From NCBI GenBank assembly GCA_947497145.1, contig CANMFQ010000005.1:124001-188000 (forward strand): a stretch of DNA of 64,000 bases, read 5' to 3'. The translations under genes and the position numbers were made by a program. This DNA is from an uncultured Flavobacteriaceae bacterium (lineage in GTDB: Bacteria; Bacteroidota; Bacteroidia; Flavobacteriales; Flavobacteriaceae). Under the pieces are notes generated by a model, which saw only the letters and a list, made by a program, of their open reading frames with translations, ran no database searches and was not told the DNA's origin. Each line of letters starts with the position of its first letter. Positions within the stretch are counted from its first letter, which is position 1. Shown here piece by piece: positions 1-64,000 of the stretch.

Positions 1-659
1 TCGAGGTTCATTTCTTGTATGAGACTCAATTTTGCTGCCTGTAACAAATTTTTATTTTGAGTAACCAGTAATTGATCAGTGAGCAATGCCGCTTCAGCCT
101 CATAAGCATCTGCCCCAGCTTTTAAACCCAGTTCTATTTGTTTGCTCACCAAATTAAAATTCGTTTGCGATATTTTCACCTGTTCTTCGGCATTTTTTAC
201 CAAGCCTTCATAAAATTTAATATCAAAAAACACCTGCATTACTTTAAAGGTTAACAGGTATTTTTGCTGATCAACATCAGCCAAAGCTGCCTGGTACAAA
301 AACTTAGTTGCTTTAATGTTATTCAATTTTTGAAACCCTTTAAAGATATCCATTGACGCATTAAGGGCATACCTATTTGAAAAAAAATCAGAGGTAATGA
401 TGTCATTAGTGTTTGGATCTTCAGACCGACCATAATTAATCGTATAATCAGAAGAAGCACTTAATGAAGGTAGCAAATCTCTAATGGATTGACGGTAGCT
501 TTCTTTGTCCGCATCACGGCCATACTCCATATTTTTCAACTGCAGATTATGTTCTAAGGCATAGGCAACACATTGCTCTAATGTCCATTTTTCTTGGGCA
601 AAAACAGTAGTGCTTAGCAAGAAGCAAAAAACAAATTGTATTAAAAATTTCAAGTTCAT
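1..659 (-). CDS. TolC-family outer membrane efflux protein (C-terminus outside window)
   Basis: An open frame of 219 codons runs from the ATG at 659 to the window edge, so only the N-terminal half is present. It starts with a signal peptide ending near 'TTVFAQ', followed by 'WTLEQCVAYALEHNLQLK', the typical opening of TolC-type outer membrane factors, and then long amphipathic helices ('LKAGADAYEAEAALL'). Such proteins form the outer membrane channel of tripartite pumps together with a periplasmic adaptor and an inner membrane ABC or RND pump. Those partners would lie to the left of the window. The gene is divergent from a sigma-54 activator and has a sigma-54-like promoter 27 bases before its ATG, suggesting that this activator controls it. 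Confidence 0.88.
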   Translation of the reverse strand, partial: MNLKFLIQFVFCFLLSTTVFAQEKWTLEQCVAYALEHNLQLKNMEYGRDADKESYRQSIRDLLPSLSASSDYTINYGRSEDPNTNDIITSDFFSNRYALNASMDIFKGFQKLNNIKATKFLYQAALADVDQQKYLLTFKVMQVFFDIKFYEGLVKNAEEQVKISQTNFNLVSKQIELGLKAGADAYEAEAALLTDQLLVTQNKNLLQAAKLSLIQEMNL

Positions 660-685
660 AATTTATTGATATGCCATACCCTATT

Positions 686-700
686 ACCACAGCCGTGCCA
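686..700 (-). promoter_or_regulatory. Candidate sigma-54 promoter of the TolC-family gene
   Basis: On the minus strand the sequence reads TGGCAC, five bases, then TGGT. The -24 half is a perfect match to the RpoN consensus TGGCAC-N5-TTGC. The -12 half keeps the first T and the G of TTGC but has G at its second position and T instead of C at its last. A start about 12 bases further on would leave a leader of roughly 15 bases. The weak -12 half keeps confidence moderate. Confidence 0.45.
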
Positions 701-712
701 CAAAAATAACTT

Positions 713-725
713 ACTGATTATCAGT
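713..725. repeat. Short inverted repeat between promoter and enhancer-like dyad
   Basis: ACTGA-TTA-TCAGT is a perfect 5+5 bp dyad upstream of the candidate sigma-54 promoter. It may be a regulator or DNA-bending site. A dyad this short in AT-rich DNA can occur by chance. Confidence 0.3.
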
Positions 726-785
726 TGTTTATTATTTTATCATGAAATCAAACATTATTTAATTGTAAAATACTTATACAGTTAT

Positions 786-802
786 TGTCAAAAAAATTGA
801 CA
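786..802. promoter_or_regulatory. Enhancer-like dyad for the sigma-54 activator
   Basis: TGTCAA-AAAAA-TTGACA is a perfect 6+6 bp inverted repeat with an A5 centre. It lies about 90 bp upstream of the candidate sigma-54 promoter of the TolC gene and about 145 bp before the activator gene's start. Spacing and symmetry suit a dimeric Fis-type helix-turn-helix such as the one at the C-terminus of the adjacent activator. The link is inferred from position only. Confidence 0.45.
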
Positions 803-944
803 CTATGTATATTATCTTGATTTCAAATCGTAGTTTTAAAAAATAAATATTCCCAGCAATTTCGGTATTTGAAGCTCCATTAGCCCACGTCCCCTTTATA
901 TATGGAATGTTTTTTGGTAGCGTAATGAACAACAAACCACAGTT

Positions 945-2309
945 ATGATTGATGCAAAAATTCTAGTTATAGACGATAATAAAAGCGTACTTAGTGCGCT
1001 TGAAATTCTACTACAGTTCGAGTTTAAAACGGTTAAAACACTATCAAATCCCAATCAAATTTCTTCTTTTCCTAATCTGATAGATTATGATATTGTACTG
1101 TTGGATATGAATTTTTCGGCAGGGGTAAATACCGGTAATGAAGGGCTATTTTGGCTCAGAGAAATTAGAAAAAAAGCACCCTTAATTTCGGTAATTATGA
1201 TGACCGCCTATGGGGCAGTAGATTTGGCTGTAAAAGCGCTAAAAGAAGGTGCGGCAGATTTCATTTTAAAACCATGGAACAATGACAAACTACTGGCCAC
1301 GGTAAAAGCTGCTTATGCGTTACGAAAATCAAAAAAAGAAGTTGTAGCACTCAAGCAGAAAGAAACGAATTTAAAACAGGCCTTTAATCAAAGTAAAAAC
1401 ACTATTATAGGTAATTCGAAGTCACTAACTAGCGTACTTAATTTGGTAGGTAAGGTTGCTAAAACAGATGTAAACGTATTGGTTACTGGCGAAAATGGCA
1501 CGGGAAAAGAACTTATCGCAAGAGAATTACACAAACTATCAAACCGAAATGATGAGATTTTCATTAGTGTAGACATGGGCTCTATTTCAGAATCGCTATT
1601 TGAAAGCGAACTCTTTGGGCATACCAAAGGATCTTTTACGGATGCCAAAGAAGACCGTGCCGGCAAGTTTGAAGCCGCCAACAAAGGCACCTTATTTTTA
1701 GATGAAATTGGCAACCTTTCACTACAAACACAGGCCAAATTATTATCGGCCATACAAAATAAAGTTATTGTTCGCGTGGGCTCAAACAAACCAATACCTG
1801 TAGATATTCGGTTAATTTGTGCTACAAACTGCAATCTTGATCAGATGGTTACCGACGGACTTTTTCGTGAAGATTTGCTGTATCGCATAAATACCATTCG
1901 AGTAGAAGTACCCCCATTACGTGAACGTGATGAAGATATTTTGATTTTAGCTGATTTTTATTTGAAAAAATTTGCTCATAAATATGGTAAACAAGGGCTA
2001 CGTATTAATCAAACTGCGCAAGAAAAATTGATGAACTACCCATGGCCTGGCAATATTCGTGAACTACTTCATACGGTAGAAAGGGCAGTTATTCTTTCAG
2101 AAGGAAATGTTTTAAAACCAACCGATTTTCTATTGAACACCACCAATACTACAGTACAACATAATGAACCAAGCACCTTAGAAGAAATGGAACGTATCAT
2201 GATTAACAAAGCCTTGAACAGAAACGACGGCAACTACAGTGCAGCAGCCGAAGAACTCGGTATTTCAAGACAAACACTGTATAACAAAATTAAAAAAGTA
2301 GGGAAATAA
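945..2309 (+). CDS. Sigma-54-dependent response regulator (NtrC family)
   Basis: The 454-residue protein has three parts. The receiver domain (about 1-125) has acidic residues at D10/D11 and phospho-acceptor D54. The AAA+ domain (about 150-385) has Walker A 'GENGTGKE' (182-189) and Walker B 'FLDEIG' (251-256). A Fis-type helix-turn-helix lies at the end ('YSAAAEELGISRQTLYNKI'). The sigma-54-contacting loop normally reads GAFTGA; here it is 'GSFTDA' (229-234). The protein should open RpoN promoters when phosphorylated. The next gene encodes the likely cognate kinase, and the divergent TolC gene carries a sigma-54-like promoter, so efflux control is the likely role. Confidence 0.95.
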   Translation: MIDAKILVIDDNKSVLSALEILLQFEFKTVKTLSNPNQISSFPNLIDYDIVLLDMNFSAGVNTGNEGLFWLREIRKKAPLISVIMMTAYGAVDLAVKALKEGAADFILKPWNNDKLLATVKAAYALRKSKKEVVALKQKETNLKQAFNQSKNTIIGNSKSLTSVLNLVGKVAKTDVNVLVTGENGTGKELIARELHKLSNRNDEIFISVDMGSISESLFESELFGHTKGSFTDAKEDRAGKFEAANKGTLFLDEIGNLSLQTQAKLLSAIQNKVIVRVGSNKPIPVDIRLICATNCNLDQMVTDGLFREDLLYRINTIRVEVPPLRERDEDILILADFYLKKFAHKYGKQGLRINQTAQEKLMNYPWPGNIRELLHTVERAVILSEGNVLKPTDFLLNTTNTTVQHNEPSTLEEMERIMINKALNRNDGNYSAAAEELGISRQTLYNKIKKVGK

Positions 2310-2427
2310 TTTTACCTGTCATAAAAAGACTCTTTTCTAAAATTTGTTGTAAAAATGACCTGTAGACTATTAGCTCAAACCCAACTTAACGAGCAAAAAA
2401 CATCCAAAATTCTATAAATTCTCCCTT

Positions 2428-3774
2428 ATGGTAAGCAGAAACATATATTGGCAATTAATATTTCGTGTAGTTTTTCTCTCCATTACTGCCCTAGCGATTG
2501 GGCTGTTATACGCAGAAAAACGTATTATTTTTGCCGCATTATTTTTGTTCATTTTAGTACTGCAAACTTACTTTTTAATACAGTACATCAATCAAACGAA
2601 CAGAAAAATAGCCTATTTTTTTGACGCCATAAAGAATGAAGATTTCACCCTAAGGTTTCCTGAAAAATTAAGTGTACGCTCATTAGAAGAACTCAATCAT
2701 AGTTTGAATACACTAAATACAATGATTCAAGATATTCATCTAAAAAAACAAGCACAAGAACAATATTACCAAGAAATTATAAAACAAGCAGATATAGGTA
2801 TTATGACCTTCAATAAAAAAGGACATATTCTGTTTGCCAACTCAAAGATTGAAAAGCTATTTAATCACAAACCGTTAAATCACATTAAACAACTAGCAAA
2901 AATTGATACTGATTTATTTTCATTATTTGCCGAACTACAACCCTTTGAGCGAAAATTAATTAAACTTGCCAATGAGCGAGAAAAACAACAAATCGCACTA
3001 AAATCTACTTCAATAACACTAAATAATGAAGATTTAATACTGGTAGTTGCACAAGATATTCATCAAGAGTTGGATGAAAAAGAAACAGACTCTTGGGTTC
3101 GCCTTATTCGGGTACTTACCCATGAAATTATGAATGCAATTACGCCTATTACGTCAATATCAGAATCGGTACTTAAATATTACAAAACAAACGACACATT
3201 AATTCCTATAACTGAATACACCGAAGCGCATATAAAAAATACCGTTAAAGGACTTGAAATTATAAAAGAGCAAGGGGTTGATTTAATGGAGTTTGTGCAA
3301 TCATACAGGAGCATTCTTAGTCTTCCCAAACCCGACAAAACCTTAGTTTCAGCCAAAAAACTACTTGATAAAATAAAACTACTGATGCGCCAAGAGAATC
3401 AGAAAAACAATATATCTTTTGAAATTCAAACCATCCCTGAAGATTTACAACTGTTTATAGATGAAAAGCAAATTTCTCAAATACTAATTAATTTAAGTAA
3501 AAATGCTTACCAATCTTTGGGTGACCAAGAAAACGGAGCTATTAAAGTCACAGCTGGCATCTCAAAAGCTGGAAAAAAATATATTTCGGTTTGGGATAAT
3601 GGCCCGGGTATACCCCCTGATTTAATTGAAGAGATATTTGTGCCTTTCTTTACTACTAAAAATACGGGTACAGGAATTGGCTTAAGTCTATCAAAACAAA
3701 TTATGCATTTACACGGGGGTAACATTTCAGTTGTTTCTTTAGAAAATACCCGATTTACACTTACCTTCAATTGA
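2428..3774 (+). CDS. NtrB-like sensor histidine kinase
   Basis: The 448-residue protein has two N-terminal membrane segments (about 10-27 and 33-53) with almost no periplasmic loop, so it probably senses a membrane or cytoplasmic signal. A HAMP-like stretch and a PAS-like domain (about 110-215, 'ADIGIMTFNKKGHILFAN') follow. The phospho-acceptor helix has H232 in 'THEIMNAITP'. The ATPase domain carries the N box ('LINLSKNAYQSL') and the G boxes 'DNGPGIP' and 'GTGIGLSL'. It lies 118 bases after the sigma-54 response regulator on the same strand and is very likely its kinase. Confidence 0.93.
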   Translation: MVSRNIYWQLIFRVVFLSITALAIGLLYAEKRIIFAALFLFILVLQTYFLIQYINQTNRKIAYFFDAIKNEDFTLRFPEKLSVRSLEELNHSLNTLNTMIQDIHLKKQAQEQYYQEIIKQADIGIMTFNKKGHILFANSKIEKLFNHKPLNHIKQLAKIDTDLFSLFAELQPFERKLIKLANEREKQQIALKSTSITLNNEDLILVVAQDIHQELDEKETDSWVRLIRVLTHEIMNAITPITSISESVLKYYKTNDTLIPITEYTEAHIKNTVKGLEIIKEQGVDLMEFVQSYRSILSLPKPDKTLVSAKKLLDKIKLLMRQENQKNNISFEIQTIPEDLQLFIDEKQISQILINLSKNAYQSLGDQENGAIKVTAGISKAGKKYISVWDNGPGIPPDLIEEIFVPFFTTKNTGTGIGLSLSKQIMHLHGGNISVVSLENTRFTLTFN

Positions 3775-3793
3775 AAGTAACTGCATTATGGTA

Positions 3794-4135
3794 TTAGGCT
3801 TCTTCAAGTTCTTTGAACGGATCCCAAAAGTATTTCTCTAAATTTTGTATTTGATTATCTACCACTTCTACACCTTCACTTTCTAATAATTGTTGCATGA
3901 GATTGGTTCCATCAAAATGATGCTTACCGGTTAATAGGCCAGCCTTATTTACCACACGATGTGCGGGTACGTCTGCTATACTACCAGCGCCATTCATGGC
4001 CCATCCTACCATACGAGCACTACGGGCAGCACCCAAATATTTTGCAATTGCCCCATAAGAAGTTACCCTACCATACGGTATTTGAGCAGCAACCGCATAA
4101 ACTTTTTGGAAAAAATTTTGATTATCATTAGACAT
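3794..4135 (-). CDS. Alkyltransferase-like (ATL) DNA repair protein, MGMT family without catalytic Cys
   Basis: The 113-residue protein matches the DNA-binding domain of O6-alkylguanine-DNA alkyltransferases ('VYAVAAQIPYGRVTSYGAIA', 'RSARMVGWAM'). The active-site motif PCHRV is replaced by 'PAHRVV', so the methyl-accepting cysteine is alanine. That is the hallmark of ATL proteins, which bind O6-alkylguanine and pass the lesion to nucleotide excision repair rather than repairing it themselves. The arginine that intercalates into DNA in this family is probably in 'RSARMVG'. The gene ends close to the convergent kinase gene and lies 6 bases after the upstream LysE-family gene, so the two are probably co-transcribed. 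Confidence 0.88.
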   Translation of the reverse strand: MSNDNQNFFQKVYAVAAQIPYGRVTSYGAIAKYLGAARSARMVGWAMNGAGSIADVPAHRVVNKAGLLTGKHHFDGTNLMQQLLESEGVEVVDNQIQNLEKYFWDPFKELEEA

Positions 4136-4141
4136 ACCTAT

Positions 4142-4774
4142 TCACTTTTGACTTATGATTCGGATGAGTGTAATACAAAACAATAACACCATAAGCGCAC
4201 TTAATATATAATTACTGTTTTTAGAGAAATTTTTAGTTTTATGCTCTCTTTTGTCAAAATAAAAAGCATAAATATACATGACTAAAAAGGTGCCAATTCC
4301 AGCTGCTAGAATAAATATTATTTCATCAACAACTTTATAATTCATAAAACCCTGTTTATGAAAAACAGTATTTAAGCCACAATAATACGGTATAGCAAGA
4401 AGATTTATAGATGCTAAAAAAAAGCCTTTTGCAAAGCTACCTCTCTTTTTACTTTCTTTTACCAACACCTTTTTGTGCTTATTTTTTTTTCCTTTAAAGA
4501 AAAAGAATATGGCTAATACCGCAAATACGAGGAGGGCAATTTCCATAAGCACCTCTACAACATGCGGATTATTTGAAATAAATTTTGCAATTCTTACCGC
4601 CAAATACGCCTGCAACATAACGGCAACAGCAACAGCTATACTAAAGATTATACCATCAGGCTTCCCCTTTTCAACACTGGTTTTCGCCGCATTCATATTG
4701 AGCAAACCAGGAGGTAGCGATGCCAAAAATGCGGCGCCGAAAGTAAAAACGAATAATGTAACTAGTTGGTACAT
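4142..4774 (-). CDS. LysE-family transporter
   Basis: The 210-residue inner membrane protein has about six hydrophobic segments. Near the N-terminus it carries 'LASLPPGLLNMNAAKTSVEKG', which resembles the P-P/G-rich first loop of LysE/RhtB amino acid exporters. A basic, lysine-rich cytoplasmic loop lies in the middle ('KGKKNKHKKVL'). The substrate cannot be told from sequence. It sits between trmB and the ATL gene on the same strand with gaps of 5 and 6 bases, so the three probably form one operon without an obvious shared function. Confidence 0.75.
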   Translation of the reverse strand: MYQLVTLFVFTFGAAFLASLPPGLLNMNAAKTSVEKGKPDGIIFSIAVAVAVMLQAYLAVRIAKFISNNPHVVEVLMEIALLVFAVLAIFFFFKGKKNKHKKVLVKESKKRGSFAKGFFLASINLLAIPYYCGLNTVFHKQGFMNYKVVDEIIFILAAGIGTFLVMYIYAFYFDKREHKTKNFSKNSNYILSALMVLLFCITLIRIISQK

Positions 4775-4779
4775 ATAAA

Positions 4780-5451
4780 TCAGTGAACCCTAAATTGAAT
4801 ATAGGTAATTGGTTTTCCCTTCTCAAGATACTGATTTTCGTAAAAAGTTTGGATTTCTAAAACCTCTTTTGGACTTCCTTCATTTTTATAAATATCATGA
4901 TTGGCGTAGAGAACCTCTAACCCAAGCCCATGTAATAAGCCAAGTGTATAACCATGCATAAATTCACTATCGGTTTTAAGGTGCATTAATCCTTTTGGTT
5001 TTAGAATTTGCTTGTACTTATTTAAGAAATTTTGATTGGTCATTCGGTGCTTGGTACGCTTATATTTAATTTGGGGGTCAGGAAAGGTAATCCAAATTTC
5101 AGAAACCTCATTTTCAGCAAAAAGGGTATCAACAAGCTCTATTTGAGTTCTAAGAAAAGCAACATTAGTTAACTCATCTTCTAGCGCTGTTTTCGCACCA
5201 CGCCAAAAACGCGCTCCTTTAATATCTATTCCAATAAAATTTTTGTTTGGGTTTCGCTTTGCCAAGCCTACCGTATATTCGCCTTTTCCACAGCCCAGCT
5301 CTAACACAATAGGGTTGTCATTTTTAAAATGATTTGCCCAATTTCCTTTTAATACTACCGTGCCATTTTCAAGGTCTTGCCTTTTTGGCTGAATTACATT
5401 CTTAAAAGTTTCATTTTCAAGAAACCGTTTGAGCTTATTTTTACTCCCCAC
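4780..5451 (-). CDS. trmB: tRNA (guanine-N7-)-methyltransferase
   Basis: This is a class I SAM-dependent methyltransferase that makes m7G46 in tRNA. The SAM-binding motif is 'VLELGCGKGEY', and the TrmB-specific signature 'ITFPDPQIKYKRTKHR' follows. I chose the GTG at 5451, giving 'MGSKNKLKRF', the usual flavobacterial N-terminus and 223 residues. A TTG at 5460 would add only three residues and cannot be excluded. It is the first gene of a minus-strand group with the LysE-type and ATL genes. Confidence 0.93.
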   Translation of the reverse strand: MGSKNKLKRFLENETFKNVIQPKRQDLENGTVVLKGNWANHFKNDNPIVLELGCGKGEYTVGLAKRNPNKNFIGIDIKGARFWRGAKTALEDELTNVAFLRTQIELVDTLFAENEVSEIWITFPDPQIKYKRTKHRMTNQNFLNKYKQILKPKGLMHLKTDSEFMHGYTLGLLHGLGLEVLYANHDIYKNEGSPKEVLEIQTFYENQYLEKGKPITYIQFRVH

Positions 5452-5505
5452 TGCAATCAAAATTTAATGATTTACAAAGCTAAGAAAATCTTAGCTGGCG
5501 AGTAC

Positions 5506-6564
5506 CTATTTGGTAGTAGGTTCTTCGGCTTTTTCTAGGGTAAACGAAAACTCAGAACCAATACCTTGTACACTTTCTACATAAATACGTTCTTCATGTG
5601 CCTCAATAATATGCTTTACAATAGCTAACCCCAGCCCTGAACCACCTTCATTACGATTACCACTTTTATCAACTCGATAAAAACGTTCAAAAAGACGAGG
5701 TATATGCTGCTTTGCAATACCCTCACCGTTATCGGTAACCCTTACAATAACTTTATTGTGAATTAAATTTTCGACGCTTATTTCAGTTGTTCCTTTTTTA
5801 TGTCCATATTTTATTGAATTCACCAATAAATTGGTTAAAACTTGCTCTATTTTTTCTGCATCGGCATGTACATAAATAGGGGTGTCATATTCAATATCAA
5901 AAGTTAGGGTTATTTGTTTTTTTGCCGCCTGCATTTCAATAAGGTCAAATATATTTTTAATACGTTCAATAATATCAAAAACTTCCCATTCTACGTTTAG
6001 CTCCCCTGCCTCAAGTTTGGTGATTAAATCTAAGTCTTTTACAATATAAATAAGTCGCTCTACCGCCTTATTGGCTCTATTTAAGTACTTCTTGCGCACT
6101 GCTTTATCATCAAGAGCCCCTTCAAGCAGGGTTTCAATATACCCCTGCACCATAAACAAAGGTGTTTTTAGTTCATGTGAAACATTTCCTAAAAAATCTT
6201 TGCGATATTCTTCACGTATTCTTAGCGTTTCGATTTCAATTTTTTTGTCTTGGGCAAATTTTTCAATCTCTTGGGTCAAGGTACTCATATCGGTGGTTAT
6301 GGTACGTGATGACAACGAACTAGACTCTAGTAAAGATACATCGTCATAAATTCTTTTAATTCTTCTGTATATGAATTTCTGAATCCTGAGTTGAACAATA
6401 AAGAATGAAATGAGAAAGGAAATAATGGCAAAAAAAATTAAAAAACCAACATCAAAAGTCCCCTTGTAATACAAAAAACACGCTTGCATTGTGGTTAAAG
6501 AAACTACAATAAATGAGGCAGTGCGAAAAGCGAATTTATACGACCTTTTTAATTTAATAGCCAT
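5506..6564 (-). CDS. PhoR-like sensor histidine kinase
   Basis: The 352-residue protein has two N-terminal membrane segments (about 12-32 and 40-58) and a very short external loop. A HAMP-like linker leads to the dimerisation helix with phospho-acceptor H130 ('GNVSHELKTPL'). The HATPase domain has 'NSIKYGHKKG', 'DNGEGIAKQHIPRLFERFYRVD' and 'GSGLGLAIVKHI'. It is of the PhoR/WalK type and lies 149 bases after the OmpR-type regulator on the same strand, which makes them a likely pair. No phosphate-uptake genes are nearby, so the stimulus is unknown. Confidence 0.92.
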   Translation of the reverse strand: MAIKLKRSYKFAFRTASFIVVSLTTMQACFLYYKGTFDVGFLIFFAIISFLISFFIVQLRIQKFIYRRIKRIYDDVSLLESSSLSSRTITTDMSTLTQEIEKFAQDKKIEIETLRIREEYRKDFLGNVSHELKTPLFMVQGYIETLLEGALDDKAVRKKYLNRANKAVERLIYIVKDLDLITKLEAGELNVEWEVFDIIERIKNIFDLIEMQAAKKQITLTFDIEYDTPIYVHADAEKIEQVLTNLLVNSIKYGHKKGTTEISVENLIHNKVIVRVTDNGEGIAKQHIPRLFERFYRVDKSGNRNEGGSGLGLAIVKHIIEAHEERIYVESVQGIGSEFSFTLEKAEEPTTK

Positions 6565-6633
6565 GTGAATGCATTAAGCTTTGAGTGTTTTTATTTGCTA
6601 GAAGTGCAAATATCAGGTTTTATAGCATAGTCT

Positions 6634-6667
6634 TACCGTTTTAACACTCAAAAACTTTAAAACGGTA
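6634..6667. repeat. 11-bp inverted repeat between response regulator and kinase genes
   Basis: TACCGTTTTAA, 12 bases, TTAAAACGGTA is a perfect dyad in the 149-base gap between the regulator (upstream) and the kinase (downstream) on the minus strand. No T-run follows on either strand, so it is not a plain intrinsic terminator. It could be an operator or an mRNA stem-loop that sets kinase expression apart from the regulator. Confidence 0.55.
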
Positions 6668-6713
6668 GTAGGATAACAAAAAGTAGATACTACATTACAA
6701 GACCACATAAAAA

Positions 6714-7400
6714 TTACAAAACAAATTTATACCCAACGCCCTTAATGGTTTTAAAATGTTCTTCACCTATTTTTTCACGTAATTTTCTGATATGCACATC
6801 TATAGTTCTCCCGCCAACAACAACTTCATTACCCCAAACTCTATCTAAAATAACTTCTCTTTTAAACACCTTATTTGGCTTGGAGGTCAATAAGGCAAGT
6901 AATTCAAACTCTTTTCGGGGAAGTACAAGTTCTACGCCATTATTAACAATTTTATACTCTTCTCTATTGATGACAATATTGCCCACCTTTACAATATCAT
7001 CTGCAACAGTATCCTCTTCCTTCAACCTTCTAAGCAAACCTTTAATTTTACTTACCAGCACCTTGGGCTTTATAGGTTTAGTAATATAATCGTCAGCCCC
7101 AGCATCAAAACCAGCCACTTGCGAATAATCTTCGCCTCGTGCCGTTAAAAAAGTTACTATTGTATTTTCTAGTCCTTTGGTATTGCGAATAATTTCACAA
7201 GCCTCAATACCATCCATTTCGGGCATCATCACATCAAGAATAATAAGGTGAGGCTCTTTTTTCTTTGCTTTTGCAACACCTTCAACCCCATTTTTTGCAG
7301 TAAAAACCGAGTACCCTTCTGCTGTTAAATTATAGCTTAAAATCTCTAAAATATCTGGCTCATCATCTACCAAAAGTATGCGAATGTCCTTCTTTTTCAT
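6714..7400 (-). CDS. OmpR/PhoB-family response regulator
   Basis: The 228-residue protein has a receiver domain with acidic D12/D13, phospho-acceptor D56 in 'LIILDVMMPEMDG' and K in 'YITKPIKP'. A winged-helix DNA-binding domain follows, ending 'GGRTIDVHIRKLREKIGE...IKGVGYKFV'. The start is set at the ATG at 7400 ('MKKKDIRILLVDDEP'); a longer frame adds 17 residues that do not fit the receiver fold. It pairs with the PhoR-like kinase downstream. Confidence 0.93.
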   Translation of the reverse strand: MKKKDIRILLVDDEPDILEILSYNLTAEGYSVFTAKNGVEGVAKAKKKEPHLIILDVMMPEMDGIEACEIIRNTKGLENTIVTFLTARGEDYSQVAGFDAGADDYITKPIKPKVLVSKIKGLLRRLKEEDTVADDIVKVGNIVINREEYKIVNNGVELVLPRKEFELLALLTSKPNKVFKREVILDRVWGNEVVVGGRTIDVHIRKLREKIGEEHFKTIKGVGYKFVL

Positions 7401-7635
7401 TAGATATCTAAATTGGTGGAAGGCCAAAAGTAAAGATAAAACCGATACCAAATTAGCTCTTAACGTTGATTTAATATCGTAACTTTAATTTAACATTAAA
7501 AAAAATCACTTTCTCACATCGACTTTTTTTCCGTTTTTTAAATGAAAAACACCATTTTCAAATGCCTTTAGAGCTCCTTATCGATTAAATATGACTTTAA
7601 TATAGATTCGCATATCGTATAAAACTAAATATTAT

Positions 7636-7643
7636 TATATTTG
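7636..7643 (+). promoter_or_regulatory. -7 box of the first small T9SS-domain gene
   Basis: TATATTTG matches the Bacteroidota -7 consensus TAnnTTTG 28 bases before the ATG at 7671. No clear TTTG is seen at the usual -33 distance. Confidence 0.5.
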
Positions 7644-7670
7644 TGGTATGCAATTTGCTAACAATTTTGT

Positions 7671-7979
7671 ATGAAACATATATACTTTATTCTTTTATTC
7701 TTTTGTATTTCTTTTAGCTACGCCCAAAGCAGTAGAGCTAACGGGGATATTGATGGCTTTAAACTATACCCAAACCCAGTAACTAGCGGTAAGGTGTATA
7801 TTAGCACACAACAAAATGACGCTAAACAAATTTTAATTTTTGATGTGCTTGGCAATCAAGTTTTAGAAACCACTATTTTGGGAAAAGAATTAAATGTTTC
7901 TGAATTGGATGCTGGCGTATATGTGCTTCGCGTATACGAAAACAACAAAGCTGTTACCCGAAAATTGATTATTAAATAA
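7671..7979 (+). CDS. Small secreted protein consisting mainly of a T9SS type A sorting domain
   Basis: The 102-residue product has a signal peptide ending 'FSYAQ'. After about 10 residues it goes straight into a type A sorting domain: 'FKLYPNPVTSGKVYIST', 'ILIFDVLGNQVLET', 'LNVSELDAGVYVLRVYENNKAVTRKLIIK'. That domain normally sits at the C-terminus of a large cargo and directs it through the outer membrane T9SS. Here there is essentially no cargo. A paralogue lies 264 bases downstream on the same strand. The role is unknown; it could be a small surface-attached peptide, a decoy substrate or a remnant of a larger gene. Confidence 0.88.
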   Translation: MKHIYFILLFFCISFSYAQSSRANGDIDGFKLYPNPVTSGKVYISTQQNDAKQILIFDVLGNQVLETTILGKELNVSELDAGVYVLRVYENNKAVTRKLIIK

Positions 7980-8187
7980 CTACACGCTAGTTACTTTAAT
8001 ACAAGCGTCCTTATCACCATATTTTTTTTACCAAAAAAATAAACACCCATAATTTTCTGTTCAAAATTACAGAGACACTTCTTACTTCTGCATATTGCAT
8101 TGCTTGAAACATATGTATCAAAAGTTACGCAATAGCACTACTAACCATTACCTACAATTACAATTTCGGCTATTTCACAACATTTAT

Positions 8188-8218
8188 TTTGTGTAAGTAA
8201 ATACTTTCATTATATTTG
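8188..8218 (+). promoter_or_regulatory. Bacteroidota-type housekeeping promoter
   Basis: TTTG, exactly 19 bases, then TATATTTG matches both boxes of the Bacteroidota sigma-70-type consensus (TTTG-N19-TAnnTTTG). It drives the second small T9SS-domain gene. Transcription would start about 7 bases further, inside the inverted repeat that touches the start codon. Confidence 0.75.
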
Positions 8219-8243
8219 AAGTATTGATCCCAAATCAATACTT
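8219..8243. repeat. Perfect 10-bp inverted repeat between -7 box and start codon
   Basis: AAGTATTGAT-CCCAA-ATCAATACTT fills the whole space between the -7 box and the ATG at 8244. It covers the expected transcription start and leaves no separate ribosome-binding region. It could be an operator for a dimeric repressor or, if transcribed from its left edge, a stem-loop that hides the start codon. Confidence 0.7.
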
Positions 8244-8567
8244 ATGAAAAATTACTACTTGATGCTATCTTTATTGTTTGCCATAAATACCTACGCCCAA
8301 CACGAGGTACCTAGCACCGCAATACCCACTCATCAAGAATCATTTATGAAGCTGTATCCCAACCCAGCTACTAGTGGTATTGTGTATATAACCACCCGTA
8401 CTAACAGCACCAAAGAAATTACTATTTTTGATGTTTTTGGAAAAATTGTACTCACCAACAGAATTAAAACAAAGGCGCTAAATATATCTGACCTTGTACC
8501 TGGAGTTTATGTTTTACAGGTTGTAGAAAATAAAAACACCATGACTCGAAAATTGGTCGTTAAATAA
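8244..8567 (+). CDS. Second small secreted protein made of a T9SS type A sorting domain
   Basis: The 107-residue paralogue of the gene at 7671 has a signal peptide ending 'INTYAQ', a linker of about 15 residues and a type A sorting domain ('MKLYPNPATSGIVYITT', 'ITIFDVFGKIVLTN', 'LVPGVYVLQVVENKNTMTRKLVVK'). The two proteins share their whole layout. This copy has a strong consensus promoter and a perfect inverted repeat right before its start, so it is probably regulated. The function is unknown. Confidence 0.88.
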   Translation: MKNYYLMLSLLFAINTYAQHEVPSTAIPTHQESFMKLYPNPATSGIVYITTRTNSTKEITIFDVFGKIVLTNRIKTKALNISDLVPGVYVLQVVENKNTMTRKLVVK

Positions 8568-8751
8568 ATTTAAAATACGTACGAATCGAAATTTAACAAA
8601 ATCACCCAATCATTTCCCATCACCTTATCGGCATCTCATTGCGCTACTAAGAACCCGTATGTTTAGAACACAATGAATACTAGCCACTAAAATTTTTCCA
8701 TATCAAAACAAAAGCAATTGTTCTTTTGTTTTATTACATCAGCGGTATGCG

Positions 8752-8759
8752 TATTTTTG
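8752..8759 (+). promoter_or_regulatory. -7 box of the LuxE-like gene
   Basis: TATTTTTG matches TAnnTTTG 17 bases before the ATG at 8777. It lies downstream of the first ATG of the open frame (8726), which supports the shorter start. Confidence 0.5.
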
Positions 8760-8776
8760 TTGCTCGTATTAAAACA

Positions 8777-9754
8777 ATGAACATTCCAGCAATTTTTGAT
8801 ATCACAAATGACGCCCAATTTGAAGCTAAAGCCCTAGCGGTTTTTCGTTTTCAACTTGAGCACAATTTAATTTACCAAGAATTTTGCAGCTTCCTAGGAA
8901 AGAATGCTACTAATGTAAGGCGTGCCATAGACATCCCTTTTTTACCTATTGAATTTTTCAAGTCGAAAGTGGTTATAACCACAAAAGACCAACCTCAAGT
9001 TGTTTTTAGCAGTAGTGGAACTACCGGAAACACCACCAGCAAACACTATCTTGCAGACACAACCATTTATGAGCAAAGCTATTTAAGCTGTTTTAAACAG
9101 TTTTATGGCGCTATTGACGACTATTGCATACTCGCTTTACTACCTTCTTATTTAGAGCGTAAAGGCTCTTCTTTAATCTATATGGTTGATGACCTTATCA
9201 AAAAAAGCAACCACCCTGACAGCGGATTTTATTTGAATGACACTACATCTCTAAAAAATAAGTTAGTGGAGTTAGCCCACTCAAAACAGAAGGTGTTACT
9301 CATTGGTGTTGCCTTTGCCCTATTAGATTTTGTTGAAAAACATAGCCTACATTTTCCCCATTTGATTGTTATGGAAACAGGGGGAATGAAAGGAAGACGC
9401 AAAGAAATAATACGCGAAGAATTGCATGATGCATTAACCCGTGGTTTTGGGGTAAAAAAGATTCACTCAGAATATGGCATGACCGAGCTGTTATCACAAG
9501 CCTATTCTAAAGGGAATGGCATTTTCAAAACACCTCCTTGGATGCGTGTTTTAATTCGCGATACCGAAGACCCTTTTCATATACAAGATACTGGAAAAAC
9601 CGGCGGATTAAATATCATTGACTTAGCCAATATATATTCCTGCTCATTTATAGCCACCCAAGATTTAGGAAAACTCCATAAAAATGGCAGTTTTGAAATT
9701 TTAGGTCGCTTTGACCATTCTGATATTAGAGGTTGTAATTTAATGATTATGTAA
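8777..9754 (+). CDS. LuxE-like acyl-protein synthetase / AMP-dependent acyl ligase
   Basis: The 325-residue protein resembles the LuxE acyl-protein synthetase family, a short branch of the adenylate-forming enzymes. The nucleotide-binding loop is 'SSSGTTGNTTSKH' (about 78-90), and later motifs include 'METGGMKGRRKEI' and 'HSEYGMTELLSQAY'. These enzymes activate a carboxylic acid as acyl-AMP and move it to a cysteine or a carrier. No luxCD, carrier protein or polyketide gene is nearby, so the substrate is unknown. The start at 8777 ('MNIPAIFDI') is preferred because a -7 box lies just before it. It is convergent with the lipoprotein gene, 4 bases away. Confidence 0.82.
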   Translation: MNIPAIFDITNDAQFEAKALAVFRFQLEHNLIYQEFCSFLGKNATNVRRAIDIPFLPIEFFKSKVVITTKDQPQVVFSSSGTTGNTTSKHYLADTTIYEQSYLSCFKQFYGAIDDYCILALLPSYLERKGSSLIYMVDDLIKKSNHPDSGFYLNDTTSLKNKLVELAHSKQKVLLIGVAFALLDFVEKHSLHFPHLIVMETGGMKGRRKEIIREELHDALTRGFGVKKIHSEYGMTELLSQAYSKGNGIFKTPPWMRVLIRDTEDPFHIQDTGKTGGLNIIDLANIYSCSFIATQDLGKLHKNGSFEILGRFDHSDIRGCNLMIM

Positions 9755-9758
9755 ATTA

Positions 9759-10286
9759 CTACAAGCCCAAAATCTTAGCATCTACAAAAAAGGTAGATTT
9801 TATATCAATTTCGTGGTCGCGCGTAATGGCCTCGTCAGTAACCGTATTTAACCTAAGCTTGTAACTATCTTTTTTGATGTAGTCTTTTAAATCAACATCA
9901 ACAACATCTAAATCTAAACTCGTAACGGTTTCAGGGATACTAGTTTTTGATGCTATTTTTACCTCACTTAAACCTTCTGCTGAAATATACACTTCAATAG
10001 ATTCTAAAAAACTAAAATCAGCATCGTTTGGGCTAGCAATTTTTAATTGCAGCTTAGTGAGTTTAATTTCTTCAATTAAATCTTTACGCGTGTCATTTGA
10101 CTCAAACGTCGATTCAGAATTGGTTTCGGTATCGGGAGTAAAAACATCAAAGGGCAGGTTTATACCCACATTAGACTGAATAGTAACCTGAGTATCATAA
10201 TCAATACTAAACATTGTAAGTTCATCAATCTTATCACAATTCACCAATAAAAGTGTCAAAATAAAAACAGAAAAGCACTTACGCAT
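9759..10286 (-). CDS. Putative lipoprotein of unknown function
   Basis: The 175-residue protein starts with 'MRKCFSVFILTLLLVNC'. This is a lipoprotein signal with C17 as the likely lipidated residue; the longer open frame upstream is not needed. The rest is a predicted beta-rich, acidic domain with no motif I recognise ('ITRDHEIDIKSTFFVDAKILGL' at the end). It lies 139 bases after recX on the same strand. I cannot assign a function. Confidence 0.7.
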   Translation of the reverse strand: MRKCFSVFILTLLLVNCDKIDELTMFSIDYDTQVTIQSNVGINLPFDVFTPDTETNSESTFESNDTRKDLIEEIKLTKLQLKIASPNDADFSFLESIEVYISAEGLSEVKIASKTSIPETVTSLDLDVVDVDLKDYIKKDSYKLRLNTVTDEAITRDHEIDIKSTFFVDAKILGL

Positions 10287-10425
10287 AATAAATGGTTTTA
10301 AAATTACTATGTATTGAACGATTGAGATGCTTAAATATTGGATGCTTGCGAACTTAGCCACCTTAATGCTTGTAATAAATTTAAAAATAAAGTGCATTTT
10401 ACAAGCAAGAGACACAGTAAACTGT

Positions 10426-10902
10426 TTAAGGCACTAGCTCTTTAATCTTCGCATAAACCAAGTGACTTTCCCAACCACGATACAAGAGGTAATCGGCCAA
10501 TTTTTTTCGTCGCTTTTGAGAATCTTTCTCTGTCAGCGACTGTAAACGCTTGCTAGCCAGGGAATGCAAAGCATCTTCATATTCACCAGCATCTATTTCT
10601 TCAAGGGCGGTTTTTATATTATAGGCAGAGACATCACGAAATTTAAGCTCATTCACAATGCGGTTTCTTCCCCACTTTTTTATCTTAAATTTCCCCCTAG
10701 CAAAGCTTTGTGAAAATCGCTCTTCATTCAAAAAATTTTGTTGAATTAAATGCCCCAAAATATGGTCAATAGCTTCAGGAATCATCCCCATATCCCGTAG
10801 TTTTTGGGTAACCTCTTTATGGCAACGCTCTTGATAAGCGCAGTAACTTTCTATCTTTTTAGTAGCTTCTGTAAGCGTGTAAGATGTTGATTTTTTATGC
10901 AA
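10426..10902 (-). CDS. recX: Regulatory protein RecX
   Basis: The 158-residue, mostly helical protein has the RecX three-helix repeats: 'ATKKIESYCAYQERCHKEV', 'HLIQQNFLNEERFSQSFARGKFKIKKWGRNRI' and 'RRKKLADYLLYRGWES'. RecX binds RecA filaments and limits recombinase activity. No recA is in the window, so regulation must act in trans. The spacing to the following lipoprotein gene leaves room for co-transcription. Confidence 0.9.
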   Translation of the reverse strand: MHKKSTSYTLTEATKKIESYCAYQERCHKEVTQKLRDMGMIPEAIDHILGHLIQQNFLNEERFSQSFARGKFKIKKWGRNRIVNELKFRDVSAYNIKTALEEIDAGEYEDALHSLASKRLQSLTEKDSQKRRKKLADYLLYRGWESHLVYAKIKELVP

Positions 10903-11016
10903 GCGGAGCGTTTTACAATCAAATTAACGACAAAGATACTCATAGCTAGTACAACCTAAAACATGTTTTATAAGCGGTTTTTTACTTTTTTTTTAAACAA
11001 CACCAACACTAAGCAC

Positions 11017-11826
11017 TTACGAATTCAATATCCTAATCAAAACTCCAAACAGAAAACCAAAAACGCCTAATAGCAGTGCGCCAGCAACCAATATTCCACA
11101 AAAAATGAGCAATTTTAAAATAGCACCCGCAAATGAAAGCTTATACAATTTTCCATAAGCATAGGTATAATAAAAAATGACGAATAACATTGACAAAGCA
11201 TACAATCCAGGGTTTGTAAATACACTTAGTACAAATACTAATGAAGTGAATAAAAAAGTAAATGACTGTATGTAACAATTAACTACCAAATGCTCTCCAT
11301 AGTTATAGGGTTTACGATAAGTTAAAAAAGCAATAAAAGCATACAAAGGCAACATAAACACCACCAACAAATTGAAATATTTCAATGTAAAAGAAGTGGA
11401 TTTGGCAATAAACGCTAACTGTTCTTTTTTAAAGGTTTCGACATCAAAATCGTCTCCTAATTTATCCTTCATCATACCCGCCATAATCTCACCAGTTTTT
11501 GCATTTGTATTTATATTTAGCGCTATATAATCATCTGCAAAAAAATTAAAACAAAACAACGAAAAAGCAGCACACAAAACCAACATAGCCATGGGCTTCA
11601 TGTATTTTTTTCGCGCACCTCCTATATACTCCTCAAAAAGAATATGAGGTTTCAATAAAAGCATACGGGTAGTAACAAAAAATTTATTATCCCACCCAAA
11701 GACATTCGTAAAAAAATCTGTAAGTAGGGTTTTTACGGTTATCCTTTTGCGCACAACCTTTCCACCACACTGATTACAAAATAAATGATGTTCATAGAGT
11801 ATATGTGAACAGTTTTTACAAGTCAT
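11017..11826 (-). CDS. DUF3667-type zinc-ribbon membrane protein
   Basis: The 269-residue protein has an N-terminal zinc ribbon with two Cys pairs ('CKNCSHILYEHHLFCNQCGG'), then a DUF3667-like segment ('FGWDNKFFVTTRMLLLKPHILFEEYIGGARKKYMKP') and about five membrane segments. Members are common in Bacteroidota and have no known function. It is the first of three zinc-ribbon membrane proteins within 3 kb. Confidence 0.8.
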   Translation of the reverse strand: MTCKNCSHILYEHHLFCNQCGGKVVRKRITVKTLLTDFFTNVFGWDNKFFVTTRMLLLKPHILFEEYIGGARKKYMKPMAMLVLCAAFSLFCFNFFADDYIALNINTNAKTGEIMAGMMKDKLGDDFDVETFKKEQLAFIAKSTSFTLKYFNLLVVFMLPLYAFIAFLTYRKPYNYGEHLVVNCYIQSFTFLFTSLVFVLSVFTNPGLYALSMLFVIFYYTYAYGKLYKLSFAGAILKLLIFCGILVAGALLLGVFGFLFGVLIRILNS

Positions 11827-11854
11827 TTAGCGAGTATTAGAGCTATAGCAACAT

Positions 11855-12067
11855 TTAAATAGCGCGTTCAAAATAAAGATAGTAGTACACAGCATGACCA
11901 AAATTAGTCGCATCTGTTGAAGCAAGACGCCAACCTTCTTTACTGTATTCGTCTAAAATTTCTTGTATTTTCTTTGTGGAATCTTTAAGAATATGCTTGG
12001 TATCTAACGTTAATTTGCTGTACAACAAAAAAGAGGCTACTTTGTATTCTTTTTGAGGTTGACTCAT
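11855..12067 (-). CDS. Small DUF4177-like protein
   Basis: The 70-residue soluble protein has the pattern 'EYKVASFLLYSK...IQEILDEYSKEGWRLASTDA...YYYLYFERA', typical of DUF4177 ('...LNELGKEGWELV...' followed by a beta strand ending in 'FKR'). No function is known. It lies 28 bases before the DUF3667 gene on the same strand, so the two are likely co-transcribed. Confidence 0.7.
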   Translation of the reverse strand: MSQPQKEYKVASFLLYSKLTLDTKHILKDSTKKIQEILDEYSKEGWRLASTDATNFGHAVYYYLYFERAI

Positions 12068-12766
12068 GACTTTGTATTGGTTAAAACAGGATATTAAAAA
12101 GGAGGTTGACTCAACTACGATAACGTAAATAGCTGCACATCATAAACCTTAGATCTAATATAAGAATTATTTACCTCCAAAAAATATATGTCTACCCAAA
12201 TTTATTTAAAAAAAAGTAACCCTTGTTACTGAAGGTTACTTTTAAATTTTTAATAATTGACTTTAATGAAGAAGTAAAAATTCTTTACCCAATATTTCAT
12301 GATAATAACGAAATAACATGGCAATTACATCTAGAAAAAATAATCTAATGATTCCTCAGACTTAAAGCATATTTCGTTTCTACAAGACTGCATAACTCCT
12401 TGCGACAATCTTCCTTTATACGAATTTTATTTAAACCAATACTACACAAACCTTACATATAGCTAAAACTACTTCATGAGGTCGTCTTTATTCCATACTA
12501 TTTGAACAAATCCTCACAAAAATTCGCTAAACCGCTAAATTAAGCACCCCATATATAGTGATACTTTTAAACTATTAACCCCACTATTCTAAGGCATAAC
12601 ACAGATCAAAACAAAGATTTCTTAACTTTTAATTGATGTGACAGGGTTCAGCAATTGTATTAAATCATGTTTAAACAAACCTAATAGTTTAAAAATCAGT
12701 GACCTCGAAAACAAGAAATACAAAATAACTCAGCTTTACTTTCGTTCTAATTGCTAATATAATTCC
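12068..12766. other. Long intergenic region without a convincing gene
   Basis: About 700 bases of AT-rich DNA separate DUF4177 from the DUF805 gene. Apart from the terminator-like hairpin at 12214-12241 I see no RNA gene or conserved coding frame. A short open frame of about 40 codons around 12222-12345 has no start codon context or recognisable product. Confidence 0.6.
12214..12241 (-). terminator. Intrinsic terminator homologous to the rng terminator
   Basis: AAGTAACC, a 12-base loop, GGTTACTT; on the minus strand the stem is followed by a T-run. The hairpin and the flanking TTTTAAATTTTTAATAA match the terminator of rng at 13828-13855. The stem differs at two positions in each arm in a compensatory way. 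No gene ends at this copy on the minus strand. Confidence 0.7.
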
Positions 12767-13411
12767 ATGAGCCAAATTAACACGCCTAAATGCACGAAAT
12801 GTAAGTCTGGTATCGAAATTGACGCTAAGTTTTGCACTAGTTGTGGACATCCAACCAATAGCGATGTCGTAGCAGTTAATTATTGTCCATACTGTAAAAA
12901 TGAGTATTCGGCATCTTATATACACTGCGAACAAGATGGGCATAAACTAGTTCCTATAGTCGAACCACTGCCAAGGTGTGTAATTTGCTATAAAAGCTAC
13001 CCTAAAGGAACAACAGTTTGCCCGGTTGACGAAGGCGAAGTCAAGCTAATCCCAAAACGCTTGAAGCGAAATAAGCATAAAAATTTTTCTAAAGAAGATG
13101 GAATGTTCGAGTATATGTTTTCATTTGAAGGCAGAATAACAAGAACAGAATATGCCTTAACATATGGTATATATATTTGCTTTCATTTTCTTTTACAAAT
13201 ACTATTAGGCGAGATTGAGAGAGACGCAAAACGAATCGTAATATTATGTCTTTACATTCCTGCGATATGGGCATTTTGCGCACAAACTGCTAAAAGATGC
13301 CATGATATTGGCAATAGCGGTTGGTATCAATTAATCCCTTTTTACGGAATTCTTCTTTTATTTCTAGAAGGGGAAAAAGTCCCTAATAAGTACGATAGAA
13401 AACAATACTAA
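12767..13411 (+). CDS. Zinc-ribbon DUF805 membrane protein
   Basis: The 214-residue protein carries several CxxC pairs in its first 95 residues ('CTKCKSGIEIDAKFCTSCG', 'YCPYCKNEY', 'CVICYKSYPKGTTVCPVDEG'), that is two or three zinc ribbons. A DUF805 membrane domain follows, marked by 'FEGRITRTEYAL' and 'AKRCHDIGNSGWYQLIPFYGI'. DUF805 proteins are small inner membrane proteins of unknown function. The next gene starts 15 bases later and is also a zinc-ribbon membrane protein. Confidence 0.85.
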   Translation: MSQINTPKCTKCKSGIEIDAKFCTSCGHPTNSDVVAVNYCPYCKNEYSASYIHCEQDGHKLVPIVEPLPRCVICYKSYPKGTTVCPVDEGEVKLIPKRLKRNKHKNFSKEDGMFEYMFSFEGRITRTEYALTYGIYICFHFLLQILLGEIERDAKRIVILCLYIPAIWAFCAQTAKRCHDIGNSGWYQLIPFYGILLLFLEGEKVPNKYDRKQY

Positions 13412-13426
13412 TCTTAATATACCTTT

Positions 13427-13801
13427 ATGAATTGTTTAAAATGTTCTACATCAAATATAGGGAGTGCGCAATTTTGTAAAAATTGTGGGAGTGAATTAAC
13501 AAGTGAATTTAACCAACACCTAAATACCTCAGAAAAAGACACCAATCTATTGCTATTAGTATTAGCTAGCAGTTTGGTATTAAGTGTTTTTTATTTCATT
13601 ATTAATCAATTAGACATTTTACAATATAGCAATTATTCACTGCTTAGGGATTTTACATCACTAGGAATATATATAATCACGTTGTTTGCTGCCGTAAAAA
13701 TTAAGCACAAAAAAGCAAAACAGTTTTTATTTATTTCTGTCTCCGTTGAGTTTTTTATTTATTTATTTTATAAGATAAGTGGTTTTATTCATAACTTTTA
13801 A
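13427..13801 (+). CDS. Small zinc-ribbon membrane protein
   Basis: The 124-residue protein has one N-terminal zinc ribbon ('CLKCSTSNIGSAQFCKNCGSEL') and three hydrophobic segments (about 42-60, 72-88 and 96-118). It follows the DUF805 gene by 15 bases and is probably in its operon. It is convergent with rng. The function is unknown. Its base composition is AT-rich even for this genome. Confidence 0.75.
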   Translation: MNCLKCSTSNIGSAQFCKNCGSELTSEFNQHLNTSEKDTNLLLLVLASSLVLSVFYFIINQLDILQYSNYSLLRDFTSLGIYIITLFAAVKIKHKKAKQFLFISVSVEFFIYLFYKISGFIHNF

Positions 13802-13827
13802 GTTCAAAAACACTTAGGCAAAAAAAA

Positions 13828-13855
13828 AAGCGACCCTCGTTACCGAAGGTCGCTT
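13828..13855 (-). terminator. Intrinsic terminator of rng
   Basis: On the minus strand, 8 bases after the rng stop codon, AAGCGACC and GGTCGCTT pair around a 12-base loop and a run of about ten T follows. It may also stop transcription from the convergent zinc-ribbon gene, which ends 26 bases away. A homologous copy lies at 12214-12241. Confidence 0.9.
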
Positions 13856-13863
13856 TTAAATTT

Positions 13864-15417
13864 TTAATAAATGGTTTTACCGTCTTTATCTTTAAAACGG
13901 TATTCGAGGTACGTATACGCATCTCTAGGCTGTACTTTTATCCACTTTTTGTGTTTCAAAAACCATTTGAAACGCAATGATGATAAGAAACCTTTTGTAA
14001 TATAGGCCGCTATAAATGGATGTATATTTAATGTAATACCATTGTTAGCTTTTGGGCCATTTAACAGTTTCTCTAGGTCGGCATTAATTTTATCTATCAA
14101 AACAATTGGAGCTTCAACTTCTTTTCCACCCAAACCATCGGGGTTCTTTTCTGTTGTTTTGATATTCATTTCAGGCCTAACCCGTTGTCTTGTAATTTGT
14201 ATAAGTCCAAACTTACTTGGTGGTAAAATTTTGTGCTTTGCACGATCATCTTTCATTTCCTCGCGAAGATGATCGAAGAGTTTTCTACGATGTGGCGCCT
14301 TTACCATATCAATAAAATCAACTACTATAATTCCCCCCATATCACGCAGGCGTAATTGCCGTGCGATTTCTGAAGCCGCTAATAAATTGACTTCTAGAGC
14401 TGTATCTTCTTGATTTTTGGCTTTATTAGAACGGTTACCACTATTTACGTCAACTACGTGTAACGCTTCGGTATGTTCAATGATTAAGTACGCACCTTTA
14501 CTCATGGTAGCCGTACGACCAAAAGAAGTTTTTATTTGTCGCTCAATACCAAATTTTTCAAATATAGGAACTGAAGAATTATACAGTTTCACTATCGATT
14601 CTTTGGCTGGTGCTATCTCTAGCACATAATCTTTAATCTCGTTATAAAGTGTTTCATCGTCTACATGAATTCCCGTATAGGAATCATTAAAGACATCTCT
14701 CAAAATACTAGAGGCTCTATTTAGCTCTACCAATACTTTTGAAGGGGTTGGTGCTTTATATAATTTTTTGCACATCGCCGACCATTTGGCCAGCAAATTT
14801 TCTAAATCTTTGTCGAGTTCTGCTACTTTCTTACCTTCTGCAACTGTTCGAATAATTACTCCGAAACCTTTAGGCTTTATACTCTTAACAAGCCTTTTTA
14901 ATCTTTCTTTTTCTTCTCTACTACCAATCTTTTGAGAGACTGATACTCGATCAGAAAAAGGAACCATTACCAAATAACGCCCCGCTAATGAAAGCTCAGA
15001 ACTAATTCTTGGGCCTTTAGTAGAGATGGGTTCTTTTACAATTTGCACTAACAAAGATTGATTGGCCTTAATAACGTCAGTTATTGCACCATTTTTATCA
15101 ATGTCTTTTTCAATTGGAAAGTTTTTCAGAGAATAATCTTTTAGCTTCCCTGTACTCACTTGCTTAATGAATTTTAGCATCGTAGATAGTTGCGGCCCCA
15201 GATCATGATAATGCAAAAACGCATCTTTTTCATAACCTACATTTACGAAGGCAGCATTAAGACCCGTAACTGGTTTTCTGACTTTGGCGAGAAAAATATC
15301 ACCTACAGAAAAGTCGTTATTGTCTTCTTCTTTATGTAATTCAGTAAGTTTTCCATCTTTTAGTAAGGCAAAATCAACGGCATCAGAACTAGATCTTACG
15401 ATTAATTCTCTATTCAC
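13864..15417 (-). CDS. rng: Ribonuclease G / E family
   Basis: The 517-residue protein has an N-terminal S1-like domain ('GDIFLAKVRKPVTGLNAAFVNVGYEKDAFLHYHDL') and the RNase G/E catalytic core with 'VVDVNSGNRS' and 'GGIIVVDFIDM', which hold the metal-binding aspartates. The CPxC zinc-link cysteines of the E. coli enzymes are absent; a linker with 'TTEKNPDGLGGKEVEAP' takes their place. Length fits RNase G rather than the long RNase E. It should process 5' monophosphate RNAs, including 16S rRNA precursors. It lies downstream of the HU and small basic protein genes on the same strand, separated by a terminator. Confidence 0.95.
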   Translation of the reverse strand: MNRELIVRSSSDAVDFALLKDGKLTELHKEEDNNDFSVGDIFLAKVRKPVTGLNAAFVNVGYEKDAFLHYHDLGPQLSTMLKFIKQVSTGKLKDYSLKNFPIEKDIDKNGAITDVIKANQSLLVQIVKEPISTKGPRISSELSLAGRYLVMVPFSDRVSVSQKIGSREEKERLKRLVKSIKPKGFGVIIRTVAEGKKVAELDKDLENLLAKWSAMCKKLYKAPTPSKVLVELNRASSILRDVFNDSYTGIHVDDETLYNEIKDYVLEIAPAKESIVKLYNSSVPIFEKFGIERQIKTSFGRTATMSKGAYLIIEHTEALHVVDVNSGNRSNKAKNQEDTALEVNLLAASEIARQLRLRDMGGIIVVDFIDMVKAPHRRKLFDHLREEMKDDRAKHKILPPSKFGLIQITRQRVRPEMNIKTTEKNPDGLGGKEVEAPIVLIDKINADLEKLLNGPKANNGITLNIHPFIAAYITKGFLSSLRFKWFLKHKKWIKVQPRDAYTYLEYRFKDKDGKTIY

Positions 15418-15556
15418 CTGAATTTATTTATACTCGCCCATCACTCACGACGAAAATCGCAAACAAGGGACAAATGGATTAAACAATATTGAAACAGACC
15501 ATAACAGCCTGTCGAGGTTCTCTTATGGAACTTCTATGTCAATGAACGTAAAAACG

Positions 15557-15583
15557 AAAAAGTAGTTGTTACAACTACTTTTT
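15557..15583 (-). terminator. Intrinsic terminator overlapping the end of the small basic protein gene
   Basis: Left arm AAAAAGTAGTTGT and its exact complement, 13 bp, are separated by a single base, so the real loop is GTTAC-like. T-rich sequence follows on the minus strand. The stop codon of the 29-residue gene lies within the stem. It ends the HU operon before rng. Confidence 0.8.
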
Positions 15584-15664
15584 CTTGTGACGGTTAGCTC
15601 TCCGGCGCTTCTTGCGCTTATGGGTAGCTACCTTATGTCTTTTTCTTTTTTTACCACTCGGCAT
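15575..15664 (-). CDS. 29-residue very basic protein, probably ribosome- or nucleic-acid-binding
   Basis: ATG at 15664, TAG at 15575-15577. The product starts 'MPSGKKRKRHKVATHKRKKR' and ends 'ANRHKKK'. Of 29 residues 17 are Lys or Arg and 3 are His. The frame is clean, starts 22 bases after the HU stop codon, and ends inside a terminator, which argues for a real gene. From memory, nearly identical small proteins lie beside HU in other flavobacteria. It resembles small ribosomal proteins in composition, but I cannot assign it to a named one. Confidence 0.75.
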   Translation of the reverse strand: MPSGKKRKRHKVATHKRKKRRRANRHKKK

Positions 15665-15686
15665 AAAGGTTTACTTTTTAAGGTTA

Positions 15687-15977
15687 TTATTTCACTTGAA
15701 CATTGCTCTTTACCCCTTCAACAAAAACCTTTGCAGGCTTAAATGCAGGAATATTATGAGCGGGTATTTTAATGGTTGTGTTTTTAGAGATATTTCTACC
15801 AGTTTTTTCAGCTCTTGTTTTAATAATAAAACTACCAAAACCTCTTAAGTACACATTGTCTCCACTCTCCAATGAGGACTTTACTTCTTCCATAAAGGAT
15901 TCAACTGTTGCTTGAACATCTCCTTTTTCCATTCCCAGCTTATCTGAGATTTTTGATACAATTTCCGCTTTCGTCAT
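15687..15977 (-). CDS. HU-family DNA-binding protein
   Basis: The 96-residue histone-like protein begins 'MTKAEIVSKISDKLGMEKGDVQ'. It has the HU/IHF core 'VYLRGFGSFIIKTRAEKTGRNISKNTTIKIPAHNIPAFKPAK', where the beta arm that bends DNA is tipped by proline ('IPAHNIPAF'). It compacts and bends chromosomal DNA as a dimer. It heads a minus-strand operon with the 29-residue basic protein; a -7 box lies about 37 bases before its start. Confidence 0.95.
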   Translation of the reverse strand: MTKAEIVSKISDKLGMEKGDVQATVESFMEEVKSSLESGDNVYLRGFGSFIIKTRAEKTGRNISKNTTIKIPAHNIPAFKPAKVFVEGVKSNVQVK

Positions 15978-16013
15978 CTTTAAATTAAGTTTTCTTTGTA
16001 AATTTTAGGCGTG

Positions 16014-16021
16014 CAAATATA
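16014..16021 (-). promoter_or_regulatory. -7 box of the HU gene
   Basis: On the minus strand TATATTTG matches TAnnTTTG, leaving a leader of about 30 bases before the HU ATG. No clear -33 TTTG is seen. Confidence 0.55.
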
Positions 16022-16179
16022 TAAATTAAATTCATTACTTCACCCTAAACGACTAATTTTAAGTATATTCATAACATTTTATATTATTATGAATTAGACT
16101 TCTAACAACGTAGGAAATAACTTATATATTGCAAAAAACATCAAATTTTAACTAATTTTACCCCATCTTATTCATTTCA

Positions 16180-17238
16180 ATGACCTTTTCTAAAATTATT
16201 CTTAGCTGGTATGCTACTCACAAACGTACGTTACCTTGGCGCAGTTCAACCGATCCTTACAAAATATGGCTTTCAGAAATCATATTACAGCAAACCCGTG
16301 TAGCACAAGGCACACCGTATTATAAAGCTTTTATTTCGAACTTTCCAAAAGTGCAAGATTTAGCCAATGCCCCCGAAGAAAAAGTGCTCAAATTATGGCA
16401 AGGTTTAGGGTATTATTCCAGAGCGAGAAACTTACACGCCACTGCAAAAACAATTGCTACCGAGTACAATGGAAAATTCCCAAAAACCTTCGACGAACTG
16501 CTTAAACTAAAAGGCATTGGAGATTATACCGCTAGCGCTATCGCGTCTATTTGCTTTAACGCTCCTAAAGCTGTAGTTGATGGTAACGTATACCGAGTAC
16601 TTTCGCGATATTTTGGCATAGCAATACCTATTAATGGTAATGAAGGTATAAAATATTTCAAAAATTTGGCTCACAAACTAATGGATGCCAAAAATATCAG
16701 AGACTACAACCAAGCTATTATGGAGTTTGGCGCCATACAATGTACTCCCAAAAAAACCAATTGCCATAATTGCCCTTTACAAAATAGCTGCATCGCATTT
16801 CGAGACCAAAAAGTACATGAACTGCCTGTAAAAATAAATAAAACCAAAATAAAACATCGTTATTTTAATTATCTGGTGCCTGTTTCAACAACTACAAATG
16901 GCGATGCAAAAACTATACTGCTACAACGAACAGGCAAAGGTATATGGCAAAACCTATATGAATTTCCCCTTATAGAAACCGAAAAAAAAATCTCTATAAC
17001 AGAGATACAACAATGTTTTCATGAGGCACTACCTTTAGCCTCTGCCCTAGAGCTATACCCATTTAATGAAAAGGAAATCATTCATAAACTATCGCATCAA
17101 CATTTACACACGACCTTTTGGATAGCACCAACCAGTTCTGATTTAGAAAACGGGGTACTACTTTCTGAAATTGAAACGTATGCGGTACCTGTTTTAGTCG
17201 CCGATTTCATTAAAACATTTAAAAAATCGTATTTTTGA
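16180..17238 (+). CDS. mutY: A/G-specific adenine glycosylase
   Basis: The 352-residue protein removes adenine mispaired with 8-oxoguanine. It shows the catalytic Glu in 'LSEIILQQTRV', the helix-hairpin-helix 'LLKLKGIGDYTASAIAS' with the following catalytic Asp in 'VVDGNVYRVLSR', and an iron-sulfur cluster loop with spacing C-x6-C-x2-C-x5-C ('CTPKKTNCHNCPLQNSC'). A C-terminal NUDIX-like domain recognises 8-oxoG. It is the first gene of the conserved flavobacterial order mutY-ssb-gldE-gldD. Confidence 0.96.
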   Translation: MTFSKIILSWYATHKRTLPWRSSTDPYKIWLSEIILQQTRVAQGTPYYKAFISNFPKVQDLANAPEEKVLKLWQGLGYYSRARNLHATAKTIATEYNGKFPKTFDELLKLKGIGDYTASAIASICFNAPKAVVDGNVYRVLSRYFGIAIPINGNEGIKYFKNLAHKLMDAKNIRDYNQAIMEFGAIQCTPKKTNCHNCPLQNSCIAFRDQKVHELPVKINKTKIKHRYFNYLVPVSTTTNGDAKTILLQRTGKGIWQNLYEFPLIETEKKISITEIQQCFHEALPLASALELYPFNEKEIIHKLSHQHLHTTFWIAPTSSDLENGVLLSEIETYAVPVLVADFIKTFKKSYF

Positions 17239-17280
17239 CATACCTTAATATGTTACCTACTGTAAAATATAAATTGTATT

Positions 17281-17739
17281 ATGACTGGAACGTTAAATAA
17301 AGTGATGTTAATTGGCCATTTGGGCGACGAAGTAAAAATGCATTATTTTGAAAATGGAGGTAGTATTGGCCGCTTTCCTATAGCTACCAATGAAACCTAC
17401 ACCAGCAAACAAACAGGCGAAAAAGTAACCAATACCGAATGGCACAATATTGTACTTCGCAATAAAGCTGCTGAGATTTGTGAAAAATACTTAAGCAAAG
17501 GAGACAAAGTATACGTTGAAGGACGTTTAAAAACACGTCAATGGCAAGGAGAAGATGGCATTACACGCTATACCACAGAAGTTCATGTACAAGACTTTAC
17601 CTTTCTTTCCACAAAAAAAGAAAGCATGACCAATGCGATGCAAAGTCAGCAAAATACAGCGACACCTGCAACTAATGAGTCTACAAATACAGGCGCAACA
17701 TCAAATGAACCAGAACAAAAGGATGACTTACCTTTTTAA
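17281..17739 (+). CDS. ssb: Single-stranded DNA-binding protein
   Basis: The 152-residue SSB has an OB fold (about 1-110: 'LNKVMLIGHLGDEVKMHYFENG', 'TEWHNIVLRNKAAEICEKYL', 'VYVEGRLKTRQW'), a flexible polar linker and the acidic tip 'DDLPF' that docks replication and repair enzymes. It lies 42 bases after mutY and before gldE, the order known from Flavobacterium. Confidence 0.96.
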   Translation: MTGTLNKVMLIGHLGDEVKMHYFENGGSIGRFPIATNETYTSKQTGEKVTNTEWHNIVLRNKAAEICEKYLSKGDKVYVEGRLKTRQWQGEDGITRYTTEVHVQDFTFLSTKKESMTNAMQSQQNTATPATNESTNTGATSNEPEQKDDLPF

Positions 17740-17834
17740 TTACTAAGCATGAATTCTAGCGCTACATCAGCCCAATTTCTTTAAGGCTTGATTACTATCA
17801 AAAGAGTTCTTATATTTAAATGCATGAAGTGTAC

Positions 17835-17842
17835 TACCTTTG
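17835..17842 (+). promoter_or_regulatory. -7 box upstream of gldE
   Basis: TACCTTTG matches TAnnTTTG 23 bases before the TTG start of gldE, so gldE-gldD may be transcribed apart from mutY-ssb. The -33 box is not clear. Confidence 0.5.
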
Positions 17843-17865
17843 TACTAAATTTTAAATTATAACTA

Positions 17866-19200
17866 TTGGATCCTGACCCCCTTAGTTTGCTGCCTTTTTT
17901 AATGGCTTTCAATGGCATATTTCTTGTAAAGCTGTTTGTTTTGTTGCTGCTACTGCTCTGCTCTGCTTTAATTTCAGGAGCGGAAGTTGCTTTTTTTGGG
18001 CTTTCACCAACCGACATCAACCAAATGAAGGAAGCCAAAACAACAAAAGGAAACATTGTTGCCAAGCTACTTGAACACCCAAAGAAATTACTTGCAACTA
18101 TACTTATCGCAAATAATGCTATTAATATTGGCACTGTTTTACTTTTTAATGACCTGGGAAACATCTTATTTTCTAACATTTCAACTGTTTTATTTGGTGT
18201 TATCTCTGTACGTTTACTACTTGAAATAGGCGTAGTTACTTTTTTAATCTTAATGTTTGGAGAGATACTCCCCAAAGTATATGCAAACCGCAACCGCGTA
18301 AGTTTCTCTATATTCATGGCATTTCCGCTAAAAGTTTTAGATGTACTCTTTAGCCCCTTAAGCCTTCCCATGCGCTCGGCAACTACATTTTTATACAATA
18401 AACTTGGCAAGCAAAAATCAACGCTAAGTGTTGACCATCTGTCGCAAGCACTTGAACTTACCTCCGATGGTGACACCACCAAAGAAGAGCAAAAAATCTT
18501 AGAAGGCATTGTTTCCTTTGGAAACACTGATACCAAACAAGTAATGCGACCTCGAATTGATATTTTCGCCTTGTCTGAAGACATGAAATTTCCTGAGGTT
18601 TTAGAAGCTATTAAGTCTAATGGCTATTCAAGAATTCCTGTTTTTTCAGAAAATATAGATACTGTAATTGGGGTACTTTACGTTAAAGACGTACTACCAC
18701 ATCTAGACCGAAAAACCTTTAATTGGATTTCATTAATTCGCGAACCCTATTTTGTTCCTGAGAATAAAAAACTTGATGACTTACTAGCAGAATTTCAAGA
18801 GAAAAAAAACCACTTAGCCGTTGTCGTTGACGAATACGGTGGCACTTCAGGCATTGTAACACTTGAAGACATCATCGAAGAAATTGTTGGAGACATTAGC
18901 GATGAATTTGACGACGAAGACTTGGTATTCTCTAAACTCGATGATTTTAATTATATTTTTGAAGGAAAAACTGCTTTAAAAGATTTTTATCGCGTTATAA
19001 AGATTGAAGATGACACCGACTTTGAAAACCAAAAAGGTGAATCAGAAACCATTGCGGGTTTTGTATTAGAAATTGCTGGTAGTTTTCCAAAAAAAGGAGA
19101 TATTATCACCTTTAAAAACTATCAATTTTTAGTAGAAGCTTTAGACAAAAAAAGACTAAAACAAATAAAAGTAACCCTCCCTCATGAATCAAAAACCTAA
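17866..19200 (+). CDS. gldE: Gliding motility-associated protein GldE (CNNM/CBS transporter-like)
   Basis: The 444-residue protein starts at a TTG ('MDPDPLSLLPFLM'). It has an N-terminal CNNM/DUF21 membrane domain with about four segments ('LISGAEVAFFGLSPTDINQM'), a tandem CBS pair (about 200-330, 'VMRPRIDIFAL', 'VVVDEYGGTSGIVTLEDIIEEIVGDI') and a C-terminal CorC/HlyC domain. Such proteins are magnesium or cobalt transport related. In F. johnsoniae, gldE lies next to gldD and overexpression supports gliding mutants. Position directly before gldD makes the assignment firm. Confidence 0.93.
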   Translation: MDPDPLSLLPFLMAFNGIFLVKLFVLLLLLLCSALISGAEVAFFGLSPTDINQMKEAKTTKGNIVAKLLEHPKKLLATILIANNAINIGTVLLFNDLGNILFSNISTVLFGVISVRLLLEIGVVTFLILMFGEILPKVYANRNRVSFSIFMAFPLKVLDVLFSPLSLPMRSATTFLYNKLGKQKSTLSVDHLSQALELTSDGDTTKEEQKILEGIVSFGNTDTKQVMRPRIDIFALSEDMKFPEVLEAIKSNGYSRIPVFSENIDTVIGVLYVKDVLPHLDRKTFNWISLIREPYFVPENKKLDDLLAEFQEKKNHLAVVVDEYGGTSGIVTLEDIIEEIVGDISDEFDDEDLVFSKLDDFNYIFEGKTALKDFYRVIKIEDDTDFENQKGESETIAGFVLEIAGSFPKKGDIITFKNYQFLVEALDKKRLKQIKVTLPHESKT

Positions 19201-19318
19201 GTATTTTTTTTTAGCTCAGCATCCGCTTTGAGTAAGAGAAAAAGCTAGTACTTAAACACGGTTCATCAGAGAGACTTTTTAATACCCACAAGAAATTGTT
19301 TAACTTAAATTCATTGAA

Positions 19319-19882
19319 TTGAAGACCAAGTTTATTTTCACTTTACTCATAGTTGCGCTTTTTTTTGGTGGATGCAATGAAGAAAACCCACTACCCAAAC
19401 CAAAGGCATTACTTCGCTTAGAATACGAAAGACCCGTTATGGAGGTTGCCAACACAGTACATTTTACCTTCAAATACAACACTACAGCAGTATTAAAAGC
19501 TAAAAAAAGTGGTACTGCTTTATCAATAAGGTACCCCAAAATGAACGCCTCAATTTTTATGAATTACAAGGAAATTAATAATGACCTTGACAAACTCATT
19601 ACCGATGCACACAAACTAAGTCTTGAACATGCATCGAGAGCTGATGGCATTACACCGCGCCCCTATGTAGACCCAAAAAATAAAGTGTATGGCGCCTTTT
19701 TTGAAGTTCGCGGAGACGCTGCTTCCCAGGCGCAATTTTACGCTACCGATAGCCTAAAACATTTTGTTACAGGGTCGTTATATTTTGAAGCTAGACCCAA
19801 TTACGATTCCATTTATCCTGCCGCTGTTTACATACAAAATGATATGGGTCGCATTATGGAAACCTTACGTTGGAAAGACTAA
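19319..19882 (+). CDS. gldD: Gliding motility lipoprotein GldD
   Basis: The 187-residue lipoprotein begins 'MKTKFIFTLLIVALFFGGC' with lipidated C19. No in-frame ATG exists, so it starts at TTG 19319. The body matches GldD ('YERPVMEVANTVHFTFKYN', 'VYGAFFEVRGDAASQAQFYATDS', 'HFVTGSLYFEARPNYDSI'). GldD is needed for gliding and type IX secretion in Flavobacterium. Its stop codon overlaps the ATG of the next gene by one base, so the two are translationally linked. Confidence 0.93.
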   Translation: MKTKFIFTLLIVALFFGGCNEENPLPKPKALLRLEYERPVMEVANTVHFTFKYNTTAVLKAKKSGTALSIRYPKMNASIFMNYKEINNDLDKLITDAHKLSLEHASRADGITPRPYVDPKNKVYGAFFEVRGDAASQAQFYATDSLKHFVTGSLYFEARPNYDSIYPAAVYIQNDMGRIMETLRWKD

Positions 19883-20823
19883 TGAGCATTTTAAAAACAG
19901 ACATATTAGCCTGCCATACAAGTATAAAACCATTTATTCACAGAACACCCGTTTTAACATCAAACCTTATTAACACCATTGTTGGGGCGCAAGTTTTTTT
20001 CAAATGCGAAAACTTTCAGCGTATGGGCGCCTACAAAATGAGAGGTGCTACCCATGCGATTTTACAGCTAACAGCTACACAAAAAAGTAAAGGTGTGGTA
20101 ACACATTCATCAGGAAATTTTGCCCAAGCCCTCGCTTTGGCTGCCAAAAGCCTAGGAGTAACCGCCCATATTGTAATGCCCACTTCTGCTCCAGAAGTAA
20201 AAAAAGCAGGCGTACTCACCTACGGAGGCATTATTTACGAATGCGAACCTACCTTGATTGCTCGCGAAGCCATGGCTGATACGATTGCAAAGAAAACCGG
20301 AGCTACCCTTTTGCATCCTTCCAATGACCTTGAAGTTATTATTGGCCAAGGAACGGCTGCTATCGAACTTTTAGAAGACCATCCAGCCACAGATGCTATT
20401 TTCTGCCCAGTTGGTGGTGGTGGCTTGATAGCTGGCACCGCACTGGCTGCTCATCATTTTAGTGACCACTGTAAAGTGTATGGAGGTGAACCTTTTGAAG
20501 CTGACGATGCCTACCGCTCATTACAAAGTGGAAAAATTGAAGGCAACGCAACAACAAATACCATTGCCGACGGACTCAAAACCACCCTTGGCAATAACAA
20601 TTTTCCGATTATTCAAAAACACGTGACTGCCATTATAAGAGTTACCGAAGCAGAAATAATTACCGCCATGCGATTAATTTGGGAACGCATGAAAATTATT
20701 GTAGAACCCTCAAGCGCCGTAGCCCTGGCCGCACTAATACGGGACAAAAGTAACTATAAAAACAAAAAAATAGGTATTATTATTTCAGGCGGAAATGTCG
20801 ATGTGAGCAACCTGCCTTTTTAA
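19882..20823 (+). CDS. PLP-dependent threonine/serine dehydratase-like enzyme
   Basis: The 313-residue fold-type II PLP enzyme has its Schiff-base lysine in 'MGAYKMRGA', an asparagine loop in 'SSGNFAQALALAAK' and a glycine-rich phosphate loop 'PVGGGGLIAGTAL'. Length fits the catabolic or serine racemase/hydroxyaspartate lyase group without the regulatory ACT domain. The exact substrate cannot be fixed. The start at 19882 overlaps the gldD stop (TAATG). Confidence 0.88.
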   Translation: MSILKTDILACHTSIKPFIHRTPVLTSNLINTIVGAQVFFKCENFQRMGAYKMRGATHAILQLTATQKSKGVVTHSSGNFAQALALAAKSLGVTAHIVMPTSAPEVKKAGVLTYGGIIYECEPTLIAREAMADTIAKKTGATLLHPSNDLEVIIGQGTAAIELLEDHPATDAIFCPVGGGGLIAGTALAAHHFSDHCKVYGGEPFEADDAYRSLQSGKIEGNATTNTIADGLKTTLGNNNFPIIQKHVTAIIRVTEAEIITAMRLIWERMKIIVEPSSAVALAALIRDKSNYKNKKIGIIISGGNVDVSNLPF

Positions 20824-20858
20824 CCTTCTTTACATACTAGTGTTTCTAAAACTTAAAA

Positions 20859-22154
20859 CTAACCAACCACAAGCACATAATAATTTCTTTTACCTTTTTG
20901 CAAAAGCACAAATTTATCATTGATTAAATCGGTCTCTTTAATAGTATAATCTTCCGTTACCTTTTCTTTATTTACAGCAATAGCATTTTGTTTTAATGCT
21001 CTTCTGGCCTCACCATTAGATGCAAGAAACCCTGTTTCAGATGCTAGTGCACCAATAATATCCAAACCTGCTGTAATACTACTTTTTGAAACCGTTGCCT
21101 GTGGCACGCCATCAAAAACATCTAAGAAGGTTTTTTCGTCTAATTTTTTCAAATCATCAGAAGTAGATTTACCAAAGAGAATACCACTTGCTGCTATTGC
21201 ATTATCTAAGTCTTGTTTTGAATGTACCATTACGGTTATTTCTTCAGCAAGCTTCTTTTGTAACACTCGTAAGTGAGGAGCTTCATTATGCTCTGCAATA
21301 AGCGCTTCTATTTCCTCTCTTGATAAAAAGGTAAATATTTTAATATATTTTTCAGCATCAACATCAGAAGTGTTTAGCCAATATTGATAAAACTTATAAG
21401 GTGATGTTCTTTCGGCATCTAACCAAACATTACCGCTTTCAGTTTTTCCAAATTTAGTACCATCAGCCTTTGTTATCAAAGGGCAGGTTAAGGCATATCC
21501 TTTTCCTCCACCTATACGTCGAATGAGTTCAGTACCTGTTGTAATATTACCCCACTGGTCACTACCGCCCATTTGCAGGGTACAGTTATGGTTTTGGTAA
21601 AGATGCAAAAAATCATACCCTTGCACCAGTTGATAGGTAAACTCTGTAAAAGACATTCCTTCTTTAGCCTCGGCAGACAAACGCTTTTTTACAGAATCTT
21701 TAGCCATCATATAATTCACTGTAATATGCTTACCCACATCACGAATAAAATCTAAAAAAGAAAACGTTTTCATCCAATCATAATTATTGACCAAGACTGC
21801 CGCATTTTTTGCATCACTTTTGAAATCTAAAAAACGTGATAATTGTTCCTTTATAGCTTCTTGGTTATGACGAAGTGTTGCCTCGTCCAATAAATTACGC
21901 TCTGCTGATTTACCCGAAGGATCTCCAATCATTCCCGTAGCCCCGCCAATTAAAGCATAGGGTTTATGCCCTGCCAATTGAAAATGTCGTAACATCATTG
22001 CTGCTACCAAATGACCAATATGCAATGAATCTGCTGTAGGATCAATACCTACATATGCAGACTGCATACCGCTTAACAAATGTTCTTCTGTTCCGGGCAT
22101 TGCATCATGTAGCATACCTCGCCATTTTAATTCCTCAACAAAATTTGAAGCCAT
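20859..22154 (-). CDS. tyrS: Tyrosyl-tRNA synthetase
   Basis: The 431-residue class I synthetase has the HIGH-type motif '[21 protein letters not shown]', the tyrosine-binding stretch '[31 protein letters not shown]', and '[13 protein letters not shown]', the KMSKS equivalent (KFGKT). The C-terminus carries an S4-like RNA-binding domain ('[19 protein letters not shown]'). On the minus strand a TATATTTG box (22180-22187) lies just before the gene. Confidence 0.97.
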
Positions 22155-22401
22155 TCTCTTAGGTTTTATGATTGTAATGCAAATATACTCCTGCCATTTT
22201 AAAATCCGAGTTTTTATGCCTTCCTTTTTTCCCTTTGCTCTCGTTAAAAAATGATTCCGCAGCTTAGACTATGCAAGGATTTTTTGTCTTGTTGAAGAAA
22301 AAAAATACATTTTCTAAAATTAACAGATTTGAAAATAACAGAAATAGATAAACCCGGTTTACATATTAAAAAATCTATCACGAAGTTCTAATGTACAAAT
22401 A

Positions 22402-22432
22402 GCCGTAAAAGAAAAAATGACGGTTTTACGGC
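22402..22432. repeat. 9-bp inverted repeat upstream of the epimerase gene
   Basis: GCCGTAAAA, 13 bases, TTTTACGGC is a perfect dyad ending 33 bases before the -7 box of the epimerase gene. It covers the -33 to -60 region, as an activator or repressor site might. Confidence 0.5.
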
Positions 22433-22465
22433 ATGGTATAAAGGAAATTATTCAAGTCTATTTGC

Positions 22466-22473
22466 TAACTTTG
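22466..22473 (+). promoter_or_regulatory. -7 box only 4 bases before the epimerase start codon
   Basis: TAACTTTG matches TAnnTTTG. With the usual 6-8 bases to the transcription start, the mRNA would begin at or near the A of the ATG at 22478, that is a leaderless message. Confidence 0.55.
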
Positions 22474-22477
22474 AACT

Positions 22478-23485
22478 ATGATATTAGTCACTGGAGGCAC
22501 AGGTTTAGTAGGCGCCCATTTATTACTACAACTAGTTAAAACGGAGCGCAAAGTAAGAGCTATACACAGAAAAACAAGCAATCTAAATCAAGTAGAAAAA
22601 GTTTTTAATTACTACGAAGATGAAGGCAGTGTACTTTTTCAAAATATTGAGTGGGTAATAGCCGATTTGAATGATTTACCAGCTTTAGAAAGTGCTTTTA
22701 TGGGAGTTCAGTATGTATATCATGCAGCTGCGTACATTTCATTTGATCCACGTGAACTTCAAACATTACTCAAAATTAATACTGAGGGTACCGCAAATAT
22801 TGTAAATCTGTGTATTTCAAAAAACGTTAAAAAACTATGCTACGTGAGTACCATAGGAGCCATTGGAAAAAGCACTAACAACACTGATGCAACCGAAAAC
22901 AATGAATGGAATGACCAGCATGTTAATGTATATGCCCTAGCCAAATACGCTGCCGAAATGGAAGTTTGGAGGGGCACCCAAGAAGGCTTAGATGCAGTTA
23001 TTGTAAATCCTGGAGTTATTATTGGACCTGGTTTTTGGCATACCGGAAGCGGAGCACTATTTGTCACGGCAAACAAAGGCTATCGCTACTACCCGCCAGG
23101 AGGCAGTGGTTTTGTTACCGTTCATGATGTTATTCGTATGATGACTACTTTAATGAATTCAGAAATAAAAAATGAACGTTTTATTGCTGTAGCTGAAAAT
23201 GTAACTTTTCACGAGATTTTAAAACGGTTAACCCATGCATTAGGCAAACCGAAACCTACAAAACAATTAAAATACTGGCAACTAACCCTTGGGTGCTTTG
23301 CCGACTTTATTTGGAGTACAATTACGGGAAGTTCAAGAAAAATCACAAAAAGTACCATCTACTCTATGAAGCACCGAGATGCATACGCTAATAAAAAGGC
23401 AAAAGAAATGTTGAATTTTGAATTTGAAAATTTAGACCCTACAATTCGCTTTTCTTGCGAGCGGTTTTTAGAAGAGAATCGTTAA
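22478..23485 (+). CDS. NAD-dependent epimerase/dehydratase (extended SDR)
   Basis: The 335-residue Rossmann-fold enzyme has the nucleotide loop 'MILVTGGTGLVGAHLLLQL', the SDR serine region 'KLCYVSTIGAIGKS' and the catalytic pair 'YALAKYAAEME' (Y-x3-K). It resembles sterol- or dihydroflavonol-reductase-like SDRs; the substrate is unknown. Its 3' end overlaps the convergent DUF4296 gene by 47 bases. Confidence 0.88.
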   Translation: MILVTGGTGLVGAHLLLQLVKTERKVRAIHRKTSNLNQVEKVFNYYEDEGSVLFQNIEWVIADLNDLPALESAFMGVQYVYHAAAYISFDPRELQTLLKINTEGTANIVNLCISKNVKKLCYVSTIGAIGKSTNNTDATENNEWNDQHVNVYALAKYAAEMEVWRGTQEGLDAVIVNPGVIIGPGFWHTGSGALFVTANKGYRYYPPGGSGFVTVHDVIRMMTTLMNSEIKNERFIAVAENVTFHEILKRLTHALGKPKPTKQLKYWQLTLGCFADFIWSTITGSSRKITKSTIYSMKHRDAYANKKAKEMLNFEFENLDPTIRFSCERFLEENR

Positions 23486-23879
23486 TTTTTTTAGTTACGC
23501 TTTTAGCTTTACGTTCTATCAATTTAAGGCTATCACGTATTTTTTTTTCCTCAGCCATTTGTGTTTTTTCCTTTTCTAGCTTAGCCTCCACTTCAATGTA
23601 TATTTTTTCGTGTTCCTCAGGCATAGAAGCGTAATAGCGATCACTTTCTACAAATTGCAGACTATCAATGTTATATTTATTAAAAATATAGTTCATTGGC
23701 TCAATATCATATTTCCTTAAAATGGCTGCATTATTGGTTTTAGCAGCATTCAAAATAGCCAAATCACTAAGTATTTGAATCATCTTCTCTTTAGGAATAA
23801 GATTTTCAGGCTCCTCTAACAGCTTTTCGGTGCACGAAAAAACAAAAATGGCAAGAAATATAAAAGCTATTTTTTTCAT
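23439..23879 (-). CDS. DUF4296 lipoprotein
   Basis: The 146-residue lipoprotein begins 'MKKIAFIFLAIFVFSC' with C16 lipidated. 'NLIPKEKMIQILSDLAILNAA' and 'YNIDSLQFVESDRYYASMP' are typical of DUF4296, a Bacteroidota family of unknown function, followed by a highly charged coiled-coil tail rich in Lys and Glu. The tail is encoded within the convergent overlap with the epimerase gene. Confidence 0.85.
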   Translation of the reverse strand: MKKIAFIFLAIFVFSCTEKLLEEPENLIPKEKMIQILSDLAILNAAKTNNAAILRKYDIEPMNYIFNKYNIDSLQFVESDRYYASMPEEHEKIYIEVEAKLEKEKTQMAEEKKIRDSLKLIERKAKSVTKKINDSLLKTARKKSEL

Positions 23880-23996
23880 CTCAATGTGATTTAATATACG
23901 TACGTTTTGATGCTACCTACAAGACAACAGGCTTTTGCCTAAAGCAATAGCACTGAGGTTTTTGCTTAAAATTCATTTTAACAAACAGTATAATAA

Positions 23997-25331
23997 CTAA
24001 CGATCAAAAGTTAATCGTTTAGCGTTTTTAAAATCCGAAAATTTTCCATTTTCATATGCCAAATGACCATTAATAAAGGTATGTGTTATTTGACTTCCAA
24101 AAGTATAGCCATCAAACGGTGACCAACCACAAGCATAGTGATTAGTTTGAGCAGTAGCCTTCCATGGGGCGTTTAAATCAACCAATACCAAATCAGCATA
24201 ATAGCCTTCGCGTATAAAACCTCGTTTTTCAATAGCAAATAACTTGGCCGGATTGTGGCACATTTTCTCCACCAATTTTTCCAAAGAAATTTTACCTTCT
24301 TTATGCTTCTGCAGCATTGCCGGAAGAGCGTGTTGCACCAAAGGCCCTCCCGAAGGCGCTTTTGTGTACACATTATCTTTCTCTTCTAGCAAATGTGGCG
24401 CATGATCAGTAGCAATTACATCAATGCGATCATCTAATAAAGCTTCCCATAATTTTGAACGGTCAGCAGCTGTTTTCACCGCAGGATTCCATTTTATTAA
24501 GGTGCCTTTTGTGTCATAATCAGCATCTGAAAACCAAAGGTGATGAATACACACTTCGGCCGTAATTTTCTTTCGTTCTAGAGGGATGTCATTCCTAAAC
24601 AAATCCATTTCTTTGGCTGTAGACAAATGAAAGACATGTAAACGTGCACCCGTTTTTTGCGCCAAAGCAATAGCCTTTGAAGATGAAAGATAACAAGCTT
24701 CCGCACTGCGAATTAGCGGGTGATATTTCACAGGGATATCATCTCCATATTGCGCTTTATAGTTTGCTAAATTATTTTTAATCGTAGTTTCGTCTTCACA
24801 ATGAGTAGAAATAACCATTTCGGTACTTCTAAATATCTTTTCAAGAACTTCTTCATTGTCTACCAACATATTTCCTGTTGAAGATCCTAAAAATAGCTTT
24901 ACACCAGAGCAAGCATTTTTATCAAGTCGTTTGAGCTCTTCCAAATTATCATTTGTACCTCCAAATAAAAAAGAATAGTTAGCGTATGAAGAGGCTTTTG
25001 CTACAGCAAACTTTTCTTCAAGTTTTGCTATGGTAGTTGTTTGCGGGTTTGTATTTGGTTGCTCCATAAAGGTGGTAATACCACCAGCTATAGCAGCTTT
25101 GCTTTCTGACCCAATAGTCCCTTTATGCGTGAGACCAGGCTCTCTAAAATGCACCTGATCATCAATAACTCCCGGCAACAAGTGTTTGCCGGCTGCATCA
25201 ATAACTGTAGCAGTGGCATCAGAAATGTTTGCATCTATTTTTAAAATAATAGCATCTTGAATAAGAACATCTGCTTCATAAATTTTGTTCTCATTAATCA
25301 ATCTTGCATTTTTTATCAACTGCTTTGCCAT
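23997..25331 (-). CDS. Dihydroorotase-family amidohydrolase (dihydroorotase)
   Basis: The 444-residue TIM-barrel amidohydrolase matches Bacteroidota dihydroorotases, which close the pyrimidine ring (carbamoyl-aspartate to dihydroorotate). It has 'GVIDDQVHFREPGLTHKG', 'GITTFMEQPNTNPQT', the carboxylated-lysine region 'CSGVKLFLGSSTGNM', 'ISTHCEDE', 'LHVFHLSTAKEMD' and 'VIATDHAPH'. In the first metal motif D-x-H-x-H, the first His is Gln59 ('DDQVH'). The other metal residues are in place. It lies 2 bases after the polyprenol-phosphate sugar transferase gene on the same strand. Confidence 0.87.
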   Translation of the reverse strand: MAKQLIKNARLINENKIYEADVLIQDAIILKIDANISDATATVIDAAGKHLLPGVIDDQVHFREPGLTHKGTIGSESKAAIAGGITTFMEQPNTNPQTTTIAKLEEKFAVAKASSYANYSFLFGGTNDNLEELKRLDKNACSGVKLFLGSSTGNMLVDNEEVLEKIFRSTEMVISTHCEDETTIKNNLANYKAQYGDDIPVKYHPLIRSAEACYLSSSKAIALAQKTGARLHVFHLSTAKEMDLFRNDIPLERKKITAEVCIHHLWFSDADYDTKGTLIKWNPAVKTAADRSKLWEALLDDRIDVIATDHAPHLLEEKDNVYTKAPSGGPLVQHALPAMLQKHKEGKISLEKLVEKMCHNPAKLFAIEKRGFIREGYYADLVLVDLNAPWKATAQTNHYACGWSPFDGYTFGSQITHTFINGHLAYENGKFSDFKNAKRLTFDR

Positions 25332-25333
25332 AT

Positions 25334-26062
25334 CTAAAATCTATTTTTTTGAAAAATACTTCTTAATTTCATTTTTAAAACTCCAAAGATGGCTTCATTT
25401 ACAATAGAAGAAGTCATTTTAGACTTTCCTTTCACACGATCTCTAAAAATTATAGACACCTCTTCAATCGTATAATTCATTACATAAGCACGAAACTTCA
25501 TCTCGATTTGAAAAGCATAGCCAACAAACCGAATAGAATCTAAATCTAATTGCTCTAAAACCTCTCGTTTATAACAAACAAAACCTGCCGTTGGGTCATG
25601 AACACGCATGCCTGTTATCATCTTCACATAAAACGAAGCACCATAAGACAGCAAAACACGATACAAAGGCCAATTTACAACATTCACTCCCTTTTTATAT
25701 CGAGAGCCTACAGCAACATCTGCATTGTTTTTACAGGCCGTATGCAATCGCAACAAATCAGAAGGAGTATGAGAAAAATCGGCATCCATTTCAAAAATAA
25801 AATCATACTTTTTGGCGATAGCCCACTTAAAACCATGAATATACGCGGTTCCCAGACCTGCCTTTTCTTTCCTTACCTCAAGAAATAATTGATCTGTATA
25901 CACCTGTTGTAACTGCCTTACAGCGTCAGCAGTACCGTCAGGTGAGTTATCATCTACAATAAGCACATGAAAATCGGTTTTTAAATCAAAAACAGCTTTT
26001 ATTATAGCTTCAATGTTCTCAATTTCATTATAGGTGGGAATTATGACTAAGCTATCAGGCAT
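25334..26062 (-). CDS. Polyprenol-phosphate mannosyltransferase-like GT2
   Basis: The 242-residue GT-A fold enzyme is like DPM1. It has 'LVIIPTYNEIENIEAIIKAV', the metal-binding 'EMDADFSHTPSD', 'VAVGSRYKKGVNVVNWP', 'DPTAGFVCYKREVL' and 'FRDRVKGKSKM'. There are no strong membrane segments, so it should act at the cytoplasmic face, moving mannose or another sugar from a nucleotide donor to undecaprenyl phosphate. A GT39 transferase, which uses such lipid-linked sugars, is encoded divergently next door. On the minus strand a TATTTTTG box (26083-26090) lies about 20 bases before the start. Confidence 0.9.
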   Translation of the reverse strand: MPDSLVIIPTYNEIENIEAIIKAVFDLKTDFHVLIVDDNSPDGTADAVRQLQQVYTDQLFLEVRKEKAGLGTAYIHGFKWAIAKKYDFIFEMDADFSHTPSDLLRLHTACKNNADVAVGSRYKKGVNVVNWPLYRVLLSYGASFYVKMITGMRVHDPTAGFVCYKREVLEQLDLDSIRFVGYAFQIEMKFRAYVMNYTIEEVSIIFRDRVKGKSKMTSSIVNEAIFGVLKMKLRSIFQKNRF

Positions 26063-26194
26063 ACATACGGGTTCTGTTTAAGCAAAAATAGTGTTTTACG
26101 GTATGTTAAAAAACGCCCTATCTTAATTTATGATATTTTTAAGCCTCGTCTAAAGCTGGTAATTCGTAATTTTGACGTTATTTAAACTGTAAAG

Positions 26195-27859
26195 ATGCTT
26201 CTAAAACTTCCAAAACTATTTATAGCCCTTTTAGGCTTGCTTTTAGTCATCAACTTAGTACAAGCACATTTTACCGATCTTATTTATGATGAAGCCTATT
26301 ACTGGTATTACGCTAAGGCTATAGATTGGGGGTATTTTGACCACCCTCCAATGATGGCTTGGTTAATTAAATTAAGTGGATTTCTTTTTAATGGAGAATT
26401 AGGTGTTCGTTTTATGAGTTGCATACTGTCAGTAGGCACATTAATACTACTTTGGCTATTGGTTGACCACAAAAAAAAGACCGATTATATTATTCATTTT
26501 TTTGTGGTGACATTTTCAATGACTCTGTTAAACGCTTATGGTTTTTTAATTCTCCCCGACACACCTCTACTTTTCTTTACAGCCATGTTTTTATGGGTTT
26601 ACAAAAAATTTATCGCAGCGCCTTCTGCCCTTTTAGGAGTGTTTTTAGGCCTAGTGATGGCTGCTTTAATGTATAGTAAATATCATGCCGTTTTAGTAAT
26701 TGTTTTTGTTTTGTTATCGAACTTAAGTTTGTTAAAAAACAAATACGCATGGTTGGCAGTAGGCGTAGCACTAGCTGGTTACATTCCACATTTTGCATGG
26801 CTGTATAATCACGATTTTGTTTCTATTAAATACCACCTCATTGAAAGGTCTAACGGAGCCTATAATTTTGAACGATTCACACTTAATTATTTCTTAAACC
26901 TCATCGCACTTTTTGGCTTTTCATTTCCTTTGGTTTATTACATTTTATATAAAACCAAACCGGTAACTATTTTTGAAAAAGCACTTGTCTTTCTCACTTA
27001 TGGCATATTGCTTTTCTTTTTTGTTTCGAGCTTTTCTAAACGAGTACAAGCGCAGTGGATTATTGTTATCTGTATTCCACTAGCAATACTGGTTTTCAAG
27101 TATATTCTAGACCATGAGCGTATTAGGAAATGGGTTTTAGGTCTAGGCATAGCAAACATTGTAGTGCTTTTAGTACTACGAGTAGGCCTTGTTTACAAAC
27201 CCTTATTTCCTATTTATTACGAAACACATGTTAGTAAAGAATGGGTGAATCGTATTGAAGAAGAGGCGGGTGACAACCCAGTTGTTTTTGAGAATTCGTA
27301 TAGCGCTCCTGCTTTATACTCCTTTTATTCTGGAAAAACTGCTTTTGCCCTAAATAGTGTATATTATCGCAAAAATCAGTACTCTATTGATAATTCTGAG
27401 GCTACGGTACAACACCAAAAGGTACTCTATATCTCAAGTCATTTGAAGCCCACGCCACTTAATTTTACGAAAGTAAATGGCGATGTTTATTTTGGAAAAT
27501 ACATTGATAATTTTGAATCTTTTCGCAATTTAGAGTGTATTATTGATGAAGAGGAGGTAGCTTTAGCATCAGAAAAAGAACTTACTTTAAAAGTCTATAA
27601 CCCATACAAGACAGCAATTCCGTTAGAAAAAATTGAATTTGGAATCTCTTATAACGATAAATACAAAGACGTTTTAAAAGTACTTCCCTTAAAAGTAACA
27701 CCAAAGAACCCAACTATTTTTACCTTAAAATCAAATGATACCCTTAGTTTTACGTTTAAGTTACCAAAAACTGATACCAACCCTAGTTATTTTAGAGTTG
27801 TTATTTCTGAAAACAAATTACATTATGGACTTAACGGAAAAAACATCAAACTCCACTAA
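26195..27859 (+). CDS. GT39/ArnT-type membrane glycosyltransferase
   Basis: The 554-residue inner membrane protein has about 10-12 hydrophobic segments. The N-terminal loop carries the GT-C motif 'YDEAYYWYYAKAIDWGYFDHPPM', whose Asp-Glu pair is the likely catalytic acid site of PMT/ArnT enzymes. A soluble domain of about 200 residues follows. Such enzymes transfer a sugar from a polyprenyl phosphate to protein or lipid A in the periplasm. The divergent GT2 gene could supply the donor. The stop codon overlaps the next start (TAATG). Confidence 0.88.
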   Translation: MLLKLPKLFIALLGLLLVINLVQAHFTDLIYDEAYYWYYAKAIDWGYFDHPPMMAWLIKLSGFLFNGELGVRFMSCILSVGTLILLWLLVDHKKKTDYIIHFFVVTFSMTLLNAYGFLILPDTPLLFFTAMFLWVYKKFIAAPSALLGVFLGLVMAALMYSKYHAVLVIVFVLLSNLSLLKNKYAWLAVGVALAGYIPHFAWLYNHDFVSIKYHLIERSNGAYNFERFTLNYFLNLIALFGFSFPLVYYILYKTKPVTIFEKALVFLTYGILLFFFVSSFSKRVQAQWIIVICIPLAILVFKYILDHERIRKWVLGLGIANIVVLLVLRVGLVYKPLFPIYYETHVSKEWVNRIEEEAGDNPVVFENSYSAPALYSFYSGKTAFALNSVYYRKNQYSIDNSEATVQHQKVLYISSHLKPTPLNFTKVNGDVYFGKYIDNFESFRNLECIIDEEEVALASEKELTLKVYNPYKTAIPLEKIEFGISYNDKYKDVLKVLPLKVTPKNPTIFTLKSNDTLSFTFKLPKTDTNPSYFRVVISENKLHYGLNGKNIKLH

Positions 27860-28524
27860 TGGAACCTATTCTTAGAAATATAGAAAAAATCGATTGGATT
27901 ACCCTGCTTATTTTAAGCAGCCTTGTATTCATCATTATAGCCAAGAAAGCCTACTACCACCGATTTTTAAACTTTATAATACTTCCTTTCAACAACAAGT
28001 ACATCTTTATGTACAATAAAAAGGAAAAGCTATTTAATTGGTTTCATATTCTTTTAACGCTTTTTCAAATAATAAATACTTCCATATTCATATTTCTCTC
28101 ATGGAAAATTTTTGCAAAGCCCCAAGAAGTTACTACTGCAAGCACCTCCAATCTTTTTTTACTAATTTTAGGAGGCATTATTTTATTCCAATTATTAAAA
28201 CTGTTTTTACAATTATTTAATGGATTTATATTCGACGCTAATAAAATCATTAGTGCATTAGTTTTCAAAAAAACGTCCTATTTAAACTACAGTGCCATCT
28301 TGATGTTTTTTGCCAATGTGACACTCTGCTATGTTCTCATAGGCTCAAAATCTGTGGTTTATGTAACATTTGCCCTTATTCTTCTAATAAATGGAATTGG
28401 ATGGGCTACTCTATTAAGGAATCATCAAAACTTTATTGCAAGTAATTTTTTCTATTTTATTTTGTACCTTTGCACACTCGAAATTGCACCCTGGTTAATC
28501 ATCGGTAGCCATATAAACAATTGA
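27859..28524 (+). CDS. DUF4271 membrane protein
   Basis: The 221-residue protein has about six membrane segments and the DUF4271 pattern ('YHRFLNFIILPFNNKYI', 'NWFHILLTLFQIIN', 'FLYLCTLEIAPWL'-like ending). It is found next to hemD in many Bacteroidota; function unknown. It overlaps the GT39 gene by one base and is followed by hemD without a gap, so all three may be co-transcribed, with an extra promoter for hemD inside this gene. Confidence 0.85.
   Translation: MEPILRNIEKIDWITLLILSSLVFIIIAKKAYYHRFLNFIILPFNNKYIFMYNKKEKLFNWFHILLTLFQIINTSIFIFLSWKIFAKPQEVTTASTSNLFLLILGGIILFQLLKLFLQLFNGFIFDANKIISALVFKKTSYLNYSAILMFFANVTLCYVLIGSKSVVYVTFALILLINGIGWATLLRNHQNFIASNFFYFILYLCTLEIAPWLIIGSHINN
28465..28472 (+). 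promoter_or_regulatory. -7 box for hemD inside the DUF4271 gene
   Basis: TACCTTTG matches TAnnTTTG about 58 bases before the hemD ATG at 28530. The -33 box is not clear. Confidence 0.4.
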
Positions 28525-28529
28525 AAACT

Positions 28530-29276
28530 ATGAAGGTAAAAACGATTTTGGTATCTCAACCAGAACCGAAGATGGAAAATTCTCCTTATTCTAGACTTAT
28601 TGAAAAAGAAAAGGTGAAAGTTGATTTCAGACCTTTCATTCATGTTGAAGGTGTAGATGCAAAAAACGTTCGGCAACAAAAAATTGATTTAAAAAACTAT
28701 ACTGCAATTATACTCACGAGTAGAAATGCAGTAGATCACTTTTTCAGAATTGCTGAAGAAATGCGTTTTAAAGTGCCTGATACAATGAAATATTTTTGCC
28801 AATCTGAAGCGGTGGCCTATTACCTTCAAAAATACGTCGTGTACCGCAAAAGAAAGATCTATGTTGGCAAAATGAATTTTCCTGATTTAGCTGCATTATT
28901 TAAAAAATATAAAGACGAAAAGTTCTTACTACCATCATCTGACTCTTTAAAACAAATTGTACCTGATACATTAGACAAAATTGGTATTAATTGGACAAGA
29001 GGTATTTTTTATAGAACGGTAATAAGCGATTTATCAGATTTAAGAGAAGTTTCTTATGATGTGCTGGTTTTCTTTAGTCCATCGGGAATAGAATCACTAT
29101 TTACAAATTTTCCAGATTTTGAGCAAAAAGAAACACGTATAGCTGTTTTTGGAAACTCTACCGTAAAAGCAGCGACAGAAGCTGGTTTGCGATGCGACAT
29201 TAAAGCGCCAACCCCTGAAACACCATCAATGACAATGGCACTTCAGAAATACATTAGTGAGGTCAATAAAAAATAA
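28530..29276 (+). CDS. hemD: Uroporphyrinogen-III synthase
   Basis: The 248-residue protein has the two alternating alpha/beta domains of HemD: 'VKTILVSQPEPKMENSPYSRL' at the start, 'AIILTSRNAVDHFFRIAEEM' in the first domain, and 'VLVFFSPSGIESLFTNFP' and 'IAVFGNSTVKAATEAGLRC' in the second. It closes the tetrapyrrole ring for heme synthesis. The ATG at 28530 follows three codons after a possible TTG at 28521. A strong terminator follows. Confidence 0.9.
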   Translation: MKVKTILVSQPEPKMENSPYSRLIEKEKVKVDFRPFIHVEGVDAKNVRQQKIDLKNYTAIILTSRNAVDHFFRIAEEMRFKVPDTMKYFCQSEAVAYYLQKYVVYRKRKIYVGKMNFPDLAALFKKYKDEKFLLPSSDSLKQIVPDTLDKIGINWTRGIFYRTVISDLSDLREVSYDVLVFFSPSGIESLFTNFPDFEQKETRIAVFGNSTVKAATEAGLRCDIKAPTPETPSMTMALQKYISEVNKK

Positions 29277-29330
29277 GTCAGAATTATAAAAATTCGTTTG
29301 TTTTTGACCAAACGTTAAATAAAATATACT

Positions 29331-29364
29331 AAAAAAGCGCTGATTTTACAATCAGCGCTTTTTT
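29331..29364. terminator. Bidirectional terminator between hemD and pckA
   Basis: AAAAAAGCGCTGATT, TTAC, AATCAGCGCTTTTTT: a perfect 15-bp stem with T-runs on both strands. It sits between two convergent genes and serves both. Confidence 0.93.
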
Positions 29365-29388
29365 TATACTCCTATCGTTCTTACCAAC

Positions 29389-31005
29389 TTAAAACGCATA
29401 GCGCTGTGGTCCTCCTCTTCGTATTTCTTCACTTGCATAGGCTTCAAACTGCTTAAAATTTTCACGAAATGCATTGGTAAGCTTAAAAGCCGTAGTATAA
29501 TAAGCCTCATCATCATTCCAAGTAGTTCGCGGGCTCAACACATCTGTTGGAACTCCCGGACATGAGCGTGGTTGCGCCACACCAAAAACCGAGTGAATAT
29601 GATAATCATCATAGGTATACAAGCCTAAATCTCCATTCAACACCGCATTAATCATTGCTCTAGTATACTTTAATTTCATTCGAGTTCCTACCCCGTAAGG
29701 ACCCCCTGTCCATCCTGTATTTACAAGCCAAACATTCACCCCAGCATCTTTCATTTTTTTACTTAACATTTCTGCATATTTAGCAGGATGCAAAGGCATA
29801 AAAGGCGCTCCAAAACAAGCCGAAAAAGATGGAATTGGCTCTACCACTCCCGCTTCCGTTCCTGCAACTTTTGCCGTATAACCCGACATAAAGTGATATG
29901 CTGCTTGACTAGGCGTTAATTTTGATATGGGAGGCAAAACACCAAATGCATCAGCAGTTAAGAAAAATATGTTTTTCGGATTTTTTCCAATAGAAGGTCT
30001 TTGTACATTATCAATGTTATAAATTGGATAACTTACTCTTGTGTTTTGTGTTATAGAAACGTCAGCAAAATCAACATTACCATCAGCATCTAAGATTACA
30101 TTTTCGAGTAAAGCACCTTTTCGAATAGCACCATAAATTTCTGGTTCATTTTCTTGAGACAGATTAATGACCTTTGCATAACATCCTCCTTCAAAATTGA
30201 ATACCGCATTTTCATTGTTCCAACCATGCTCATCATCACCTATCAATTTTCGTGACGCATCGGTAGACAAAGTAGTTTTACCAGTACCTGATAACCCAAA
30301 GAAAATAGCCGTTTCTCCATTCTTACCTACATTTGCAGAACAGTGCATAGGCAAGGTGTTTTTCTGTACAGGAAGTATAAAATTCAAAGCCGAAAATATT
30401 CCTTTTTTAATCTCACCAGTATAACCCGTACCACCAATTAAGGCAATTTTTCTTGTAAAATTTAAAATCGCAAAATTATGTTGGCGTGTACCATCAACAG
30501 CAGCATCAGCCATAAAGCCAGGCGCATTAATCACCGTCCACTCTGGCTCAAAGTTTTTCAACTCTTCATTCGTTGGACGAATAAACATATTATACGCAAA
30601 CATATTACTCCACGGATACTCATTAATCACACGAATATCCATACGATAATTATGATCTGCACAAGCATAACAATCGCGAACATAAAGTTCTTTTTCGTTC
30701 AAATAAGCAATCACCTTATCGTATAAAGCATCAAACTTTTTAGACTCGAAGGGAATATTAATATCACCCCACCAAATTTTTTCTTCTGTAACCTCATCCT
30801 TAACAATAAAACGGTCTTTAGGCGATCTACCTGTAAACTCTCCCGTATTTACCGCCAATGCCCCTGAAGAAGCCTCTTTACCCATTTTCTTTTCTAAAGT
30901 AATGGCCTGAAGTTCTGCTGGCAACAGCTGATATTTAATGTTAGCATGATTGATTCCGTAAGCTTCAAGCGAAACGGTTTCTGGTACTTTTTTTGAATTA
31001 TTCAT
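29389..31005 (-). CDS. pckA: Phosphoenolpyruvate carboxykinase (ATP)
   Basis: The 538-residue enzyme converts oxaloacetate and ATP to PEP for gluconeogenesis. It has 'FTGRSPKDRFIV', 'GGTGYTGEIKKG', the P-loop 'FFGLSGTGKTTLS' with the metal-binding 'DDEHGW' after it, and 'YTAKVAGTEAGV'. Length matches the ATP-dependent family. On the minus strand TAATTTTG (31027-31034) is a likely -7 box. Confidence 0.97.
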   Translation of the reverse strand: MNNSKKVPETVSLEAYGINHANIKYQLLPAELQAITLEKKMGKEASSGALAVNTGEFTGRSPKDRFIVKDEVTEEKIWWGDINIPFESKKFDALYDKVIAYLNEKELYVRDCYACADHNYRMDIRVINEYPWSNMFAYNMFIRPTNEELKNFEPEWTVINAPGFMADAAVDGTRQHNFAILNFTRKIALIGGTGYTGEIKKGIFSALNFILPVQKNTLPMHCSANVGKNGETAIFFGLSGTGKTTLSTDASRKLIGDDEHGWNNENAVFNFEGGCYAKVINLSQENEPEIYGAIRKGALLENVILDADGNVDFADVSITQNTRVSYPIYNIDNVQRPSIGKNPKNIFFLTADAFGVLPPISKLTPSQAAYHFMSGYTAKVAGTEAGVVEPIPSFSACFGAPFMPLHPAKYAEMLSKKMKDAGVNVWLVNTGWTGGPYGVGTRMKLKYTRAMINAVLNGDLGLYTYDDYHIHSVFGVAQPRSCPGVPTDVLSPRTTWNDDEAYYTTAFKLTNAFRENFKQFEAYASEEIRRGGPQRYAF

Positions 31006-31073
31006 TTTGTAACTGTTTTACAGATACAAAATTATTGAAAATTAATTATTCAAGGTGAAAAAATACGAATATA

Positions 31074-31460
31074 TTAAACAAAATACTTAATGCTACGATA
31101 ACCAAGCATGCACCAGCCACTGATAAGCAGTAATCCTCCAATTGGGGTTATAAAACCTATACTTTTAAAATCAAAAGCAGTCAGGCTATTAGTAGCTAAA
31201 AAATATATAGAAAAAGAAAACAAGAAAACACCCAGTACAATACAGTAATAAATTGCTTTTTTCTGCGCTGCTTTCAATTGTGTCATACTACCCAAAATTA
31301 ATAAAAAAATAGCATGATACATTTGATAGCGCACCCCTGTTTCAAAGGTATTTACAGCATCTGCATCGACAACTTTTTCTAACCCGTGCGCTCCAAAAGC
31401 TCCAAGAATAACTGCCAGTGCACCAAAGAAAATGCCTGTACCAAAGATTGTTCTGTTCAT
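31074..31460 (-). CDS. DUF423 membrane protein
   Basis: The 128-residue protein has four membrane segments and the DUF423 pattern: 'GALAVILGAFGAHGLEK', 'FETGVRYQMYHAIFLLILG', 'FITPIGGLLLISGWCML'. It is a small inner membrane family with no established role. It lies 68 bases upstream of pckA on the same strand. Confidence 0.85.
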   Translation of the reverse strand: MNRTIFGTGIFFGALAVILGAFGAHGLEKVVDADAVNTFETGVRYQMYHAIFLLILGSMTQLKAAQKKAIYYCIVLGVFLFSFSIYFLATNSLTAFDFKSIGFITPIGGLLLISGWCMLGYRSIKYFV

Positions 31461-31541
31461 AACTTAATAAGTATGTTTTTTTATAAATGTAACAATTTAA
31501 TACCTTAGTATTCTATTTCTTGAACAAAAGTAAGCAAAGAT

Positions 31542-32918
31542 ATGACTCGAAAAATATTGGTAGTAGGTGCAGGCAAATCAACCTCTTATTTAATTGATTA
31601 TTTTTTAGAAAAAGCACATGAGGAGCAACTGCATTTAACTATTGGCGATATTAACCCTACTGCCATTGCTTCAGAAATACGAAATCATGATGCTTGCTCG
31701 GTAATAGCGCTTGATGTTTTTCAAGACCAAAATCGTCAAAAAGCCATTGAAGCAAGTGATATTGTTGTCTCTATGCTTCCAGCAAGATTACATATGAAAG
31801 TGGCAGAAGACTGTATCGCTTTCAGTAAACATTTGGTCACTGCCTCATATGTTAGTGAAGCAATTAAAGATTTAGATAAAAAAGCTAAAGAAAAAGGGCT
31901 GGTATTTATGAATGAGATTGGACTAGACCCCGGCATAGATCACATGAGCGCTATGCAAATCATAGACCGTATTAAAGACAAAGGAGGAAAAATGCTTCTT
32001 TTTGAATCTTTTACGGGTGGTTTGGTAGCACCTGAATGTGACAATAATCTTTGGAATTATAAATTCACTTGGAATCCTAGAAACGTTGTAGTTGCTGGCC
32101 AAGGAGGAACAGCCAAATTCATACAAGAAGGCACCTACAAATATATTCCCTACCACAAGCTCTTTAGACGTACTGAATTTTTTAACATTGAAGGCTATGG
32201 TAAGTTTGAGGGCTACGCCAACCGCGATTCTTTAAAATATAGAGAAGCTTACGGCTTAGAAGACATACTCACCTTATACAGAGGTACTATGCGTCGTGTT
32301 GGTTTCTCAAAAGCATGGAATATGTTTGTACAATTAGGCATGACTGACGATAGCTATACTATAGAAGATTCTGAAGGGATGACCTACCGTCAATTTACAA
32401 ACTTATTTCTCCCCTATTCACCAACAGACTCAGTAGAGTTAAAATTAAGACACTACTTAAAAATTGAGCAAGATGATATTATGTGGGAAAAACTATTAGA
32501 ATTGCATATATTCGACCCACAGAAAATCATACCCCTCAAAAATGCTACCCCTGCGCAAATTCTTCAACACATATTGGAGGGTGAGTGGACATTAAACGAA
32601 ACCGATAAAGATATGATTGTCATGTATCATAAGTTTGGTTATGAGCTTAATGGCAAAAAAGAACAAATTGACGCCAATATGGTAGTCATTGGCGAAAATC
32701 GCACGCATACAGCAATGGCAAAAACTGTGGGGCTTCCTGTAGCGATAGCAACATTAGCTATTTTAAATAAAAAAATCACCTCTCCTGGTGTTCAAATCCC
32801 CATTAAAAAAGAAGTATATGAGCCTATACTTGAAGAACTAAAAGCATATGGCATTATTTTCAACGAGCACAGCGTGCCTTATTTAGGATACAACCCTGAT
32901 TCAGTGTATGACAAATAA
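31542..32918 (+). CDS. Saccharopine dehydrogenase-like oxidoreductase
   Basis: The 458-residue protein has an N-terminal Rossmann fold ('KILVVGAGKSTSYLIDYFL'), the family's 'SDIVVSMLPARLHMKVAEDC' and 'FMNEIGLDPGIDHMSAMQ', and a C-terminal substrate domain with 'FTGGLVAPECDNNLWNYKFTW'. This matches bacterial saccharopine dehydrogenase (glutamate-forming), which releases glutamate and aminoadipate semialdehyde in lysine breakdown. No partner LKR domain is encoded nearby. Confidence 0.9.
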   Translation: MTRKILVVGAGKSTSYLIDYFLEKAHEEQLHLTIGDINPTAIASEIRNHDACSVIALDVFQDQNRQKAIEASDIVVSMLPARLHMKVAEDCIAFSKHLVTASYVSEAIKDLDKKAKEKGLVFMNEIGLDPGIDHMSAMQIIDRIKDKGGKMLLFESFTGGLVAPECDNNLWNYKFTWNPRNVVVAGQGGTAKFIQEGTYKYIPYHKLFRRTEFFNIEGYGKFEGYANRDSLKYREAYGLEDILTLYRGTMRRVGFSKAWNMFVQLGMTDDSYTIEDSEGMTYRQFTNLFLPYSPTDSVELKLRHYLKIEQDDIMWEKLLELHIFDPQKIIPLKNATPAQILQHILEGEWTLNETDKDMIVMYHKFGYELNGKKEQIDANMVVIGENRTHTAMAKTVGLPVAIATLAILNKKITSPGVQIPIKKEVYEPILEELKAYGIIFNEHSVPYLGYNPDSVYDK

Positions 32919-33062
32919 GTGGTTTTAATGGTGTTAAAAAGACGCCCCATTTTGATACTGAATTACAATACAGGCTATAGGGGGAATTTTTTGGTCATGT
33001 GTACCATAGTAACTGATTAGTTTCCTTTTTTTTAACTAACTTGAATTATATCATATTTTAGA

Positions 33063-34193
33063 ATGAGCGGAACATCACTAAAAAGTAGCGTATTACTACT
33101 CTTTCTCTTGGCTGTATCAATACAAGCTCAACATACAGGTAGTTTAGCAAAAGGTATTACACAATATATAGACCTGTTCAATACTTCAATGAATGATGCT
33201 GTGGCGTGTTATCGCATTCCTGCTCTTGTCACCACTCCCAACGGAACACTACTAGCCGCTATTGATGAGCGTATTTCTTCATGCAATGATTTACGTAGCA
33301 ATAATGATATCAATATTGTCTTACGCAGCAGTAGTGACAACGGAAAAACATGGTCACCAATTAAAACCGTAGTTGATTTTCCATGGGGCAAAAGCGCCTC
33401 AGATCCTTCCATGATTGTTGATCAAATTACCAATGATATTTTCCTATTTTATAACTATATGGATTTGCTTAAGCAAAAAGACGTGTATTATCTTCATGTA
33501 ATAAAAAGTAGTGATAACGGAAAAACATGGAGTCCGCCCACAGATATAACCGACCAAATTTCAAAACCGCAATGGCATAACGATTTTAAGTTCATCACCT
33601 CAGGACGAGGCATTCAAACCAAAAAAGGCAACTTACTACATACCCTAGTAAATTTAAAGAACGGACTTCATTTGTTTGGTAGTAATGACCACGGAAAAAC
33701 ATGGTATACCATTAACACACCCATTTTACCCGCCGATGAATCAAAAGTCATAGAACGTGCAGATGGTAGTTTAATGATAAACGCAAGAGTAAATGCAACA
33801 GGCATGCGTTATGTACACATTTCAAATGACGAAGGCAAAACGTGGCAAACCAAACCAGCACCTCATCTTGCTGACCCTGGCTGCAATGCTAGTATTATTA
33901 GGTATACTGCTGTTAGCGAAGGTTTCGATAAAAACCGCCTACTTTTTTCTAATGCTAATTCGAAAAAAGACAGAGTAAACCTAACAGTCAAGATTAGTTA
34001 CGACGAGGGTAAAACTTGGAGTGCATCTAAAACTATTTACTCAGGCCCTTCTGCATATTCTTCATTAACCATATTACAAAATGGGGATATTGGCTTATTT
34101 TTTGAGCAAGACGAATACTCCAAAAATCCATTTGTTAGCTTTTCATTACAGTGGCTTACTGATAAAAAAGACACTTATAAAAAAACAAAATAA
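33063..34193 (+). CDS. Secreted exo-alpha-sialidase (GH33-like)
   Basis: The 376-residue protein begins with a signal peptide ending 'SIQAQ'. It has the N-terminal 'CYRIPALVTTPNGTLLAAIDER' (the RIP motif with a catalytic-triad arginine), five Asp boxes of the form 'SDNGKTWSP', and the late 'AYSSLTILQNGDIGLFFEQ' with the nucleophilic Tyr and its Glu partner. It forms a six-bladed propeller that removes sialic acid from glycans. It has no T9SS tail, so it is probably periplasmic. No nan genes or SusCD pair are adjacent. Confidence 0.92.
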   Translation: MSGTSLKSSVLLLFLLAVSIQAQHTGSLAKGITQYIDLFNTSMNDAVACYRIPALVTTPNGTLLAAIDERISSCNDLRSNNDINIVLRSSSDNGKTWSPIKTVVDFPWGKSASDPSMIVDQITNDIFLFYNYMDLLKQKDVYYLHVIKSSDNGKTWSPPTDITDQISKPQWHNDFKFITSGRGIQTKKGNLLHTLVNLKNGLHLFGSNDHGKTWYTINTPILPADESKVIERADGSLMINARVNATGMRYVHISNDEGKTWQTKPAPHLADPGCNASIIRYTAVSEGFDKNRLLFSNANSKKDRVNLTVKISYDEGKTWSASKTIYSGPSAYSSLTILQNGDIGLFFEQDEYSKNPFVSFSLQWLTDKKDTYKKTK

Positions 34194-34363
34194 CTACAAC
34201 CTTGTACATGCATATCAAGATATTTATTGATTGTGAAAGGTGGTGTACTTGTATTTCAATTAGATGTACTATTTTTAGTGCTGCAACAAACCATTCACAC
34301 GTATTACATTATAGAGCTATAAAGCACATACTAAAAATGGCATAGGATTTAAAAGAAACAGCT

Positions 34364-34834
34364 ATGAAATCTAATTCGGAAAATGTAAAGATTGACGGTA
34401 TTGACAAAAAAATTCTCCGATTTTTAATGTCAGATGCGCGTAAACCCGTTTTAGAAATAGCCAGAAGCATAGGCATATCAGGAGCTGCTATACATCAGCG
34501 TTTACGTAAGTTAGAAGCCTCAGGACTTTTGGCTGGTTCTAAATTTATTATCAACCCCAAGGCAATGGGATACACCACCATGGCGTATATTGGTATATAT
34601 TTAGACAAAGCGATGAGCAATCCTATTGCCGTGAAGCAGCTAGAGAAAATACCTGAAGTTTTAGAATGTCATTACACCACCGGAAATTGGTCAATTCTTA
34701 TTAAAGTACTTTGCAGAGATAATGAACATTTAATGCATGTACTTAATAAAGATATTCAACAAATTGAAGGTGTATCAAGAACAGAAACCTTCATCTCTTT
34801 AGATCAGCAGATTAATCGTCAAATTACTATATAA
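34364..34834 (+). CDS. Lrp/AsnC-family transcriptional regulator
   Basis: The 156-residue protein has an N-terminal helix-turn-helix ('IDKKILRFLMSDARKPVLEIARSIGISGAAIHQRLRKLEASG') and a C-terminal RAM effector domain ('VLECHYTTGNWSILIKVLCRDNEHLMHVL'). It is expected to form octamers that sense amino acids. The target genes cannot be told from position; the saccharopine dehydrogenase-like gene is two genes upstream. Confidence 0.93.
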   Translation: MKSNSENVKIDGIDKKILRFLMSDARKPVLEIARSIGISGAAIHQRLRKLEASGLLAGSKFIINPKAMGYTTMAYIGIYLDKAMSNPIAVKQLEKIPEVLECHYTTGNWSILIKVLCRDNEHLMHVLNKDIQQIEGVSRTETFISLDQQINRQITI

Positions 34835-34851
34835 GAAGCTTCATTTTTTAT

Positions 34852-34893
34852 AAAAAAGACCTGCATTGTTGCTTGACAATACAGGTCTTTTTT
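34852..34893 (+). terminator. Intrinsic terminator after the Lrp-family gene
   Basis: AAAAAAGACCTG and CAGGTCTTTTTT pair, with an inner ATTGT/ACAAT stem after one mismatch. A T-run follows on both strands. It also serves the convergent protease gene. Confidence 0.9.
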
Positions 34894-34919
34894 AAATACT
34901 AAAAGATCGTTTATTCGAT

Positions 34920-35618
34920 TTAATCCCTATTGGCTACTTTCATCGCAAAATAGATTAAAGTTGCCAAGGCACCAATAGCGGCAACCAAATATGTTCTAGC
35001 TGCCCATTTCAAAGCATCTGCAGCGCCAGCATATTCTTCTTGACTCAACACATGTTTATTTGTTAACCAAGCCAAAGCACGGTTACTAGCATCATACTCT
35101 ACAGGAAGTGTTACAAAACTAAATAAGGTTCCTATACCGTATAAAGCTACGCCTATCCACGCAATGGTGCCACCGATAGCGGTGGTTTGCATCAACATTA
35201 AACCTCCAAAAATCACCCACATAGAAAATCGCGAAGTTACATTAAGAATAGGCACTAGTTTAGAACGCATACCCAACCATCGGTATGCGGTAGCGTGTTG
35301 CACTGCATGACCACACTCGTGGGCAGCAACAGCCGCGGCTGCGGTAGTTCGTTCTCCATATACCTTTTCACTTAGGTTTACCGTTTTATTTACTGGGTTG
35401 TAATGATCTGTGAGCATTCCGGGTGTAGAAATAACCTGTACATCACGAATACCATGATCAGCCAACATCTTCTCTGCAATTTCTGCCCCACTCATTCCGT
35501 TGCGCAAATACACTTTTGAGTATTTTTTAAATTTACTCTTTAATCGATTGCTCACCCACATACTCAATAGCCCAAAAAAACCTGCTATTACTATATATCC
35601 GATATCAAATCCAAACAT
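34920..35618 (-). CDS. Zinc-dependent membrane metallopeptidase (YugP-like)
   Basis: The 232-residue protein has an N-terminal membrane segment, the zinc-protease motif 'AAHECGHAVQHA' (HExxH) in the middle, and two or three more membrane segments. It matches the DUF2268/YugP group of neutral zinc metallopeptidases. The substrate is unknown. It is convergent with the Lrp-type gene across a terminator. Confidence 0.87.
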   Translation of the reverse strand: MFGFDIGYIVIAGFFGLLSMWVSNRLKSKFKKYSKVYLRNGMSGAEIAEKMLADHGIRDVQVISTPGMLTDHYNPVNKTVNLSEKVYGERTTAAAAVAAHECGHAVQHATAYRWLGMRSKLVPILNVTSRFSMWVIFGGLMLMQTTAIGGTIAWIGVALYGIGTLFSFVTLPVEYDASNRALAWLTNKHVLSQEEYAGAADALKWAARTYLVAAIGALATLIYFAMKVANRD

Positions 35619-35850
35619 AATTTTCTAATTTTAAAATTCACTAAATTCCTCATTTTAAACAACTTTGTTATCGTTATCTAAAAGACGATCATACATTCGA
35701 TTACAAAAACCCCGCCAAATACTATTTAGCAAAAAAACCAAATACGTATTGCTGACAAAATGTCTTCAACCCAATTATTGTACTACCCATTACAAGACTA
35801 TTGATAATAGACCATGCATCAACATACGGCAATACAGCTGCTTTCAATTA

Positions 35851-38800
35851 TTATCCAACAATATTTACAATTTTACCGGGTACCACAATGACCTTTTTAG
35901 GCGTACGCCCTTGTAATTGTTCTTTGGTTTTTTCATGTGCCATCACCGCCGCCTCAATGGCTTCTTTAGGTAAATCTGCAGGAAGTTCCATTTTAAAACG
36001 CATTTTACCATTAAAAGAAATGGGATATTCCTTACTACTTTCAACCAAATATTTTGGCTCAAAAGTAGGGAAGGCTACTGTAGCAATAGACTCTGAATGT
36101 CCTAATTTCTCCCAAAGTTCTTCTGCAATATGAGGCGCATATGGCGAAACCAAAATTGCTAAAGGTTCTAAAATATCCTTACTAGTACATTTTTGAGCAG
36201 TAAGCTCATTCACGCAAATCATAAAGGTAGAAACCGATGTATTAAAACTAAAGTTTGCAATATCTTCTTCTACTTTTTTAATCGTCTTATGCAGTGTTTT
36301 TAAATTTTCTGCGGATGGTACTGTATCGGTTACCTTGCTACCATTGTCATTAAAATACAATCGCCATAGTTTTTTCAGAAAGCCATGCACTCCTGTAATA
36401 CCAGCAGTATTCCAAGGTTTAGACTGTTCTAAAGGGCCTAAAAACATTTCATACAAACGAAGACTGTCTGCGCCATATTCTTTAACAATATCATCTGGGT
36501 TGACAACATTGTATTTAGATTTAGACATTTTTTCAACTTCACGACCAACAATATATTTCCCGTCTTCTAATATGAATTCGGCATCCTTAAATTCTGGTCT
36601 GGTCTTTTTAAATGTTTCAATATCTAGCTCATCCGAGGAATTTACCAAAGATACATCTACATGTAAAGGAGTTACTTTTAAACCTTTTATCAATCCTTTA
36701 GAAGTTAATTCTCCTGTATCTTCATTTCTATAAACAAAAGCACTAGTCCCCGTAATCATCCCCTGATTAATGAGCTTTTTGGCAAACTCATCTTTGGGCA
36801 CAAAGCCACGATCAAACATAAACTTCTGCCAAAAACGACTGTATAACAAATGCCCTGTGGCATGCTCACTGCCGCCAATATATAAATCTACATCTTGCCA
36901 ATAATTGATAGCTTCTTGAGAGAAAATCTCCGCTTCATTCTGTGGATCCATATAGCGGTTAAAATATTGAGAACTACCTGCCCAACCTGGCATGGTATTT
37001 AATTCTAAAGGAAAGGTACAGGTATGGTTAATCTCACTATTAGGCACAACCTCATTCTTCTCAGTACACCAAGCCCAAGTTGTTGCATTACCTAATGGCG
37101 GTTCACCTGTCTCTGTTGGCAGGTATTTTTCAACTTCTGGAAGTTTGATGGGTAAATGCTCTGGCGCTATCATTTGCGGCATTCCATCTACATAATACAC
37201 AGGAAAAGGCTCACCCCAATAGCGCTGTCTACTAAAAACAGCATCGCGAAGGCGGTAATTAATCTTCCCTTTTCCCTGACCTATTTTCTCTAATTCATAG
37301 ATAGCCGTTTTTAGCGCCTTCTTGTAAGGTAATCCGTTTAGAAAATCAGAATTAGTGATAATGGTTTTTTCTTTATCAGTAAAAGCCTCTTCTGAAATAT
37401 CTACCCCCTCAAAAATATTTGGAATAGGAATACCAAAATGCTTGGCAAAATCATAGTCGCGTTGATCACCACATGGCACAGACATTACCGCCCCAGTACC
37501 ATAGCCTGCCAACACATAATCACCTATCCAAATAGGAATGGGTTCTTTTGTAAAGGGATGTTCCGCATAAGCTCCAGTAAATACACCTGTAATGGTTTTT
37601 ACATCAGCCATTCTATCCCGTTCTGATCGTTTTGCTGTAGCTTCAATATATGACTCAACAGCCTTCTTTTGCTCAGGTGTCGTAATTTGAGTCACCAATT
37701 CATGCTCAGGCGCTAGCGTCATGAAACTAACACCAAAAATAGTGTCAGGTCGGGTAGTGAACACCGAAATCCCCCTAGCCCCCGAAGGGGGAACTACAAT
37801 TTTCTCTAAACTTTGTAGAATCTCTTTTAAAACTGCGTCTATATCTCCAATAACCTGCTCGTTTCTAAATCGCAAGACCTCATAGCCCAGCTCATTTAGT
37901 GCAGCTGTGCGAATGGTATCTTCTTCTTTTTGGGCATCATGAATACCTCCATCCACTTCTATGATCAGTTTTTTTGTAAGACATACAAAATCCACAATGT
38001 AGTTACCAATCACATGCTGTCTTCTAAACTTATATCCAATATTTTTAGATTTCAAGCTTTGCCATAAAATATCTTCTGCCTGCGTTGGATTATTTCGCAT
38101 TTCTTTAGCGCGCTCCAGCAATACGTGTGAATTATTTCCCCCAGTCAGATACCCTGGTCGAGTTCCTTCCCCTTTGGGGAAGGCTAGGATGGGGAATATT
38201 ACCTCTGCTCCCTGACTTCTGCCTATCCAATTGGTTTGTGAATCTTTTAGTGGCTGTGGCCAATCTATTTTTTCCAAGCCATCTAACAACCTTTGCGCAT
38301 AAGCGCTAATACGCATGCTCCATTGCGTCATCTTTTTACGTATGACGGCATGACCACCACGTTCAGAAACGCCGTTAACAATTTCGTCATTTGCCAGTAC
38401 AGTACCTAAAGCAGGACACCAATTCACCTCTGACTCTGCCAAATAGGTTAATCTATATTTTAAAAGTATCGTTTGTTGTTCCTTAGAAGAAAAAGCGTGC
38501 CACTCATCAGCAGAAAACGCAACAACATCATCATCACAAACGGCATTTACACTTGCATTTCCATCTGAAGAAAATTTGGCAATTAGCGTGTCAATGGCTT
38601 CCGCCTTATCTGTATCTTTATTGTACCAAGAGTTAAACAGTTGAATAAAAATCCACTGCGTCCACTTATAATATGAAGGGTCTGAAGTGCGAATTTCTCT
38701 ACTCCAATCAAAAGAAAATCCAATTTGATCTAACTGCCTTCTATAAGTTTCTATATTTTTTGCTGTGGTAATAGCAGGGTGTTGCCCTGTCTGTATGGCA

Positions 38801-39063
38801 TATTGCTCTGCTGGCAACCCAAAAGAATCATACCCTTGCGGATGTAACACATTAAAACCCTTGTGCCTTTTGTATCGCGCATAAATATCACTAGCTATAT
38901 ATCCCAAAGGATGCCCCACATGAAGTCCTGCTCCAGAGGGGTATGGAAACATATCTAATACATAAAATTTTTCTTTTTTAGAATTTTGGCTCGCCTTGAA
39001 GGTTTCGTTTTTAGCCCAATATTTTTGCCATTTGGCTTCAATTTCGTTGAAATTGTATTGCAT
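35851..39063 (-). CDS. leuS: Leucyl-tRNA synthetase with an in-frame DUF559 nuclease-like domain
   Basis: The 1070-residue class I synthetase has the HIGH-type motif '[10 protein letters not shown]', a KMSKS motif ('[11 protein letters not shown]') and the CP1 editing domain with '[10 protein letters not shown]'. It is about 140 residues longer than expected. The excess lies at about residues 293-431, between '[11 protein letters not shown]' and 'ISVFTTRPD'. It reads as a complete DUF559 domain ('[19 protein letters not shown]', '[18 protein letters not shown]', '[11 protein letters not shown]', '[11 protein letters not shown]'). There is no frameshift or stop and no intein splicing motif. 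The start at 39063 is chosen over 39168 because '[16 protein letters not shown]' is the normal LeuRS N-terminus and a -7 box lies between the two. Confidence 0.95.
37769..38196 (-). mobile_element. Small DUF559-coding element with translated terminal inverted repeats, inserted in leuS
   Basis: One end reads ATCCCCCTAGCCCCCGAAG then GGGGGAACTA on the plus strand. The other end, read on the minus strand, is ATTCCCCATCCTAGCC, TTCCCC, AAAGGGGAAGGAACT. The ends are imperfect inverted repeats of each other, and each can fold into its own C-run/G-run hairpin. AAT is present on both sides (37768-37770 and 38195-38197). The element is an open frame throughout and codes for one DUF559 domain. No transposase is present. 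Exact borders cannot be fixed without an empty-site relative. Confidence 0.72.
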
Positions 39064-39089
39064 GGTGTATCTTTCTTTGCTATATGCCA

Positions 39090-39097
39090 CAAAAATA
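39090..39097 (-). promoter_or_regulatory. -7 box of leuS
   Basis: On the minus strand TATTTTTG matches TAnnTTTG 26 bases before the ATG at 39063. It lies downstream of the longer open-frame start, so that start would not be transcribed from here. Confidence 0.55.
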
Positions 39098-39155
39098 AGT
39101 TTAATATCATAAAGGCGAAAAGATATTATTATATTGAGACACCAAAAGAAAGAAT

Positions 39156-41039
39156 TTGTCAACTTCAAGTATTAACACGATAGCGATACTATCATTATTG
39201 AGCTTACTATGTCAACATACATACGCACAGCTTGGTTTTTGTAATGGAAACTCAGGAGACCCCATATTTGTTGAGGATTTTGGCACTGGCACTACCAATG
39301 GCCCCGCCTTAGCTTCGGGCACTACCACCTATAATTATACTTCATTTTCGCCTTCTGATGGCAACTACACAATTGCTAGTACCAGCAACTATTTTGATTG
39401 GCATGTAGTGAACGATCACACGCCTAATGATACTAATGGTAAAATGTTTATTGTTAACGCAAGTTTTACGGCTGGCGAATTTTACCGAAAAACAATTACA
39501 GGGCTTTGTGAAAACACTTCTTATGAGTTTTCATCTTGGCTTATCAATTTACTACCTCGTTCTGGCTGTGGTGGTGCAGGCATCCCTATTAATGTAACTT
39601 TTCAAATATGGGACAGTACCAACACAAATATGTTAGCATCTGGAAGCACCGGAAACATCCAAGGAGAAGCAACCCCGTCATGGAATAACTACGGACTAGT
39701 ATTTCAAACCCTAGCTACACAAACATCGGTTATTTTAAAAATGATCAATAATAGTGAGGGAGGCTGCGGAAATGATTTAGCTATTGATGATATTGCATTT
39801 AAATCATGTGGCGATTTTATTACTTTAACCGATGACACGGGAGAAAACATCATTGCGCAGTGTGAAGAAGATGGCGTAATTGTAAGCACCACCATAACGG
39901 CCACACCAGATTTTTCAATTTATACAACTCATGCCTACCAATGGCAAGTAAGCGCAGACGCTATAAACTGGACAGATATTTCTGGTGAAACCACCAATAT
40001 GTACACCACACCTACCTTATCGGAGTCTCGTTTCTTTAGAGTAAAAGTAGCCGAAGACCCCCTTAATGTATCAAATGATTTATGCAATGTCGTCTCTGAA
40101 GTTTTCAACGCCATACTAGTACCCATTCCCGACCCTCCCGTAAGTAATGGTGATTTGGCAGTTTGCGCCAATTCGCTGCTTCCACTTACTGTTTCTGTAC
40201 CGCCTAATCACAAGGTAAATTGGTATGATGCGCCCACAGGCGGCAACTTACTTATGGAGAATAGCACCTCTTTTACACCATCAGCCTCAGGAACTTTTTA
40301 TGCAGCTGCTAGCTCAACGCTTGTAGATTGTTTCTCAAGAACACGCACTCCTTTAGGATATACGATCTATTCACTACCGGTAGAAGCTGATGAAAACCGG
40401 ACTTTATGTGAAAATGTTCCTATTATGCTGACCACAGAAGAAACCTACACTTCCTATCGTTGGAATACTGGTGAAACCACAAAAAGCATTACGGTAGGTG
40501 AGCCAGGAATGTACACGGTTACAGTAACCAATGAAAATAACTGCTCAGCAACAAAAACAATTACCGTTGAACAAATTGACCAACCTGTTATCGAAACCAT
40601 TGTCTCTGTAAATGAAGACATTGTAGTAACTGCCGAAAACAGCGATACCAATGCCTATGAATATGCCTTAAATGATGGAGCATTTCAAGATAGCCCAGTT
40701 TTTGAATTGGTAGAAGGAGGCATACATCAAATTCATGTACGTGGCAAAAATGATTGTCCAGTTGTTAGTGAAGAGTTTCACCATTTTGTGATACCAAAAT
40801 TCTTTACCCCCAACGGAGATACTATTAATGACCGCTATATTTTACAAGGATTAGAATTCTTCAATCAAGTGGAGGTTCAGATTTACAATCGCTATGGCAA
40901 ATTACTAATGCAATCAAAAAATCTATCCTTTAGTTGGGATGGCACATACAATGGAAAAATACTTCCCTCATCAGACTACTGGTACTATGTAAAAGCCGAC
41001 AGCCTCCAATTTACAGGGCATTTTACGTTGAAACGGTAG
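39156..41039 (+). CDS. Secreted protein with T9SS type B (gliding motility-associated) C-terminal domain
   Basis: The 627-residue protein starts at TTG (no in-frame ATG near the signal peptide, which ends 'CQHTYAQ'). A jelly-roll-like N-terminal domain (about 30-215) binds or mimics carbohydrate modules. Ig-like and PKD-like stretches follow, each with Cys pairs and '[25 protein letters not shown]'. The C-terminal CHU_C domain ('[18 protein letters not shown]', '[13 protein letters not shown]', '[19 protein letters not shown]') marks type B secretion cargo such as SprB-like adhesins. It is divergent from leuS, with promoters in the 92-base gap. Confidence 0.88.
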
Positions 41040-41173
41040 TTAAACAAACATTATGCATTACTAGATAAGATGTAAAAACAACGAAATTTAAAGACCCAAA
41101 AACGCCAAGAACCTAAAAGAGCTTCGTAAAATTATAATTCTCGTTAATTGCAGTACAAACAACGTTATTACAT

Positions 41174-42025
41174 CTACACCAACGAACCACTATACAACAC
41201 CCAAGCCATCGATAAAATTGCAGAAAGGTTAATAGCATAACCAAAAAGCTTCATTTGAGAAAGCGTATAAGGTTGCTCTTTAAAAAAGATAAAAACATCT
41301 AATACTAGCCATAGGGCAAATGTTCCTAAAAAAGAAGCTAAAACGGCATCATGAAACCAATACCAAACTAAAAACGACTCTAAAAGCAACAGCAATAACA
41401 TCAATAGCTTTGACTTTTTACGCTTTAGTAGGGTAGCTGTGGTTCTTTTCTTCGCCACCAAATCAGGCTCAATATCCATAATTTCTCCTGCAATATGGGC
41501 TTGAAAAGCAAACAAAGATAAATAGGTAAGGGTTTGCCATGAAAGCGACTCTAACCCGTTTAACTCAGTAGCAAAAAAGGCGGTCATTACATAACCCACC
41601 TGTATTAAAATCTCAAAAGGCGGTCTTTCTTTAATGCGAAAAGGCTTGAAATTATACAGCACGTTTACGCCTATCATAAATACCAAAAGTAACAACATTC
41701 TAAGACCAGAGAGATAGGTGAAAATCACCATAAACGGAAGTATAACAATGGTGATTTTTTTCAGTAACCCGTCTAAATATTCGCGGGAAGCTTTAGCGCC
41801 AAATAAAAAATTTCCTTTTCTTTTGTTCACCGCATCCGCCTCTTCATCATTGTAATCATTTAAGCCATAGACTAGATAATTTAGAGGAAAACTAACAAAA
41901 AGCAAGCCCAACCAAAACGGGAAACTCTTCCAAAAACCCTCTTGATTTCCAAAAGGCACTAAATAAATCCAGATGGTAGGAAACCACAAGCCAGGACGAG
42001 AAATTTTTAAATCAAGCAGATTCAT
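41174..42025 (-). CDS. UbiA-family prenyltransferase
   Basis: The 283-residue protein has about eight membrane segments and the two Asp-rich motifs of UbiA enzymes: 'NDYNDEEADAVNKRKGN' and 'EIMDIEPDLVAKKRTT'. These bind prenyl diphosphate through magnesium. The aromatic acceptor is unknown; menaquinone or carotenoid/lycopene elongase-like roles are possible. It stands alone. A TACTTTTG box (42056-42063, minus strand) lies about 30 bases before the start. Confidence 0.87.
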   Translation of the reverse strand: MNLLDLKISRPGLWFPTIWIYLVPFGNQEGFWKSFPFWLGLLFVSFPLNYLVYGLNDYNDEEADAVNKRKGNFLFGAKASREYLDGLLKKITIVILPFMVIFTYLSGLRMLLLLVFMIGVNVLYNFKPFRIKERPPFEILIQVGYVMTAFFATELNGLESLSWQTLTYLSLFAFQAHIAGEIMDIEPDLVAKKRTTATLLKRKKSKLLMLLLLLLESFLVWYWFHDAVLASFLGTFALWLVLDVFIFFKEQPYTLSQMKLFGYAINLSAILSMAWVLYSGSLV

Positions 42026-42279
42026 CGATTATATTGCTTTAGAGCTGTAAAGAAACAAAAGTAATTAAAGCTAAACTACAATATTTGATATCGCTATTGC
42101 GCCATACACTACTGACAAATAGTCCCTCAAAAAGCCTTTTTTAGCCATCTTACGGTATACCTCATTATAATAGTAATGACATTAAATACGTTATATTTTG
42201 AGTTAAAAGTATATCTTCTATTCTTTGAATTAAATTTTATTCAATTTACTTTGCTAACTTTATCGCTTCATTATTTATT

Positions 42280-43158
42280 ATGGGTAAATCTTTTGAACAA
42301 TATCAAAAACGCAAGCTTATATCAAGCTACTTCTCTGTAGTCTTGAGCATCGCTCTTGTCTTGTTTTTACTGGGTGTTTTGGGGCTATTGGTAGTAAACA
42401 CAAAAAAGATGGCCGACCACTTTAAAGAAAAAATCACCATTTCGGTATTCTTAAAAGAAAGTGCCAAAGAGGTAGAAATAGACCAATTGCAAAAAAGTTT
42501 GGCAATGGCAGACTACACCAAAAGCGCCACTTTTGTATCTAAAGATGAAGCTGCCGAAAAGCACAGTGAAGAGATTGGTGAAAATTTCATGGATTTTTTA
42601 GGGTACAATCCTTTAAAAAATTCTATTGATGTAAACTTAAACGCCAATTTTGTATCGCCAGAACAAATTACAGAAATAGCAACAGAAATAGCCGCTAAAA
42701 GCTATGTAGATGATGTGAGCTATGACAAACCTTTGGTTGACTTACTCAATGACAAGGTGAAGAAAATTAGCTTTTGGATTCTCGTAGCCAGTGCCATCTT
42801 TACCTTTATAGCAGTTTTATTAATTAACAGCTCTATTCGCCTTTCTATCTATTCAAAGCGATTCATTATAAAAACAATGCAAATGGTAGGCGCCACAAAA
42901 TCTTTTATACGAAGACCTTTTATATGGACGAATATTAAATTAGGAATATTAGGGGCTGCCTTGGCACTTTTAGCTTTAGGGGGTTTTCTCTATTACATAA
43001 ACAACAATTTCCCTGAATTGAATATTTTCAATGACCCTACCATTTTAATCCTCCTTTTTGTAGGTGTTTTTGTGCTAGGCTTATTAATTTCGTTAATCAG
43101 CACGTTTTTTGCAACACAACGTTTCTTAAATTTAAGAACAGATGAATTATATTATTAA
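42280..43158 (+). CDS. ftsX: Cell division protein FtsX
   Basis: The 292-residue inner membrane protein has one N-terminal membrane segment, an extracytoplasmic domain (about 45-165, 'KITISVFLKESAKEVEIDQLQ') and a C-terminal FtsX domain with three segments ('RFIIKTMQMVGATKSFIRRPF'). With the ATPase FtsE it controls peptidoglycan hydrolases at the septum. FtsE is not encoded next to it. It begins the group ftsX-DUF3098-uppP. Confidence 0.92.
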   Translation: MGKSFEQYQKRKLISSYFSVVLSIALVLFLLGVLGLLVVNTKKMADHFKEKITISVFLKESAKEVEIDQLQKSLAMADYTKSATFVSKDEAAEKHSEEIGENFMDFLGYNPLKNSIDVNLNANFVSPEQITEIATEIAAKSYVDDVSYDKPLVDLLNDKVKKISFWILVASAIFTFIAVLLINSSIRLSIYSKRFIIKTMQMVGATKSFIRRPFIWTNIKLGILGAALALLALGGFLYYINNNFPELNIFNDPTILILLFVGVFVLGLLISLISTFFATQRFLNLRTDELYY

Positions 43159-43163
43159 CTTTG
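43156..43163 (+). promoter_or_regulatory. -7 box overlapping the ftsX stop codon
   Basis: TAACTTTG matches TAnnTTTG only 4 bases before the ATG at 43168; its TAA is the ftsX stop codon. Transcription from it would be leaderless for the DUF3098 gene. Confidence 0.4.
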
Positions 43164-43167
43164 TCGT

Positions 43168-43431
43168 ATGAGTAAAAAGAGGCAATACAAAGAGGATCAG
43201 TCCAATCAAGAATTCATTTTTCAAAAGAAGAACTATTTGTTCATGTTCATCGGTTTAGCATGTATCGCTTTAGGATTTATTTTAATGAGCGGTGGTGGTA
43301 GCGATGATCCAAATGTTTTTAGTGATGAGATTTACAATTTCAGACGCATTCGCTTAGCACCAACTTTAGTCCTTATTGGTCTAGGTATTGAGGTGTATGC
43401 TATTTTGTTGAATCCTCATAAGAAAAAATAA
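43168..43431 (+). CDS. DUF3098 membrane protein
   Basis: The 87-residue protein has a charged N-terminus and two membrane segments with 'ACIALGFILMSGGGSDDPNVFSDEIYNFRRI' between them, the DUF3098 signature. The family is Bacteroidota-specific and almost always sits between ftsX and uppP, so a link to cell envelope assembly is likely but unproven. Confidence 0.87.
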   Translation: MSKKRQYKEDQSNQEFIFQKKNYLFMFIGLACIALGFILMSGGGSDDPNVFSDEIYNFRRIRLAPTLVLIGLGIEVYAILLNPHKKK

Positions 43432-43434
43432 TCA

Positions 43435-44229
43435 TTGGAGACTTTAGACGCTATCATTTTAGGTATTATTCAAGGTTTAACAGAATTTTTACCCGTATCA
43501 TCTAGTGGGCATTTAGAAATTGGCAAAGCCATTTTAGGAGACAATTCTGTGCCCGAAGAAAGCCTACTATTTACAGTAGTACTCCATTTTGCTACCGCAT
43601 TAAGTACCATTGTTGTTTTTAGAAAAGATATTTGGGATATTTTAAAAGGCCTTTTAAGCTTTACATGGAACGAAGAAACTCAATTCTCTGTAAAAATTAT
43701 TATTTCAATGTTACCCGCAGTTATTGTAGGTTTATTTTTTGAAGAACAACTGGAAGCCTTTTTTGGCGGTAACCTTCGTTTTGTAGGTTTTATGCTTTTA
43801 ATAACAGCCGTACTCTTATACTTTGCTGATAAGGCCAAAGACACAGGCAAAAAAGTAAGTTTCAAAAACGCATTTATTGTCGGCGTTTCTCAGGCCATTG
43901 CCATGCTTCCTGGTATTTCACGTAGTGGCGCAACTATTTCGACATCAGTATTATTAGGGGTAGACAAAACCAAAGCAGCGCGGTTTTCTTTTTTAATGGT
44001 AATTCCTTTAATTTTCGGAAAAATAGCCAAAGACCTCTTGAGCGGTGACCTTAATTTTAATGGCGAAAATAACTTCGCTATGGGTGCTGGTTTTATTGCT
44101 GCTTTTGTGGCAGGTCTTGCGGCATGTACTTGGATGATTCAAATTGTCAAAAAGAGTAAGCTATCTTATTTTGCTATCTACTGCCTTATTGTTGGCCTTA
44201 TTGCCATTGGATATGGTTTTATGGCATAA
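43435..44229 (+). CDS. uppP: Undecaprenyl-diphosphatase
   Basis: The 264-residue membrane enzyme recycles undecaprenyl pyrophosphate to the monophosphate carrier. It has the BacA/UppP motifs 'IIQGLTEFLPVSSSGHLEI' and 'AMLPGISRSGATIS' and about eight membrane segments. It starts at TTG 43435, four bases after the DUF3098 stop codon. Bacitracin resistance follows from overproduction in other bacteria. Confidence 0.95.
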   Translation: METLDAIILGIIQGLTEFLPVSSSGHLEIGKAILGDNSVPEESLLFTVVLHFATALSTIVVFRKDIWDILKGLLSFTWNEETQFSVKIIISMLPAVIVGLFFEEQLEAFFGGNLRFVGFMLLITAVLLYFADKAKDTGKKVSFKNAFIVGVSQAIAMLPGISRSGATISTSVLLGVDKTKAARFSFLMVIPLIFGKIAKDLLSGDLNFNGENNFAMGAGFIAAFVAGLAACTWMIQIVKKSKLSYFAIYCLIVGLIAIGYGFMA

Positions 44230-44272
44230 ATACAATACCTTTAAGTGACATTTTGTTTTAACAACTAAGGGC

Positions 44273-44578
44273 ATGACAGCAGAAGAAAAATTATTTCGTT
44301 CAATTGGCAACAACATAGCAGATGCCGGACCTAGCCAAATGTTTGGCAAGCCTTGCTTTAAGATTAACGGCAAAGCATTTTCTTGCTTTTATGAAAACGA
44401 AATGGTATTTAAGTTAGCAGCTGATATTCGTGACGAAGCCCTAAGTTTAGATGGTTCACAAAATTTTGACCCCTCAAAAAAGAATAGACCTATGAAAGAA
44501 TGGATTCAAGTACCCTTCCATTACGCTGCTTTATGGGAAAAATTTGCCCTCTCAGCGGCTTCATACGTAAACACTTAA
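44273..44578 (+). CDS. TfoX N-terminal-like small protein
   Basis: The 101-residue protein has 'SQMFGKPCFKINGKAFSCFYENEMVFKL', which resembles the TfoX/Sxy N-terminal domain. The C-terminal half of TfoX is absent, so a role in competence should not be assumed. It lies between uppP and truB on the same strand, 14 bases before truB. Confidence 0.65.
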   Translation: MTAEEKLFRSIGNNIADAGPSQMFGKPCFKINGKAFSCFYENEMVFKLAADIRDEALSLDGSQNFDPSKKNRPMKEWIQVPFHYAALWEKFALSAASYVNT

Positions 44579-44592
44579 TAGCATTTATACAT

Positions 44593-45291
44593 TTGAAAAC
44601 CAAAGAAGATTTTTTAAACGGCCAGCTACTGTTAATAGACAAACCCATGGGGTGGTCTTCTTTTCAGGCAGTCAATAAACTAAAATGGGCTATTCGTAAG
44701 AAATTTAATTTAAAGAAAATAAAAATTGGTCACGCAGGCACCTTAGATCCGCTAGCCACAGGGCTATTGCTTATATGTACTGGCAAATTCACCAAAACAA
44801 TTAATGCGTTACAAGGTCAAATCAAAGAGTATACAGGCACCATTACAGTAGGTAGCACAACACCCTCGTACGACTTAGAAACGGAGGTTGACAAAACATA
44901 CCCAACAGCCCACATTACAACCACCCTTATACATAACACTACAGCGCAATTCATTGGAGACATTCAACAAGTTCCACCAATATTTTCGGCTTTAAAAAAA
45001 GATGGCAAACGCCTTTATGAGTACGCTCGCGAAGGTGCTGCTGTTGAAATAAAAAAGCGAAATGTAGTTATATCAGCATTTGAAATTACGGAAGTAAATC
45101 TTCCTGAAATCAACTTTAGAGTAGTGTGTAGCAAAGGTACCTACATACGATCTTTGGCAAACGATTTTGGAAAAGCACTACAGTCTGGGGCACATTTATC
45201 AGCACTAAGAAGAACCAAAATAGGTGATTACAACGTAGATAATGCAATTGATCCGTTGGTTTTTGAAAAAACGTTACTAGAAGAAGCGTAA
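44593..45291 (+). CDS. truB: tRNA pseudouridine(55) synthase
   Basis: The 232-residue enzyme makes pseudouridine 55 in the T-loop. It has 'LLIDKPMGWSSFQAVNKL', the catalytic-Asp motif 'GHAGTLDPLATGLLLICTGK' and 'CSKGTYIRSLANDFG'. The start is the TTG at 44593 ('MKTKEDFLNGQ'); a longer frame would overlap the TfoX-like gene by 79 bases and add no conserved sequence. Confidence 0.94.
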   Translation: MKTKEDFLNGQLLLIDKPMGWSSFQAVNKLKWAIRKKFNLKKIKIGHAGTLDPLATGLLLICTGKFTKTINALQGQIKEYTGTITVGSTTPSYDLETEVDKTYPTAHITTTLIHNTTAQFIGDIQQVPPIFSALKKDGKRLYEYAREGAAVEIKKRNVVISAFEITEVNLPEINFRVVCSKGTYIRSLANDFGKALQSGAHLSALRRTKIGDYNVDNAIDPLVFEKTLLEEA

Positions 45292-45368
45292 AGTAGCTTT
45301 TGCAATTAATTTCTTTCACTTTTCAACGAATAATTTTAATATTTTAAGAAAATCGGGGTTATTATAGT

Positions 45369-46088
45369 ATGCATTTGAATCGTAAGCAACTTTCTTTTTT
45401 AATTACCTTTTTCTCCATGGGGATTGTGGTGTTGATTTTATTCAACATACACTTGGGTGAGGTTGGTAGTGAAAAAGACGAATATATTGTTGAAATGATG
45501 CTTGCCGAGGAAGATATTGAAGAGCTTTTAAAAGAAATTGACGCCTTGAAATCAGCCCCCATTGAAAGCCATGTAGCCAAAAACGAAACCGCAAAACCAA
45601 GCTACCTTGAGCCTGAGCCCTTAGAAACACTTGAAGAGCTCATAGCAGCAAACGAAACTACCACCGATGACACCTTTAATGATGCACTAGCCGATGCCGG
45701 TTATGAAAACCGAATAAAAGAGCTAAAGAAAAAACGTGCCGAAGCCAAACAAAAACTTATTCAAAAAGAAGCCGAAAAAAAAGAATTCACCAATAATCTG
45801 GCCGACAAAAGAACTTCAATTTCCTATTCTCTAGTAGATCGAAACAGTTATCGGCTACCTCCACCTATTTACACCTGCATACAAGGCGGCAAAGTGGTAA
45901 TAAATATTAAAGTAGATGCCAACGGAAATGTTATTGCAGCTGATTTCAATGAAAAAAGCTCAAGTACTGCAAACGGCTGTTTGGTTGACAATGCCATTAA
46001 TTACGCCTACAAAGCACGGTTCAGCTCTGATTCAAAGCCCGTACAAAAAGGCTCTATCACCTACATTTTTCAAGAAAAAACACGTTAA
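45369..46088 (+). CDS. TonB-like protein (energy transducer-related)
   Basis: The 239-residue protein has one N-terminal membrane anchor (about 8-26), a long acidic and charged region with predicted coiled coil ('ENRIKELKKKRAEAKQKLIQ'), and a C-terminal domain of about 85 residues ('GGKVVINIKVDANGNVIAADF', 'NAINYAYKARFSSDS', 'KGSITYIFQ'). The last part looks like a TonB C-terminal fold, which contacts outer membrane receptors. ExbB/ExbD are not adjacent. Confidence 0.8.
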   Translation: MHLNRKQLSFLITFFSMGIVVLILFNIHLGEVGSEKDEYIVEMMLAEEDIEELLKEIDALKSAPIESHVAKNETAKPSYLEPEPLETLEELIAANETTTDDTFNDALADAGYENRIKELKKKRAEAKQKLIQKEAEKKEFTNNLADKRTSISYSLVDRNSYRLPPPIYTCIQGGKVVINIKVDANGNVIAADFNEKSSSTANGCLVDNAINYAYKARFSSDSKPVQKGSITYIFQEKTR

Positions 46089-46112
46089 CTAGTACGTTCG
46101 TTGTTCAGGCAG

Positions 46113-46751
46113 CTACAAAGACAAGGCAAGCACCTCTTCGAAGATATCTTTTAAAATACTTTGCCCTTTATCTTTATTATACCACATTTGAAGACTTTCC
46201 TTAAACTCTGGTGTTAATTTTCCATGTGCTGCTTTGTAATCTTCTACCAATTTGGTTGCTGCTTTTGATCGAGGACCCCAATCTGCAAACACCTCATAAT
46301 TTTCATCAAAAGCAATCAATTTTGGTATAGACATCCCTCCATTGGTTAAAAAGTGATTCATCAATTCAATATTTTCATCGCGCAGCACAATTTTCAAACT
46401 AATAGCATCATTAAGCGCTGCTATTTTATGAAATACAGGAAGCGCTGGCGAGGCATCACCACACCAACTTTCAGTAAGTACCAGCCAAGTCATTTTTTTC
46501 TTAACACTAGCAATTTTATCACTAACTGCGGCATCAAACTTCAATGTTTTGTCCCATCGCCTCATACGCCGATCATTCAACTGCGTGTAATTAGCTAAAG
46601 CCTCTGTCTGTTCTGGCCCTGTAGACTTTCCTTCTTTCGCCAATTGCGCTACCAAAGCTCTATATTCATCATACGAGATTGCTTTCAACAAGCTTTCTTT
46701 AATGCTATCTTGCACTGTTCTTTCTATCATTTGTTCACCTACTGATTCCAT
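46113..46751 (-). CDS. Thioredoxin-family protein with a single active-site Cys
   Basis: The 212-residue protein has a helical N-terminal part and a thioredoxin-like domain with 'WLVLTESWCGDASPALPVF'. The usual CxxC is 'CGDA' (C97), so it cannot make a normal disulfide there. The cis-Pro site may be 'GMSIPKLIAF'. Such WCGDA proteins are common in Bacteroidota and the role is unknown. No signal peptide, so it is cytoplasmic. Confidence 0.82.
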   Translation of the reverse strand: MESVGEQMIERTVQDSIKESLLKAISYDEYRALVAQLAKEGKSTGPEQTEALANYTQLNDRRMRRWDKTLKFDAAVSDKIASVKKKMTWLVLTESWCGDASPALPVFHKIAALNDAISLKIVLRDENIELMNHFLTNGGMSIPKLIAFDENYEVFADWGPRSKAATKLVEDYKAAHGKLTPEFKESLQMWYNKDKGQSILKDIFEEVLALSL

Positions 46752-46861
46752 ATCTAATTAAATTTATATCAACACAACGATTTATCATCTTGAAAAATTA
46801 CATCCCCTTGGTAGACATAGCTACAAAAAACTTACATATCTTTAATCCTTTTAGATGAAAT

Positions 46862-47425
46862 ATGGATAAACATAGATGTGCATGGTGCAAAGGAGATTCG
46901 CTTTACGAAGCGTATCATGACCTTGAATGGGGTGTTCCCGTAAAAGATGACCATTCTTTTTTTGAGTTTTTAATTCTTGAAACTTTTCAAGCTGGTTTAA
47001 GTTGGATCACCATTTTAAAAAAGCGTGAGCATTTTAGAAAGGCTTTTGATTTTTTTGATTACAACAAAATTGCTACTTACGACCAAGAGAAAAAAGATGC
47101 CCTGTTACAAGATGCGGGTATCGTACGCAACAAGCTAAAAGTGAACGCCACGGTAAGTAATGCCCAAGCATTTATAAAAGTGCAAGAAGAGTTTGGAAGT
47201 TTTAGCAAGTACATATGGAGTTTTGTTGACGGAAAAACAATCAAGAATGAAATTAAAAACCATAAAGATTGCCCTGCAAACACCCCATTATCAGACACCA
47301 TTAGCAAAGACTTAAAAAAAAGAGGATTTAAATTTGTTGGTAGCACCGTTATTTACGCCTTTATGCAGGCTACAGGTATGGTAAATGACCATGAAGTTAA
47401 TTGTTTTAGATATGAAGAAGTATAG
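46862..47425 (+). CDS. tag: DNA-3-methyladenine glycosylase I
   Basis: The 187-residue enzyme removes 3-methyladenine. It has 'HRCAWCKGDSLYEAYHDLEWGVP', 'FQAGLSWITILKKRE' and the late 'FKFVGSTVIYAFMQATGMVNDHEVNCF', with the Cys and His residues of the Tag zinc site. It overlaps the next gene by 14 bases. Confidence 0.94.
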   Translation: MDKHRCAWCKGDSLYEAYHDLEWGVPVKDDHSFFEFLILETFQAGLSWITILKKREHFRKAFDFFDYNKIATYDQEKKDALLQDAGIVRNKLKVNATVSNAQAFIKVQEEFGSFSKYIWSFVDGKTIKNEIKNHKDCPANTPLSDTISKDLKKRGFKFVGSTVIYAFMQATGMVNDHEVNCFRYEEV

Positions 47426-47996
47426 CCTACTACTTATTTTTATGTGTGGCATAACAAGCTTTACAGCTGCGCAATACAAGTACGAACGAGAACATCGAAT
47501 TAGGCAATCGCAATTTCCTCAAAATGCGTTAGCTCCGCTTCAAGAAAAACTACAAGATGCAAAACACATTCGTTTTTATAAAGAAATTGACAGCTCAAAA
47601 ATTCACTATGAGATAAAATTTAAAAAAGATCGTTTGCACTATAATGTAGAATTTCAAGCCGATGGTCAAATTGAATACATTCAGCTATTAGTGAAATCTG
47701 TAGATATTCCCGATGAAACTTTCAAAAACTTCAACACCTACTTAAAGCGAACATTTGCTAAGCACCGCATTCGAAAAATAGAGCAGCGTTATGTAGCGCG
47801 TGATACAGCCACTTTAGAAACCACCATTAAAAACGCTTTTCAAAACCTCATACTGCCCAGCATACGCTATGAGCTTATTGTGACAGGAAAAAAGAGTAAA
47901 ATACATGAGTCCTTCAAAATTCTTTTTGATGCCGAAGGCAGTTTTATTTCCATAAAAAAACTTCTCCCAGCCAATTATGACCACGTCCTATATTAA
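47412..47996 (+). CDS. Secreted protein of unknown function
   Basis: The 194-residue protein begins with a signal peptide ('MKKYSLLLIFMCGITSFTAAQ'). I chose the ATG at 47412 over earlier ones for that reason. The mature part is beta-rich and charged, with 'IHYEIKFKKDRLHYNVEFQADG' and 'KIHESFKILFDAEGSFISIK', which resembles PepSY-like or SIMPL-like beta sheets but matches no family I can name. It overlaps tag by 14 bases and the DUF2490 gene by 20, so it is likely co-transcribed with both. Confidence 0.72.
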   Translation: MKKYSLLLIFMCGITSFTAAQYKYEREHRIRQSQFPQNALAPLQEKLQDAKHIRFYKEIDSSKIHYEIKFKKDRLHYNVEFQADGQIEYIQLLVKSVDIPDETFKNFNTYLKRTFAKHRIRKIEQRYVARDTATLETTIKNAFQNLILPSIRYELIVTGKKSKIHESFKILFDAEGSFISIKKLLPANYDHVLY

Positions 47997-48666
47997 ACAT
48001 ATAAGCTTTTTTTGCGTACTGTTTTGCGGCAACTTTTTGTTGGCACAAGAGCATTTAACGGGCTATTTACAGCCACAAATAGCATTAAATTACAAAGTAA
48101 CGCCTCATTACGGGCATCATTTTTCGGTCATCGAACGCACCTATATTTTTGACGATGAACAAATTGAATTCAAAGCAAAGCAACTAGATATAGCCCATTA
48201 TTCTAAACTAAAAATAAACCATAATCAGAGTTTGTCTTTTGGCATACTGTATCGTTTTCTTAAAACCTTTGACGCTGACCAACATAATGAGCTACGACTC
48301 ACCCAACAGTACAATATCGCCTTTAAACCAAACAACATTCAATTTGCTCATCGTATTCGCTCTGAACAACGCATCAAACCCAACTTAACAACCCATCGTT
48401 TTAGATATCGTTTTGCTGCCAACATGCCTTTACAAGGTGAGCAGCTAGATGTTGGAGAACCTTATTGCACAGGAAGCCTGGAAAGTCTGCTCAGTATTGC
48501 TTCTGGCAAAAAGCCGCAATACGATCAGCGCTTTACAGCAAACTTAGGTTGGCAACTAAATGAAAAAATCAAATGGCAGGCAGGTCTTGAATATCGTTTT
48601 GAAAACTATACCAACACTACAGAACATGTGTTTTTTGTATTGACTTCCTTAATAGTGTCCTTGTAA
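47977..48666 (+). CDS. DUF2490 outer membrane beta-barrel protein
   Basis: The 229-residue protein has a signal peptide ending 'FLLAQ' and alternating amphipathic strands typical of DUF2490 ('NHNQSLSFGILYRFLK', 'ELRLTQQYNIAF', 'FAHRIRSEQRIKP', 'WQAGLEYRFENY'). It ends near a hydrophobic strand, as outer membrane barrels do. No known role. It follows the secreted protein gene with an overlap of 20 bases and overlaps aat (convergent) by 18. Confidence 0.83.
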   Translation: MTTSYIKHISFFCVLFCGNFLLAQEHLTGYLQPQIALNYKVTPHYGHHFSVIERTYIFDDEQIEFKAKQLDIAHYSKLKINHNQSLSFGILYRFLKTFDADQHNELRLTQQYNIAFKPNNIQFAHRIRSEQRIKPNLTTHRFRYRFAANMPLQGEQLDVGEPYCTGSLESLLSIASGKKPQYDQRFTANLGWQLNEKIKWQAGLEYRFENYTNTTEHVFFVLTSLIVSL

Positions 48667-49311
48667 TAATTTAATAAAATCTGCCCTTGGTATTTCTTGG
48701 GCACCCAAACTTTCTAAATGTTTTGTATATACTTGGCAATCAATAAGTTTGTATGCTTTTTGTTGTGCTTCTTCAGCCAATTTAATAAAAGCATATTTTG
48801 ATGCATTACTAACTGTGCTAAACATACTTTCACCACAAAAAACATCACCCAAATCAATACCATATAACCCACCGACCAAGGCATCACCTTGCCAAACCTC
48901 ATAAGAAATAGCATATCCTTTTTGATGCAATTTATGATAGGCCTTTTTCATTTTTTTGGTTATCCAAGTACCTTCCTGATTGGTTCTTTTGATAGCAGCA
49001 CATTGATCTACAACAGTATCAAAACAAGTGTTTTTTGTCAATCGAAACTGATTGCTTTTCATCACTTTTTGCATGCTTTTAGAAACCTTAATATTTTTAG
49101 GAAACAACACCATTCTTGGGTCGGGGCTCCACCAAAGAATTAACGAGTCTTCATTGAACCATGGAAAAATACCGTTCTTATACGCTAACAATAACCTTTT
49201 GGGTGACAAATCTCCTCCTACGGCCAATAGTCCGTCGGCATTGGCGTTTTCTACTGCCGGAAACACTAGCTGCTCTGAAAGATAAAATAATGGATTGTGT
49301 GTATTATTCAT
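48649..49311 (-). CDS. aat: Leucyl/phenylalanyl-tRNA-protein transferase
   Basis: The 220-residue enzyme adds Leu or Phe to the N-terminus of proteins starting with Lys or Arg, marking them for ClpS/ClpAP. It has 'GLLAVGGDLSPKRLLLAYKNGIFPWF', 'WWSPDPRMVLFP', 'GTWITKKMKKAYHKLH', 'YGIDLGDVFCGESMFS' and 'DCQVYTKHLESLGA'. The ATG at 49311 is the start; a TTG two codons earlier is possible. Confidence 0.95.
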   Translation of the reverse strand: MNNTHNPLFYLSEQLVFPAVENANADGLLAVGGDLSPKRLLLAYKNGIFPWFNEDSLILWWSPDPRMVLFPKNIKVSKSMQKVMKSNQFRLTKNTCFDTVVDQCAAIKRTNQEGTWITKKMKKAYHKLHQKGYAISYEVWQGDALVGGLYGIDLGDVFCGESMFSTVSNASKYAFIKLAEEAQQKAYKLIDCQVYTKHLESLGAQEIPRADFIKLLQGHY

Positions 49312-49468
49312 TTTCAAGAAGGTTTTTCTTTAACGCGCTCATTTACTCGTACATGCCAAAAACAATAAAGCAATTACTAATTCTCCAAGCAAAAACTTAC
49401 GTTAACCTGCTTATTTATTACATCTTAAAATTATCAAGTTCTAGTGCATTAAACGAGATAAAATAATA

Positions 49469-49502
49469 AAAACCTATCCCGACAATCATCAGAATAGGTT
49501 TT
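49469..49502 (-). terminator. Terminator after the DUF3127 gene
   Basis: AAAACCTAT and ATAGGTTTT pair around a 16-base loop, 25 bases after the DUF3127 stop codon on the minus strand, with a T-rich tail. The loop is large, so strength is uncertain. Confidence 0.6.
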
Positions 49503-49527
49503 CATAAAACGTTGCTTAGAACAAAAT

Positions 49528-49905
49528 TTAAAAAGGTAAATCGTCGTGCTCTTCTTGATTTACATTGTCTGCTGGAGCAAATGCCTCAACAGGAGGTACC
49601 GGCGGCATACCTTGTGCCGGCTGCTGTGTTTGAACACCTTCAATACGCCAACCCTGAATAGAGTTGAAATATTTCACCTCACCCTGTGGGTTTGTCCATT
49701 CACGACCACGTAAATTAATGCTGATTTTAACTGGCTGCCCAACGTTAAAATTGTTCAACAATTCAGTTTTGTCTTGAACAAATTCAACCATTATATGCTG
49801 TGGGTATTGCTCATCAGTAGTTACAACAACTTCTCTTTTTCTAAATCCGTTGCTACCAAACGTTTGGGTCTCTCCGACCAATTTAATTTTTCCTTCAATT
49901 TCCAT
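49528..49905 (-). CDS. DUF3127 protein with an SSB-like acidic tail
   Basis: The 125-residue protein has a DUF3127 OB-fold-like core ('MEIEGKIKLVGETQTFGSNG', 'FRKREVVVTT', 'QPVKISINLRGREWTNPQGEVKYFNSIQGWRI'), a proline-rich linker and the C-terminus 'EEHDDLPF'. The last five residues are the same as in the SSB encoded at 17281. In SSB this tip recruits replication and repair proteins. A single-stranded DNA role is therefore possible but not shown. Confidence 0.85.
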   Translation of the reverse strand: MEIEGKIKLVGETQTFGSNGFRKREVVVTTDEQYPQHIMVEFVQDKTELLNNFNVGQPVKISINLRGREWTNPQGEVKYFNSIQGWRIEGVQTQQPAQGMPPVPPVEAFAPADNVNQEEHDDLPF

Positions 49906-50170
49906 GACTATGAATTATATGTGTACGAATTAATATAAGCTTTACTACATAAAGCGGGTTTAAAAATAGACTTATTCCTAATACCCACCTAACAAATCTA
50001 AAACAAGTTATTAAAGGTTATACGCAATTGCATTTTTGGCAGAAGATGGAGTGCAGAGAGAAGAGGGAAGATTCATGAACAAGAGACAGAATAATATTGA
50101 AAATCAACACCTATCTGAAACAAACCAATTATTAACTAAAAAAACGGTCAACTATAATCAGGGAAATTCA

Positions 50171-50198
50171 GAGACAGGAGACAAGAGACAGGAGACAA
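50171..50198. repeat. Two tandem copies of a 14-bp purine-rich unit
   Basis: GAGACAGGAGACAA occurs twice in a row, followed by more purine-rich sequence. It lies just before the 30-bp repeats, which are pyrimidine-rich on the same strand. Confidence 0.8.
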
Positions 50199-50220
50199 AA
50201 AAGAGCGAAGAATGTCTTTG

Positions 50221-50340
50221 TTCTCTAATCTCGCAGCGCAGCGGTCTTTGCTCTTGATTCTTGCAGCAAAGCGGTCTTGTTTCTTGATTCTTGCAGCGCA
50301 GCGGTCTTGGCTCTTGGCTCCTGTAGCGCAGCGGTCTTGT
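50221..50340. repeat. Four tandem copies of a 30-bp unit
   Basis: Units start at 50221, 50251, 50281 and 50311. The shared core is GCAGCGCAGCGGTCTTG; the rest is near TTCTTGATTCT. The last three units are the most alike. No spacers separate them. They end 54 bases before the -7 box of the kinase gene. Confidence 0.9.
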
Positions 50341-50394
50341 CCTAATTATTTTTAAAGCTGACCCCTTATCTCATGGGTTTTAGTGCAAATTCTC

Positions 50395-50402
50395 TATCTT
50401 TG
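50395..50402 (+). promoter_or_regulatory. -7 box of the orphan kinase gene
   Basis: TATCTTTG matches TAnnTTTG 18 bases before the ATG at 50421 and downstream of the longest-frame start at 50373. Confidence 0.55.
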
Positions 50403-50420
50403 AAATGCAATAAAATATAT

Positions 50421-51569
50421 ATGAATTTTAGCCCCCAAAAGAAAACTTCCAATATCATTTTTCTCATAGCCGCTTTTGCTATTGTGAGTCTCATCTTATG
50501 GAACACCAATAGCTTCTTCAAAAAATTTAAAGAAGAAGAACGAAACAAAATGGAAATATGGGCTACAGCACAATTGGAGCTTTTAAAGTCTTCAAAAACA
50601 ATGGATTTGGGAGATTTGACCCTAAAAGTTTTTCAAAAAAACTCCTCTACACCAATGATATTGGTAAACAAAGACGGGTCTATAAAAACCAATAATATTG
50701 CTAAAAAACTAGCTAAGGATAGTGTTTATATACAAAAAAAAATACGCCAGTTCCAAAGTGAAAATACCCCTATTTTAATTGATGACCAAGGAGATCATTT
50801 ACAAACCTTATACTACGGAAATTCTGATGTATTAAACAAATTAAAGTACTACCCGCTAGCCTTATTACTTATTATCTTTCTATTTGGAACAGTAATCTTC
50901 TTTTTCTTTAAAACCAACAAAGCATCAGAGCAGAATAAACTTTGGGCAGGTATGGCGAAAGAAACTGCACACCAAATAGGAACGCCACTTTCTTCATTAT
51001 TGGGATGGAATGAACTGCTAAAAGCCGAGCAGATAAACCCTGAAATCACCAAAGAAATTGAAAAAGATATTTCAAGACTGGAAACCATAACAGAGCGTTT
51101 TTCAAAAATTGGCTCACTACCTCAGTTAGATGAGCATGACCTTGTTAAAGAAACCAAAGATGCGTATGATTACTTGAAACGCCGAAGCTCAAAACTAATT
51201 CACTTCACATTTGATTGCGAAGCAGAAACGCTACCTGTACTACTAAATCGTTCTTTGTATAACTGGACTATTGAAAACCTTGTAAAGAATGGCATTGATG
51301 CAATGAAAGGACGTGGAAGCATCGGTATAAAAATTATACCCGACGGAAATATGGTCCATATTTTGGTATCTGATACTGGGCATGGCATTCCAAAAAGTGA
51401 TTACAAAACTATATTTAACCCTGGTTTCACTTCTAAAAAAAGAGGTTGGGGACTGGGACTATCGTTAGTAAAACGAATTGTTGAAGAATACCATAGCGGT
51501 AAAATAAAAGTACTTTCGTCGAGCAAAAAAGGTACTATTATGCAAATCTCATTAAAGGTGATGCGCTAA
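50421..51569 (+). CDS. Orphan sensor histidine kinase
   Basis: The 382-residue protein has two membrane segments (about 11-29 and 143-164) around a periplasmic domain of about 110 residues. The phospho-acceptor is H184 in 'KETAHQIGTPLSSLLGW'. The ATPase domain has 'ENLVKNGIDAMKGRG', 'DTGHGIPKSDYKTIFNPGFTSKKRGWGLGLSL'. No response regulator is encoded nearby. The start is placed at 50421 because the -7 box lies before it. It overlaps the convergent HIT gene by 4 bases. Confidence 0.92.
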   Translation: MNFSPQKKTSNIIFLIAAFAIVSLILWNTNSFFKKFKEEERNKMEIWATAQLELLKSSKTMDLGDLTLKVFQKNSSTPMILVNKDGSIKTNNIAKKLAKDSVYIQKKIRQFQSENTPILIDDQGDHLQTLYYGNSDVLNKLKYYPLALLLIIFLFGTVIFFFFKTNKASEQNKLWAGMAKETAHQIGTPLSSLLGWNELLKAEQINPEITKEIEKDISRLETITERFSKIGSLPQLDEHDLVKETKDAYDYLKRRSSKLIHFTFDCEAETLPVLLNRSLYNWTIENLVKNGIDAMKGRGSIGIKIIPDGNMVHILVSDTGHGIPKSDYKTIFNPGFTSKKRGWGLGLSLVKRIVEEYHSGKIKVLSSSKKGTIMQISLKVMR

Positions 51570-51958
51570 AGCATTTTAGCTCTTATACGAGCTGCAACCG
51601 CTTCAAATGCTGCCTTTTCTAAGGTAACTTTACGTTGAAAAGTAGCGTCACTCATTTCATTTAAAGGAATTAAATGTACATGTGCATGGGGCACTTCTAA
51701 ACCAATAACAGTAACACCAACACGCTTACAATCAATAGCCGCTTCAATAGCCTTACCTACTTTTCTTGCAAAAATCATTAAACCCATATACGTTTCCTCA
51801 TCAAGATCTAATAGCTTGTCAATTTCTTTCTTAGGAATACATAAGGTATGCCCAATAGCATTGGGATTAATATCTAAAAAGGCTAAGAAATTTTCATCCT
51901 CCGCTATTTTATAGCAAGGTATTTCTCCGTTTATAATTTTGGTAAAGATGGTAGCCAC
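51566..51958 (-). CDS. HIT-family nucleotide hydrolase
   Basis: The 130-residue protein has the histidine triad 'HAHVHLIPL' near the C-terminus and the N-terminal 'IFTKIINGEIPCYKIAEDENFLAFLDINP' of the HINT/HinT branch. It hydrolyses adenosine phosphoramidates or related nucleotides. It follows greA on the same strand after 212 bases. Confidence 0.93.
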   Translation of the reverse strand: MATIFTKIINGEIPCYKIAEDENFLAFLDINPNAIGHTLCIPKKEIDKLLDLDEETYMGLMIFARKVGKAIEAAIDCKRVGVTVIGLEVPHAHVHLIPLNEMSDATFQRKVTLEKAAFEAVAARIRAKML

Positions 51959-52170
51959 AATTCTTTTTTTTTTGGAATTAAATTTATTGATGAACTCATC
52001 TTGACTTTTTCATTTAGTTGCAAAAAGTCAATATGCATTCAATACACAAAAATCAAATTAGTTCATAAAACTAGCATATTGATTAAAATACAACGTAATG
52101 AACATCTGGAAGGAAGCACACAAATAACGTGTTTACTTTTGCCTACTAGCCAACCACTATTGTGTCAAAA

Positions 52171-52647
52171 CTAGGCTCTAGAAATCTCTAAAATATCAAA
52201 TTTTAAGGTACCGTTTGGCACTGTTATTTCAGCCACATCACCAACCTTTTTACCCAACAAGCCCTTCCCTATAGGCGAATTCACAGATATTTTACCTGTT
52301 TTTAAATCGGCTTCACTTTCAGCTACTAGGGTATATTTCATTTCCATACCGTTATTCTGATTTCTCAATTTTACGGTAGACAATACTAATACTTTTGATG
52401 TATCTAATTGCGACTCATCAATTACACGCGCATTTGCCAATGTTTCTTCCATTTTAGATATCCGCATTTCAAGCAAGCCCTGCGCCTCCTTTGCAGCATC
52501 GTACTCTGCATTTTCAGACAAATCTCCTTTATCACGTGCTTCAGCTATAGCCTGTGATGCTTTGGGCCGCTCAACATCTCTTAACTGATCTAGTTCTTCC
52601 CTTAATTTTTTTAGTCCTTCAGCGGTATAATAGGATACTTTACTCAT
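52171..52647 (-). CDS. greA: Transcription elongation factor GreA
   Basis: The 158-residue protein has the N-terminal coiled coil with the acidic tip 'RDKGDLSENAEYDAAKEAQG' and the C-terminal globular domain ('ISVNSPIGKGLLGKKVGDVAEI'). It reaches into RNA polymerase to trigger cleavage of backtracked RNA. The ATG at 52647 gives the standard length; the longer frame (52734) starts upstream of the promoter. Confidence 0.96.
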   Translation of the reverse strand: MSKVSYYTAEGLKKLREELDQLRDVERPKASQAIAEARDKGDLSENAEYDAAKEAQGLLEMRISKMEETLANARVIDESQLDTSKVLVLSTVKLRNQNNGMEMKYTLVAESEADLKTGKISVNSPIGKGLLGKKVGDVAEITVPNGTLKFDILEISRA

Positions 52648-52723
52648 AATTTCCTCGTTTAAAAAATAGGAAAATCCCCTATTTAAAACTACTGACTTAT
52701 AGTTTTTTAATGAGGATTTAAGA

Positions 52724-52731
52724 CAAATATA
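52724..52731 (-). promoter_or_regulatory. -7 box of greA
   Basis: On the minus strand TATATTTG matches TAnnTTTG, giving a leader of about 70 bases. It confirms that greA starts at 52647. Confidence 0.55.
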
Positions 52732-52784
52732 CATTTTTTTTGTTCAATTTTGCAGTTCAAATCCAATGAAAAAAATACGATACG

Positions 52785-53225
52785 ATGAAACGAATCTTGG
52801 GCTTAGTGATAGTTATTTTTTTTCTTTCCTGTGATAAAGAGCGAACAAATCGAAATCCGTATTTACAAGAAATAGGATTTCGTTTTGATATCAACCTAAA
52901 CCTGCCCCTATACAGCCCGCTTACCAATGACGGTAGCAGCATTTTTATTGCAAATAGTCAAGTAGGTACCCGTGGTGCATTTGTAACCAACACAGGTTTT
53001 AATATGTATCGTGTTTTTGAGGCAAGTTGCCCCAATCATGCACCTAACGACTGCTCTACAATGACCTTAGACGGCATAGTAGCTACCTGTTCTTGTGATG
53101 ATTACGAGTATAGTACGATAACAGGTCAGCTTTTAAATAACCCTCAAGATGGTACACGCTATTATGATATGCTTGAATATAGAGCCACCTTCGATGGGCA
53201 AAATATCATTATAATCTCAAATTAA
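52785..53225 (+). CDS. Lipoprotein resembling a degenerate Rieske domain
   Basis: The 146-residue protein begins with a lipoprotein signal (C16 in 'FFLSC'). The mature part reads like a Rieske fold: 'FEASCPNHAPNDC' (C82, H85, C90) and 'ATCSCDDYEYSTITGQLL' (C102, C104). In Rieske proteins the motifs are CxH and CxxH; here the first is CxxH and the second has Asp (D105) where His is expected. It may not hold a normal [2Fe-2S] cluster. The assignment is a fold guess. Confidence 0.6.
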   Translation: MKRILGLVIVIFFLSCDKERTNRNPYLQEIGFRFDINLNLPLYSPLTNDGSSIFIANSQVGTRGAFVTNTGFNMYRVFEASCPNHAPNDCSTMTLDGIVATCSCDDYEYSTITGQLLNNPQDGTRYYDMLEYRATFDGQNIIIISN

Positions 53226-53269
53226 CGCAGGTAACAAAACAAGTAAAGCCTTTTTTCTAGTTTTACCTA

Positions 53270-54259
53270 TTACAAATTCCCTAAAATTTTATCCATCACC
53301 CAACTGGTATGAAGGGCAGATTTGCCTAAAGATGGATGCTCGGTTTCACCTCGTAAATGGCGAGCTATATTTTCAACATGATATTCTTGAATATGCTTAG
53401 GGTTAGCTATTTCTAAGGATTTTCTTCCATCTACATTTTGCAAAACCAGTGGTTTCTCATGAAAAACAGCAAAATCTATCTGCCCTTCACTACCCCGTAT
53501 TTCAACATAATCTTGATGTGCGGCACAGCCAAAATTCCAACTACCTTCTCCTGTAACTCCATTTTCATGCGCCCAACATGCCGTAATAGCATCCTTGGCG
53601 GTGTATAACCCCAATTGATTTTTGGCAATACCATGTGCTGTAACAATACCACCCAGTAAATAGGCAAACAAATCAAGGCCGTGAGATGCTAAATCATCAA
53701 AATAACCGCCTGGAGCAATAGTTTTATCAGTACGCCAATTGTATGCCCCGCTCAAATCCATTGCTGATGGAGGCTTACTCAAATGCCAACGAATATGCCT
53801 AACCTCCCCTATCCTTTTTTCATCTAACCATTGCTTTACCTGATTAAATCTTGGCAAGGAGCGTCGGTAATACGCCACAAATAGCGGAATACCATCCTTT
53901 TCAAAAGCCGTTTGAATGGCTAAACTATCAGCATAGCTTGGCGCCATGGGTTTTTCAATACAGCATATTTTTTGCGCTGCCGCCACTTTTAAGGCATAGT
54001 ATTTATGCGAATCAGGAGGGGTTGCGATGTACACCGCGTCGATATCGTTATCATTAATCAATGCATCGGCATCTGTATAGTGTTTAGGCACCTGATGCCG
54101 TTGCGCATAATCAACAAGCTTTTCTTCATTACGCCGCATTACGGCAAGCAGCTCAAAACCATCAGTCATTTGATAGGCAGGGCCACTCTTCACTTCAGTA
54201 ACATTACCACAGCCAATAATACCCCAACGGATTGTCTTTTCTTTTTGCCTTCTTTTCAT
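53270..54259 (-). CDS. Gfo/Idh/MocA-family oxidoreductase
   Basis: The 329-residue NAD(P)-dependent enzyme has the Rossmann motif 'IRWGIIGCGNVTEVKSG', the family 'EKP' ('CCIEKPMAPSYADS') and a C-terminal sheet domain with 'GGYFDDLASHGLDLFAYLLGG', whose Asp and His are the usual catalytic pair. It acts on a sugar or inositol-like substrate that cannot be named. Confidence 0.9.
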   Translation of the reverse strand: MKRRQKEKTIRWGIIGCGNVTEVKSGPAYQMTDGFELLAVMRRNEEKLVDYAQRHQVPKHYTDADALINDNDIDAVYIATPPDSHKYYALKVAAAQKICCIEKPMAPSYADSLAIQTAFEKDGIPLFVAYYRRSLPRFNQVKQWLDEKRIGEVRHIRWHLSKPPSAMDLSGAYNWRTDKTIAPGGYFDDLASHGLDLFAYLLGGIVTAHGIAKNQLGLYTAKDAITACWAHENGVTGEGSWNFGCAAHQDYVEIRGSEGQIDFAVFHEKPLVLQNVDGRKSLEIANPKHIQEYHVENIARHLRGETEHPSLGKSALHTSWVMDKILGNL

Positions 54260-54460
54260 AGTATACTACGGTTATTTTAATACATTTTGCTGTTAACATC
54301 AGTACCTGCTGTTCATTTATCGCGATAACTAATTGCACGTAAAATACATTAGTTGGTTGTGCTTAACACTTTTACATTTATGTATTACAAATTTAACAAA
54401 CCGCTTAAACCCGATATTGTTATCTGATAAAATTTACAAAAATTTAGCATACGTAAAATT

Positions 54461-54473
54461 ATTAGACACTAAT
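54461..54473. promoter_or_regulatory. Dyad at enhancer distance from the second sigma-54-like promoter
   Basis: ATTAG-ACA-CTAAT is a perfect 5+5 bp dyad about 85 bp upstream of the -24 box. The spacing equals that of the dyad before the TolC gene, but the sequence differs, so a different activator would be needed. Confidence 0.3.
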
Positions 54474-54553
54474 CGTAAACATATTGTACAGTGTATTACA
54501 TAGATTACCATAAAAATTGAACTAAGCTGTTGAAAATCAACTTGTTATTATTA

Positions 54554-54568
54554 TGGCATAAATTTAGC
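54554..54568 (+). promoter_or_regulatory. Candidate sigma-54 promoter of the ABC permease gene
   Basis: TGGCAT, five bases, TAGC matches TGGCAC-N5-TTGC with one mismatch in each half; both key dinucleotides GG and GC are kept at the right spacing. The start would fall near 54579, after the first ATG of the open frame and before the ATG at 54657. Confidence 0.5.
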
Positions 54569-54656
54569 TATGGTGATTTCACCTTATCTTTCTATTTTTA
54601 AGACTTACTACACAGTCCAAAACAACTACAATTTTCAATCAAAAAAAACGAGTATC

Positions 54657-57023
54657 ATGTTCAAAAACCATATTAAAATTGCGTTGAGAAGTTTAGTTAA
54701 AAGAAAGAGCTATGCTATGATAAATATAGCAGGTTTAGCTTTAGGTATTTGGTGCTGCTTAATGATTTCTTTGTGGATTATGGACGAATTTGAACAAGAT
54801 AATTTTCACGAAAATGGAAGTCGTATTTGTCAAGTTTTAAGAAACCAGTCTACTGAGAATGGATTAATAGTTACTTCGGAAGACACCGCTTACCCCATAG
54901 GTGATGCCCTCTTGGCACAAATACCTGAAATAGAAAACCAAACTAGAGTCACAAATCCCAGAAATGCAACAATTAATTTCGCAGAAAAATTGACAGCGGT
55001 TCAAATGATTGGTGCAGATTCTAGTTTTTTCAAAATATTTTCCTTCCCCTTAAAAGAAGGCTCTTCACAAAATTGCCTTCAAGATTTGAAAAACATAGTG
55101 ATTTCTGAAAGTTTGGCTCATAATTTCTTTCCAAAAGAAAATGTAGTAGGTAAAAGTTTGAAACTTACCATCAATGAAGTAGATGTTGTTTTCAATATAG
55201 CTGGTGTTTTCAAAAAACTCCCTGAGCAATCTTCTTTACAATTTGATGTTGTCATCCCTATTGATAATTACCTTCCATTTAATTCTTCTTTTAAAAGTTG
55301 GGGCAACTCATGGATGGTCACATATATACTGTTAAATGACAAAACATCTTTGATAGATATAAACCAAAAAATTAAGAATTTACCAAAAAAAGTGGCAGAC
55401 GTAGATTGGTTTACCCTGCACGCACAACCATTTAAAGACCGTTATCTCTATTCAAAATATGAAGAAGGAAAGGCTATAGGCGGAAGAATAGACTTTATTA
55501 TTCTTTTTTTCATCATTGCCTTATTCACCTTGTTGATTGCCTGTTTTAATTTTATTAATCTCACAACAGCATGGTCTATAAAAAGATCAAAAGAAGTAGG
55601 TGTAAAAAAAATATTGGGAGCAAAAAGAAGTTGGTTACTGAGCCAATTTATACTCGAATCAACCATTTTAGTCACAATGGCTGTTGGGTTAGCCATCCTT
55701 CTCGCCAAACTAAGCATGCCTGTCTTCAATGAAATAGCCTCCAAGAATATCGCTATTAATTTTACAAACTGGAATTTCTATGCCATTATTTTTGTTGTTG
55801 CATTGATTACCATAGCATTGTCTGGTATTTATCCTGCTTTTTTACTATCCTCGTTTAACCCAGTTAATGCACTAAAAGGAAGCGTTAAAGGAAGTAACAG
55901 CCCTGTTTTGTTACGAAGGGGACTGGTGGTAGTACAATTTACGCTATCAATGATTTTAGTAGCCGGCACGGTTGTAGTGTATCTACAACTACAGTTTATT
56001 CAAAGCAAAAACTTAGGATTAGATAAAGAAAATGTAATTTTTCTTCCTTTAGATGGCGAAGCTTGGAAACACGGAAATACAATAAAAACGGAGCTTGCGA
56101 AATTTTCTGAAATTAGACAAGTAAGTGCTGCTAGTGGAAACTTTAGTGAATCTATTGGAATTACAGGAGACCCCGTTTGGGAAGGGAAAAATTCAACCGA
56201 ATACAATCCTGGATTTGCTGTTTTAGATGTTGATTTTGAGTTGATGGAAATGTTGAATGTGCGCCTAAAAAAAGGACGCTTCTTCTCCAGAGAATTTGCC
56301 CATGACACTTTAAACTACATTATAAATGAACAAGCTGCAAAAGCTATGGGCATAAATGAACCCCTTGGAAAATCTCTCCGTTTTTGGGGAGAAGAAGGTG
56401 GTAAAATTGTTGGTATCGTTCATGATTTTCATTTTAGATCATTACACAGCCACATTGAACCAATGATTATCAGATGCAGACCTGCAAATACCGAACTAGT
56501 ATATGTAAAAACCATGCCCAGCAAGACCAAAGAGACTATTGCAAGGCTAGAGAGCGTTCATAAGCAGTTTAGCACACTGCCTTTTAAATACGAATTTTTA
56601 GAGGAAACCATAAAAAAAGCATATCAAGAGGAAAATAAAATATCGCAATTAGTGAGTATTTTTTCTGGTTTGGCTATTTTTATTTCATGCCTAGGCCTTT
56701 TTGGTCTTGCTGCATTTACTGCAAATCAACGTACTCGTGAAATAGCCGTACGAAAGGTTTTAGGAGCTAGTGTATTGACCTTATTTCGCATGCTTTCAAA
56801 AGATTTTTTAAAGCTTGTAGCTATAGCACTTGTACTAGCAACACCAATTACTTGGTACTATTTAAATGATTGGATACAAGGCTTCGCTTTTCATATTACA
56901 TTAAGTTGGTGGATGTTTAGTATTTCAGGTGCTCTAGTAACGATAATTGCATTTATAACGGTCAGTTATCAGACTTTAAGGGCAGCTAATAGAAACCCAG
57001 CCAAAAGTTTACGTGCAGAGTAA
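54657..57023 (+). CDS. MacB/FtsX-type ABC transporter permease
   Basis: The 788-residue protein has two repeats, each of a MacB-type periplasmic core and an FtsX domain. The first begins 'MFKNHIKIALRSLVKRKSYAMINIAGLALGIWCCLM'. FtsX parts have 'RSKEVGVKKILGAKRSWLLSQFILES' (about residue 300) and 'TREIAVRKVLGASVLTLFRMLSKDFL' (near the end). There are about eight membrane segments and no ATPase domain; the partner ATPase is not in the window. The start at 54657 is preferred over 54570, which lies inside a candidate sigma-54 promoter. Such permeases often act in antibiotic or lipoprotein export and cell envelope stress. Confidence 0.9.
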   Translation: MFKNHIKIALRSLVKRKSYAMINIAGLALGIWCCLMISLWIMDEFEQDNFHENGSRICQVLRNQSTENGLIVTSEDTAYPIGDALLAQIPEIENQTRVTNPRNATINFAEKLTAVQMIGADSSFFKIFSFPLKEGSSQNCLQDLKNIVISESLAHNFFPKENVVGKSLKLTINEVDVVFNIAGVFKKLPEQSSLQFDVVIPIDNYLPFNSSFKSWGNSWMVTYILLNDKTSLIDINQKIKNLPKKVADVDWFTLHAQPFKDRYLYSKYEEGKAIGGRIDFIILFFIIALFTLLIACFNFINLTTAWSIKRSKEVGVKKILGAKRSWLLSQFILESTILVTMAVGLAILLAKLSMPVFNEIASKNIAINFTNWNFYAIIFVVALITIALSGIYPAFLLSSFNPVNALKGSVKGSNSPVLLRRGLVVVQFTLSMILVAGTVVVYLQLQFIQSKNLGLDKENVIFLPLDGEAWKHGNTIKTELAKFSEIRQVSAASGNFSESIGITGDPVWEGKNSTEYNPGFAVLDVDFELMEMLNVRLKKGRFFSREFAHDTLNYIINEQAAKAMGINEPLGKSLRFWGEEGGKIVGIVHDFHFRSLHSHIEPMIIRCRPANTELVYVKTMPSKTKETIARLESVHKQFSTLPFKYEFLEETIKKAYQEENKISQLVSIFSGLAIFISCLGLFGLAAFTANQRTREIAVRKVLGASVLTLFRMLSKDFLKLVAIALVLATPITWYYLNDWIQGFAFHITLSWWMFSISGALVTIIAFITVSYQTLRAANRNPAKSLRAE

Positions 57024-57398
57024 TACATACCTAAAGAAAGAGAATCTATAACGCGCCCGTGTTTACTTAATAATACCTAGTTTGATATACCCCTTTTTGC
57101 ACCCAAATACTAATAAACTAATAATTAGCGCATTAAAACAAAACACAATCAACATATCAAAACTGCCTTTTACTAAATTTCCATTTTTCACTTATTAAAA
57201 AATTAGTAAAAAGAACCATATATTAAATTTTTAAGCATTAACATTTTGTTATGAATTAACGATTCATTAACTTCGGTAACGTTAACGAGATTTTTATAGA
57301 AACCGATTAAGATTACAACATTTCCCCGACAACTTGCTATTCTTATGAAGCATTAAACATCTATTTAACGAAATAACTAACTAAACACCAAAAATAAT
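57024..57398. other. Intergenic region before the susC-type gene
   Basis: The 375 AT-rich bases show no gene, no clear TAnnTTTG box close to the start, and no regulator gene such as a SusR or ECF sigma factor. Two short TTAAC/GTTAA-rich stretches (57249-57288) are the only notable pattern. Confidence 0.5.
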
Positions 57399-60300
57399 AT
57401 GAAAAAACTACTTTTTGAAAACCCTTTGCCCAAGGTCAAATGGTTTTTAATTTTCCTGTTCTGTAGCTCTTTGGGGATATCTCCCTTATTAGCGAATACC
57501 GATTTTATAACAACTGACAGCCCTATAATCGATGTTCAATCAACAATCAAAGGAGTCATTACAGATATTAATGGCACACCCTTACCAGGTGCCAATATCA
57601 TTGAAAAAGGCACTACAAATGGTGTTGTTTCTGATTTTGATGGCAATTATTCTATTCAAGTTTCTGGCTCCAATAGTATCTTAGCCTTTAGTTCACTAGG
57701 CTTCAAGACTGTTGAAAAAACTGTAGGTAGCGCAACTACCATTAATGTTACACTAGAAGAAGATTTAGAAGCCCTAGATGAAGTTATTGTTGTAGGCTAC
57801 GGAACACAACAAAAAAAAGACGTAACAGGCTCTCTTTCTCAAGTTGAAGGAAAGGCGCTAACTATTGCTCCTCCTCCAAACCTTTCTGCAGCGTTGACTG
57901 GTCAACTTTCAGGGGTAATAGCTATTCAAAGCACAGGACAGCCTGGTTTTGACAACGCAGCATTTCAAATTAGAGGGAGAAGTACAACAGGTAATAATAG
58001 CCCACTAGTACTTGTTGATGGGGTACAAAGACCTTTTCAAAGAGTAAACCCTCATGAAGTAGCTAGTATCACAGCGCTAAAAGATGCAGCCTCAACAGCT
58101 GTTTATGGGTCAAGAGCGGCAAATGGGGTACTGTTGGTTACAACGAACCGAGGAAAAATAGGTAAGCCCTCAATCAATTTTTCAAGTACCATAGGTTTTC
58201 AATCTCCCGCTGGTAGACCTGAATTGATGAATGCTAGTGAATATGTGCTTGCTTTTCGTCAAGCTTTCCGTAACGATGGCACAGCAGAAGAAGATTTACC
58301 TCATGCAGATCTAGTTTCTGCCGCCGAAAATGGAACTATCGAGAGTTTTGATTGGTGGGGTGCAACGCTTGGAAATTCAGCACCTCAAGAGCAATATAAC
58401 TTTTCGGTTAATGGTGGTAATGAAAAATTACGTTACTTTTTTTCTTACGGCTTACTCGATCAAAAGGCTTTCTATGAAAATGCAGGGTTTGACCAAAGTA
58501 GCATACGATCTAATGTAGATGCAAATATTACTGATAGATTAGTATTTAGCCTCAATTTAGCGGGACGTTTAGAAAACACCTTACGCTCAGCCGATGGCGA
58601 TGGCGAAATATTTTCGAACGCACTTAGAGCAAATCCTTTGCTCCCCATATTTGTAAACGACAGACCTGGCGGTGAAAATCTACCCCCTAATTCATTAGGT
58701 TTTGATGGTTTTAGTGGTAATTCAGTTGGCGACGCTAACAGAAATGGTAGTCGTACAATTGACCGTGATTATTTTCAAAGTAATTTTCAGTTAGAATACG
58801 AAATACCCGGAATTGAAGGTCTAAAAGCCAAGGCTATGTATTCTTATGACCGCGTATATTCTAAAGATCGTTCTTTTTTCACACCTTATATCAGTTATCA
58901 AACCAACCAGGCAACAGGAGAATTGATACCTAATGAAAGTGACAATATAAGGTCTTTAACTGAATCACGAACAGACAACACCCAACAGACCACTCAATTG
59001 AGTTTAAGCTATAAAAAAGAATGGGGCAATCATTATGTATCTGCACTCGGTCTTTTTGAACAGATAGATACAAGATTCGATTTGCTCTCTGCCTTTAGAG
59101 ATGGTTTTATATCTCCCGCCATCCAAGAATTATTCGCAGGAGGAGTTGCCAATGACGAAAACTTTGGTACCGCATCTGAAACCGCAAGACGTGGGTATGT
59201 GGGTCGAATTGATTATGGTTATAAAAACAAATATTTGCTTCAAGCAAATCTCAGATTAGACCAATCATATATTTTTCCAGAAAATAGTAGAAACGGTTAT
59301 TTTCCAGCTTTTTCAGCAGGATGGAGAATATCAGAAGAACCTTTCCTTGTGGATAATGAAGTATTGACTGATTTAAAAATGAGAGGCTCTTGGGGTATTA
59401 CAGGAAATGACCGTGTAGATCCGTTCCAATTTCTTTCAGGCTTTGAGTTTGGCGGAGGCTACGTTGAAGATGGGAATTTTCAACAAGGTATAGGCCCTAC
59501 CGTTATTGGCAATTCAATGATTACATGGGAAACGGCTACAACCACCGACATAGGGCTAGAGGCTAAATTCCTAAATGGCAAGTTTGGCTTAGAAGTAGAT
59601 TACTATACTAAACGAACAGAAGATATTCTTGCACCAAGAAGCGCTTCAGTACCTGCCACCTTTGGTGCTGAATTACCAGATGAAAACCTTGGTATTGTAG
59701 ATAGTTGGGGATGGGAATTTTCAGCGCATCACAAAAATACACTTGGTGAATTTTCATACGAAGCAAATGCCAACCTCACTATAGCCAGAAATGAAATTGT
59801 TTTTATTGACGAAGGCGCCGATGCCAACCCAGCAACCAGTAGAGAAGGTCATGAAATAGGAGCTGTATTTGGCTTACTATCAGACGGCTTATATCAAAAC
59901 CAAGCAGAAATTGATGCTGGCCCCACCCAATTTGGAGAATTAGCTCCCGGTGATATTCGTTATAAAGACATTAACGGTAGAGATGAAGCAGGTAACCTTA
60001 CTGGTATGCCTGACGGAGTTGTAAATCAAGATGACAGAACACTCATTGGCTCAAGCAACACACCAGCTTTAATCTACGGTCTTAATCTAAAAACAGGATA
60101 CAAAGGTCTTCAGCTTTCGCTAAGTTTTCAAGGGGCTACCGATTATTCTTTACGAATTCAACCTGTTGGATTTTTATTGGATGTAGGTAACAATTTCAAA
60201 GTACTTAACGACTCTTGGACAGTTGACAATCCGAATGCGCGCTATCCAAGAATTCTTTCCGATGGAAACACGAACAACAACCAAGCTAGTGACTTTTGGC

Positions 60301-60533
60301 AAGAAGAATTAAATTTTGTTCGATTAAGAAGAGCTCAATTAAGTTATGATTTCTCCAATGTTCTCACTCTTTTAGAAACAATAGGAGTTAAAAACTTAAG
60401 TGTCTCCGCTTCTGCTAGCAACCTATTTACTTGGTCTAATATCTCATTAGGAGATCCTGAAGGCAGAAACGGAAACGCACTTTTCTATCCAATTTCAAGA
60501 ACAATTTCCTTCGGTGTACAGGTAGGATTTTAA
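57399..60533 (+). CDS. SusC/RagA-family TonB-linked outer membrane transporter
   Basis: The 1044-residue protein has a signal sequence (ends near 'SPLLAN'), a carboxypeptidase-like regulatory domain (about 48-125, 'IKGVITDINGTPLPGANIIEKG'), a TonB-box region 'LDEVIVVGYGTQ', a plug ('LVDGVQRPFQRVNPHEVASI', 'TALKDAASTAVYGSRAANGV') and a 22-strand barrel ending in Phe ('ISFGVQVGF'). It takes up a large substrate, usually a glycan or peptide, with its SusD partner. The next gene encodes SusD. No glycoside hydrolase is next to it. Confidence 0.96.
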   Translation: MKKLLFENPLPKVKWFLIFLFCSSLGISPLLANTDFITTDSPIIDVQSTIKGVITDINGTPLPGANIIEKGTTNGVVSDFDGNYSIQVSGSNSILAFSSLGFKTVEKTVGSATTINVTLEEDLEALDEVIVVGYGTQQKKDVTGSLSQVEGKALTIAPPPNLSAALTGQLSGVIAIQSTGQPGFDNAAFQIRGRSTTGNNSPLVLVDGVQRPFQRVNPHEVASITALKDAASTAVYGSRAANGVLLVTTNRGKIGKPSINFSSTIGFQSPAGRPELMNASEYVLAFRQAFRNDGTAEEDLPHADLVSAAENGTIESFDWWGATLGNSAPQEQYNFSVNGGNEKLRYFFSYGLLDQKAFYENAGFDQSSIRSNVDANITDRLVFSLNLAGRLENTLRSADGDGEIFSNALRANPLLPIFVNDRPGGENLPPNSLGFDGFSGNSVGDANRNGSRTIDRDYFQSNFQLEYEIPGIEGLKAKAMYSYDRVYSKDRSFFTPYISYQTNQATGELIPNESDNIRSLTESRTDNTQQTTQLSLSYKKEWGNHYVSALGLFEQIDTRFDLLSAFRDGFISPAIQELFAGGVANDENFGTASETARRGYVGRIDYGYKNKYLLQANLRLDQSYIFPENSRNGYFPAFSAGWRISEEPFLVDNEVLTDLKMRGSWGITGNDRVDPFQFLSGFEFGGGYVEDGNFQQGIGPTVIGNSMITWETATTTDIGLEAKFLNGKFGLEVDYYTKRTEDILAPRSASVPATFGAELPDENLGIVDSWGWEFSAHHKNTLGEFSYEANANLTIARNEIVFIDEGADANPATSREGHEIGAVFGLLSDGLYQNQAEIDAGPTQFGELAPGDIRYKDINGRDEAGNLTGMPDGVVNQDDRTLIGSSNTPALIYGLNLKTGYKGLQLSLSFQGATDYSLRIQPVGFLLDVGNNFKVLNDSWTVDNPNARYPRILSDGNTNNNQASDFWQEELNFVRLRRAQLSYDFSNVLTLLETIGVKNLSVSASASNLFTWSNISLGDPEGRNGNALFYPISRTISFGVQVGF

Positions 60534-60557
60534 TAATAAACAAAAAAGACACATAAA

Positions 60558-62273
60558 ATGAGAAAAATAATAATAGGTTTGGTTTTTGGTTTAATCCTGT
60601 TTTCCTCCTGCAATGATGATTTTCTAAACAGAGAACCCATCGACCAATTAGCATCATCCGCCATCTTTAGCGATCAAGCACTTGCTAATGCATATTTAAA
60701 CAATATCATAGGCAGACTGCCAGCTGGACAGTATAACAGTCCTGGTGGAGGATATGGAAGCAGTTATTTATTGGCGTCCATTTCAGACGAAGCACGATCA
60801 AAAAGTGGTTGGATTCCATCAAATACAACCGTACGCGTTGGAAATATAAACCCTACAAATTTGGCTGGATTAGATATTTGGGCCGAAGCCTACGCTGCTA
60901 TCAGACAGGTAAACGAGTTTTTACTTGGAGTTCAAGGTACAGATTTTGATCCTGAATTTATTGCAAGTGGAAGTGCACAAGCTCGCTTTGTTAGAGCCTG
61001 GTTCTATTTTGATTTGGTTCGCAGATATGGTGACGTACCGCTATTGACCGAACCACAATCACTAGATGATGATGTTTTTCCATCACGAACTGCTACTACT
61101 GAAGTTTATCAATTTATATTTGATGAATTTAATGCTATAGCTAGTGACTTACCCAATAAATCAGAGGCTAAGACCGGTGCACTCACCAAACAAGCTGCTA
61201 TTGCGCTTAATGCACGCGCCATGCTTTACGCTAAACGTTATGAAGATGCTGCGTCACTAGCCAATCGATTAATTACTGGAGCCGAAAATGATGGTCTAGA
61301 ACTATATGGTGCTAATCCTGCCGACGCAGCTGAAGCTACTAAAAATTATGGCGAGCTCTTTCTATCGGAAGGCGGCAATATTGAAACCATCTACGAAATA
61401 ACCTTTGCTCCACCAGAAAGAACACATCAGTTTGATCGTGGCAATTTACCTGTAAGATGGCGTAATGACAATGGAGGGCAAACAGACCCAACCCAAGAGT
61501 TAGTTGATGATTTTGAGATGGCAAATGGCTTACCAATAGAAGATGCAGCTTCTGGCTACGACCCCAACAATCCGTATGCCAATAGAGATCCACGGTTTTA
61601 TGCGTCGATTTTTTATCATGGAGCCGAATGGTCACAAGTACAACCCTCACGAGGCGAACCTTTCATTGATATGGAATGGAATGCCTTCAATGAAGGTCCG
61701 GGTACGGTCAGAGATGGAAACGCTTCTATATCTGGATATCTTGTAAGAAAATGGGCAGATGCCTCTTTGGGTTTTGCTCCAGAGGGTGTAAGCAAAGTAG
61801 CCTGGCAAGAAGTCCGTTTTGCAGAGGTATTATTGATTTATGCCGAAGCAGAAAACGAAACAAATGGTCCAAGTGCTGCCGTTGAAGAGGCAATAAACAG
61901 AGTACGTAGAAGAGCAGCTTTACCAAATTTACCTAGTGGTTTATCGCAAAGCGAAATACGAGAACGCATTCGTCAAGAACGAAGAATCGAATTAGTATTT
62001 GAAAATCATAGATGGTTTGACCTTATTCGATGGGATTTAGCAAAAACAGTTTTAAACGCCACATTTCATGGTATGCGCATAGACCGCAATGGTGTTCCAA
62101 CAGCAGCAGACGGAGGACCTACTCATGTTTTTGATCCAGCGCAATTGACATTTACCTATTTTAGCACACCAGCCTTTACCAATGTGTTTCCTGATAAATA
62201 TATGCTATTACCTATTCCACAAAGTGAGATTGAATCCAATGAGAATCTAAGACCTCAAAACCCTGGATATTAA
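60558..62273 (+). CDS. SusD/RagB-family nutrient-binding lipoprotein
   Basis: The 571-residue lipoprotein starts 'MRKIIIGLVFGLILFSSC' (C18) and has the SusD layout: 'NDDFLNREPIDQLASSAIF', tetratricopeptide-like helices ('AQARFVRAWFYFDLVRRYGDVPL'), and the C-terminal 'IRERIRQERRIELVFENHRWFDLIRWDLAK' and 'YMLLPIPQSEIESNENLRPQNPGY'. It caps the SusC channel from outside. It lies 24 bases after susC. Confidence 0.96.
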   Translation: MRKIIIGLVFGLILFSSCNDDFLNREPIDQLASSAIFSDQALANAYLNNIIGRLPAGQYNSPGGGYGSSYLLASISDEARSKSGWIPSNTTVRVGNINPTNLAGLDIWAEAYAAIRQVNEFLLGVQGTDFDPEFIASGSAQARFVRAWFYFDLVRRYGDVPLLTEPQSLDDDVFPSRTATTEVYQFIFDEFNAIASDLPNKSEAKTGALTKQAAIALNARAMLYAKRYEDAASLANRLITGAENDGLELYGANPADAAEATKNYGELFLSEGGNIETIYEITFAPPERTHQFDRGNLPVRWRNDNGGQTDPTQELVDDFEMANGLPIEDAASGYDPNNPYANRDPRFYASIFYHGAEWSQVQPSRGEPFIDMEWNAFNEGPGTVRDGNASISGYLVRKWADASLGFAPEGVSKVAWQEVRFAEVLLIYAEAENETNGPSAAVEEAINRVRRRAALPNLPSGLSQSEIRERIRQERRIELVFENHRWFDLIRWDLAKTVLNATFHGMRIDRNGVPTAADGGPTHVFDPAQLTFTYFSTPAFTNVFPDKYMLLPIPQSEIESNENLRPQNPGY

Positions 62274-62294
62274 TTCGTTTTTGTTTTAGCTTGT

Positions 62295-62331
62295 TAAACT
62301 TAGTCGTAAAAATAATTTACGACTAAGTTTA
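62295..62331. repeat. 16-bp perfect stem-loop between susD and the FG-GAP gene
   Basis: TAAACTTAGTCGTAAA, AATAA, TTTACGACTAAGTTTA forms a perfect 16-bp stem with a 5-base loop, 22 bases after the susD stop codon. Only a weak T-rich tail follows, so it may act as a partial terminator or as a 3' end stabiliser of the susCD message. Confidence 0.8.
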
Positions 62332-62352
62332 CATTAATTAGAAATTCAATTC

Positions 62353-64000
62353 ATGAAAATTAAAACCTTATACAGTAGTTTACTATGTTTTCTTATGGGA
62401 GCTGTTGGCCTGCATGCGCAACTTTTTTCGGAACAAGCAAAGGCAATGGGCATTAATCATCATCATTATGACCCAAATGTAATGGGCGGCGGGATAGCTG
62501 TTTTTGATTTTAACAATGATGGTTTTGATGATATTTATTTTACAGGAGGATTGAATGACGATAAGCTTTATGAAAATATGGGTGACGGAACCTTTACAGA
62601 TGTGACAAAAAAAATGCGAATCACGGCATTTAGCATTGTTAAAACTATGGGCGTAGTAGCTGGTGACATTGACAATGATGGCTTTACCGATCTTCTAGTT
62701 ACAACAGCAGAAAACGAACGATGTTACCTGCTTAAGAACGAAGGAGGGAAATTCTTTAAAGACATATCTAAAGCAGCTGGTATAAACCATAAAGCATGGA
62801 GTACTACAGCTACAATGGCAGATTATGACAACGATGGAGACCTTGATATTTATGTTGGAAATTATGTATCATACAATGCCTTGCCATTTGACGCTAACAT
62901 CACTGATGCAGAAGAAGATTTTTTCTACCAAAACAATGGGAATAGTACATTTACCAAATTAAAAAACCCACTTTCCTATGAAAAAAGGGGATGTACCTTA
63001 GTTGCTTCTTTTTCTGATTTTGATCAAGACGGTGATTCAGATTTATTTGTATTAAATGACTTTGGCGATTTTTATCAATCTAACAAATTATTACTTAATA
63101 ACACAACCTCAAACACCTTTGAAGAAATAACAGACCCTTCTGGCATGAATGCCGAAATCAACAGCATGGGAATTGCCATAGGAGATTTTAACGAGGATGG
63201 GAATTTTGATTATTATATAACCAATATAGGTGATAACTTACTTTACGAAGGCCTAGGGAATGCAAAATTTAAGAATATCTCAGATGCGCAAGCCGTAAAT
63301 GATGGTACTGGTGTCAGTTGGGGCACCGCCTTTATAGACATAAACAATGACAGTCATCTTGATTTATATGTAGCAAAAGGCACCTTATTATCGATTGATG
63401 ACCCACAAGAAAACAAGTTATACCTAAGAAATAGTGAAAATGGAATTTTTGAGGATGTCTCAGAAACCCAACATATGAACGAGCCAAACAAAGCAAGAGG
63501 AATGGCATATGGCGATTTTAATAATGATGGCAGCATAGATTTGGTAGTTTCAAATATTAGAGTTATTCCAGAAAACAAAGGAAATGCATTGGTATATATA
63601 AATCAAAATACGAACGAAAACAATTGGGCTAAATTCTCACTAAAAGGCACCTTAAACAACAAAAGTGCCTATGGCGCACTTGTAAAAGTGTACGCCAACA
63701 ATAAACAACAGATTAGAGAAATTTCTGGTGGAGCTAGCTATCTATCCCACCATAGTAGTACAGCACATTTTGGCTTAAGTAATACTGATAAAATTGACAG
63801 TGTGGTAGTACAATGGCCTGGTAACGCAACTAAAGAAGTATATAGAAATTTACCCGTAAACACGCATTACTCTATCATTGAAAAAGGTAGTATTTACACC
63901 ACCACTACCCAACGTATGGAAATTTGCGCCAACGAGGAAGTTTTTTTAGAAGGAGCCATGAGAAATACAGACGGTATTTATACAGATATAATTTCTGGTG
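62353..64000 (+). CDS. FG-GAP/VCBS repeat and ASPIC/UnbV surface protein (CRTAC1-like), cut by window end
   Basis: The open frame runs from the ATG at 62353 to the window edge (549 codons). A signal peptide ends 'GLHAQ'. About seven FG-GAP/VCBS-type repeats follow, each with a calcium-loop motif of the DxNxDGxxD kind ('DFNNDGFDDIYFTG', 'DIDNDGFTDLLV', 'DYDNDGDLDIYVG', 'DFDQDGDSDLFV', 'DFNNDGSIDLVVS'). An ASPIC/UnbV domain comes next ('GALVKVYANNKQQIREISGG', 'STAHFGLSNTDKIDSVVVQWPGN'). After it starts a Cys-containing Ig-like repeat ('CANEEVFLEGAMRNTDGIY') typical of T9SS surface proteins. It follows susCD and probably acts with it at the cell surface. Confidence 0.9.
   Translation, partial: MKIKTLYSSLLCFLMGAVGLHAQLFSEQAKAMGINHHHYDPNVMGGGIAVFDFNNDGFDDIYFTGGLNDDKLYENMGDGTFTDVTKKMRITAFSIVKTMGVVAGDIDNDGFTDLLVTTAENERCYLLKNEGGKFFKDISKAAGINHKAWSTTATMADYDNDGDLDIYVGNYVSYNALPFDANITDAEEDFFYQNNGNSTFTKLKNPLSYEKRGCTLVASFSDFDQDGDSDLFVLNDFGDFYQSNKLLLNNTTSNTFEEITDPSGMNAEINSMGIAIGDFNEDGNFDYYITNIGDNLLYEGLGNAKFKNISDAQAVNDGTGVSWGTAFIDINNDSHLDLYVAKGTLLSIDDPQENKLYLRNSENGIFEDVSETQHMNEPNKARGMAYGDFNNDGSIDLVVSNIRVIPENKGNALVYINQNTNENNWAKFSLKGTLNNKSAYGALVKVYANNKQQIREISGGASYLSHHSSTAHFGLSNTDKIDSVVVQWPGNATKEVYRNLPVNTHYSIIEKGSIYTTTTQRMEICANEEVFLEGAMRNTDGIYTDIISG

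Follow-up and report, generated by a model that had tools for sequence, protein, structure and literature searches.

The leuS locus and its insert

The window, a stretch of 64,000 nucleotides from an uncultured Flavobacteriaceae bacterium, carries leuS on its minus strand as a single open frame (35851–39168 by mechanical ORF call; likely ATG at 39063). A DUF559 domain (PF04480) was detected by Pfam at residues 318–420 of window:35854-39066:- (E 9.9e-38; 128.8 bits, above the curated cut-off of 20.6 bits). The LeuRS editing, class I synthetase and anticodon-binding families were matched around it by Pfam, and the LeuRS is otherwise normal. The features of the locus, all on the minus strand, are:

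35851..39063, minus: leuS, leucyl-tRNA synthetase, 1070 aa, one frame (ORF call and Pfam)
38161..38194, minus: left end, CCCCATCCTAGCC followed by the hairpin CCTTCCCC AAA GGGGAAGG, read as PILAFPKGE in the LeuRS frame (DNA sequence)
38128..38154, minus: lead-in peptide GYLTGGNNS, a variant of the Y.TA.P lead-in (sequence comparison)
37807..38115, minus: DUF559 (PF04480) nuclease domain, Vsr / I-Bth0305I fold (Pfam, 3r3p profile match, AF2 model and Foldseek)
37770..37793, minus: right end, TTCCCCCTTCGGGGGCTAGGGGGA, a REP palindrome inverted relative to the left end and read as PPSGARG (DNA sequence)

In a preliminary description of this DNA, leuS had been read as an unbroken gene holding a foreign DUF559 block after GAEVIF, in the editing-domain turn before the threonine-rich motif, and frame, domain and insertion point were all borne out. 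The insert is bounded by GAEVIF and the threonine-rich editing motif, replaces a turn of the CP1/editing domain and, at the DNA level, begins with the left palindrome at 38194 and ends with the right one at about 37770. The short turn given there for LeuRS agrees with nine empty congeneric alleles, which have 25–44 residues from NWIG to TTRPDT, compared with 158 in the LeuRS of the window. The same description was silent on the palindromic ends, on relatives in other enzymes and on the second DUF559 copy of the genome (G000:C39), which is stand-alone and 39 % identical to the leuS insert.

A single LeuRS match, the only copy detected, was obtained in the genome with a 122-aa LeuRS query, and the insert-bearing leuS is therefore very likely the working gene. 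No protein-splicing domain was found, there being no intein (Hint) family among the Pfam matches of the full LeuRS at E≤0.001 with Pfam as the sole resource, in line with the earlier observation that a splicing motif is absent; the insert is predicted to remain in the mature LeuRS. In a full LeuRS structure prediction of low quality (pTM 0.48, 18 alignment rows) the insert appears to form an element of its own between low-confidence linkers.

The chance that an assembly chimera or a sequencing artefact produced this arrangement is negligible. Nothing in the window points to it, and one relative (L022, from G124, which is 64 % complete with 18 N) has a frame broken inside DUF559. The unbroken architecture recurs in independent assemblies, among them named isolates and single-contig genomes (for example G137:C1, 4,130,958 bases), and a chimera was ruled out by the many independent genomes; neither the frameshift nor the chimera that had been named as a possible refutation was found.

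DUF559 domains in other enzymes and genomes

DUF559 was present in 111 of the 298 family genomes scanned. Forty family stretches, hand-picked for long open frames among the matches listed (long-frame places in G137, G019, G232 and G073 were left out), were fetched and searched by script with the motif D-F...E-x-D-G..H, which makes conservation of the motif columns a given and overlooks decayed copies. The motif was in frame in 36 of the 40, namely in LeuRS (16 loci), MetH (8 domains in 7 loci), HemD (7, N-terminal), RecG (4), IleRS (1) and HisD (1, C-terminal). L076, L080, L094 and L095 gave no motif match; the last two were read by eye, and a second look at L076 and L080 yielded nothing.

A wider scan of species genomes used DFVC- and EVDGxH-type patterns. 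Among the best 80 of 558 relatives, DUF559 lay inside a longer host frame at 70 loci, some of them cut by contig ends, and 79 of the 80 were labelled Bacteroidota; the other (L128) comes from a metagenome-assembled genome (MAG) labelled Paceibacterota and has the element at the same LeuRS loop. Named carriers include Maribacter luteus RZ05, with a copy in RecG, and Leeuwenhoekiella marinoflava DSM 3653, with one in LeuRS. At least 16 host families carry the domain internally: LeuRS, IleRS, ValRS, MetRS, MetH, RecG, RecJ, a RecB-like helicase, HsdR, AcsA, IcmF, a CaiB-type CoA-transferase, PaaZ, a LegC-type aminotransferase, an alpha-xylosidase-like enzyme and MazG. N-terminal fusions were seen with Gmk, IspF and HemD. 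Twenty-one loci had their host assigned manually, three of them (L116, L121 and L158) from sequence reading; L165, a frame of 97 residues, is missing from the later census. Ahead of in-frame copies the Y.TA.P lead-in is common: a loose form of the pattern precedes the domain in 84 of the 111 in-frame copies, compared with 5 of the 18 copies that are stand-alone or in HemD.

Occupancy is patchy. The search for empty leuS sites in relatives that had been proposed earlier gave nine empty and three occupied genes among 12 congeneric LeuRS genes. Across an even sample of the family, an insert is present in at least 8 of 118 LeuRS genes, a lower bound from a reading of part of the loops; five of the eight have an intact reading frame, one, from a fragmentary assembly, has a frame that is interrupted, and two are decayed. 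These counts contradict the alternative, also raised beforehand, that the insert is ancestral and fixed in LeuRS. In MetH, inserts occur at more than one position. Relatives also occur in 39 records of the plasmid collections, all below 60 % identity, and at 35 loci of the viral collections, at 29–54 % identity.

The palindromic ends

The element consists of a REP palindrome, the DUF559 frame and an inverted REP palindrome, and is open throughout; it is thus a palindromic repeat lying in frame in a protein gene. The border DNA is palindromic and inverted, with CCCCATCCTAGCC and CCTTCCCCAAAGGGGAAGG on the left and CCCCCTTCGGGGG and CTAGGGGG on the right. A 27-base core of the left end was found once per genome in nine genomes of nine genera, with 0–1 mismatches. 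The right-end palindrome has 41 copies in the genome at up to three mismatches, the copy of the window included (reversed-pattern control, 0), and an array of such palindromes surrounds the genome's other, stand-alone DUF559. The insert of G193 is bordered by a REP type of its own, with 12 copies in G193 (≤2 mismatches) and none in G000, the genome of the window; two of six other genomes searched had 3 and 1 copies.

GC-rich hairpins (arms ≥6) within 150 bp of DUF559 were counted for 113 distinct copies inside or fused to host frames. They were present on the left of 69, on the right of 67 and on both sides of 47 copies, compared with 1/111, 3/112 and 0/113 positive control windows, and absent on the left of 44 and on the right of 46, by a strict measure under which the window's own right palindrome (arms of 5) is not counted.

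The ends were also compared at fourfold sites of aligned codons, in pairwise counts that are non-independent. The LeuRS left end (lineage ii, 12 copies) agreed in 294 of 307 comparisons (96 %), the nuclease in 468 of 1193 (39 %) and the host in 1391 of 4116. For the LeuRS right end the count was 186/194 (96 %; nuclease 216/611), for RecG 26/34 on the left (76 %; nuclease 98/244) and 263/346 on the right (76 %; nuclease 336/883), and for MetH 63/97 on the left (65 %; nuclease 169/487) and 94/103 on the right (91 %; nuclease 89/260). Fourfold identity in the same rows was thus 65–96 % for the ends, 34–40 % for the nuclease and 29–34 % for the host, among copies that keep the chosen end peptide (left and right, respectively: 12 and 9 of 47 LeuRS, 6 and 11 of 14 RecG, 8 and 6 of 18 MetH copies). 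Because the ends are more conserved than the nuclease at synonymous sites, they matter as nucleic acid, and they are constrained at that level. The constraint may act on an mRNA hairpin instead of on DNA. Exchange with other genomic repeats does not explain the constancy of the left end, which is single-copy in the nine genomes. No target-site duplication was established for the element.

REP sequences, DUF559 and RAYT transposases

The REP pattern CCCCCTARCCCCC..GGGGG occurred in 42 of the 298 genomes. In statistics that ignore the kinship of the genomes, DUF559 was found in 36 of these 42 and in 75 of the other 256 (p 4e-12; odds ratio 14.5), or in 31 of 37 and 80 of 261 when five genomes were set aside in which the sole match among those listed lies beside the LeuRS insert. 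Y1_Tnp (RAYT) was found in 25 of the 42 and 69 of the 256 (p 6e-5; odds ratio 4.0), and G000 has four matches, all on contigs other than that of leuS.

Since RAYT genes are associated with the REP pattern and present in the genome, a RAYT (Y1) transposase could move the palindromes, DUF559 being trapped cargo with another role in the cell, in repair or defence; REP doublets have been proposed as RAYT-linked mobile units (PMC3116915, excerpts). We consider this rather unlikely. DUF559 predicts the REP pattern better than Y1_Tnp does, as judged by the two odds ratios, and among genomes devoid of Y1_Tnp the pattern was present in 15 of 59 with DUF559 against 2 of 145 that lack it, which weakens RAYT as the sole driver. 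The corresponding counts in genomes with Y1_Tnp were 21 of 52 and 4 of 42. The strong clustering of DUF559 by host gene described below also fits homing more than random REP transposition.

Fold, selection and decay of the nuclease domain

Profile searches with the insert matched 3hrl, a DUF559-like protein of Neisseria (E 7.9e-31), and 3r3p, the homing endonuclease I-Bth0305I (E 9.5e-7). A model of the domain (AF2; pLDDT 79.9, pTM 0.72) submitted to Foldseek gave 3hrl and 3r3p as the first two matches (3r3p, E 1.4e-4), with Vsr at E 0.03–0.06. The homing endonuclease model (HEase) was the sole match in PADLOC (E 3.5e-5), and PHROGs gave weak matches with no named function except an HNH model. 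Homology to the catalytic domain of EDxHD/Vsr-like homing endonucleases was thus found by the 3r3p profile, Foldseek and PADLOC.

The nuclease is under purifying selection. In 11 of 16 chosen pairs with estimable dS, dN/dS of the in-frame nuclease was 0.03–0.15, comparable to or slightly above that of the host enzymes; dS was saturated in the remaining five, where pN/pS was 0.12–0.15. Outside the search motif, T17, E20, W24 and R37 were invariant in 102 of 102 copies and H40 was kept in 101. At L094 and L095 (G125 and G015) the LeuRS insert is recognisably of the same kind, with EVDGxH changed to EFVAK and EFEGK, and no palindromes were seen at these two inserts. This is as expected for a parasite past its prime; it could be early domestication without nuclease activity.

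Purifying selection, together with the presence of four class I synthetases (LeuRS, IleRS, ValRS and MetRS) among the hosts, would also suit the recruitment of a nuclease-fold domain by LeuRS and its relatives for editing or for action on tRNA, which we regard as very unlikely. Many hosts are not synthetases at all (MetH, RecG, RecJ, the RecB-like helicase, AcsA, HsdR, IcmF and others), only three of 12 LeuRS genes in one genus are occupied, and the altered catalytic motifs of the L094 and L095 remnants run counter to what would be expected if the domain actively helped editing. With related elements in at least 15 other host enzymes, inverted ends conserved as nucleic acid and turnover at the LeuRS site (see below), a recurrently mobile parasite fits better than an editing recruit. 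The mechanism offered in the preliminary description is partly borne out: the idea that the host gene shelters the insert much as it would an intein gained support, and the one-off domestication in LeuRS did not.

Trees, probable mobility and turnover

In a DUF559 tree of 125 rows, with 59 of 122 inner branches unresolved, the copies clustered by host gene: 26 label changes were counted (minimum 21; shuffled mean 73.6), and none of 200 shuffles was as low. Carrier LeuRS genes are scattered among empty ones, with 18 state changes in a 64-row host tree, from which eleven LeuRS loci were left out for pattern reasons, and 21 in a 59-row tree, from which five long-branch rows were left out. Placement of the lineage-i carriers in one LeuRS clade was rejected (p-AU 3e-79), as was that of all carriers (p 1e-4).

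The LeuRS site has seen turnover of its inserts. L062 and L175 have hosts that are 93 % identical and inserts that are 57 % identical. Downstream of the lineage-i element of the congener G003 stands NEEDIGDIDAV...PPSGARGIS, similar to the tail and right end of the lineage-ii copy in the window; it is an apparent remnant of a displaced lineage-ii element. G227 has two DUF559 elements in one MetH frame, identical at 98 of 108 residues; when aligned, the copies agree from AGCCCCCC..CCCCCAAAGGGGG to CCCCTTTGGGGGCGGGGGGGGCT and diverge outside. The shared stretch runs from one inverted palindrome through to the other, both included, and so marks the borders of the unit. At the second MetH site, L063 and L016 have REP-like sequence without DUF559, and L065 has no such sequence. 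Other repeat-like sequence is present in the same turn of several LeuRS genes that are empty; such resident palindromes may therefore serve as landing pads. Low synonymous divergence, suggested first by pair profiles, was tried as a sign of recent insert transfer and rejected: 4 of 333 same-site pairs had p<0.01, about the chance level (best 1.3e-4).

One ancestral insertion per gene followed by many losses, with no mobility, would agree with the correlation of insert and host identity among LeuRS carriers (rho 0.51) and with the monophyly of all LeuRS inserts, which was not rejected on the DUF559 side (p 0.168). We find it hardly credible in view of the rejected host clade of lineage i, the L062/L175 pair, the two related copies in one MetH, the apparent remnant in G003 and the occupied loop in the LeuRS of the MAG labelled Paceibacterota. 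A fixed ancestral LeuRS domain was ruled out by patchiness together with the host-tree tests. A common clade of the three congeneric inserts was borderline (p 0.055), and from the value of rho much inheritance may be vertical; given these results and the single origin that was not rejected, a single early insertion into LeuRS, with later exchange, loss and partly vertical inheritance, accounts for the data as well as many separate entries do. Recurrent use of a site and a spread at odds with the host tree, as expected of EDxHD/Vsr-like homing endonucleases, were both found, with a single origin at the LeuRS site not rejected.

Proposed mechanism and significance

We favour a selfish mobile element as the probable explanation: inverted REP-like palindromes around an open DUF559 nuclease frame, able to sit as an additional domain within a host protein. 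That the element cuts DNA and moves is inferred. The nuclease, translated together with the host enzyme or from a start within the gene, would cut an empty allele or else a solo REP already present in that loop; repair would then copy the element in, with the flanking gene sequence or the REP palindromes as homology. The insert would be kept in the mature LeuRS because it is located in a tolerant turn of the CP1 domain, and old copies could lose the nuclease motif and the palindromes. There is no benefit of the insert to its host that we can see.

On a broader proposal we are evenly divided, namely that protein-resident, non-splicing homing elements form a distinct class of mobile element. A Vsr-fold nuclease would be a permanent loop domain of essential enzymes, REP palindromes would be both DNA ends and landing pads, lineages would displace one another in the same loop, and decayed copies would become inert domains and hence a source of new protein architecture. 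Inteins and introns spare essential genes by splicing out; the present element seems to do so as a tolerable protein domain. Two separate puzzles, what the widespread DUF559 family does and how REP palindromes spread, are thereby joined and made testable, and a concrete route is outlined along which mobile DNA could bring a complete enzyme domain into an essential protein. For annotators it follows that an additional domain in LeuRS, MetH, RecG or another such enzyme can be a parasite. In a literature search of open-licence papers no description of a nuclease-bearing, REP-ended, in-frame element was found, and in-frame insertion was not a topic in the titles and abstract openings of the DUF559 literature retrieved.

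Comparison with known systems

Homing endonuclease genes embedded in fungal mitochondrial rps3 resemble the element in lying inside, or fused to, a host protein gene with no splicing; they differ in being of LAGLIDADG type and organellar, and are not known to have REP ends. Inteins share recurrent sites and a patchy spread with it. Inteins with homing endonucleases are also alike in carrying an in-frame nuclease inside host enzymes (PMC3943268, excerpts), whereas here no splicing domain was detected by Pfam, the insert is predicted in the mature protein and the ends are DNA palindromes.

I-Bth0305I (EDxHD, PDB 3r3p) is the second-best solved relative both by profile and by fold. It is a multidomain enzyme with a DNA target of nearly 60 base pairs (PMC3943268, excerpts), unlike the single domain of catalytic size found here inside a host enzyme. 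Vsr and the Vsr-like DUF559 proteins such as VsrA belong to the same fold and motif family as the insert. VsrA of Caulobacter is reported to be needed for the DNA damage response that occurs when the methyltransferase ScmA is absent and, in excerpts of its description, is a stand-alone gene with a predicted role in mismatch repair (PMC12907096), whereas the insert lies inside a host enzyme.

The inverted doublet of REP sequences as an apparent mobile unit is shared with REPIN/RAYT systems (PMC3116915, excerpts); two inverted REPs are present here as well, but the gene between them encodes DUF559, not a tyrosine (Y1) transposase. Comparable in their placement within genes are the palindromic elements of Rickettsia and other intragenic REPs, palindromic repeats that lie in frame in protein genes, including those of tRNA synthetases and recB (PMC10969869 and PMC3733652, excerpts). 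The likeness is in palindromes in frame within enzymes. Such elements encode short peptides of 20–30 aa, or 43–82 aa in clusters (PMC3733652, excerpts), and carry no enzyme, whereas the palindromes of the present element exceed that short format by enclosing a conserved nuclease domain of ~105 aa.

Borders of the element

Two DUF559 elements were found within a single MetH frame (locus L058, genome G227), each at a separate site and with 98 of 108 residues identical between them; the borders of the element are given by these paired copies. Extra short palindrome-like peptides, for example PPLEGELEG and SPSGRLGG, were present in frame in genome G003, elsewhere in LeuRS, IleRS and MetH (L003, L011 and L016).

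Stand-alone and HemD-linked DUF559 copies

In the window's own genome, a stand-alone DUF559 (L183, part of G000:C39) is flanked on all sides by dense REP palindrome arrays, which are intergenic; it shares just 39% identity with the window's LeuRS insert. At seven loci (L060, L070, L072, L081, L082, L084 and L088) a DUF559 frame reads through, without a shift, to the beginning of HemD. These HemD-linked copies form a separate clade in the DUF559 tree; they may not be true fusions but stand-alone genes that lie upstream.

Other window features

A frame at 33063-34193 (+) carries repeated SSDNGKTW and SNDEGKTW motifs and, judged by eye only, looks like a BNR-repeat sialidase.

The LeuRS turn

The same LeuRS loop as in the window holds the DUF559 element in L128 (around 5.0-5.3 kb), which comes from a MAG carrying, as a label only, the name Paceibacterota. 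In L094 (G125) and L095 (G015) the loop contains in-frame DUF559 inserts with changed catalytic motifs, and no palindromes were seen at either insert. Six LeuRS alleles are empty of DUF559 (L024, L034, L040, L041, L209 and L213); in these the turn contains other short sequences that resemble repeats and keep the frame open, and the turn may therefore serve as a general landing site.
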